Origin: an uncultured Clostridia bacterium
Lineage (GTDB): Bacteria; Bacillota; Clostridia; Christensenellales; CAG-917
Reading direction: 5' to 3'
NCBI GenBank assembly: GCA_947628255.1
Contig: CANQZE010000005.1
Coordinates: 1-32,076, forward strand
DNA length: 32,076 bases
Shown here piece by piece: positions 1-32,076 of this stretch; positions within the stretch are counted from its first letter, which is position 1; each line of letters begins with the position of its first letter. The notes under the pieces are model-generated. The model ran no database searches and had not been told where the DNA came from. It was given only the letters and a program-made list of their open reading frames with translations. Position numbers and translations under genes: made by a program.

Positions 1-1151
1 ATTCGGAAATTATCGTTTACATAAAGAGCGCGTTTGCACAAAGCGAGGCGACTTCCGCTTCAAAACGTATGAGGACATCTGTGCGTTTGAGAATGGAAAG
101 CGGGATGTATACTGTACCTACCGTAGCATACGGTTATAAAAAGGTCGGGGACGTATGGGAAATAAATGAAAGCGAGGCGAAAATCGTTCGTCAGAGCTTT
201 GAATGGTATTTGTCGGGATACGGCTCGTTAGCTATTGCAAACAAACTAAAAACTTTGTTTCCAAATGACTGTTGGAATAACACAAGGGTACGGTATATTC
301 TTTCAAACGAAAAATATATAGGCGATTGTAAATATCCAAAGGCAGTTACCGAATCGAATATTCCGCTAAAGACGGTGAGAAATGTGGGGCAATATCCTAT
401 GTTTTATGTGGAAAACACACACGCACCTATTATTGACGCAGAGGTTTTTGAAAAAGTACAACTTATATTGGCGGAGCGTAAAGAGCGAATATATCGTCCG
501 GCGGTGCATAATGAAAGCGTATTTGAGAAGAAAGTCTATTGCTCAAAATGCGGCTCAATATTCAGAAAGAAAAAGAGAAATGGCGAACTCTTTTGGACGT
601 GTATAAATAAAAATCGTATGGGCGGTGACTGTAAGTCGCTTATTTATTCAACGAAGGAACTGCAAAGAGCGTTTATCAAAATGTATAACATTCTCAAACA
701 AAATGCCCATGCCATTGTGGATGAATCCATTTCTCAATTAGTGGCGTTAAAAGCGAAATTGACATCGGTAAACCGAACTATTGCAAGTATTGATGCTGAA
801 ATAGCCTCTTCGCTTGAACAATTAAATCTCTATACCGATTTATACAATAGCGGCATAATAACAGAACTTATCTACATAGAAAAGCAAGCCAAATTCAAAA
901 AGCAACTGTTGGATTTGAGGGAGCGAAGAAACAAGGTATTAAACAAAGACGAACAGGAGCAATGTATTGAAAAATTGCGTGAACTTAAACGCTATTTGGA
1001 AAATTCGCCGCAATACTTATCGACAATGGATGATGAGATGTTTACGGAACTTGTAAGCAAGATTTATGCCGAACAGGATGGAGCATTGACTTTTGAATTG
1101 AAATGTGAACTGCGACTGTCCGTTTATATAAGAGGTGGGTATGAAAAATAG
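1..1151 (+). CDS. Large serine recombinase, 5' end outside window
   Basis: The frame is open from base 3 to the stop at 1149-1151 with no start that fits the family, so the gene begins left of the window. The visible protein opens at the end of the resolvase catalytic domain (a serine-rich SEATSASKR stretch equivalent to the usual AESENIS segment). It then has a Recombinase domain (PF07508 type, YGYKKV to about TRVRYILSNEKYIGDCKY), a zinc ribbon (CSKC ... C-x8-C, about 540-640) and a coiled-coil tail rich in Lys, Glu and Leu. Large serine recombinases cut and rejoin DNA at att sites of integrative elements. The first ATG in the frame (69) lies inside the conserved segment and is not the real start. 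The gene overlaps the next one by 11 bases. The catalytic serine cannot be checked here because it lies upstream. Confidence 0.88.
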   Translation, partial: SEIIVYIKSAFAQSEATSASKRMRTSVRLRMESGMYTVPTVAYGYKKVGDVWEINESEAKIVRQSFEWYLSGYGSLAIANKLKTLFPNDCWNNTRVRYILSNEKYIGDCKYPKAVTESNIPLKTVRNVGQYPMFYVENTHAPIIDAEVFEKVQLILAERKERIYRPAVHNESVFEKKVYCSKCGSIFRKKKRNGELFWTCINKNRMGGDCKSLIYSTKELQRAFIKMYNILKQNAHAIVDESISQLVALKAKLTSVNRTIASIDAEIASSLEQLNLYTDLYNSGIITELIYIEKQAKFKKQLLDLRERRNKVLNKDEQEQCIEKLRELKRYLENSPQYLSTMDDEMFTELVSKIYAEQDGALTFELKCELRLSVYIRGGYEK

Positions 1152-2013
1152 GATGCTACCATACGGATACATAATGACGAACGGTGATATAGTCGTTGAT
1201 GAAATTGAGGCGGAAATCGTTAATAATATCTTCCAAGCATATATCGACGGCGAATTTTTGAGTCAAATCGCGGAAGAACTCAAAGTACAAAGAGTGCCTT
1301 TTTTTGAGGGCAATTATGAATGGAACAAAAACAAAATCTATCGAATGATACAAGACACGCGATATACGGGGGCAAAGAACTATCCCATAATAGTAGACAA
1401 AGAACTTTTTGAACGGGCAAACAGGACAAAAGAGGAGAGAGGTTTTCAAGTAGATAAGTCATCGCCAACTATTGAGTGGATAAAACGAAATTTTTACTGC
1501 TACAAGTGCGGTAAAAAGTTGATAAGATACAAATATAGTGAGAGCGTAAGGTGGGCGTGCAAAAACGGCTGTGCATTTTACATCAAGGATGCAGACCTAT
1601 TAAACGGAATTAGAGGTGTCTTTGAAGATATAAGACGGGAGCCGTCATTGTTGCAAAACGATCATAGGGCGGATAATTATAGAATCACGCCCGACATTGC
1701 AAGACAGACTGCGGAGATAAACAGAGCCATCAATGGCGGTAATATGAGTTTTGAGATTGGCAAGAAACTTGTATTATCATGCGCTACGGTTAAGTTTGCG
1801 ACTTGCGAAGAAAACAGATTCGAGGCATACACGGATTATATTTTGGATATTGTTAAAAACACGGACGAAAAAGAATATTTGTCGCCTCGGTTTTTATCCG
1901 AAATTGTAACGCAAATTGCTGTTAAAAACGGAACTCACATCGTAGTAAGTTTAATCAATGGCTCAGTGGTGACAAAACTCATAGGAGGAGGTAATAATGC
2001 AAATACCAAATAA
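1141..2013 (+). CDS. Recombinase-domain protein lacking the catalytic resolvase domain
   Basis: 290 residues from ATG 1141 (AGAGG five bases upstream); a GTG at 1135 is possible but sits within the SD region. The protein starts directly at the Recombinase domain (MLPYGYIM, then YTGAKNYPIIVDKELFE) followed by a zinc ribbon (CYKC about residues 120-125 and CKNGC about 20 residues later) and a tail with little coiled coil. The roughly 150-residue N-terminal resolvase domain with the nucleophilic serine is absent. There is no room for it upstream because the preceding recombinase gene overlaps the start. It is therefore probably a non-catalytic partner that helps the flanking recombinases recognise or synapse DNA. 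That role is inference; loss of an ancestral catalytic domain is the alternative view of the same fact. Confidence 0.8.
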   Translation: MKNRMLPYGYIMTNGDIVVDEIEAEIVNNIFQAYIDGEFLSQIAEELKVQRVPFFEGNYEWNKNKIYRMIQDTRYTGAKNYPIIVDKELFERANRTKEERGFQVDKSSPTIEWIKRNFYCYKCGKKLIRYKYSESVRWACKNGCAFYIKDADLLNGIRGVFEDIRREPSLLQNDHRADNYRITPDIARQTAEINRAINGGNMSFEIGKKLVLSCATVKFATCEENRFEAYTDYILDIVKNTDEKEYLSPRFLSEIVTQIAVKNGTHIVVSLINGSVVTKLIGGGNNANTK

Positions 2014-3643
2014 AACGGGAACAGAGAAAATCATAACCAAAATTGATGCGAATCCAAATCTATCGTTAAAAAGCAGGGAAAACAGGATATTGAAAGTAGC
2101 GGCATATTGCAGAGTGTCTACGGACAGTGACGATCAATTAGAGAGTTATAAAGCGCAAATGTCATATTATACCGAAGCCATAGCCAAAAATCCGAAATGG
2201 CGTTTGGCGGGAATATATGCGGACGAGGGAATAACAGGTACAAGCACAAAGAAGAGAGAAGATTTTATGCGTATGATAAGGGACTGTGAAAAAGGGAAAA
2301 TAGACCTTATACTTACGAAATCGGTGGCGAGATTTGCGAGAAATACGGTAGATAGCTTGAACTATGTCCGCAAGCTGAAAGCTATGGGGATCGGAGTGTT
2401 CTTTGAGGAACAGAATTTGGATTCGCTCAAAGCAGACAGCGAAATGTTCATAGGACTTCACAGCGTAATGGCACAGGCTGAGAGCGAGAATATAAGCGCG
2501 AATGTTCGTTGGGGTATTCAACAGCGGATGAAAACGGGAACTTATGCGTTTAGATATAACATTTTGGGATATGTTAAGGGCGCGGACAGCAAACCTCAAA
2601 TCGTACCGGAACAAGCTGAAATTGTGCGTACTATTTATGACATGTATCTCGGCGGGGCGAGTATAGACCAAATCAAGACATTTCTTGAAAGCGAACATTA
2701 TCTTACTCTCCACGGCAAAAGCGAATGGAGCAGAGCGCTCATCAAAAACATCCTTGTGAATGAAAGATATTGCGGCGATTTACTCCTTCAAAAAACATAT
2801 GTGGAAAATTGCATAACCAAGAAAACGAAGAAAAATATGGGCGAACTACCGAAGTATCTCATAACGAACAATCATGAGCCTATTGTAACAAGAGAAGTGT
2901 TCAAAGCCGTTCAAGCTGAAATGGCGAGGAGAGCTAATAAGAGGAAGTCATCGGATTTTGCTATAACCGAAAACGGTAAATACAGCGGGAAATATGCTTT
3001 GACGGGTAAACTCATATGCGGTGAATGCGGCGGACAATATCGTCGCAAGATATGGACTTACAAAGGTGAGAAACGAGCCGTATGGAGATGTTTAAGCCGC
3101 ATTGAACACGGAAAGAAAGTGTGCCATAAATCACCTACGTTGGATGAGATTAAACTTAAAGAAGCTATAAACAGGGCATTCGGTAAGTGTTTGAAAGACG
3201 GGAATGACATAAAAAATCTGATACTATCAAATCTTTCATACGGCATAACGGGAACGCAAGACCCACTCGATATAGCGACAATGCAAAGACAACTGAACGC
3301 CCTTGACACCAAACTCGAAGAAACGGTGGTGCTGTCACAAAAGAGCGGCGGGGATCCGCAAAAGCTGATGAATGTAGTGAGCGAGTTGTGCAGGCAAATG
3401 ACGGTTTTGAGAGAAAGGATAGACGCGGCAAAGGCAAACGTGGAAGCGGATAGCAATTTGAATTTTGAAATAAAGCGCATAACCGAATTGTTGGAGAACA
3501 GCACGACAACCGAATTTGACGACAGTGCAATAAGGATGCTTGTTGAAGCGATAAGGGTAATGACGGACGGCAAAATACAAATAGAACTCAAAACAGGCGA
3601 AACGATAATAGAGGCGTTAGACCCGACCGACGATGAAATGTAA
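1997..3643 (+). CDS. Large serine recombinase (complete)
   Basis: 548 residues. ATG 1997 has a perfect AGGAGG at 1983-1988 and overlaps the previous stop by 17 bases, so the three recombinase genes form one coupled unit. Domains: resolvase catalytic domain at about residues 34-175, with AAYCRVSTDSDDQ placing the nucleophile at Ser41 and a conserved SVARFARN arginine segment; Recombinase domain at about 195-300 (LGYVKG, NERYCGDLLLQKTY); zinc ribbon at about 340-385 (CGECGG ... C); then a coiled-coil region to the end. Length and order match large serine integrases such as TndX/TnpX and CcrA/B. It lies at the end of its element, 190 bases from a tRNA pair, which fits a recombinase gene next to attR. 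Base composition is more AT-rich than the genes after 4.3 kb. Confidence 0.93.
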   Translation: MQIPNKTGTEKIITKIDANPNLSLKSRENRILKVAAYCRVSTDSDDQLESYKAQMSYYTEAIAKNPKWRLAGIYADEGITGTSTKKREDFMRMIRDCEKGKIDLILTKSVARFARNTVDSLNYVRKLKAMGIGVFFEEQNLDSLKADSEMFIGLHSVMAQAESENISANVRWGIQQRMKTGTYAFRYNILGYVKGADSKPQIVPEQAEIVRTIYDMYLGGASIDQIKTFLESEHYLTLHGKSEWSRALIKNILVNERYCGDLLLQKTYVENCITKKTKKNMGELPKYLITNNHEPIVTREVFKAVQAEMARRANKRKSSDFAITENGKYSGKYALTGKLICGECGGQYRRKIWTYKGEKRAVWRCLSRIEHGKKVCHKSPTLDEIKLKEAINRAFGKCLKDGNDIKNLILSNLSYGITGTQDPLDIATMQRQLNALDTKLEETVVLSQKSGGDPQKLMNVVSELCRQMTVLRERIDAAKANVEADSNLNFEIKRITELLENSTTTEFDDSAIRMLVEAIRVMTDGKIQIELKTGETIIEALDPTDDEM

Positions 3644-3690
3644 GTTCAAGTCCTGTAGCACAAAAATACCGATTTAAGTTCAAGTCTTGA
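3641..3690 (+). repeat. Pair of T-arm-like direct repeats, possible att site
   Basis: TAAGTTCAAGTCCTG (3641-3655) and TAAGTTCAAGTCTTG (3675-3689) match at 14 of 15 positions and are 34 bases apart. The first overlaps the recombinase stop codon. GTTCAAGTC is the conserved tRNA T-loop sequence. The second copy also forms a T-arm-like hairpin (TTAAG / CTTGA around a seven-base loop) and shares AAGTTCAAGTCTT with the tRNA-Pro gene at 9298. A short tRNA-derived repeat directly after the last integrase gene is where attR of the element would be expected. The repeats are seen; the att role is inferred. Confidence 0.4.
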
Positions 3691-3765
3691 TTTTGCATGA
3701 GAACACAAAATTACAGCTGTCTGAAACGAAAGAAAATTTAAGCGAATTTGGAAGAAAGAATATAG

Positions 3766-3803
3766 CAAAAATGTCACTGAATAGTGCGATATTCAGTGAC
3801 ATT
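3766..3803 (-). terminator. Terminator of the tRNA-Leu/tRNA-Ala unit
   Basis: A perfect 14-base inverted repeat (3770-3783 and 3790-3803, six-base loop) is followed on the minus strand by a run of T. It lies 33 bases past the 3' end of tRNA-Ala, as expected for a Rho-independent terminator. It also separates the tRNA unit from the mobile element. Confidence 0.75.
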
Positions 3804-3835
3804 CTTGACAAGTCAGCCTTTTTGACCAACATAGA

Positions 3836-3911
3836 TGGTGGAGACTAGGGGATTCGAACCCCTGACCTATGCATTGCGAACGCATCGCTCTACCAACTGA
3901 GCCAAGCCCCC
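3836..3911 (-). tRNA. tRNA-Ala (CGC)
   Basis: 76 bases. The cloverleaf reads directly from the minus strand: acceptor GGGGGCT pairs with AGTCTCC (two G-T pairs), D-arm GGCTCAGTTGGTAGAGC, anticodon stem ATGCG/TGCAT closing a TTCGCAA loop with anticodon CGC, T-loop TTCGAAT, discriminator A and an encoded CCA end. CGC reads the alanine codon GCG. It follows tRNA-Leu after five bases, so both are processed from one transcript. Confidence 0.95.
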
Positions 3912-3916
3912 ACGGC

Positions 3917-4004
3917 TGGTGCGGTTAAAGGGACTTGAACCCATATGAACGTATTGCTCACTAGAACCTGAATCTAGCGCGTCTGCCAATTCCGCCATAA
4001 CCGC
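3917..4004 (-). tRNA. tRNA-Leu (CAG)
   Basis: 88 bases, a class II tRNA with a long variable arm. Acceptor GCGGTTA pairs with TAACCGC, the D-arm is AATTGGCAGACGC, the anticodon stem CTAGA/TCTAG encloses TTCAGGT with anticodon CAG, the T-loop is TTCAAGT, and CCA is encoded. It is the first gene of a two-tRNA minus-strand transcript with a near-consensus promoter 20 bases upstream. Confidence 0.95.
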
Positions 4005-4023
4005 ATAACATTTTTGTATATGC

Positions 4024-4052
4024 ATTCTAACGCAAAAATGCGCTGTTGTCAA
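4024..4052 (-). promoter_or_regulatory. Promoter of the tRNA-Leu/tRNA-Ala unit
   Basis: On the minus strand TTGACA (4047-4052) and TAGAAT (4024-4029) are separated by exactly 17 bases and lie 20 bases before tRNA-Leu. The -35 is consensus and the -10 matches at five of six positions. Confidence 0.8.
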
Positions 4053-4209
4053 ATGTTTTGGCGCTTTAGTCGAAATGTTTTTTTCGAGCGGCGAAATCGA
4101 GTGCGCAACGGAGCGCGCTTTTGCGATTGCAAGGCATAATCGGCGCCGAGAAGAGTATCGTATTTTGGAAAGAGTAGGCCGCATTTTGGTAGTAAATCAA
4201 AAAATTTTG

Positions 4210-4238
4210 TTGACAAAAGAAACATTTGCGGCTATAAT
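4210..4238 (+). promoter_or_regulatory. Consensus sigma-A promoter of the abrB-like/ABC operon
   Basis: TTGACA (4210-4215), 17-base spacer, TATAAT (4233-4238): a perfect housekeeping promoter. The start codon it serves is at 4313, leaving an untranslated leader of nearly 70 bases. A promoter this strong in front of a small DNA-binding protein suggests that the protein may repress its own operon. Confidence 0.85.
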
Positions 4239-4312
4239 TTGTATGAAAAGTTGGAAAAGTAAGAAAAATATGAAATATATTCGGCGCTTTTCGCATACAT
4301 TGAGGAGGGTAT

Positions 4313-4513
4313 ATGGGAGAAGATAAATTTCTTTGGACTGCCACGGTAGGGGCAAAAGGACAGATCGTGATCCCCAAACAAGCGAGGGATGTTTTTGGCA
4401 TAAAGGAGGGCGACACTCTCATTTTGCTCGGAGACAGGGAGAGGGGGATCGCCATCGCAAAGTACGACGATTATGTCAAATTTGCAGAGGCGATATTCGC
4501 CGCAAAGCAATAA
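4313..4513 (+). CDS. AbrB/MazE/SpoVT-family DNA-binding protein
   Basis: 66 residues; ATG 4313 follows GAGGAGGG at a good distance. The protein is a single swapped-hairpin AbrB domain: FLWTATVGAKGQIVIPKQARDV (about 6-27) carries the diagnostic KGQIVIPK motif, followed by FGIKEGDTLILLGD. Such proteins dimerise and bind DNA as transition-state regulators or as antitoxin-type autorepressors. No toxin gene follows; the next gene, 47 bases on, is an ABC-transporter ATPase, so the most likely target is its own operon promoter. The C-terminal tail of about 20 residues is short and carries no further domain. Confidence 0.88.
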   Translation: MGEDKFLWTATVGAKGQIVIPKQARDVFGIKEGDTLILLGDRERGIAIAKYDDYVKFAEAIFAAKQ

Positions 4514-4560
4514 GGCGACGGAAGCCAAAATGACAAAAACGGCATTTTGCGCAAGCAAAA

Positions 4561-5505
4561 ATGCAAGATAAAATGGGTTTTGTGCAAATTATGGGAAAGG
4601 CTATAACTGTGAAAGGTCTCAGAAAATCTTATGGCGACGTGGAAGCCGTCAAGGGCATAGATTTTGATGTGGACGAGGGAAGTCTGTTCGCTTTTTTGGG
4701 AGTCAACGGCGCGGGTAAGAGTACGACGATCAACATATTGTGTACGCTGTTGGAGGCGGATGGCGGCGAGGTGAGCGTGTGCGGGTTGGATCTCGCTAAG
4801 GACGCGGAGGCGATCCGCTCTAAGATCGGCGTGGTGTTTCAAGGTAGCGCGCTGGACGCGAGGCTTAGCGTGAGGGAAAATCTCTCAACGCGAGCGTCTT
4901 TTTACGGTTTGAGCGGCGAGGCGAAGAGGCGTCGGTTGGCGGAACTTGGCGAGTTGCTCGACCTAGGCGAGATTATGCAGAGACCGTACGGAAAGTTGAG
5001 CGGTGGGCAACGCAGGCGCGTGGATGTGGCGAGAGGGCTTATCAATTCTCCTCGCATACTCTTTCTTGACGAGCCGACGACAGGGCTGGATCCTCAGACT
5101 CGCCGCACGGTGTGGGACATTGTCGACAGGCTCAGGCGCGAATTGAATATGACGGTTTTTTTGACGACGCACTATATGGAAGAGGCGGACGGCGCGGACA
5201 AGGTCGTCATCATTGACGAGGGCAGGATCGTCGCGGTCGGCGCGCCTGTGGAACTCAAGAACCGCTACAGCTACGATCGCGTCAAACTTTATGCGCCGAG
5301 ATCGGAGAAGATCGAAGAGAGACTGAAGGGAATGGAATTTCAATATGACGGCGCGTGCTACGATATAAGCGTCGATGACAGCGGCGCGGCGCGCAAATTT
5401 ATTTGCGAAAACGGCGATATTTTGAGGGATTTCGAGTTTGTCAAGGGCAATATGGACGACGTATTTTTGAACGTCACGGGCAAAAAGCCGGGAGGAGAGG
5501 TATGA
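4561..5505 (+). CDS. ABC-2 type transporter ATP-binding protein (DrrA/NatA-like)
   Basis: 314 residues from ATG 4561. Energises an exporter together with the permease encoded directly downstream. All nucleotide-binding motifs are present: Walker A GVNGAGKST (about residues 47-55), Q-loop VFQGSALD, signature LSGGQRRRVDVARG, Walker B ILFLDEPTTGLDP and the H-loop histidine in TTHYMEEAD. The C-terminal 80 residues resemble the extra domain of DrrA-type ATPases. No clear ribosome binding site precedes ATG 4561, 4573 or 4591; starting at 4591 (MGKAITVKGLRKSYG) would best match family N-termini. The gene ends in ATGA overlapping the permease start. Substrate unknown; drug, lipid or peptide export is typical of the family. 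Confidence 0.93.
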   Translation: MQDKMGFVQIMGKAITVKGLRKSYGDVEAVKGIDFDVDEGSLFAFLGVNGAGKSTTINILCTLLEADGGEVSVCGLDLAKDAEAIRSKIGVVFQGSALDARLSVRENLSTRASFYGLSGEAKRRRLAELGELLDLGEIMQRPYGKLSGGQRRRVDVARGLINSPRILFLDEPTTGLDPQTRRTVWDIVDRLRRELNMTVFLTTHYMEEADGADKVVIIDEGRIVAVGAPVELKNRYSYDRVKLYAPRSEKIEERLKGMEFQYDGACYDISVDDSGAARKFICENGDILRDFEFVKGNMDDVFLNVTGKKPGGEV

Positions 5506-6479
5506 AAGAGGATATGGTGATTCTCGGCAATCTCGTGCGGCGCGGGCTAAAAATGTATCTTTCAGACAAAATGGCGGTCTTTTTGTCCGTGTTGTCGCCG
5601 TTTATAATTTTGTTTTTGTATCTTATGTTTCTCGGCGACATCCAATATGATTCCGTGATGGCAAAACTCAACGGGCTTGCCGTCGACGATGACGCCGTAC
5701 ACGCCTTCATCGACGGGTGGATGCTGGCGGGCGTGCTTGCGGTGTCCTGCATAACGGTGTCGTTTTGCGCGCAATATCTGATGATCAACGACCGCGAGGG
5801 CGGCGCGATGCAGGATATGCTGACCTCGCCCATAAAGCGCGGCGTACTGAGCGTGAGCTATCTTATCGTCAACATAGTCATCACGGCGGTCATAGTCGGC
5901 ACAATCACGGCGATAGCTTTCGTATATCTCGCCGCGACAGGGTGGTATCTCAGCGGCGCGGACGTGGGCAAGATAATTGGTATGTTGATTCTTTCCGTGC
6001 TGTCCGCGAGCCTGTTCACGACGATAATATGTATGCTTTTCCGCACGCAGTCCGCGCACGGCGGCGCAAGCGGGATCCTGAGTGCGGCGATAGGATTTTT
6101 CATAGGCGCGTATATGCCCATCGCGATTTTTCCCAAGGCGATACAATATTTTGTGCTGTTTATGCCCGGGACGTACTCGGCGGGCGTGTTGCGCAACGTT
6201 TTTATGCGCGGCGCGATGGACGGAATACTCTCCGAATTGCCCGCGCCCGCGGCAGAATCGGTCAGACAGGGCCTGTTGGAGAGCTTCTCAATGCAGATGG
6301 ACGCCTTTGGCAAAACCATATATGAAAAGGAGATGTGGATCATTTTCGCGTGTACGCTTGTCGTCTTTGTCGCGGCGTACGTCGTCAATCAAGTCGTCCG
6401 CACCAAAACGCACACGCTTTTTGCCGCTCCTTCGCCGCATAGAATGGCGAGAAAGGGAAAAGAGAAAGCGGAGAGATAA
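5502..6479 (+). CDS. ABC-2 type transporter permease
   Basis: 325 residues. ATG 5502 lies within a four-base ATGA overlap with the ATPase gene and has GGAGGAGAGG just upstream; the frame stays open further upstream, but that part is the ATPase gene in another frame. About six hydrophobic segments are visible, starting with MAVFLSVLSPFIILFLYLMF (about residues 25-44) and followed by LAGVLAVSCITVSFCAQYL, IVNIVITAVIVGTITAIAFV and others. DREGGAMQDMLTSPIKRG between membrane segments is the cytoplasmic coupling region typical of ABC-2 permeases. It pairs with the preceding ATPase in the cytoplasmic membrane. The last residues are basic (RMARKGKEKAER). Confidence 0.9.
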   Translation: MKEDMVILGNLVRRGLKMYLSDKMAVFLSVLSPFIILFLYLMFLGDIQYDSVMAKLNGLAVDDDAVHAFIDGWMLAGVLAVSCITVSFCAQYLMINDREGGAMQDMLTSPIKRGVLSVSYLIVNIVITAVIVGTITAIAFVYLAATGWYLSGADVGKIIGMLILSVLSASLFTTIICMLFRTQSAHGGASGILSAAIGFFIGAYMPIAIFPKAIQYFVLFMPGTYSAGVLRNVFMRGAMDGILSELPAPAAESVRQGLLESFSMQMDAFGKTIYEKEMWIIFACTLVVFVAAYVVNQVVRTKTHTLFAAPSPHRMARKGKEKAER

Positions 6480-6539
6480 AACGATCCCTCAGTTTTTGAG
6501 GGGGTGTTTATGCCGATAGGGAATGAAGATAAAAATAAA

Positions 6540-6567
6540 AACCGCGGGAGATGTCCTGCGGTTTTTT
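6540..6567. terminator. Bidirectional terminator between convergent genes
   Basis: A ten-base stem (6540-6549 with 6554-6563, one G-T pair, GATG loop) is followed by T6 on the plus strand and a T-rich stretch on the minus strand. It ends both the ABC operon and the symporter gene that converges from the right. Confidence 0.85.
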
Positions 6568-6629
6568 GCGGCGCCGCTATGGCGCGGACTGCTTGTTTGC
6601 CAAATTGCGGCGATATGTTTGGTTGGATC

Positions 6630-9137
6630 TTACCAGAGGTCGTCGTTTCGGACAATAGAGGCGCCTTGCGCGGCTCTTGCGATGGCGGCGATGCCTTTCT
6701 TGGCGGCGTCCTTGCTTGTGTAGCCGTCGTTGGTCGTCGCGACGATGTTGTTGTTTGAAGCCCTGAGTCTCAAGCGGAATTCGCCTTGGCTGTCCTCGTA
6801 GATCTCCCACTTTGGGAGCTTTTGCGGCACGGGATTTTTGAGCGTCTGATCCTCGATGGGAGCGGTGGCGGCGTTCTTGATGACGCTTTGGATGCCGACC
6901 TTGCACGACGATTGATCCTTGTAGGGCGCGCCTCCCGGGACGGCAAGGACCCTCTTGTTGGAAGAGAAGAGCTTGTAGGTGAAGTTGCCTTTGTCCGTCT
7001 TTTTGATGACGAATTTGCCGTGTTGTGGCAATGTCTCGTCCGCTTCTTGCAACACTTTTTCTTCTTCGCTTGGTTTTTGATTTTCCTTCTTTATGGACCC
7101 TTTCTTAGCCGCGGGCTTCTTGGCGGAGGGCTTATCCTCTGCGGGTTTCTGCTCCGAAGAGGCTTTCTTGGAAGCGGGCTTCTCGGCAGTGGGTTTTTCC
7201 TCTTCGGGAGTAGGCTCTTCCTCGACGAGGGGTTGATCTTCCTCAACGTCGGCAGTCACGTCCTCGGCGGGGACTTCCGCGGGTTGTTCGCTTGCGGGAG
7301 TCTCGGGTTGTGCGGGTTCATCGCTCTCTTTTGGAGTTTCCGTCTCTTCGGCTGTTTCCGTGAGAGAGGAGTCGTACTCTTCTTGTAGTTCCTCCGAGTA
7401 TTCATCCTCTTCTTCGAGTGTCTCATCGCTTGTCTCGTCGGCGTTGGATTCGGCAACGGTCGCGATGACAGAATCATCGGCGTCGGAGGCGGCTTCCTCC
7501 AAAATCTCTTCGGAGTCTGCATTTTCGGTTTGCGCGGCCTTTCTTGCCTCGGTCTCTTCGATCATTTTGGCGAGGGTGGTTTCGTCAAGTTTGCATTTTG
7601 ACTTGTAGATGAGGAGCGCGATCGTCATCAGCACCATTGGGATTATGCACATACAGGCGAGCAAGCCCATCTTGGTCTGAGGCGAAATGCCTTGGATCAG
7701 TTCGCCGACTTTGCCAACCAAGTCGTATTTTTGACCGGCGGCAGTTGCGGCGTTGGCCTTTCTTTCAAGAGCCGCGATGCCTTGAGTGCAGGCGAAAGCT
7801 CCCGTTGCGAGCAACACAAGCGAAACGATGCCTTGCGAAAGCGCGGATCCCATCTTGGCGGTGAAGGGGCGGAGCGAGAATATGATCGCCTCGTCGCGCT
7901 TGCCCGTCCTCCACTCGTTGTATTCGACGGTGTTTGTCATATTGATGAGCATAATCATATAGAATCCGCTTGCCCAACCGGTTATGCCATAGCACACCGC
8001 CATCACAAGGAATTTCGGCGTGATGTGCATACCTATGAGGTCAAAACCGCCGCCGACGTTGTTGGGCCAAGCAAGCCCGACGATGAGCAACAGCGCATAG
8101 CTGACGATGAGGCTGATCCCGCAACCGTACAGCGTTTTGTTGCGTCCGAGCTTTTTGGAGAACCACGGGTAGAACAGCGTGAACGTCACCGAAAGCACGG
8201 CATAAAGTATGCTGAACACAGTGCCCAGATTGCCTTCATAGCCAAATTCGAAATAGATGTAGAAAGAGAGCAGATTGCCTATCGCTATGCCCGACAGCAC
8301 CGACCAAAGCAACATAACAAGCGTACACCAAAGCAGTTGGTCGTTTTTGAAGAGGACCTTAAAAAGATCCTTGAACTTCATTCGGGAAGTCTTTTGGATA
8401 TTGGCGGGCAACGGCTTTTCCTTGACGCCGAGTATGGTGAAGAGTTGGAAGGACATCATCAACACGCTCACGGCGATCGACATTATGCCGTAGCCTCTGA
8501 CCGCTCCGCCAAACAACGCTTGGCTTATCGTCCCCACCGTGAACATAGGCACCAAAAGCCCCGCGAGTCCGCCGCCCGCGCTGACGACAAGCTGAGTGAA
8601 TGACGTCAGCTTGTTGCGGTCGTCGGGATTGGATGTAAGCGACGGCATCATCCCCCAATAGGAGATGTCGTTCATCGTGAACGTGATGGAGAACATAAAG
8701 TAGGCAAACGCGAGGAAACCTATGAATGCCCATCCGTCAAGCGGCACGTTGAACAGGGCAATTATCACGCCGCCAGTCAAAATCGCGCCGATGAGCTGCC
8801 ACGGCTTGTATTTGCCCCACTTTGTGCGCGTGTTTTCAACGATGGATCCCATAATTGGGTCGTTGAACGCGTCAAAAATGCGCGCCAACACGATTATGAC
8901 CGTGATCATAACGTATTGCGCCGGCGTAAGCGTCTTTGTGAAGGATACGAAAGACAGCAGATACCCGTTGAAAAAGTTGTAGAGAAAGTCTCTTCCGAAT
9001 GTCCCGAGCGGATACATTATCAAGTTGCGCTTCGACAACCGCTCGCCAACGCTCATCGCGTCGATCTCGCTCCCCGTCGCGGCGGACGCGACTTCGGCGG
9101 CGCTTTGAGCCTGAATGTCAAGATTTTGATCGTCCAT
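6630..9137 (-). CDS. GPH-family sugar:cation symporter fused to tandem DUF1508 domains
   Basis: 835 residues; ATG 9137 has GGGAGA nine bases upstream. Residues about 25-510 form a 12-helix glycoside-pentoside-hexuronide symporter (MelB type): IFDAFNDPIMGSIVENTRTK and WGKYKPW are the family signatures, with Asp residues placed for cation binding. Such proteins import glycosides with Na+ or H+. Residues about 525-705 are a long acidic, then Lys/Pro/Ala-rich linker. After it come two copies of the YegP/DUF1508 fold: about 707-757 (GKFVIKKTDKGNFTYKLFSS) and about 775-822 (WEIYEDSQGEFRLRLRASNN, then DGYTSKDAAKKGI). Usual GPH proteins are about 450-500 residues, so the extra 330 residues are exceptional. 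It has its own promoter and stands alone; the nearest glycosidase is the GH2 gene at 15.2 kb. Confidence 0.9.
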   Translation of the reverse strand: MDDQNLDIQAQSAAEVASAATGSEIDAMSVGERLSKRNLIMYPLGTFGRDFLYNFFNGYLLSFVSFTKTLTPAQYVMITVIIVLARIFDAFNDPIMGSIVENTRTKWGKYKPWQLIGAILTGGVIIALFNVPLDGWAFIGFLAFAYFMFSITFTMNDISYWGMMPSLTSNPDDRNKLTSFTQLVVSAGGGLAGLLVPMFTVGTISQALFGGAVRGYGIMSIAVSVLMMSFQLFTILGVKEKPLPANIQKTSRMKFKDLFKVLFKNDQLLWCTLVMLLWSVLSGIAIGNLLSFYIYFEFGYEGNLGTVFSILYAVLSVTFTLFYPWFSKKLGRNKTLYGCGISLIVSYALLLIVGLAWPNNVGGGFDLIGMHITPKFLVMAVCYGITGWASGFYMIMLINMTNTVEYNEWRTGKRDEAIIFSLRPFTAKMGSALSQGIVSLVLLATGAFACTQGIAALERKANAATAAGQKYDLVGKVGELIQGISPQTKMGLLACMCIIPMVLMTIALLIYKSKCKLDETTLAKMIEETEARKAAQTENADSEEILEEAASDADDSVIATVAESNADETSDETLEEEDEYSEELQEEYDSSLTETAEETETPKESDEPAQPETPASEQPAEVPAEDVTADVEEDQPLVEEEPTPEEEKPTAEKPASKKASSEQKPAEDKPSAKKPAAKKGSIKKENQKPSEEEKVLQEADETLPQHGKFVIKKTDKGNFTYKLFSSNKRVLAVPGGAPYKDQSSCKVGIQSVIKNAATAPIEDQTLKNPVPQKLPKWEIYEDSQGEFRLRLRASNNNIVATTNDGYTSKDAAKKGIAAIARAAQGASIVRNDDLW

Positions 9138-9167
9138 AATTTCTCCCTTTCAAATAATTGTAAATAT

Positions 9168-9196
9168 ATGATAACAAAAATTCTAAGTGATTACAA
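9168..9196 (-). promoter_or_regulatory. Candidate promoter of the symporter gene
   Basis: On the minus strand TTGTAA (9191-9196) and TATCAT (9168-9173) are 17 bases apart, with the start codon 30 bases further on. The match to the consensus is four and five of six positions. Confidence 0.5.
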
Positions 9197-9257
9197 TATA
9201 AAAAAGACGACGATTTCAAAAAAATCCGACCGAAAATAAAAAAATGCGAAAAAACGC

Positions 9258-9286
9258 TGTACAATTCGCGAGAATTTGATTATAAT
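9258..9286 (+). promoter_or_regulatory. Promoter of tRNA-Pro
   Basis: TGTACA (9258-9263), 17 bases, then a perfect TATAAT (9281-9286), ending 11 bases before the mature tRNA. Confidence 0.7.
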
Positions 9287-9297
9287 GTACAGGCAAT

Positions 9298-9374
9298 CTG
9301 GGTGTGGCGCAGTTTGGTAGCGCGCATGAATGGGGTTCATGAGGCCGGAAGTTCAAGTCTTCTCACCCAGACCA
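9298..9374 (+). tRNA. tRNA-Pro (GGG)
   Basis: 77 bases with a full cloverleaf: acceptor CTGGGTG/CACCCAG, D-arm GCGCAGTTTGGTAGCGC, anticodon stem CATGA/TCATG around ATGGGGT with anticodon GGG, T-arm GGAAG-TTCAAGT-CTTCT, discriminator A and encoded CCA. GGG reads the proline codons CCC and CCU. Single-gene transcript with its own promoter and terminator. Confidence 0.95.
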
Positions 9375-9379
9375 GACCA

Positions 9380-9415
9380 AAAAAGCACGTAAAGACCTTG
9401 CGTGCTTTTTGTTTT
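9380..9415. terminator. Terminator of tRNA-Pro (also usable from the right)
   Basis: AAAAAGCACG (9380-9389) pairs with CGTGCTTTTT (9401-9410). The T tract follows directly on the plus strand, and another T run follows on the minus strand, where the lipoprotein gene ends at 9489. Confidence 0.8.
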
Positions 9416-9488
9416 GCAAAAAACGGCGGCGGGATATACCGTCGTCGTTTTTTTGTGCGCATTTTGCGGGCGATTTTTTGCGGGAAGC

Positions 9489-10430
9489 TCAATAAGCGCT
9501 GTTCAAAGCAAGTTCACGATATTCTGCGACTGCGATGTTGTCAATGTAAGATAAATAGCCGTATTGTAGCTCGTGCAGATATTCTCTTTGGCTTTTGCAA
9601 GTACCAGTATGTCCACCCATTGATAATGTAACAATCTTATCACCAACAAGCATGGTTATATCAGTTCCGATACCACTAGTTGTTGAATTAAATTCTGTTG
9701 TATTGATAACTTTGTAGTTGATGATCTCGCTTGAAGTTATGCCGCGGCTAGTCAAAAAGTCGTGGACTTTTGGCTGCGACAGCGCATAAGCGCAAATATC
9801 CTCAGGCACGCCATGCTCCGTGATACGGGTTTTTCCCACAGCAAAAGTAAAATCAACATTTTCATTATCAATTATTTGTGAATTGCATTCTTTATATGTA
9901 CTGCATGCTTGATAGGCTTGACAATTCCCAACAAAAAATATATTCATATTATTTCTAATACAGGCGAAAAAAATATTTCCATCATTATGATTTGTAGCGA
10001 GTATATCAACATTTAATATGCGAAATCTTTCATTTGTTATGCCTTTATTATATATTTCTTCAATCAAACTTGGCAATTCTGCCTCAAATTTTGCTTTATA
10101 TTCTGCTTCGGTGGTGGTATCTTCGCTTGGCTGTTCCTGCTCTTCGGGTTGCTTTTGCTCTTCGGGTTGTTTTTGATCGTCAGGTTGTTTCTCCTCGTCG
10201 GGGGTTTCTTCTTCGTCGGGAGTTTCGATTTCGGGAGTGTTGTCGGGCGCGTTGTCGGGAGTGTTGTCGGGAGTGCTGTCGGGCGTAGAGTTGGGCGTGG
10301 AGTTTGGGACGGTCTGCTGTTTGTTGTTTGAGCGATCGAACAAACTGCATGCGGCAAGCGACATGCACAGCGCGGCGATCAAAACAACGCACGCCACGGC
10401 GCGCAAAAATGACAAATTGTGACTTTGCAT
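9489..10430 (-). CDS. Lipoprotein with Pro/Asp/Gln-rich repeat linker, unknown C-terminal domain
   Basis: 313 residues from the ATG at 10430, which has AGGAGGAAAT directly before it; the frame is open further upstream but without a ribosome site. Residues 1-27 are a lipoprotein signal peptide (LRAVACVVLIAALCMSLAAC), Cys28 being the lipidated residue, so the protein is anchored on the outer face of the membrane. About residues 37-105 are low-complexity repeats: TPDN/TPNS tetrapeptides, then EKQPDDQ/KQPEEQ units. This stretch acts as a spacer through the wall. The remaining 200 residues form an unrecognised domain with several cysteines (FACIRNN, CQAYQACSTYKEC). The second half of the gene is much more AT-rich than its surroundings, which may reflect transfer. 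Function unknown. Confidence 0.8.
   Translation of the reverse strand: MQSHNLSFLRAVACVVLIAALCMSLAACSLFDRSNNKQQTVPNSTPNSTPDSTPDNTPDNAPDNTPEIETPDEEETPDEEKQPDDQKQPEEQKQPEEQEQPSEDTTTEAEYKAKFEAELPSLIEEIYNKGITNERFRILNVDILATNHNDGNIFFACIRNNMNIFFVGNCQAYQACSTYKECNSQIIDNENVDFTFAVGKTRITEHGVPEDICAYALSQPKVHDFLTSRGITSSEIINYKVINTTEFNSTTSGIGTDITMLVGDKIVTLSMGGHTGTCKSQREYLHELQYGYLSYIDNIAVAEYRELALNSAY
10236..10310 (+). repeat. Short tandem repeat inside the lipoprotein gene
   Basis: About six degenerate 12-base units of the type GTGTTGTCGGGA, written on the plus strand, encode the Thr-Pro-Asp/Asn-Asn/Ser tetrapeptides on the minus strand. In-frame copy-number change by slippage would lengthen or shorten the linker without breaking the frame. 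Confidence 0.7.
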
Positions 10431-10877
10431 ATTTCCTCCTTTTGCGGCTCTTGACATTGCGCGGGCGCAAATTTCATCGCCGCCAAAGCGTTTATTTGCG
10501 ATATCTTGCTTGCGCACCCTTTGCCTTGCCAAAACGCTACTTTTGCAAGATTTGCATTACGTTTGTTGGCAAAATGCGGGATAAAATATAAGGTGCGCCG
10601 CTATGAGCGACGCACCGCAACTTGCCTTCGCCCATAGGTTGCGACACCATCAAATACGTGCGAAACATAATGCACTCTGAAAGAGCTTGGCAAAATTGCC
10701 ACCGCGAAAGAGTCCATTGTTTCGCTGATTGCAAAAACAAAATATGATGATGTCGCAATGCTATTCTAACATCTTTTGACGATTAAATCAACAATTTGCA
10801 AAAATTTATCTCAAAGTGCAAAGTACATTCCAAATGGAACTATTTTATATATAATACAAAAATACAATAAAAAACGT
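10431..10877. other. Intergenic stretch between lipoprotein and rplU promoter
   Basis: I see no convincing gene in these 447 bases. A strong hairpin lies at 10592-10616 (GGTGCG-C-CGCT / AGCG-A-CGCACC, three-base loop); on the minus strand it is followed by an AT-rich run, so it might end a minus-strand transcript. A smaller one, GGCAAAATTGCC, lies near 10690. A 73-codon minus-strand frame at 10537-10758 has no ribosome site and no recognisable protein pattern. Confidence 0.5.
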
Positions 10878-10906
10878 TTGACATTTTGCGCGGGGTTTGC
10901 TAAAGT
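10878..10906 (+). promoter_or_regulatory. Promoter of rplU-prp-rpmA
   Basis: Consensus TTGACA (10878-10883), 17-base spacer, TAAAGT (10901-10906). Transcription would start near 10913, giving an 80-base leader before rplU. Confidence 0.75.
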
Positions 10907-10910
10907 AGAG

Positions 10911-10985
10911 GTCGAGCCGCTCGGAAGTGGTTTTTTAAGCTGTCCCGATTGTCGGGCGCACCACGACGGCGAGACTGGTCAGAGG
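10911..10985 (+). promoter_or_regulatory. Structured leader of rplU (L21 leader type)
   Basis: The leader can fold into one closed domain. GTC-GA-GCCG (10911-10919) pairs with CGGC-GA-GAC (10967-10975) across a tandem G-A internal loop. An inner GTGG (10927-10930) pairs with CCAC (10961-10964), and CCCGA/TCGGG hairpins at 10944-10956. Firmicutes rplU genes often carry such a leader (the L21 leader), thought to bind L21 and repress its operon. I assign it by position and fold, not by a covariance search. AGAGGAGG follows at 10981. Confidence 0.55.
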
Positions 10986-10994
10986 AGGTATAGT

Positions 10995-11300
10995 ATGTAC
11001 GCAATCGTTGAATGCGGCGGCAAACAGTACAAGGTCGAGAAGGATATGCTGGTCAAGGTCGAGAAGCTCGACGCGGAGATCGGCGCTGAGGTCGAACTCA
11101 AAGTTCTGCTTGTTGCAAACGAGAACGGAGTCAAAGCGGGCAAAGAGGCAGAAGGCTGCAAGGTCAAAGCAGTTGTCACAAAGCAGGACAAGTTCGCGAA
11201 GATCCTCGTTTTCCACTACAAAGCAAAGAAGCAAATCAGAAAGCGTCAAGGCCATCGTCAGCCCTACACAGAGCTGAAGATCGTGGCGATCGAGGGCTAA
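10995..11300 (+). CDS. rplU: 50S ribosomal protein L21
   Basis: 101 residues, ATG 10995 after AGAGGAGG. The sequence starts MYAIVECGGKQYKV, and the C-terminal KILVFHYKAKKQIRKRQGHR with QPYT is the rRNA-binding signature of L21. It binds 23S rRNA in the large subunit. First gene of the classic rplU-prp-rpmA operon; the next gene starts at the base right after the stop codon. Regulation is probably through the structured leader upstream. Confidence 0.98.
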   Translation: MYAIVECGGKQYKVEKDMLVKVEKLDAEIGAEVELKVLLVANENGVKAGKEAEGCKVKAVVTKQDKFAKILVFHYKAKKQIRKRQGHRQPYTELKIVAIEG

Positions 11301-11630
11301 ATGCTCACGGTTCGGTTTTTGAAAGAGAATGACAAATTTGTCGGCATAGAGTGCAACGGCCATTGCGAGTATGCCGATGAGGGCGCGGACATCGTCTGCG
11401 CGGCGGCAAGCTCCGTCATTCAAACGGCTGTGCTGGGCGTCATCAGGCTTTTGGGCTTGAACATAGGCTATGAGACTGACGACGAGAAGGGATATCTCAA
11501 GGCGATCTTGCCAAAGGATATTTCCGAGGGCGACCTGCACGACGCGGATATCATCTTCAAAACCGCATATCTCGGGGTGTCCGACCTCTATGAAACTTAT
11601 TCGGACTTCATATCTTTGGAGGTAAAGTAA
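11301..11630 (+). CDS. prp: Ribosomal-processing cysteine protease Prp
   Basis: 109 residues, starting directly after the rplU stop. Prp removes the N-terminal extension of L27 in Firmicutes and is essential there. The catalytic pair is visible in [18 protein letters not shown]: His21 and Cys33, matching the His/Cys spacing of the family. Length is normal. No separate ribosome site is needed because it is coupled to rplU. The substrate, L27 with its extension, is encoded one base after the stop codon, so protease and substrate are made together. Confidence 0.95.
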
Positions 11631-11631
11631 T

Positions 11632-11910
11632 ATGTTTATCAATATACAACTGTTCGCTCACAAAAAAGGTTCCGGTTCTTCTCACAACGGACGTGAGAGT
11701 GCGGCAAAGCGCCTCGGTCCCAAGCGTGCAGACGGACAATTTGTGCTTGCAGGCAACATCCTCGTTCGCCAAAGAGGCACAAAGTATCATCCGGGCAACA
11801 ACGTCTCTATCGGCAAGGACGACACGCTCTTTGCTCTCATCGACGGCGTCGTGAAATTCGAGCGCGTCGGCAAGGATCGCAAGCAAGTGTCTGTGTACGC
11901 CGCAGAATGA
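11632..11910 (+). CDS. rpmA: 50S ribosomal protein L27 with Prp-cleaved extension
   Basis: 92 residues; GGAGG lies nine bases before ATG 11632, inside the end of prp. The mature protein begins [15 protein letters not shown], the conserved L27 N-terminus that reaches the peptidyl-transferase centre. Before it stands MFINIQLF, the extension that Prp removes; cleavage is expected after Phe8. [21 protein letters not shown] and the GTKYHPG segment are typical. In many Firmicutes obgE follows; here the operon ends with a terminator instead. Confidence 0.98.
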
Positions 11911-11919
11911 GTCATCCGC

Positions 11920-11949
11920 CGCGCCGTCTTCGGACGGCGCGATTTTTTT
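11920..11949 (+). terminator. Terminator of the rplU operon
   Basis: A nine-base GC-rich stem (CGCGCCGTC/GACGGCGCG) with a stable TTCG tetraloop, then A and T7. It lies nine bases after the rpmA stop. Confidence 0.95.
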
Positions 11950-12053
11950 ATGACAAGCGCCGATTTTGACGTCGTCGGGTCGGCAATCTTTTGAAAAAAG
12001 GCAATTTGAGCCTCGCGGGACATTCTCCGCTCAACTTGCGCAACAACAACTTT

Positions 12054-12884
12054 ATGACTACGTTTTCGCTTGAAAAAACCCCTTATTTTGACATTGCCGC
12101 CACCCTCGAATGCGGGCAGGTGTTTCGCTTTGTTCCCATCGACGGAGGCTACAGAGTGTGCGCGACGAGTCATCGCGCGGACGTCTTGGACAGGGGCGAC
12201 CATTATGACGTCATCTGCGACGACGCCGATTTTTTCAAGCGCTATTTCGATTTTGACACAGACTATGCCGCAATACAGGCGGGGCTTGAGGACGGCGGCG
12301 CGTTGAGCGAGGCGATCGCGTTCGGACGAGGCATACACATTTTGAGGCAGGACCCCATCGAGACCATCTTCTCTTTTATAGTGTCTCAAAACAACCACAT
12401 CCCGCGTATCAAGGGCATAATCGAGCGCATATGCGAGGCGCTCGGCGAGGACAAGGGCGGATATTTTGCGTTTCCGACTCTCGAAGCGCTTGCGAGCGCG
12501 GGCGAAGATTTTTATGCGAGCATAGGCGCGGGCTATCGCGCGGCATATCTTGACAGAGCGGCAAAGGCGATGCTCGTCGTCGATCTCGAGGGCTGGAGCC
12601 GCCTCGACACGCCGACCCTCAGAGCGCAACTTCTCGCGATGTACGGCGTCGGGCGCAAAGTCGCGGATTGCATCTTGCTGTTCGGCTTCAACAGGTTTGA
12701 CGTTTTTCCCGTTGACACGTGGATCAAAAAGGTGTATGCGGATGTCTATCCCGATATGCCTGCCGACAAAATGTCAACTTTATTGGTGCAAAAATACGGA
12801 AAATATGCGGGTTTTGTGCAACAATGGCTATTTTATTTCAAAAGAACAAAAAAAACTATGGACAAATCGAATATTTTAAGTTAG
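12054..12884 (+). CDS. OGG1-type 8-oxoguanine DNA glycosylase/AP lyase
   Basis: 276 residues from ATG 12054 (MTTFSLEKTPYFDIAATLECGQVFRF, matching the family N-terminus). The frame is open back to a TTG at 11991, and neither start has a good ribosome site. Excises oxidised guanine paired with C in base-excision repair. Residues 1-95 are the OGG N-terminal domain (LECGQVFRF). IETIFSFIVSQNNHIPRIKGII is the conserved helix segment. The helix-hairpin-helix GVGRKVADCILLFGF holds the catalytic Lys202, and Asp221 in FPVDTWIKK lies 19 residues on, the same spacing as Lys249/Asp268 of human OGG1. Near the C-terminus the sequence becomes AT-rich. Monocistronic, between two terminators or promoters. Confidence 0.92.
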   Translation: MTTFSLEKTPYFDIAATLECGQVFRFVPIDGGYRVCATSHRADVLDRGDHYDVICDDADFFKRYFDFDTDYAAIQAGLEDGGALSEAIAFGRGIHILRQDPIETIFSFIVSQNNHIPRIKGIIERICEALGEDKGGYFAFPTLEALASAGEDFYASIGAGYRAAYLDRAAKAMLVVDLEGWSRLDTPTLRAQLLAMYGVGRKVADCILLFGFNRFDVFPVDTWIKKVYADVYPDMPADKMSTLLVQKYGKYAGFVQQWLFYFKRTKKTMDKSNILS

Positions 12885-12887
12885 AAT
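12859..12887 (+). promoter_or_regulatory. Candidate promoter of the NYN-domain gene
   Basis: TGGACA (12859-12864), 17 bases, TAGAAT (12882-12887), overlapping the end of the glycosylase gene. A second -10-like TATAAT at 12893-12898 has no matching -35. Confidence 0.45.
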
Positions 12888-12943
12888 AAATTTATAATAT
12901 AAAAGAATGCGCAACTCATTGCAGAGTTGACAAGGAGAAGATT

Positions 12944-13645
12944 ATGGCAGCAACAAAAAAGTATGTGGTTCTTGCAGACATCGAGAGCGTTCGCGTTCCT
13001 TTCACGGTGTTTGAGTCCGCTCTTGAGGAGCTTTCCCGCTACGGCGAGATCGCCGCGTGCAAATTCTATGGCTATTCCGCAAAGCGCACAAAGGATTATG
13101 GTGAGTTCATTCAGGAGAACAGCTATGACGCGCTCTCGGCGCTCCCCAAGAAGAGAAAGGGTAAACTCGATTTGCGCCAAGTCATCGACGCGGCAAGACT
13201 TGCTCAGTTCCCCAACATCGACGGCTTCTTCATCATCTACGGCAACGGCGACATCACTCCGCTCATCGCGTATCTCAAGGCATATGGCAAGGACGTCGTC
13301 GCAGGCGTCATTGAGCAGGACAAGAATTCCGTGCTGTGCAACAAGGTCATTATGCTCAACAACAATGCCACAAGTCAGGTCGTGCTCAACGCGGGCTACA
13401 AGAAGACGGGCGCTCCTCAACCCAAGAAGGTCGCTCCTCAACGTCCCACTCCCGTGCAGACCGCACCTCAACCCGCTCCTCAACCCGCACCGCAACCTCA
13501 ATATCAACCGCCTCAGCAGCCCGTCTATCAGCAACCCGCGTACCAGCCCGCTCCTCAACCGGTAGCGCCCGCAGGTCCCAGCGACGCGGAACAGGCTCAG
13601 ATGGCTTTGTTGCTCGAGCAATTCAATAAGATCCTCGGAGAGTGA
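12944..13645 (+). CDS. NYN (PIN-like, LabA/DUF88) domain protein with Pro/Gln-rich tail
   Basis: 233 residues; AAGGAGAAG lies shortly before ATG 12944. Residues 5-145 form a NYN domain, a PIN-like metal-dependent nuclease fold: KYVVLADIES gives the first acidic residue (Asp12), IDAARLAQFPNIDGFFIIYG and NGDITPLIAYLKAYGKDVVAG give the later acidic and Gly residues. Proteins of this kind are suspected RNases. The tail (about 148-233) is made of PQPAPQ/QYQPPQQPVYQQ repeats and ends in a short helix (AQMALLLEQFNKIL) that might mediate binding to a partner. The disordered tail is the unusual part. Exact substrate unknown. Confidence 0.85.
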   Translation: MAATKKYVVLADIESVRVPFTVFESALEELSRYGEIAACKFYGYSAKRTKDYGEFIQENSYDALSALPKKRKGKLDLRQVIDAARLAQFPNIDGFFIIYGNGDITPLIAYLKAYGKDVVAGVIEQDKNSVLCNKVIMLNNNATSQVVLNAGYKKTGAPQPKKVAPQRPTPVQTAPQPAPQPAPQPQYQPPQQPVYQQPAYQPAPQPVAPAGPSDAEQAQMALLLEQFNKILGE

Positions 13646-13762
13646 TCTCAAAGGACGCTCCGTGCAAAAACTTTGCGCTTGAAAAATGTCCCGCGGCTGC
13701 ATAAACCTCGGGACGTCGGCGTGTATAACTGTTTGGGATGACGGCAAGTCGTCCCATTTATA

Positions 13763-13796
13763 AAAAAAAAATATGGCGGCGAGCCATATTTTTTTT
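13763..13796. terminator. Bidirectional terminator between NYN gene and folA
   Basis: An A-run, ATATGGC (13771-13777), loop GGCGA, GCCATAT (13783-13789), then a T-run on either strand. It lies 117 bases after the NYN stop and 35 bases after the folA stop on the other strand. Two more hairpins without T-runs lie between 13690 and 13757. Confidence 0.85.
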
Positions 13797-13830
13797 GTAA
13801 CCGTATTTTTTCAGTTTGCGGTTCAAAAGA

Positions 13831-14343
13831 TCAAAAGGGCAAAGTCGCGGAGTTTTTGTAGGTGCAGAACGAAATTTTGTATCCGTTGTCGTCGATGGGA
13901 GGTTCGCTTGCGACCTGCCGCCAATTTTCAAGCGCGTCGAGATTGTCGAGAAACACCGTCGCGCCGCCATCCGCGTCAACTTTGGTGATGATCGCCTCTT
14001 CGCAGTAGGGTAGCATTGTGCGATACATCATCGCGCCGCCGATGACAAAGACGTCCTCGGGAGAATGTTTTTTCACCTCTGCGGACATCTCCTCGAGGGA
14101 GCGGACAAGGATATATCCTTTCTCGCTCGCGTCGGCGTCGCTTCCTTCGGGATAGAGTACGATATTCACCCGCCCTTTGAGAGGCATCCCGCCGGGAAGA
14201 GAGCGCAGAGTGTTGTAGCCCATCAGCACCGTCTTGCCGCGCGTGTAGCTCACAAAATGGCGCATATCCTCCTTGAGGTCGAAAAGCAAGCCGTTATTTT
14301 TGCCTATCCCCCAATTTTTGTCCACCGCAACGATCAATTTCAT
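13831..14343 (-). CDS. folA: Dihydrofolate reductase
   Basis: 170 residues; ATG overlaps the thyA stop by four bases (ATGA), so the two are coupled. Reduces dihydrofolate with NADPH, restoring the tetrahydrofolate oxidised by thymidylate synthase. Motifs: MKLIVAVDKNWGIGKNNGLLFDLKEDM at the N-terminus (substrate-side Asp in FDLKEDM; the usual W/L-P-D core appears as L-F-D-L), GKTVLMGYNTLRSLPGG for NADPH binding, VFVIGGAMMYRTMLP, and a C-terminal ISFCTYKN strand. Length is typical. The WGIG segment and LKEDM rather than PEDM mark it as a divergent clostridial type. Confidence 0.95.
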   Translation of the reverse strand: MKLIVAVDKNWGIGKNNGLLFDLKEDMRHFVSYTRGKTVLMGYNTLRSLPGGMPLKGRVNIVLYPEGSDADASEKGYILVRSLEEMSAEVKKHSPEDVFVIGGAMMYRTMLPYCEEAIITKVDADGGATVFLDNLDALENWRQVASEPPIDDNGYKISFCTYKNSATLPF

Positions 14344-15170
14344 ATCGCGACCTCGATCTTCTTGTCCAACTTTGTGTATTGATAATTTTCAAGTTCGAAG
14401 TCGGCAAGCGTAAAGTCATAGAAGTTTTTGATGTCGGGATTCATTTTGAAAGTCGGGGCGGGGTACTGCGGGTTGCGAAGTATCTCTTCCACGATGGGAA
14501 TGTGGCGATCGTAGATGTGGGCGTCGCTGATCACGTGCACCAACTCTCCGACTTCCAGCCCGCTGACTTGCGCCATCATATGCACCAGAACAGCGTATTG
14601 CACGACGTTCCAGTTGTTGGCGGTGAGAGTGTCCTGACTGCGTTGATTGAGTATGGCGTTGAGCTTGTTGCCCGTGACGTTGAATGTCATCGAATAGGCG
14701 CAAGGATATAGGTGCATTTCGTGCAGGTCCGCAAAATTGTAGATGTTTGTCATTATGCGGCGGGAGCTTGGATTGTGCTTCAGATCATAGATGACTCTGT
14801 CGACTTGATCGAATTCGCCTTCGGGGTAGATGTGCTTGATGCCCAGCTGATAGCCGTATGCTTTGCCTATCGAGCCGCTCTCGTCCGCCCAACTGTCCCA
14901 GATGTGGGAGTTGAGATCGCGCACGTTGTTGGATTTCTTCTGCCATATCCAAAGCAATTCGTCAACGGCGGATTTGAACGCCGTCCTTCTGAGCGTGATG
15001 ATGGGAAACTCCTTGCTCAGGTCGTAGCGATTGACTATGCAGAATTTTTTAATTGTGTGCGCGGGAGTTCCGTCCTCCCATCTCGGACGGACGGGAAGAT
15101 CGCGATCGGACACGCCGTTGTCGATGATGTCGCGGCAAGTCGAAATGAAAATTTTGTCCGCAATACTCAT
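14340..15170 (-). CDS. thyA: Thymidylate synthase (ThyA, phi3T/B. subtilis-like type)
   Basis: 276 residues; GAGGT lies nine bases before the ATG. Converts dUMP to dTMP using methylene-tetrahydrofolate, releasing dihydrofolate for the folA product. The nucleophile is Cys157 in LYPCAYSMTF; the residue after it is Ala rather than the His of E. coli ThyA. NQRSQDTLTANNWNVVQY replaces the usual RSxDxxLGxPFN but keeps the phosphate-binding Arg-Ser and the Asn. DAHIYDRH binds the nucleotide ribose. From memory, these variants are shared with the phage phi3T/B. subtilis ThyA subfamily. Same strand as the GH2 gene 76 bases upstream, but a hairpin lies between. Confidence 0.95.
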   Translation of the reverse strand: MSIADKIFISTCRDIIDNGVSDRDLPVRPRWEDGTPAHTIKKFCIVNRYDLSKEFPIITLRRTAFKSAVDELLWIWQKKSNNVRDLNSHIWDSWADESGSIGKAYGYQLGIKHIYPEGEFDQVDRVIYDLKHNPSSRRIMTNIYNFADLHEMHLYPCAYSMTFNVTGNKLNAILNQRSQDTLTANNWNVVQYAVLVHMMAQVSGLEVGELVHVISDAHIYDRHIPIVEEILRNPQYPAPTFKMNPDIKNFYDFTLADFELENYQYTKLDKKIEVAI

Positions 15171-15197
15171 TATAAAAATACCTCTTGATCATAATTT

Positions 15198-15234
15198 GGC
15201 ACTTTACAGCGCAAAAATCACGCTATAAAGTGCC
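15198..15234 (-). other. Long hairpin between GH2 gene and thyA
   Basis: GGCACTTTACAGCG (15198-15211) pairs with CGCTATAAAGTGCC (15221-15234), 14 pairs with one mismatch and a nine-base loop. It lies 13 bases after the GH2 stop and 28 bases before the thyA start. No T-run follows on the minus strand, so it may stabilise or process the message rather than end it. Confidence 0.6.
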
Positions 15235-15246
15235 GTATTTGCAATT

Positions 15247-17013
15247 TCAGTCCTTGATGACAAGTTGCTCGTTGAGCGCTTTGACCATATCGACGGGGAG
15301 CTTGATCTCCTTTCTGTCATAGGTCACAAGGCCGTTGATCTCCTCCTCGACGTCGCTCACCTGGGTGTACACTGTGGCGCTCAATCCCTTCGCAACGTTG
15401 GGAATTATGCGCTTTTCATACAGCTTTTTGAACGCCTTCGCAAGCGATTCAGGACTCTTGTAGATGCGATATCCGAAAGACTTTTTGGGGGAGAATACGT
15501 GGCCGTCCACCTTGTAGGAATATCCGCCGAACTCGGAAAGCACGCGGCAACGCTTCTCGAAGCGCGGCACCGTGATGGGACGGAAATAGATGTGCTGAGA
15601 CTTTGTGTCCGAGCTGTCCTTGCCTTGATCGTTCCAGCCCGAGACGCTGTCGATGAGGCGGGTGGGATCCTTTGCCTTCATATTGTTCGTTATGCGCACG
15701 CTGTCAAATTGTCCCCAACCTTCGTTGAACGGGACCCAGCAGCAGAGGCTGACGCAGTTTTTGAGATAGTTCATCGTGATGTCGACCTCTCTTTCAAACT
15801 CGTCTCTGCCTTCCTTGTCCGCGCGGGCGAGCTTTTTGTAGGCGCGCTCGTTGTCATCCTTGATGTGGATGCCGACAAAAGCCAACACGCCGATATAGAG
15901 CATATTGTATTTTGTGCCGCCCGTGACCATATCCTGCCACACGAGGATGCCCTCTTTGTCGCAGTGATAGTACCATCTGAGAGGCTCGATCTTGATGTGC
16001 TTTCTGATCATATTGAAGCCCATCGACTTGACAAGTTTGACGTCGTATTCCAGCGCCTTGTTTTCGGGAGGAGTGAGCATCCCGTCGGACCAATAGCCTT
16101 GATCGAGCACGCCGCTCATAAAGTAGGGCTTGTTGTTGAGCGCCATACGCTTGAAGCCCTTGCTGTCCGTCACAAAGCTGAATTTGCGCATTCCGAAATA
16201 GGATTTGACGATATCCTCTCCGAGTTTGAAGGCGAGGCCGTACAGCTTGGGATTTTCGGGGGACCAAAGCTCGTAATTCTTCATCGGGATGTCGATCTCG
16301 TCGCCTTCGCAGATGACGGCGGCGAGCTGTTTTGTGCTGTCTATACCGTCAAGCACGAGGACTTCGACGGGAACATCTGCGCTCTTGTCGAATTTGAGCT
16401 TGACAAGGTCGTTGTCGATGTCGGGGATGATCGTGACGTCCTTGAGATATGCCTCGGGCATACTCTCCATCCAAACGCTTTGCCATATGCCCGATTGAGG
16501 AGTGTACCAGATGCCGCCGCGCTTGATCGACTGTTTGGCGTGAGTGTGATAGCTTGTGTCGGACGGGTCTGTCACCTCGATGTCGATGACGTTTGCCCCG
16601 GGTTTGATCATATCGCTGATGTCAAAGCTGAAGGGCATATAACCGCCGCTGTGTTCGCCGACCGTCTGCCCGTTCAATGTGACTCTGCACCAAAAGTCCA
16701 CCGCGCCGAAGTTGATGAATGTGCGCGACTTGATAAACTCCGCGGGAACTTCGAAAGAGCGATGATAATAGAGCTTGTCGTCGGGGGTGACCACAGTGCC
16801 TTCGGGAAGCCCGCTGAGCAGACTTTCGGGGGAATACGGCACCAAGATCTTGCCTTGATATGCGCCCGAGAAAGTTTCGCTCTTGCGCAGGATCGCATAG
16901 TCCCACTTGCCGTTGAGCGTGAAATAGCTCTTCCTCTCAAACTGAGGGCGAGGGTATTCCGCAAGAGGCACTTCGCCCGGGTTGAACAATGTGTTTAATC
17001 TTACTGTTTCCAT
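15247..17013 (-). CDS. Glycoside hydrolase family 2 (beta-galactosidase/glucuronidase-like)
   Basis: 588 residues from the ATG at 17013; GGAGGAT precedes it (the ATG 12 bases upstream is part of that site). No signal peptide, so it is cytoplasmic and cuts imported glycosides. Order: N-terminal sugar-binding jelly-roll domain (about 10-180, FTLNGKWDYAILR, HSGGYMPFSFDI), immunoglobulin-like domain (about 185-275), TIM barrel (about 280-588). The acid/base is Glu431 in WVPFNEGW and the nucleophile Glu494 in LSEFGGYSY. MIRKHIKIEPLRWYYHCD is a typical barrel segment. It is shorter than LacZ and lacks C-terminal domains. The exact sugar cannot be read from sequence. Divergent from the YfcE gene with a palindrome between them. 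Confidence 0.92.
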   Translation of the reverse strand: METVRLNTLFNPGEVPLAEYPRPQFERKSYFTLNGKWDYAILRKSETFSGAYQGKILVPYSPESLLSGLPEGTVVTPDDKLYYHRSFEVPAEFIKSRTFINFGAVDFWCRVTLNGQTVGEHSGGYMPFSFDISDMIKPGANVIDIEVTDPSDTSYHTHAKQSIKRGGIWYTPQSGIWQSVWMESMPEAYLKDVTIIPDIDNDLVKLKFDKSADVPVEVLVLDGIDSTKQLAAVICEGDEIDIPMKNYELWSPENPKLYGLAFKLGEDIVKSYFGMRKFSFVTDSKGFKRMALNNKPYFMSGVLDQGYWSDGMLTPPENKALEYDVKLVKSMGFNMIRKHIKIEPLRWYYHCDKEGILVWQDMVTGGTKYNMLYIGVLAFVGIHIKDDNERAYKKLARADKEGRDEFEREVDITMNYLKNCVSLCCWVPFNEGWGQFDSVRITNNMKAKDPTRLIDSVSGWNDQGKDSSDTKSQHIYFRPITVPRFEKRCRVLSEFGGYSYKVDGHVFSPKKSFGYRIYKSPESLAKAFKKLYEKRIIPNVAKGLSATVYTQVSDVEEEINGLVTYDRKEIKLPVDMVKALNEQLVIKD

Positions 17014-17035
17014 AAAATCCTCCATTATGTTTTAT

Positions 17036-17064
17036 ATTATAACATAATATATTGAGTCAAACAA
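17036..17064 (-). promoter_or_regulatory. Candidate promoter of the GH2 gene
   Basis: On the minus strand a perfect TATAAT (17036-17041) with a weak TTGTTT (17059-17064) 17 bases upstream. A weak -35 next to a perfect operator-like palindrome is consistent with a regulated promoter. Confidence 0.55.
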
Positions 17065-17082
17065 GACAAAAATCAAAATTTA

Positions 17083-17098
17083 TGTCGCAAGTGCGACA
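17083..17098. promoter_or_regulatory. Perfect palindrome, operator candidate
   Basis: TGTCGCA-AG-TGCGACA: seven-base arms around a two-base centre, between the GH2 promoter on one strand and the YfcE promoter on the other. The size fits a dimeric regulator of the LacI, GntR or similar type. No regulator gene is next to it. Confidence 0.6.
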
Positions 17099-17109
17099 AA
17101 TAGTTTGTG

Positions 17110-17139
17110 TTGACTGTTTGACGTAAGTTGTGCTAATAT
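17110..17139 (+). promoter_or_regulatory. Promoter of the YfcE-like gene
   Basis: TTGACT (17110-17115), 18 bases, TAATAT (17134-17139), with GGAGG and the start codon directly after. The leader is only about ten bases. Confidence 0.65.
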
Positions 17140-17156
17140 ATATGCGGAGGTCGATT

Positions 17157-17714
17157 ATGAAATTTTATATTTGTTCCGATATCCACGGAGCGGCGCCCAA
17201 ACTCGGCGCGTTGCTCGCAATGATTGGAAGCGAACTTGACGGAGGCAAAGCGAAACTTGTCGTGCTTGGAGACATCTACAATCACGGCCCGCGCAATCCC
17301 TTGCCGGAAGGATATGCTCCGATGGAAGTCGCAAACGCGCTCAACGCTCGCAAGGACGCGGTCATCGCCGTCAAGGGCAACTGCGACAGCGAGATCGACG
17401 AGACCATCAGCGAATTCAACATCTATCTCTTCTCCACCGTGGAGATCGGCGGGCGCAAGATCGTCTTTACGCACGGTCACAAGTGCAACCCCGCTATGCC
17501 GGACAAGTCGCTCAAGGCGGGGGATATCGTCTTTTACGGACACGAGCACAGGGTGGATCACAGGCTTATCGAGGGCGTGCATTACGTCTGCGTCGGCGGG
17601 CTTGGAATGGCGGCGGCAGGGTCAAAACCGAGCTATGCCGTGTTTGAAGGCAACAAAGTCGCCGTATATTCTATCGACGACGGCTCTTCGCTTTTGAGCT
17701 TCGAGTTGCAATGA
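17157..17714 (+). CDS. YfcE-like metallophosphoesterase
   Basis: 185 residues; ATG 17157 follows GGAGG by six bases. A small calcineurin-like phosphoesterase of the YfcE/MJ0936 group that hydrolyses phosphodiesters using two metal ions. All five metal motifs are seen: SDIHG (Asp8, His10), GDIYNHGPRN (Asp39, Asn42), GNCDSE (Asn75), THGHK (His106) and YGHEHR (His129, His131). Length is normal and no extra domains are present. It is divergent from the GH2 gene and shares its regulatory region, but the physiological substrate is not known. The family name is secure; a specific gene symbol is not. Confidence 0.92.
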   Translation: MKFYICSDIHGAAPKLGALLAMIGSELDGGKAKLVVLGDIYNHGPRNPLPEGYAPMEVANALNARKDAVIAVKGNCDSEIDETISEFNIYLFSTVEIGGRKIVFTHGHKCNPAMPDKSLKAGDIVFYGHEHRVDHRLIEGVHYVCVGGLGMAAAGSKPSYAVFEGNKVAVYSIDDGSSLLSFELQ

Positions 17715-17733
17715 TTTTTCGCGACATAAAAAT

Positions 17734-17762
17734 GCGACCGCGTTTTTGACACGGTCGCTTTG
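17734..17762. terminator. Bidirectional terminator
   Basis: GCGACCG (17734-17740) pairs with CGGTCGC (17752-17758). A T-rich stretch follows on the plus strand and ATTTTTATG on the minus strand, so it serves both the YfcE gene and the converging membrane-protein gene. Confidence 0.7.
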
Positions 17763-17811
17763 TTGTCGTAAGATATGATTTTTCGGCGCCGCGGCGTATT
17801 GTCGCGACGTT

Positions 17812-18783
17812 TTAGTTTTGCTCTTTATTGGTCGTTTGGTCTGCGCGGCAGTCCGACGCTTCGCTCTTCTTGGCCGGAACGCTTTCGTCGGGCTGAGAAG
17901 GGAAATCGTCTTCGCTCTGCTGTGACGTTTCCAAGGAGGGCGCGTCATTTTGCGCGTCGCTCTCGCATTTGTCGGCGGAGTCGGGCGCTTCAAAGGTCTC
18001 GTCCGTATCGGATACGGAGGACGCGTCCTCCGTGCGTGAGGAGCCAGCGCCCGCCAAAATCGCTTGAGCGCGTTCCGTTTCGCTTTCGGCGCGCTGTTTT
18101 TTCTTTTGCAAAGCGAAGCGTATCGCCGCAAACGCGCCGCACACCGCTATCCCCACAAACAGATATGCGGAGCCTATGCCCCCGCCCAAGCCCACAACGC
18201 CAAGCACGACGGACAACACGACGATGATGGCGGCGGGTATGAGCGCAAGTTTGGGATTTTTGGCGACGTATTTGCCGCCGAGCGAGCCGAACAACGCGTA
18301 CACGACGCAGGAGAAAGCCGGCAATATCCAATTGTTGCGAGTCACGGTTGCCTGCAGATTGGTGAAGGCGAGGCAAAGCACCAAGACGCCTATGATAACG
18401 ACGGTCACTAGCGTGCTTGTCGCGATCGCCAACGTTGACACGACCTCGTTTTCTTCCGAGCCGGGTTTTGTGCCGCAAATTTCCTGCGCCTTGACAACGC
18501 AGGGGATCTTGAGGTTGGACAGGTTGCCCGTGATGAAGGCGAGATATTCGCCGCTCACGCCGAGCATCGGCGCGTAAATGATGGGTTCGACAATGCCCGA
18601 CACAAAGTTGATGATCAGCGGGATCAGAACGGCGGATGTGCCGAAAACTCGCCAATCCGGAGTCACGTCGTAATAAAGCCCGATGGATACGGGGATCATA
18701 AGGAAGAGCAAGATCGCCAAAGCGGTCCATATCCTGCCGATGAGGTGGTATTTGAAGGAATAATCACGCGGAAGTTTTTTCAT
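17812..18783 (-). CDS. Membrane protein, partner of DUF5058 protein
   Basis: 323 residues from the ATG at 18783 with TAAGGAGGC before it; the frame is open further upstream, but only inside the DUF5058 gene. About six to seven membrane segments (residues about 16-250): RIWTALAILLFLMIPVSIGL, VFGTSAVLIPLIINFVSGIV, STLVTVVIIGVLVLCLAF and two more pairs. A loop with two Cys (IPCVVKAQEICGTKPGSEENE) lies between them. The last 75 residues are hydrophilic and rich in Glu, Ser and Asp, probably cytoplasmic. It begins ten bases after the DUF5058 stop. The close pair suggests a two-subunit membrane complex, possibly a transporter; no known transport family is recognised. Confidence 0.75.
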   Translation of the reverse strand: MKKLPRDYSFKYHLIGRIWTALAILLFLMIPVSIGLYYDVTPDWRVFGTSAVLIPLIINFVSGIVEPIIYAPMLGVSGEYLAFITGNLSNLKIPCVVKAQEICGTKPGSEENEVVSTLAIATSTLVTVVIIGVLVLCLAFTNLQATVTRNNWILPAFSCVVYALFGSLGGKYVAKNPKLALIPAAIIVVLSVVLGVVGLGGGIGSAYLFVGIAVCGAFAAIRFALQKKKQRAESETERAQAILAGAGSSRTEDASSVSDTDETFEAPDSADKCESDAQNDAPSLETSQQSEDDFPSQPDESVPAKKSEASDCRADQTTNKEQN

Positions 18784-18793
18784 ATTTGCCTCC

Positions 18794-19627
18794 TTAGACG
18801 AGCATTGCGGACGCCGCCGCTTCGACGGACGCAAGAGGCCAGCCGTTTTTTGTCGCGAAATAGCTTATCACGGCGACGGTCGCCATTGCGATCAGCATAG
18901 ATACGGGGGTCGCAAAACTGTCCAACCATTGCCACTTGAGCTTTGTGATCAGCAGGTCGCAGATGTACATCATCAACATGGCGACGATGACCGCGATGAA
19001 ATTGAAATAGGAATCCACATAGCCCGCGCCCGTCGCGACCGACGTGATGCTCATCGCGAGGTATCCCAGCACAAGGCCGATGAAGCACACCTGAAAGATG
19101 AGTTCGCCGAGGTTTACGCTGTTTTTGCCGACGCCCGCGTTCTTGCCCATAAGCGTGCCGAATTTCGGTTGCAGGCGGCGATAGAACACAAGCACCAATA
19201 TCGGTCCCGACATTATCGAGACAGTCATAACAGTGGATATTGTGACGAGATCTTTTGCCGTCATACCTCTCGACATAAGCCTTTGAAGGGAGCCTGCGAG
19301 CGCGGTCGCGGCGCCATCCGCCATCTGTGTCTCGTATTGCAAAGAACCTATGACGCTCAGTCGTATCGACGGAAAAGCGACTCCCAACGATCCGGCAAGA
19401 GTGATGATGCCGAGCGCAATACCTATCGCGGGCAAGATGGAGAAAGAGAGCGAGGAAGAGATCACTTTTTTGATTTTTTCGGCGCTCAGTCCCAACTTCT
19501 TTGCGCGGCGGATCGAGGCAACCATATAGAATGCGGCAAGCGCCACAACAAAGGCGAACACCGCGCCGTACAGCCCGAACATCAGAGGGGAATCGGGCGA
19601 AAATGAGTTCAGAAGGCTTTGAGTCAT
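18794..19627 (-). CDS. DUF5058 family membrane protein
   Basis: 277 residues; ATG 19627 with AAAGGAGT before it. The frame runs upstream to 19690 without another ribosome site. Seven to eight membrane segments. The pattern SAEKIKKVISSSLSFSILPAIGIALGIITLAGSLG, then IRLSVIGSLQYETQMADGAA, is typical of DUF5058 proteins of Clostridia (remembered, not searched). Their function is not established; they usually come with a second membrane protein, as here. It lies 81 bases after the sulfatase-maturase gene on the same strand, so the pair may serve sulfated-substrate metabolism, but that is inference only. Confidence 0.75.
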   Translation of the reverse strand: MTQSLLNSFSPDSPLMFGLYGAVFAFVVALAAFYMVASIRRAKKLGLSAEKIKKVISSSLSFSILPAIGIALGIITLAGSLGVAFPSIRLSVIGSLQYETQMADGAATALAGSLQRLMSRGMTAKDLVTISTVMTVSIMSGPILVLVFYRRLQPKFGTLMGKNAGVGKNSVNLGELIFQVCFIGLVLGYLAMSITSVATGAGYVDSYFNFIAVIVAMLMMYICDLLITKLKWQWLDSFATPVSMLIAMATVAVISYFATKNGWPLASVEAAASAMLV

Positions 19628-19658
19628 ACGTACTCCTTTTTTGTCGTTAAATTTTGCA

Positions 19659-19702
19659 AAACGGACTTTATGCGCTTCAAACAGCCGCATAAAACGCCGT
19701 TT
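19659..19702 (-). other. Strong hairpin between maturase and DUF5058 genes
   Basis: Two stacked stems: AAACGG/CCGTTT (19659-19664 with 19697-19702) and TTTATGCG/CGCATAAA (19667-19674 with 19686-19693), with an eleven-base loop. It begins six bases after the maturase stop. There is no T-run, so it may limit read-through or protect the upstream message. Confidence 0.55.
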
Positions 19703-19708
19703 GAGTTG

Positions 19709-20770
19709 TCAATATATCTTTTTCATCTCAGACAGATACGCTTTGAAGAGAGCTTGATATGCGCCGCATTTTTCGACGTCCCTTCTCTCTCGCTTGCAAC
19801 CGCCTCCGCAAAGTTTGAAATACGGACAGGCTTTGCATTTTGCCGAAACGCGAAGGCTTTCGCGGATGAAATTTTTTGCGGCGGGGCAAACGGCGAGCGC
19901 GGAAAAATCCGTGGCGGCGATGTTGCCAAGCTCAAATTCGTCAAGGCAGTAGAAGTCGCAGGGATACACTGTGCCGTCCGCTTCGATGACAAACTGGTGA
20001 GAGCAGAATCCGTTCATCCCGCATTGCTCCGCGCTTTTGCCGTGCGCGAGGCGGACGAAGTTGTCAAACTGCCTGATCGAGATATATTTTCCGTCTTTGA
20101 TGTCCGCGAGGTAGCGAGCGAACAGTTTTTTCAAAAAGACGGCGTATTCCTCTTCGGTCGGGTATGAATCGGGGTCGTAAGGTTGACCGTCGAGAGGCTT
20201 GAGGAAGGGGATAAATTGTAAAAATTTGAAGTCCTGCGCCTTGTAAAAATCGTAGATCTCGTCAATGTTGACGACGACAGAGCGGCTCAGCACGGTGAGG
20301 ACGTTGAAGGGAACGCCGCGCCTTTTCAGCAAGCCTATGCCGCGCATTATGTCGGGAAAGGCGGGCGCGCCGTCTGCCGTGACGCGACAGCGGTTGTTTT
20401 CCTCCGCGCCGTCGAGAGATATCCCGATCAAAAAGTTGTGCTTTTTGAAGATATCGATCCACTCGTCGTCTATCAGCGTGCCGTTTGTCTGTATGACGGC
20501 GGAGACGTTCGGATGAGGCGACACAAGTTTGCCGACGAACTCGAAAAACGCCTTGCCTCGCAAAAGCGGTTCGCCGCCTTGAAATGACAAGTAGAGCCTG
20601 TCCCCATTCGCATAGGAGAGCGCTTTTTTGAAGATATCCTCAAAAAGCGCCTCGCTCATCATTCCCTTGCTGAAGCTCTCGCGCATATTCGCCAAGGAGT
20701 GATAAAAACAATAGGTGCATCTCAGATTGCAATTGCCCGAGGCGGGCTTTAACATCACGGATATGTTCAT
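19709..20770 (-). CDS. Anaerobic sulfatase-maturating enzyme (radical SAM)
   Basis: 353 residues. The ATG lies three bases after the sulfatase stop codon. It oxidises the active-site Cys or Ser of sulfatases to formylglycine in the cytoplasm without oxygen. The N-terminus MNISVMLKPASGNCNLRCTYCFYHSL holds the radical-SAM cluster motif Cys14, Cys18, Cys21 and the anSME-type CTYCFYHSL. LSFQGGEPLL is the SAM-binding GGEP. The C-terminal SPASM region has Cys-rich clusters (CGMNGFCSHQF, YPCDFYC, CKACPYFKLCGGGCKRERRD) for two more iron-sulfur clusters. Length is slightly shorter than usual (about 370) but complete. Its substrate is almost certainly the adjacent sulfatase. Confidence 0.97.
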   Translation of the reverse strand: MNISVMLKPASGNCNLRCTYCFYHSLANMRESFSKGMMSEALFEDIFKKALSYANGDRLYLSFQGGEPLLRGKAFFEFVGKLVSPHPNVSAVIQTNGTLIDDEWIDIFKKHNFLIGISLDGAEENNRCRVTADGAPAFPDIMRGIGLLKRRGVPFNVLTVLSRSVVVNIDEIYDFYKAQDFKFLQFIPFLKPLDGQPYDPDSYPTEEEYAVFLKKLFARYLADIKDGKYISIRQFDNFVRLAHGKSAEQCGMNGFCSHQFVIEADGTVYPCDFYCLDEFELGNIAATDFSALAVCPAAKNFIRESLRVSAKCKACPYFKLCGGGCKRERRDVEKCGAYQALFKAYLSEMKKIY

Positions 20771-20773
20771 CGG

Positions 20774-22903
20774 CTATTTGATTATGCCGCGCCTGTTCGT
20801 GCGAAGTTCCTTGCGGAAGGCGAGCAACCTCTCTTTGAGCAGAAGCGCAACGTCGGGGTGCCTCTTCGACAGGTTGTAGCCCTCGATGGGGTCGTCGTCC
20901 AAATCAAAGAGGAAATTTTTGTAGTATTGATCGATGAAGGCGCTGTTCTCGTTGAGGACATTCTGATAATACTTGAAGTCGTGGAGTTCGCCGTCGATCT
21001 CCGCGGGCATTTGCAAACTTTGCACATTGCCTTTTTTGATGTAGTAGAGCGCGCGCATATTGCCTTCGCGGTCGAGGACTTTTGCGTCGGACGGAGTTGC
21101 GGCGGTGAGCGCGCCGAGCATACTGACGCCGTCTATCGTTCTGTCCGTCGGAAGCGGAATACCCATAAATTCGAGCAGAGTGGGGAAGATGTCTATGTTC
21201 ATATAGCTCGACGTGACGCGATATCCGCTTGCCGCCTCGCCATTGGAATTTGTCCAGCCGACTGGATCGTCCGTCGCGAAAGTCCTGCCGTCCGCCGTCC
21301 TGAGATTTTTGCCGATTTTGACGAGCATAGGCACTTTGTGGCCGCCTTCGAACGTCGTGTTTTTGCGCCCTTTCAGTGCGCCCGTCGCGCCTTCCTTGCC
21401 GGGACCGTTGTCCGACGTAAAGATGATTATCGTGTTGTCGGCGACTTCGGGATCGGAATAGATGAGTTCGAGCGTAGTGCCGAGATAGGCGTCAAACTCC
21501 TCGACGCAATCTATGTAGGTGTCGTCCGTGGTATCGCCCTGCACGGCGCCGTCCAAATTTGTTTGCGTCGTGTTGTAGCTTGAAAACAGAGGCGCGTGCG
21601 GCCAAGGAGTGCAATAGTATGAGAAGAAGGGAGTGCCGTTATTCTTGTAATCATCGATCTGGTCTTGTAGGTATTCGTTCATCTTTTCCGTGATGCGCTG
21701 TGTTGATTTGGATTGGTCCTTCATCTCGGCGTGCGAGAACACCTCGTGATATTGTCCGTTTTGCTCCTCGACAAAGTTGTAGGGCGTCATATCGTTGACA
21801 TAGTGGCTGCCGTAAAAATAGTCGAAACCTTGATTTGTTGGCAGATATTCGCCATAGTCGCCCAAATTCCACTTGCCGAACAGCGCGGTGGAGTAGCCTT
21901 GAGTTTTCAAAACTTCCGCGATCGTGATCTCGTCGCCCAAAATGCCGTCCACGTTGTAGAGGAATTGGAAGGGATTGAAATAGCGCGTGTTGCCGAACGG
22001 ATCGAGGGAAACGTTGGAGGGGAACACCACGTTGTCAAGATACCCGCGCGAGCAATATCTGCCCGTCAATATGCCGAAGCGAGACGGAGAACAGACAGGG
22101 GAAGAAGCATAAAAATTGTCGAAAAATACGCCGCCGTTTTCGGCGATCTTGTCTATGTTGGGCGTGAGTATGGACGGCGCCTTGCCCTCGTTGAGCAGGC
22201 TGGAGGAGTTGAGATAGCTGTACATCGAGATGTCCGCGTATCCCATATCGTCCATAAGTATGAACAAAATGTTGGGACGTTTTTGCCCGTTTTTGAGGGC
22301 GGCGAGAGATTCGAGATACTCATCGTGGCCGTCCTTGAGAGACTCGACCGTGGGCGTCGCCTTGAAGCTGCAACACAAAAAGTACAGCACGGTGACTCCA
22401 AGCATCAGCGCCGCGCACAGCGAAGCGACCAATCGTTTTGCCGTAAGTTTTTTGAGGCGTCTCAGGCATAACGCAAACGCCGCGAGCGCGATAGGAATGA
22501 GGGTGAACAACAGAGTATAGCCGAATCTTTCGGCGGCGTTGCCCGCTCCCCAAATGAAAAAGTAGAGCAACAGCGACGCGTCCGACAAGATGAAGCTCGC
22601 CGCCGTCCACACGCTCAAGCGTCCTCTGCACGCGCCGATGAATGTCGCGAGGGCAAACGCCATCGAAAACGCGATCGCGCAGACCGCAAGAAAGTTGAAG
22701 CCCGTCGCGAGCAACGTCAAGGCATATGCCGCCTCAACGCAGAACAGCGCGAAAGATACGCTTTTCAGCTTGTTTTCAATCGTAAATCCGCCCTTCGCGC
22801 GCGAAGCTCCGCTGCGGTTTGAAGCGGTTCCGTCCCCCGCTTCAGCAGAAGGCGCCGCGACGTCCTGTTCGACGGATTGCGATTTTATCTCCATATCATC
22901 CAT
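20774..22903 (-). CDS. Membrane-anchored Cys-type sulfatase
   Basis: 709 residues; ATG 22903 has GAGAGGAGT before it, while the frame continues upstream without a ribosome site. Residues 1-45 are a cytoplasmic, Ala/Ser/Gly-rich tail. About 46-190 hold five membrane helices (FALFCVEAAYALTLLATGF and others). The sulfatase domain runs from RPNILFILMDDMG (about 209) to the end, outside the cell. The metal ligands include Asp218/Asp219 and a SDNGPGKEG segment. The formylglycine motif CSPSR starts at Cys271, followed by FGILTGRY. The substrate is a sulfate ester, probably on host or plant glycans. Fusing five helices to an arylsulfatase recalls LtaS, which uses Thr rather than FGly. Operon with its maturase. 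Confidence 0.95.
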   Translation of the reverse strand: MDDMEIKSQSVEQDVAAPSAEAGDGTASNRSGASRAKGGFTIENKLKSVSFALFCVEAAYALTLLATGFNFLAVCAIAFSMAFALATFIGACRGRLSVWTAASFILSDASLLLYFFIWGAGNAAERFGYTLLFTLIPIALAAFALCLRRLKKLTAKRLVASLCAALMLGVTVLYFLCCSFKATPTVESLKDGHDEYLESLAALKNGQKRPNILFILMDDMGYADISMYSYLNSSSLLNEGKAPSILTPNIDKIAENGGVFFDNFYASSPVCSPSRFGILTGRYCSRGYLDNVVFPSNVSLDPFGNTRYFNPFQFLYNVDGILGDEITIAEVLKTQGYSTALFGKWNLGDYGEYLPTNQGFDYFYGSHYVNDMTPYNFVEEQNGQYHEVFSHAEMKDQSKSTQRITEKMNEYLQDQIDDYKNNGTPFFSYYCTPWPHAPLFSSYNTTQTNLDGAVQGDTTDDTYIDCVEEFDAYLGTTLELIYSDPEVADNTIIIFTSDNGPGKEGATGALKGRKNTTFEGGHKVPMLVKIGKNLRTADGRTFATDDPVGWTNSNGEAASGYRVTSSYMNIDIFPTLLEFMGIPLPTDRTIDGVSMLGALTAATPSDAKVLDREGNMRALYYIKKGNVQSLQMPAEIDGELHDFKYYQNVLNENSAFIDQYYKNFLFDLDDDPIEGYNLSKRHPDVALLLKERLLAFRKELRTNRRGIIK

Positions 22904-22933
22904 AATACTCCTCTCAAAATAGCTAATATAATA

Positions 22934-22962
22934 AATATACAATAATATGCCGGATTTGGCAA
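22934..22962 (-). promoter_or_regulatory. Promoter of the sulfatase operon
   Basis: On the minus strand TTGCCA (22957-22962), 17 bases, TATATT (22934-22939), 30 bases before the start codon. Five of six positions match at the -10 and four of six at the -35. Confidence 0.6.
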
Positions 22963-23013
22963 GCGCAACATTTTTGCGGGTTGCCTCGACTGCGCCGGCA
23001 GAGAAAGTCGCGG

Positions 23014-23042
23014 TTGACGAATCGTGTTTTTTAGAGTACAAT
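23014..23042 (+). promoter_or_regulatory. Promoter of the FAD-dependent oxidoreductase gene
   Basis: TTGACG (23014-23019), 17 bases, TACAAT (23037-23042). The leader would be only about a dozen bases and consists almost entirely of the ribosome binding site. Confidence 0.7.
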
Positions 23043-23060
23043 TATATCAACGGAGGGCTT

Positions 23061-24368
23061 ATGAAAAAAATTTTATTTGTCGGAGCGGGTATGGCGGCGC
23101 TTGTGGCGGCGGAAAAACTCGGCAGATCGGGAAAGTATGAGGTCACGGTGCTTGAAAAGAACGCGCGCGAGAATATCTCATATGATTGGCACGACGACGT
23201 AAATCGCGCGGCTTTTGAAAAGAACGGGTTGCCAATGCCGCTCGAAGGGACCTATTTTGTAAAACGCAATTGGACGTTTATACCGCCTTCCGAGAGCGTC
23301 GAGGTCACGTTGGATATCCCCGAAGAGGAGTTGGATCTCTCCATCGAGAGGCGCAAGCTCGCGCAACAATACATAAGCCGAGCGGAGGACGTTGTGGATT
23401 TCAGATTCTCCACGCAGGCGGACAGCCTCATCTTTGAGGGAGACAGAGTTGTCGGAGTGCGCGCAGGAGAGGAAAAATTTTATGCCGATCTTGTAGTTGA
23501 CAACTCGGGCGCTATGTCGAAATTGCGCGCTCAATTGCCCGAGGACAGCGGCGTGACAAAGCAACCGAATGACGATGAGATTTTTGTCGCGTACCGCGCG
23601 TTTATGAAGAGCGCGGACGGCGCGCCGTCGCCAAAAAACACCAACCGAGCCTATCTCAAACACCTCGGAGAGACGGGCATCAGCTGGAGCATTCTCGATC
23701 CGTCGGGCAGTGTGAACGTCCTCATCGGGAGAGTCGGAAGTTTGCCGAAAGAGACTTTTATCGGCGCGTTTCGTGCGCTTAAAGCCTCAAATCCGAACAT
23801 ATCCGACGAGATTGTGCGAGGCGGGATCATATGCAAGATCCCCATCAGACATCCTCTCTCGCGTATGGTCGCGGACGGCTATGTCGCGATCGGCGACAGC
23901 GCATTTATGACGATCCCGATGATCGGCAGCGGGATACAGAACAGCATTGACGCCGCCTGTATTCTTGCGGACGTCATCCTCAAAAACGATTCGCCTCTCA
24001 AGCAAGCGCTTTGGGAATATCAGGTGCGCTACTATCTTGAAAAGGGCGCCGATCATATGGGCGTCGACGTTTTGAAGCGCTGGTTGCTCTCGGCGTATCC
24101 GAAGGACCTGGATTGGCTGTTTGAAAAGGGCGTCGTCGGCGAAAAGGAGATGGAAGCGGGCGCGACGGGGCAACTTGTCAAGCTCTCATTCTCCGATCTG
24201 CTCTCCAAGCTCAAAAAGGGAATATCTCGTTTGCCTCTGCTGCTCAAGCTCAACGGAGTCATACAAAAATCCGCGCGGGCGGCGAAGATCGGCAGGCGTA
24301 TACCCAAGACTTTTGACGAGAAGGCGGTTTGCCGTTGGCAGCGCCGAGTGGAATCTCTCTACAGATGA
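23061..24368 (+). CDS. FAD-dependent oxidoreductase (geranylgeranyl-reductase-like)
   Basis: 435 residues from ATG 23061 (CGGAGGG just upstream). The frame stays open to 22947, but that part overlaps the promoter. The N-terminus MKKILFVGAGMAALVAAEKL is a FAD-binding Rossmann fold, with Glu at VTVLEK. GYVAIGDSAFMTIPMIGSG (about 275-293) is the second FAD motif of the PHBH/geranylgeranyl reductase group. The region between carries substrate-binding strands (YRAFMKS, GISWSILDPSGSVNVLIGR). The last 80 residues are a charged C-terminal extension with no clear domain. It probably reduces an unsaturated isoprenoid or lipid. Divergent from the sulfatase operon; no pathway partner is adjacent. Confidence 0.82.
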   Translation: MKKILFVGAGMAALVAAEKLGRSGKYEVTVLEKNARENISYDWHDDVNRAAFEKNGLPMPLEGTYFVKRNWTFIPPSESVEVTLDIPEEELDLSIERRKLAQQYISRAEDVVDFRFSTQADSLIFEGDRVVGVRAGEEKFYADLVVDNSGAMSKLRAQLPEDSGVTKQPNDDEIFVAYRAFMKSADGAPSPKNTNRAYLKHLGETGISWSILDPSGSVNVLIGRVGSLPKETFIGAFRALKASNPNISDEIVRGGIICKIPIRHPLSRMVADGYVAIGDSAFMTIPMIGSGIQNSIDAACILADVILKNDSPLKQALWEYQVRYYLEKGADHMGVDVLKRWLLSAYPKDLDWLFEKGVVGEKEMEAGATGQLVKLSFSDLLSKLKKGISRLPLLLKLNGVIQKSARAAKIGRRIPKTFDEKAVCRWQRRVESLYR

Positions 24369-24417
24369 GTTTTGAGTCCGACAGGCGTCGGCATCGGAAC
24401 GCAAACTCAAAAAAAAG

Positions 24418-24442
24418 AAAAACCTCGTCAAGAGGTTTTTTC
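24418..24442. terminator. Bidirectional terminator
   Basis: AAAAACCTC (24418-24426) pairs with GAGGTTTTT (24432-24440), with a five-base loop. T-runs follow on both strands, between the oxidoreductase stop and the converging gene that ends at 24480. Confidence 0.85.
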
Positions 24443-24479
24443 CATATCCGACGGGACGCGGATCTGCGCAAATCGCGGG

Positions 24480-24941
24480 TCAATCGAGATAGGTGTATTT
24501 TGCTCTGTAGTGCGCGTACATCTTTTCGTACATCTCGTCCTCCGTCTTGCCGACGCCGAAGATTTTGCCAAATTTGGCGATGAAATAGGTCCCCTTCGGC
24601 ACAAAGACATAGTCGAAAACGCCGTCCGCCTGCGCGTCGCCCGCCGTCTTGTAGCGTCTGTCGATGTCGTCGCGCGCGATATAGCAGAGATCTCCGTCGT
24701 TTTGGCTGATGACGTAGTTGCGATAGATGTAAGAGATCTTGTCTCGAGCTTCCTTTTCCGTGTCCACGACGTCATAGGTCATATCGTTTTTGAGGATGAT
24801 GACAAAGTTTTTGTCATACACGGCAAATTGCAGGATCTCGTCGTCTTTGCCGTCGAGATATGGGATGAGGGCGTCGCTGTCGCCAAACGTCCAATGCTGG
24901 TGCTTTTTGGTCATATAAATGCGGTATTTTGTGTCCGACAT
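24480..24941 (-). CDS. Conserved-type hypothetical protein, 153 residues
   Basis: I do not recognise this protein. ATG 24941 has GAGGTGA before it, and a -35/-10 pair lies just upstream, so it is a real gene. It is soluble, tyrosine- and aspartate-rich (about one Tyr in ten residues), with alternating strands such as EILQFAVYDKNFVIILKND and DYVFVPKGTYFIAKFGKIFGVG and a final helix EDEMYEKMYAHYRAKY. No signal peptide or membrane segment. The YVFVPKGTYFIAKFG part could be a beta-barrel repeat of the first half (two related strand-rich halves), but this is a guess. Single-gene unit flanked by terminators. Confidence 0.75.
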   Translation of the reverse strand: MSDTKYRIYMTKKHQHWTFGDSDALIPYLDGKDDEILQFAVYDKNFVIILKNDMTYDVVDTEKEARDKISYIYRNYVISQNDGDLCYIARDDIDRRYKTAGDAQADGVFDYVFVPKGTYFIAKFGKIFGVGKTEDEMYEKMYAHYRAKYTYLD

Positions 24942-24957
24942 AATTCACCTCGTCAAA

Positions 24958-24986
24958 ATTATATCACACGCGGCGCAACTATTCAA
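24958..24986 (-). promoter_or_regulatory. Promoter of the 153-residue protein gene
   Basis: On the minus strand TTGAAT (24981-24986), 17 bases, perfect TATAAT (24958-24963). The start codon is 17 bases after the -10, a very short leader. Confidence 0.7.
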
Positions 24987-25039
24987 CAACAACTTTTTTA
25001 GCAGAGGAGCGGCAGAGTTTGCGAACTTTTTGTTTTTTG

Positions 25040-25068
25040 TTGAAAATCCATTCGCTTTGGTATATAAT
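25040..25068 (+). promoter_or_regulatory. Promoter of the lipase-like lipoprotein gene
   Basis: TTGAAA (25040-25045), 17 bases, TATAAT (25063-25068), with the start codon 40 bases downstream. Confidence 0.75.
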
Positions 25069-25108
25069 ATTTCACATCAAATGCAGATTTTGCGTTTTGG
25101 GAGAGAAT

Positions 25109-26569
25109 ATGAGAAAGGTAAGAATTTTTGCGATAGCGATGTTGATCCTTGCGCTTTGCGCGTGTATGTTGGTCGCCTGCGGAGGAGACCGCTCAAAGAC
25201 GTTGACAATCGATCACACAAGCGTCCTGCTCAAAGCGGACGGGCAATACGATTATATCTCCGACGTGCGCCTCAACACGGAAAAATATCCCGAACTCGAG
25301 CGCCAAGGGTTGAGGCTGATCACGGGTTACGGCGACGATTATTCCACGGCGAACGAGATCGTTCCCGACAATTCGAACGCAATCGAGCAATATTTCAAAC
25401 AAGACAAAGGCATAATGATCATCATCAACGGATTGCAGCTCGGCGTGGGCAGATACAACAACGTCAATATGCAGAGCGACAGTCGCCTTGCGGAGCTTGA
25501 ACGTTACGGCAAAGATAAGGACATCGATTATTTCAAGAACGATTCGAAGAGCGAGCAGAATTACGATCTCGGCAAATATTGGTTTGACAACGGCTACAAC
25601 GTTTTCTACTTCCATTGGGAGATGTTCGCGGATTATTACAACAAGGGATCGATTGCGGACACAGGCAGGGGTCCCGGCGAAGTGCAGGAAAGGATCTGGT
25701 CGACGGATACGGGCGTTCAGGCCGCCTACACGCGCGGCGGCAAAACCTATATGACGGAATTCGGGGAGGCGGTCAACGGCAGTTTGGCGGAGTGGTTCGC
25801 CGCAGACTATATGCGTATGGCGGCGGCGGTCAGCGAAGTTTTCCCGGATTATGCGACCTCGACTCACGACATCAGGATCGCGGGACACTCGATGGGCGGC
25901 GTTCTCACCGTGGCGGGAGGCACGCTTTTGCATATGCTCAGCGACGCTAACAAATTGCCGAAGGCGTTTGTCCCCAACAGATTCTCGCTGATGGACAGCT
26001 ATCTTGCCATAAGTTCGAATCCCGATCTCACCGTGTCTTGGAGCGGCAAGAAGTATTACGCGCTTCCCGACGACCCCGACGACTCTTCCGACGGCGGATA
26101 TTGCAACTATATCCCCGCTTTGGATCTTGCGGTCAACACATACGGCGTGGCGGCGGAATTTGTTTGCAACGAGGGCTTTTTGGTCCCCTTCAAAAATATG
26201 GCAGGAGCATACGAGACCCATTTCGACGAGGATACCAAGCGGTTTGACGGAGATTACAGCGATGTCGCAAACTATATCCTCGATCTTTGTCCGATCATTC
26301 TCGTGCGCCCATACTTCTCGGGACTGACCACAAACTCGATGGCGGCGAACGGTCATAACGCCGTGCGCGAATGGTATCTCAGCACAATTTTGTACGACGC
26401 GCCAAAGGCGGGCGACGTCACCGTCCCCACCGCAAGGATGTCCGACAAGGACGTGAGATCTCTCAGAGGCAGATTCTTTGTGATGAACAACGAGAGAAAA
26501 AATTGGTGCGAAACTGTCCGTCCCGACGACGACGACTTCTCCGTTGACAAATCGGAGATCGTTGCGTAG
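25109..26569 (+). CDS. Lipoprotein with alpha/beta-hydrolase (lipase-like) fold
   Basis: 486 residues from ATG 25109 (GGGAGAGA before it); the frame is open to 25019 but that region holds the promoter. Residues 1-23 are a lipoprotein signal with lipobox LVAC, Cys24 being lipidated, so the enzyme sits outside the membrane. The nucleophile elbow is GHSMGG, Ser261 (IRIAGHSMGGVLTVAGG), typical of lipases and carboxylesterases. Before it come GKYWFDNGYNVFYFHWEMFADYYN (a strand-turn that resembles the usual oxyanion region) and a 100-residue insertion. Later segments are rich in Asp (DDPDDSSDGGYC) and contain a candidate catalytic His in NGHNAVREW. Substrate unknown. Confidence 0.85.
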   Translation: MRKVRIFAIAMLILALCACMLVACGGDRSKTLTIDHTSVLLKADGQYDYISDVRLNTEKYPELERQGLRLITGYGDDYSTANEIVPDNSNAIEQYFKQDKGIMIIINGLQLGVGRYNNVNMQSDSRLAELERYGKDKDIDYFKNDSKSEQNYDLGKYWFDNGYNVFYFHWEMFADYYNKGSIADTGRGPGEVQERIWSTDTGVQAAYTRGGKTYMTEFGEAVNGSLAEWFAADYMRMAAAVSEVFPDYATSTHDIRIAGHSMGGVLTVAGGTLLHMLSDANKLPKAFVPNRFSLMDSYLAISSNPDLTVSWSGKKYYALPDDPDDSSDGGYCNYIPALDLAVNTYGVAAEFVCNEGFLVPFKNMAGAYETHFDEDTKRFDGDYSDVANYILDLCPIILVRPYFSGLTTNSMAANGHNAVREWYLSTILYDAPKAGDVTVPTARMSDKDVRSLRGRFFVMNNERKNWCETVRPDDDDFSVDKSEIVA

Positions 26570-26607
26570 AAAATTTTCATCGGATATCAAAAAAGCAAGC
26601 GTAAACA

Positions 26608-26632
26608 GCGGGAGGCAAAAACCTCCCGCATT
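26608..26632 (+). terminator. Hairpin after the lipase-like gene
   Basis: GCGGGAGG (26608-26615) pairs with CCTCCCGC (26622-26629) with a six-base loop. The T-tract is weak (ATTTCG), so termination may be incomplete. Confidence 0.55.
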
Positions 26633-26696
26633 TCGCGTTTGAAGGCGGCAAAAGGGTGAAATTGCGTTTAATACATATATTGGGAAGCGATTTTTG

Positions 26697-26725
26697 TTGA
26701 CACTTTGTCCGTTGCAACTTATACT
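26697..26725 (+). promoter_or_regulatory. Promoter of the large repeat lipoprotein
   Basis: Consensus TTGACA (26697-26702), 17 bases, TATACT (26720-26725). The leader before the start at 26843 is about 110 bases. Confidence 0.7.
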
Positions 26726-26842
26726 TTTAGTACTCATAATCGTATTTACGCGCACGAATCTTCCTTGAGAATGATAAGCGAATGATCGCAATTTATGCGC
26801 ACTAAAACGTCTGTGTATCCCGAATTTCAGGAGGGCTTGAAA

Positions 26843-28525
26843 ATGATGAAAAAAAAGATATTGACAATATTGTGCGTCGCGCTTTTGCTCGCGGCGTCGG
26901 CGCTTGCTCTTGCGGCGTGCGATGAGACGGAATATAGCGTCATCAAATTCGACGCGCAAGGCGGGACCGCCATACAGCAGATTTTGGCAAAAGAGGGCGA
27001 GAAGATCATCGCTCCCGCAGATCCGACGCGAAGCGGATATGAATTTGTGGGCTGGGCTTTGTCCGCGGACGGCGAGCGCGTGGATTTCCCCGAAAATATG
27101 CCCAAGGGCGAGACGACCTATTTTGCGCTGTGGAAGGCGGAGACTCCCGCGCAACCTGACAACAAAGTCGCCTACAGGATCGAATATCATCTCGAAAACT
27201 TTGACGGAGACGATTTTCCCATCGACAACGAGCGCACGATCTTTGCGGAGGGCGAATCGGGTCAAAGCGTGTCGGTCACCGCGCCCATCATCGAGTATAT
27301 GCAATTTGACGAGAACAGATCCACTCCGTTGACTATGACGCTCGGAGAGGGCGACAACGTTTTCAGACTGTATTACGCAAGGACGATCTACAGGCTTTTG
27401 CTCAGCGAGGGCGATTCCAATCCGGGAGAGACGGAGCTGAACGCGAAGTTCGAGCATACCGTCGCGCTTCCGGACGCGGATTACGAGTCAAACGGCAAGC
27501 TGTTTATAGGTTGGGCTGACAATGAGAACGCGGCGCGCGAAGATATCCTGCTGCCGGGAGAGGAGATCGAACTCACCCAAAACAAGCTGTTGTACGCTCA
27601 GTACGGCACGGCGTATGATGGGATGTTCGACTCGCTCGGGCAGGTTGCGCTCAGCGCTCCCGACGCAGACGGAAATTGCATCGCGCTGTACATTGCTCCC
27701 GACGGAACTCGCGAATGGGGCGAGGCGAGCGGCGACGCGAAAGGATGCCGCATACAGACGCAAAATTTCAAAGGCATATTCGGCGCGTCCAAGCTGTTCA
27801 GAAAGGACGAGACGGGCAAATACATCGGCTACAGCTTGCTCAACGACGCTTGCGATGAAAAATACGGCACGCTGGAACTCGACGCGGCGGAAATGACCGC
27901 CGTCTACACAGTTGGCGACAGCGTGAAGAGCGGCAGCTACAGCTTTTTGACGGACAGCGACGGATACACGGGCGAGATGCTCCTCACAAGCGGGAGCGAT
28001 CGCGTCAATTTCAGATTTGCGGACGGGCAATTTGAAGGCGACTTTGTCGGCAGTTTCATCGTCAAGGGCGAAGAAGCGGGGAGATACAAAGTGATGTCCG
28101 ACATCACGTCGCTCAGCGTCGAGGACCTCTATGAGGTGGAACTTGACGGCTACGGCAGATTGTCCTTCCCCATCAGTATGCTCGGTTTGGCGCTCGCCTA
28201 TGGCGAATACAAGGGCTTGGACGCCGCAAAGGGCATTTGGCAGTTCAAATTTGTGGGATTTATCATCGAAGATATTTCCGACACTATCTATATGAGCGGC
28301 GGCTATCGCGATTGCAATTTCATATTGAAGACCGCCGTCAAGAGCATTTTCGGCTCGCAGGTGGACAGCTATCCCGTGTTCATCCCCGCGCGGGAGATCC
28401 GCGCAGGCTACGTCCGCGAACTCGATAAATACGTCGGCAAGAAGCTGCGCCTCAAAGTGCAGAAGCCCGAAGATATCCGCATAACGCGCAAGAAGGATTT
28501 TATATGGCGGAAGGCTCCGTCGTGA
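26843..28525 (+). CDS. Large lipoprotein with Listeria-Bacteroides repeats (5' part of a frameshifted gene)
   Basis: 560 residues from ATG 26843, eight bases after AGGAGG. Residues 1-25 are a lipoprotein signal (LTILCVALLLAASALALAAC), with a Cys at the end of the lipobox. About 30-95 are a Listeria-Bacteroides (InlB B-type, Flg_new) repeat, ending FVGWALSADGERVDFPENM ... TYFALW. A degenerate second copy follows at about 185-250 (KLFIGWADNENAAREDI). After that come beta-strand modules with the motif (E)LDGYGRLSF. The frame stops at 28523-28525, but the protein clearly continues in the next frame (see the 28504 entry). Surface-exposed; probably binds or adheres to a partner outside the cell. 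Confidence 0.85.
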   Translation: MMKKKILTILCVALLLAASALALAACDETEYSVIKFDAQGGTAIQQILAKEGEKIIAPADPTRSGYEFVGWALSADGERVDFPENMPKGETTYFALWKAETPAQPDNKVAYRIEYHLENFDGDDFPIDNERTIFAEGESGQSVSVTAPIIEYMQFDENRSTPLTMTLGEGDNVFRLYYARTIYRLLLSEGDSNPGETELNAKFEHTVALPDADYESNGKLFIGWADNENAAREDILLPGEEIELTQNKLLYAQYGTAYDGMFDSLGQVALSAPDADGNCIALYIAPDGTREWGEASGDAKGCRIQTQNFKGIFGASKLFRKDETGKYIGYSLLNDACDEKYGTLELDAAEMTAVYTVGDSVKSGSYSFLTDSDGYTGEMLLTSGSDRVNFRFADGQFEGDFVGSFIVKGEEAGRYKVMSDITSLSVEDLYEVELDGYGRLSFPISMLGLALAYGEYKGLDAAKGIWQFKFVGFIIEDISDTIYMSGGYRDCNFILKTAVKSIFGSQVDSYPVFIPAREIRAGYVRELDKYVGKKLRLKVQKPEDIRITRKKDFIWRKAPS

Positions 28526-30795
28526 AGTTTTCCTCGGCGGGTAATATGAGATATTTCGATATTGACGCGGACAAATCTTCATTCAAAGAGGTCGACGCGT
28601 CCGCGGGCAGCTATCAACTCGGCGATTTCGAGGTGTGGCTGAGCGGCATATATCCCGCGCAAAAAACGGGCAGTATGAGGGTGAGCCACGGCGGCAGGCT
28701 TATCGCGGAAGGCGCCTATTGGCAGACCGTCGAAGGTGATTTCGAGTTTGATCCCGTCTGGGTGGACTTCCTGTATCCTATGATAAACGGCATAGCGGTG
28801 GGCAAATTCAACTTCAAAATAGAGGAAGGCGACATTTTGATGCGCAACGACGCGCTCTACGGCGATTTCGAGTTTACGGACGGCTCCATACTTTCCTTTG
28901 ACGGCTACGGCAACGCGACGCTGGAAGGCAGGACTGTCAAAGTCGGTACGCGCATTTCAAACACCGTGTTGCTGGACGGTCAAGGCTATGTTCTTAATCC
29001 CGGCGCGCGCTCCGTCGAGAAGGCGAGCGGACTTTCGGGCGAGTATTTCACCGCTGTGGACGAATACATCGGTCCCGGCAAGCTCGCGTTTGACGGCAAC
29101 GGCGTCGCTTTGTTCTACAATATGACAAAGGGCGTGCTGTGCGGGCAGGGCAGCTACACCTATGACGAGGCGAGCGGCGTCGGCGAATTTATTCCCGAGC
29201 CGAACGAGGAGTTTCCCGTCGAGGGGTTCCGATTTATTCTGACTTCCGCCTATGACCAATATGGGCTGTACTATGAGAATGTATATTTCAAATATCACGA
29301 TGAGAGCCACATCAAAAAAGATATCGACGGAGGCTCGAGTTTTGAGCTGAGCGGATACGGTTATATGACCGACAACTATTCCGATCCCGCGTCGGGCGTG
29401 TATGAGCTGACTTTCTTCGGCGAAGGCGCTACATACGACAACGACAAAAAAAATCTGCATCTGACGGGCGGCAGCTACATCATACACTTCGTCAATGTGC
29501 AGGCGCAGGCCGTGGACGGAATGTTGCAATACAGGATCCCCTTAAATCCGGATATGACCATACAGCTGACCTTCGGCAACACCGTGATAGGTGTGACGGT
29601 CAAGGACGGCAAAGCGGAAGAGGCCAGCGCCGAGACAGGCACCTATTACGGCTATTCTTATGAGTCCAATTTGAGCAACCCCGAAATGCGCATTACGCTT
29701 GACGGGGCGGGCAAAGCGACATACGTAAGCACGCACGCCGGTTATCTCGGTACGATTGAGTTTTCCGCCGAGACCGTCAGCGGCACCTACACCGTCAACG
29801 GCGAGGTGATTACGTTTGTACCCAACGACGGCGCCTTCGTGATGGGGATGGCTCAGCTTGTTTTCAAACTTGTCACATTTGAGACGGATTCCGGCACGGT
29901 CACGCTCTTCCATGTCAGTGACGTCAACGGCAGAGAAATGTCTCTTGAGGGCAGCGACGGATCAAAACTCGAAGTGAACGGCTTTGGGGACGTCGTGTAC
30001 ACTCCCGCGGGAGGCGAACCTCTCAAAGCGGATTGCCTGCAGGCAAACACTTTCGTGGAAAAGGTTGAAATTGTCCCCGGCGTCGACGAAAAAGACAAAA
30101 CCACAACCACGGATATAAAACAACAAAGGCTCATCGCGAGATTCGACGACGGAGCAACGCGTATGTTCTCCTATGACAAAGAGAAGAAGAGCTTTGAGGA
30201 AATCGGCATCGAAGCGCGCGAGTACAAGCTCTATGACGGCAAAGGAGGCAGCGACAACGGCACTTTGATCCTCCTCGACGGAAAGGGAGGCGCAAAACTT
30301 TGTTGCACGATAGATGTGCAAAATCTCTTTGTGACACAGTTGCCGATCGTCGCGACGGTGGCGAGCGCCAAATACGAGATAGATCCCGACGACAAAAACA
30401 CAGTGTGGCTATCGGATATCGTTGTGGATGAAAAATATAAGGACAAATACACTCTCCCGAAGAGCGATTTCGGCATAGTCCTCGGCTCGGTGGTGGGCAG
30501 AGGGGACAACACGGATTATGTTTTTGCCCTTGAAGAGGGCTTCAACAAGGTCTACTCCACGGCGGACGGCAAGACTGTCACGGTGAACGGCTTCAACAAC
30601 ATCACGGTGAGCGGTTTCGAGAACATCACGTCAAGCTATGTGATCACCTTCGAGAAGCGCACGATTGCGTCAAAGAGCGTGTACGTGCTGACGTTGAGAA
30701 GCGGCAATGGCAGGTGGACGTATGTGCATTACTTCACGCTCGGCGAGGACGGTTCCACTCTGACCGAGATCCTCGTCGACCTCGCGATCAACTGA
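28504..30795 (+). CDS. 3' part of the repeat lipoprotein, in the -1 frame
   Basis: 763 residues counted from ATG 28504; AAGGA lies six bases before it, so internal initiation cannot be excluded. There is no signal peptide, and the protein is a string of beta-rich modules. The same motif as in the 5' part recurs: LSFDGYGNATLEG, LAFDGNGVALFYN, ITLDGAGKATYVS, LEVNGFGDVVYTP, ILLDGKGGAKLCC. This shared motif, the 22-base overlap and the missing export signal indicate one protein of about 1,320 residues split by a frameshift (natural mutation, programmed event or assembly error). The region before 28504 is open in this frame too, so the exact shift point is not visible. No stop codon lies inside. 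Confidence 0.8.
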   Translation: MAEGSVVKFSSAGNMRYFDIDADKSSFKEVDASAGSYQLGDFEVWLSGIYPAQKTGSMRVSHGGRLIAEGAYWQTVEGDFEFDPVWVDFLYPMINGIAVGKFNFKIEEGDILMRNDALYGDFEFTDGSILSFDGYGNATLEGRTVKVGTRISNTVLLDGQGYVLNPGARSVEKASGLSGEYFTAVDEYIGPGKLAFDGNGVALFYNMTKGVLCGQGSYTYDEASGVGEFIPEPNEEFPVEGFRFILTSAYDQYGLYYENVYFKYHDESHIKKDIDGGSSFELSGYGYMTDNYSDPASGVYELTFFGEGATYDNDKKNLHLTGGSYIIHFVNVQAQAVDGMLQYRIPLNPDMTIQLTFGNTVIGVTVKDGKAEEASAETGTYYGYSYESNLSNPEMRITLDGAGKATYVSTHAGYLGTIEFSAETVSGTYTVNGEVITFVPNDGAFVMGMAQLVFKLVTFETDSGTVTLFHVSDVNGREMSLEGSDGSKLEVNGFGDVVYTPAGGEPLKADCLQANTFVEKVEIVPGVDEKDKTTTTDIKQQRLIARFDDGATRMFSYDKEKKSFEEIGIEAREYKLYDGKGGSDNGTLILLDGKGGAKLCCTIDVQNLFVTQLPIVATVASAKYEIDPDDKNTVWLSDIVVDEKYKDKYTLPKSDFGIVLGSVVGRGDNTDYVFALEEGFNKVYSTADGKTVTVNGFNNITVSGFENITSSYVITFEKRTIASKSVYVLTLRSGNGRWTYVHYFTLGEDGSTLTEILVDLAIN

Positions 30796-31173
30796 TAGGC
30801 AATCGTCCGCTACCTTGATATCGCTATCTCGATAACCGGTACTGCAATCACTCGATAACGCGATCATTCGATATCGTGATCGACGGATATCGCAAGAGAC
30901 TGAGAAGGAAACATATTACGATCGCTACTCAAAGCGAATGTATTATGGAAATTTATCAACAATTTGCGACGGCGATTTTCGCCGTCGCTTTCTATAACAA
31001 AAAATCGAACAGATGTTCGCTTTAATATTTTGATTGATAGGCAAACCCCAAACAAATTCGGACAAAAGAATCTATCATAAAAATTTGCAAATCTATAAGC
31101 ATAAGGTGTAAAATCAATTCAGAAATATTGCGTGTTAATATGGAATTTATTGAAACCTAAAAAGGAGATAAAA
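30796..31173 (+). other. Intergenic stretch with GATATCG motif cluster
   Basis: I see no gene in these 378 bases. From 30815 to 30895 there are five CGATA/GATATCG motifs, including the palindrome CGATATCG (30869-30876) flanked by CGATCA (30861-30866) and TGATCG (30877-30882). A terminator follows at 30966. Beyond it the sequence turns AT-rich, with a weak promoter (TTGCAA 31085-31090, 18 bases, TAAAAT 31109-31114). Confidence 0.5.
30966..30993 (+). terminator. Terminator of the large lipoprotein gene
   Basis: GCGACGGCG (30966-30974) pairs with CGCCGTCGC (30980-30988), loop ATTTT, then TTTCTAT. The distance from the stop at 30795 is 170 bases. Confidence 0.75.
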
Positions 31174-31197
31174 ATGAGCATAGGAGGCGACAAATGA
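31174..31197 (+). CDS. Seven-codon reading frame coupled to the DUF4926-like gene
   Basis: ATG 31174 with AAAGGAGAT ten bases upstream, then seven codons (MSIGGDK) and TGA. The stop overlaps the next start as ATGA, and the AGGAGG of the next gene is inside this frame. It could be a coupled leader peptide or a chance start. Too short for any family assignment. Confidence 0.3.
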   Translation: MSIGGDK

Positions 31198-31421
31198 AAT
31201 ACCTCGATTTAGTGGAACTGGTTGTAGAAAGGCCGACATATTTGAAAGCAGGAGTAAAACGCGGCGATTTTGGCGCTGTTATGTCAAAAGAGGCTATAGA
31301 CGGCAAATGGCAGGTCGTCTTTTCCGAGTTTTACACCGGCAAAGATATTGCGGATATTATGGTATATGAAAATGATTTGAAGGTATACGACTTTGTTCCT
31401 TTGGACAGATATCCAAAATAA
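31194..31421 (+). CDS. DUF4926-like small protein
   Basis: 75 residues; ATG 31194, AGGAGG at 31183-31188. The sequence YLDLVELVVERPTYLKAGVKRGDFGAVMS followed by GKWQVVFSEFYTG and a DIMVYENDLKVYD end resembles DUF4926, small SH3-like beta-barrel proteins (MxxYDxVxL ... KGDxGTVVE ... VEFVD ... LxxxDL). The family is not well characterised, and members often occur beside toxin or immunity genes; nothing of that kind is seen here. AT-rich compared with genes further left, so it may have been acquired. Assignment by pattern only. Confidence 0.65.
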   Translation: MKYLDLVELVVERPTYLKAGVKRGDFGAVMSKEAIDGKWQVVFSEFYTGKDIADIMVYENDLKVYDFVPLDRYPK

Positions 31422-32050
31422 AGTTGCATATTAGGTTTTTTGCTCAACTGCTAAAATAAAAATTTATACAAAGTTTAATATGGATTTATTATAAGAACAC
31501 AAACAGAAAAAGTCCTGTCGACAAGCAGATTTTTCTTTAATTTTCGCCCCCTCAGGACTCGAAGGTGGCATTGCCACCCAACGGCTTGTCAAGCCGTTGC
31601 CTGTGACCTGCGGTCACACTGCACTGATTTACCCCATAAAATCGTTCTATATGTTTTCCGTTTCTACAAAGCGATACTTTGTCACTCGTTTCTATGGGGA
31701 ACCCCGTTTCCGCTCAGACGGACCTTGCGGTAGCTCCGCTGTAAGTCGATTTCTGTTGCCTCTGTTGCGCGCGATCCAATTGGAATATAGGTGTCGGATT
31801 TTTTATAACAAGACAGTCGCAATTTTTGAGGTCTTTGCATCGTTATATTGATCTGAATGGGACTTTTCTTCATTGTTTGCAGATTTTTGTATTCGGTTAC
31901 AAAAAGAAAGCAGGGAAGCCTGTTTGCAGCATTTTACTCAATTAAAATGCCTGTTTTGCGATTCCGTATATGCGAGATCGTATGCGAAAAAATCCGCCTA
32001 TGCGCAATAGGGGCTACAATGATACCGACGATGAAAATTCGGAGGTAAAA
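31422..32050 (+). other. Non-coding stretch with a dense cluster of hairpins
   Basis: No gene is convincing in these 629 bases. Hairpins at 31511-31559 (AGTCCTG with CAGGACT), 31564-31578 (GGTGGCA/TGCCACC), 31579-31599 (CAACGGCTTG/CAAGCCGTTG), 31602-31618 (TGTGACC/GGTCACA), 31632-31699 (CCCCATA/TATGGGG enclosing ACAAAG/CTTTGT), 31709-31722 (TCCG/CGGA) and 31727-31739 (GCGG/CCGC) make one highly folded tract. Short frames at 31597-31851 (+), 31682-31873 (-) and 31857-32048 (+) have no ribosome site or protein pattern. Confidence 0.6.
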
Positions 32051-32076
32051 ATGAAGTATAAAATTTGGTTGGACAA
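32051..32076 (+). CDS. Start of a gene cut by the window end
   Basis: ATG 32051 preceded by GGAGG at 32041; eight codons (MKYKIWLD) are visible before the window ends. Product unknown. Its spacing is typical of a real start. Confidence 0.6.

Follow-up and report, generated by a model that had tools for sequence, protein, structure and literature searches.

The gene at positions 20774–22903 of this window, the 32,076-nucleotide stretch of Clostridia DNA that was analysed, raises the question of whether formylglycine (FGly) chemistry can be carried on a polytopic membrane anchor and, if so, what kind of enzyme results. The sequence-only reading had proposed a Cys-type sulfatase on an LtaS-like anchor. 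Reading of the open reading frame confirmed its coordinates and its CSPSR motif, with Cys271 opening residues 271–275. The minus-strand frame encodes 709 amino acids, comprising a PF00884 sulfatase domain preceded by five N-terminal membrane helices; it starts with ATG at 22903 behind a GAGGAG ribosome site at 22913–22908 and stops at 20774–20776 (Table 1). We consider it likely that the protein is a membrane-tethered, outward-facing FGly sulfatase served by a dedicated anaerobic sulfatase-maturating enzyme (anSME). What is new is the pairing of predicted S1-type FGly chemistry with an anchor of five helices that matches no named family, together with a derived substitution in the active site. 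We found no description of polytopic FGly sulfatases in the literature searched, which covered only a minority of subscription journals.

Table 1. Features of the sulfatase locus, numbered from the first position of the window
Feature	Position	Strand	Basis
Membrane-anchored FGly-type sulfatase, 709 aa	20774..22903	-	ORF; PF00884 4e-45; ATG + GAGGAG ribosome site
N-terminal tail, residues 1-48, predicted cytoplasmic, low confidence/disordered	22760..22903	-	AlphaFold pLDDT about 40 over residues 1-38; basic residues immediately before helix 1
Five-helix membrane domain, residues 49-177	22373..22759	-	Hydropathy; AlphaFold2 (whole protein and domain alone); positive-inside pattern over 60 homologues
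GHDxYL signature, linker helix after TM5, residues 192-197	22313..22330	-	G, D, Y, L invariant in A2 and A4 alignments
S1-type sulfatase catalytic domain, residues about 205-705, predicted extracellular	20789..22291	-	PF00884 210-582; Foldseek ARSA 1e2s 7.7e-28
CSPSR formylglycine motif, Cys271-Arg275	22079..22093	-	Cys and Arg invariant in 60/60 clade members
K344-W-N346, GKWNLG for canonical GKWHLG	21866..21874	-	Asn in place of elimination-base His; N in 35/35 of one subclade
His391	21731..21733	-	35/35 in Asn346 subclade
Anaerobic sulfatase-maturating enzyme (radical SAM/SPASM), 353 aa	19709..20770	-	NF010321 1.2e-100; TIGR03942 2e-93; PDB 4k37 9.7e-80; CxxxCxxC + VYPCDFY

The identity of the sulfatase domain is beyond doubt. 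Its PF00884 match scored 154.9 bits against a gathering score of 25, and its nearest solved relatives were GALNS, ARSA and STS, with PMH far behind; no NCBIfam equivalog model was passed by the protein. The S1 FGly sulfatases, including ARSA, GALNS and the bacterial carbohydrate sulfatases, have the same fold, CxPxR motif, metal ligands, Lys/His/Lys active site and activation by a maturase. Those sampled were soluble or had a single N-terminal hydrophobic segment, whereas the window protein has five helices and an Asn in place of the GKWHLG His. D218, D219, C271, R275, K344, H436, D498, N499 and K514 were invariant in all 60 members of its clade. Nine of the ten catalytic positions tested were kept, the GKWHLG His (Asn346 here) being the one lost, and the protein was filed as a variant S1 sulfatase, this His being usual in S1 sulfatases but not an established strict requirement for membership.

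Topology prediction gave five N-terminal helices, as the sequence-only reading had claimed. Hydropathy identified segments at 49–67, 71–89, 101–119, 129–147 and 158–176, and the AlphaFold2 model of the whole protein (mean pLDDT 80.8) placed helices at 49–67, 70–92, 98–118, 123–146 and 155–177, with pLDDT for helices 4 and 5 of about 55–66 in the full-length model and about 67–81 when the domain was modelled alone. Averaged over 60 homologues, the K+R count per loop segment alternated (3.1 in, 0.3 out, 2.5 in, 1.7 out, 4.0 in), and this positive-charge pattern together with the structure model supports a predicted N-in/C-out topology. A search for the same architecture found the five-helix layout with a CxPS/AR motif in 60 homologues, and with this recurrence it is not a chance arrangement. 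Fewer helices, or a cleaved signal peptide alone, which that reading had named as its refutation, is contradicted by the five segments present in nearly all full-length homologues examined. The membrane domain of these homologues has conserved Asn70, Arg126 and Pro137; it matched no Pfam family, and a fold search against the PDB gave no significant match (best E 0.55).

Kinship of this anchor with LtaS fared less well than the layout itself. In LtaS, LtaP and further Thr-type membrane enzymes within the alkaline phosphatase superfamily, five helices at the N terminus likewise precede a sulfatase-fold domain that lies outside, a layout described for LtaS-type enzymes in PMC4192460. However, comparison of the two membrane domains detected no homology (hhalign probability 0.4% over 25 columns), and the LtaS/LtaP type uses a Thr nucleophile (GGNTSDAEF in the class sample) and lacks an FGly motif, in contrast to Cys271 of the window protein. 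The catalytic domains of the two types are related (profile comparison 99.6%), that of the window protein being nearest to S1 sulfatases rather than to LtaS. Because the membrane domains are not detectably related and that of the window protein gave no significant fold match, we favor a convergent origin of the shared layout; membrane domains diverge quickly, so distant homology to the LtaS anchor could escape detection. The departure of an FGly motif on a polytopic fold from the usual pattern was borne out in 118 genomes of the class, where, in the subset of matches read, the polytopic PF00884 proteins examined were without CxPxR and the CxPxR sulfatases examined were without a polytopic anchor. 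FGly combined with membrane helices does have a eukaryotic precedent in human steroid sulfatase (PDB 8eg3, 1p49), the best profile match to the window protein, which differs in having no five-helix N-terminal domain. In steroid sulfatase the membrane helices are internal to the chain, and FGE generates its FGly in the ER.

The fusion appears to have a single origin and a narrow distribution. In a tree of 105 rows, the 60 five-helix proteins grouped as a single clade (SH-aLRT 100), separate from the soluble sulfatases, which were represented by the 45 nearest; the tree was quick, with long branches between groups, and the soluble set was chosen by similarity. Among 396 genomes of the order, about 50 were matched by a profile of the membrane domain; the frames concerned had the size of a sulfatase except for two marginal matches (8e-4), and all 35 loci fetched from outside the family encoded CxPSR or CxPAR together with four to six predicted hydrophobic helices. 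The same profile matched only the window's own genome in the class sample (391 genomes), and the phylum sample (399 genomes) held no other true match; one further phylum hit (G818, 4e-4) reads as a CcmF-like protein and was set aside as a chance match. The related contigs are mostly from uncultured Clostridia; many trace to isolates with the label Lapin (rabbit), others to gut samples. A neighboring genus has soluble sulfatases whose motif reads CAPYR (L115, L117–L120).

Two features had gone unmentioned in the sequence-only reading: Asn346 and an anSME gene that begins 3 nt past the sulfatase stop. The encoded protein has a radical SAM domain (PF04055) and a SPASM domain (PF13186) and aligned with Clostridium perfringens anSME (4k37) over residues 3–333, sharing its radical SAM and SPASM cysteines and its CDFY; domains and similarity together place it among the anSMEs. 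It scored below the curated NCBIfam equivalog cut-offs (337 of 441 bits and 313 of 349 bits), and is, by sequence, a diverged member of the family. The source genome, which is 86% complete so that absences in it are soft, contained no second PF00884 protein and no second anSME of comparable score. Strong sulfatase matches were found in 22 of the 43 genomes of the family, and in every one of these anSME was matched strongly too (190 bits or more), including one whose only sulfatase is soluble, of the CAPYR type, and whose anSME lies elsewhere in the genome (G026). Conversely, anSME was missing from 20 of the 21 genomes lacking the sulfatase, the exception (G038) being 64% complete.

Most likely, sulfatase and maturase belong to a single operon. 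Among 55 loci measured, the two genes overlapped by 1–4 nt in 12 and lay within 60 nt in 35 more, start codons having been picked by rule so that individual distances may be off. The clearest exception to the pairing has its anSME on a separate contig, but there the sulfatase is at a contig end (G007). Some relatives have two tandem copies of the five-helix sulfatase ahead of a single anSME (for example L040 1247–5636 and L041 1955–6317). Since anSME adjoins the sulfatase and is inherited with it, conversion of Cys271 to formylglycine is very likely.

No glycan-degradation operon surrounds the pair, and conserved neighbors are limited to close relatives, which have a divergent FAD oxidoreductase and, in some, a SpoIVA-like gene nearby. 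In the window, a DUF5058 membrane protein and then another membrane protein are encoded immediately downstream of anSME (17812–19690, minus strand). Elsewhere in the window are three tandem large serine recombinase genes (69–3643, plus strand), the first two having Recombinase domains without a Resolvase match and only the third matching the Resolvase catalytic domain; an unusual fusion of a MelB-type sugar symporter (TIGR00792) with a long acidic, proline-rich linker and C-terminal DUF1508 domains (6630–9137, minus strand); and two overlapping frames (26795–30795, plus strand) that probably encode large surface proteins, Listeria-Bacteroides repeats being present in the first; a frameshift may have divided what was a single gene.

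The change at position 346 is a point against ordinary sulfate hydrolysis. Asn occupies this position in 35 clade members, the window protein among them, and His in the other 25 and in all 45 soluble relatives; a single change from His to Asn on the tree accounts for this pattern. The spacing of Lys344-x-Asn346 matches that of Lys113 and His115 in AtsA. His391, which precedes a long helix (397–422), is invariant in the Asn346 subclade; T, G or A is common here among His346 members and E or Q in soluble relatives, and one His346-type protein (L198) apparently also has His. The residue taken to act as elimination base in S1 sulfatases is, in AtsA, His115 (PMC5066984). With Asn346 replacing this presumed base, slow turnover or altered chemistry is possible, and we hypothesize from the conservation pattern that His391 could replace it.

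One consequence of a lost base could be that the FGly-sulfate or -phosphate intermediate lasts long enough for transfer to a membrane-located acceptor, much as LtaS hands on glycerophosphate from its Thr, making the enzyme a transferase rather than a hydrolase. The one-time His-to-Asn change fixed in 35 proteins, the LtaS-like layout and the lack of degradation genes around the pair all fit such a role, as does the need of LtaS-type enzymes for their membrane domain (PMC4192460). We nevertheless think it improbable: the anchor shows no detectable homology to that of LtaS, sister members with the same anchor retain His, the remaining residues for sulfate hydrolysis are intact, and His391 could assume the lost role. 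Slightly longer odds still attach to the specific proposal that the Asn346 subclade would be an FGly-based, membrane-embedded sulfo- (or phospho-) transferase with slow hydrolysis and a convergent LtaS layout.

FGly is also used by phosphonate monoester hydrolases (PMH), in which the position equivalent to 346 is not as in sulfatases. The PehA model was weakly matched by the window protein, which might be an FGly-class phosphodiesterase or phosphonate hydrolase; this too seems unlikely given that PMH ranks far behind the nearest solved relatives and given a fourth metal ligand, Asn499, that is as in classical sulfatases and not the His of PMH (PMC12421950). Loss of a catalytic His could also mark a decaying or structural pseudo-sulfatase, but this is very unlikely in view of the invariance of the other active-site residues tested, a frame intact in dozens of species and a maturase retained alongside. 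Least credible is that the protein is a conventional exported sulfatase, its signal region long and its helices over-called, a reading that the modest pLDDT of helices 4 and 5 in the full model might invite but that is opposed by the five segments with their conserved residues and alternating charge, and by a 45-residue tail and four further helices unlike a cleaved signal peptide.

For the membrane-tethered sulfatase, we propose that the cytoplasmic radical SAM anSME would oxidise Cys271 of the nascent or still unfolded protein to formylglycine, and that the five helices would insert N-in/C-out, as the sequence pattern and the model suggest, leaving the catalytic domain on the outer face of the membrane. 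There it may remove sulfate from a small sulfated compound, possibly a host or diet glycan fragment, a steroid or a phenol, while the tether would hold enzyme and product at the surface of a cell presumed to be without a closed periplasm. The gain would most likely be the desulfated organic part, or sulfate removal itself, rather than sulfur. ATP sulfurylase was found in none of the 43 family genomes and PAPS reductase in two, weakly, so released sulfate would probably not enter the standard assimilation route, and sulfur scavenging is an unlikely purpose.

The sequence-only reading had also asked how maturation is timed against insertion. That is a genuine question, though one that this protein shares with every exported anSME substrate; FGly is made cotranslationally, according to a review (PMC10154612). 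By forcing membrane insertion, the anchor probably shortens the time in which anSME can act, and the tight coupling of the two genes is consistent with such a short time. A polytopic substrate with a co-encoded maturase would offer a natural system for the timing of anSME action relative to membrane insertion. The fixed His-to-Asn change would likewise put to the test how elimination is currently held to proceed in sulfatases. More broadly, the findings suggest that the layout of five helices and a sulfatase fold arose more than once, with two different nucleophiles.
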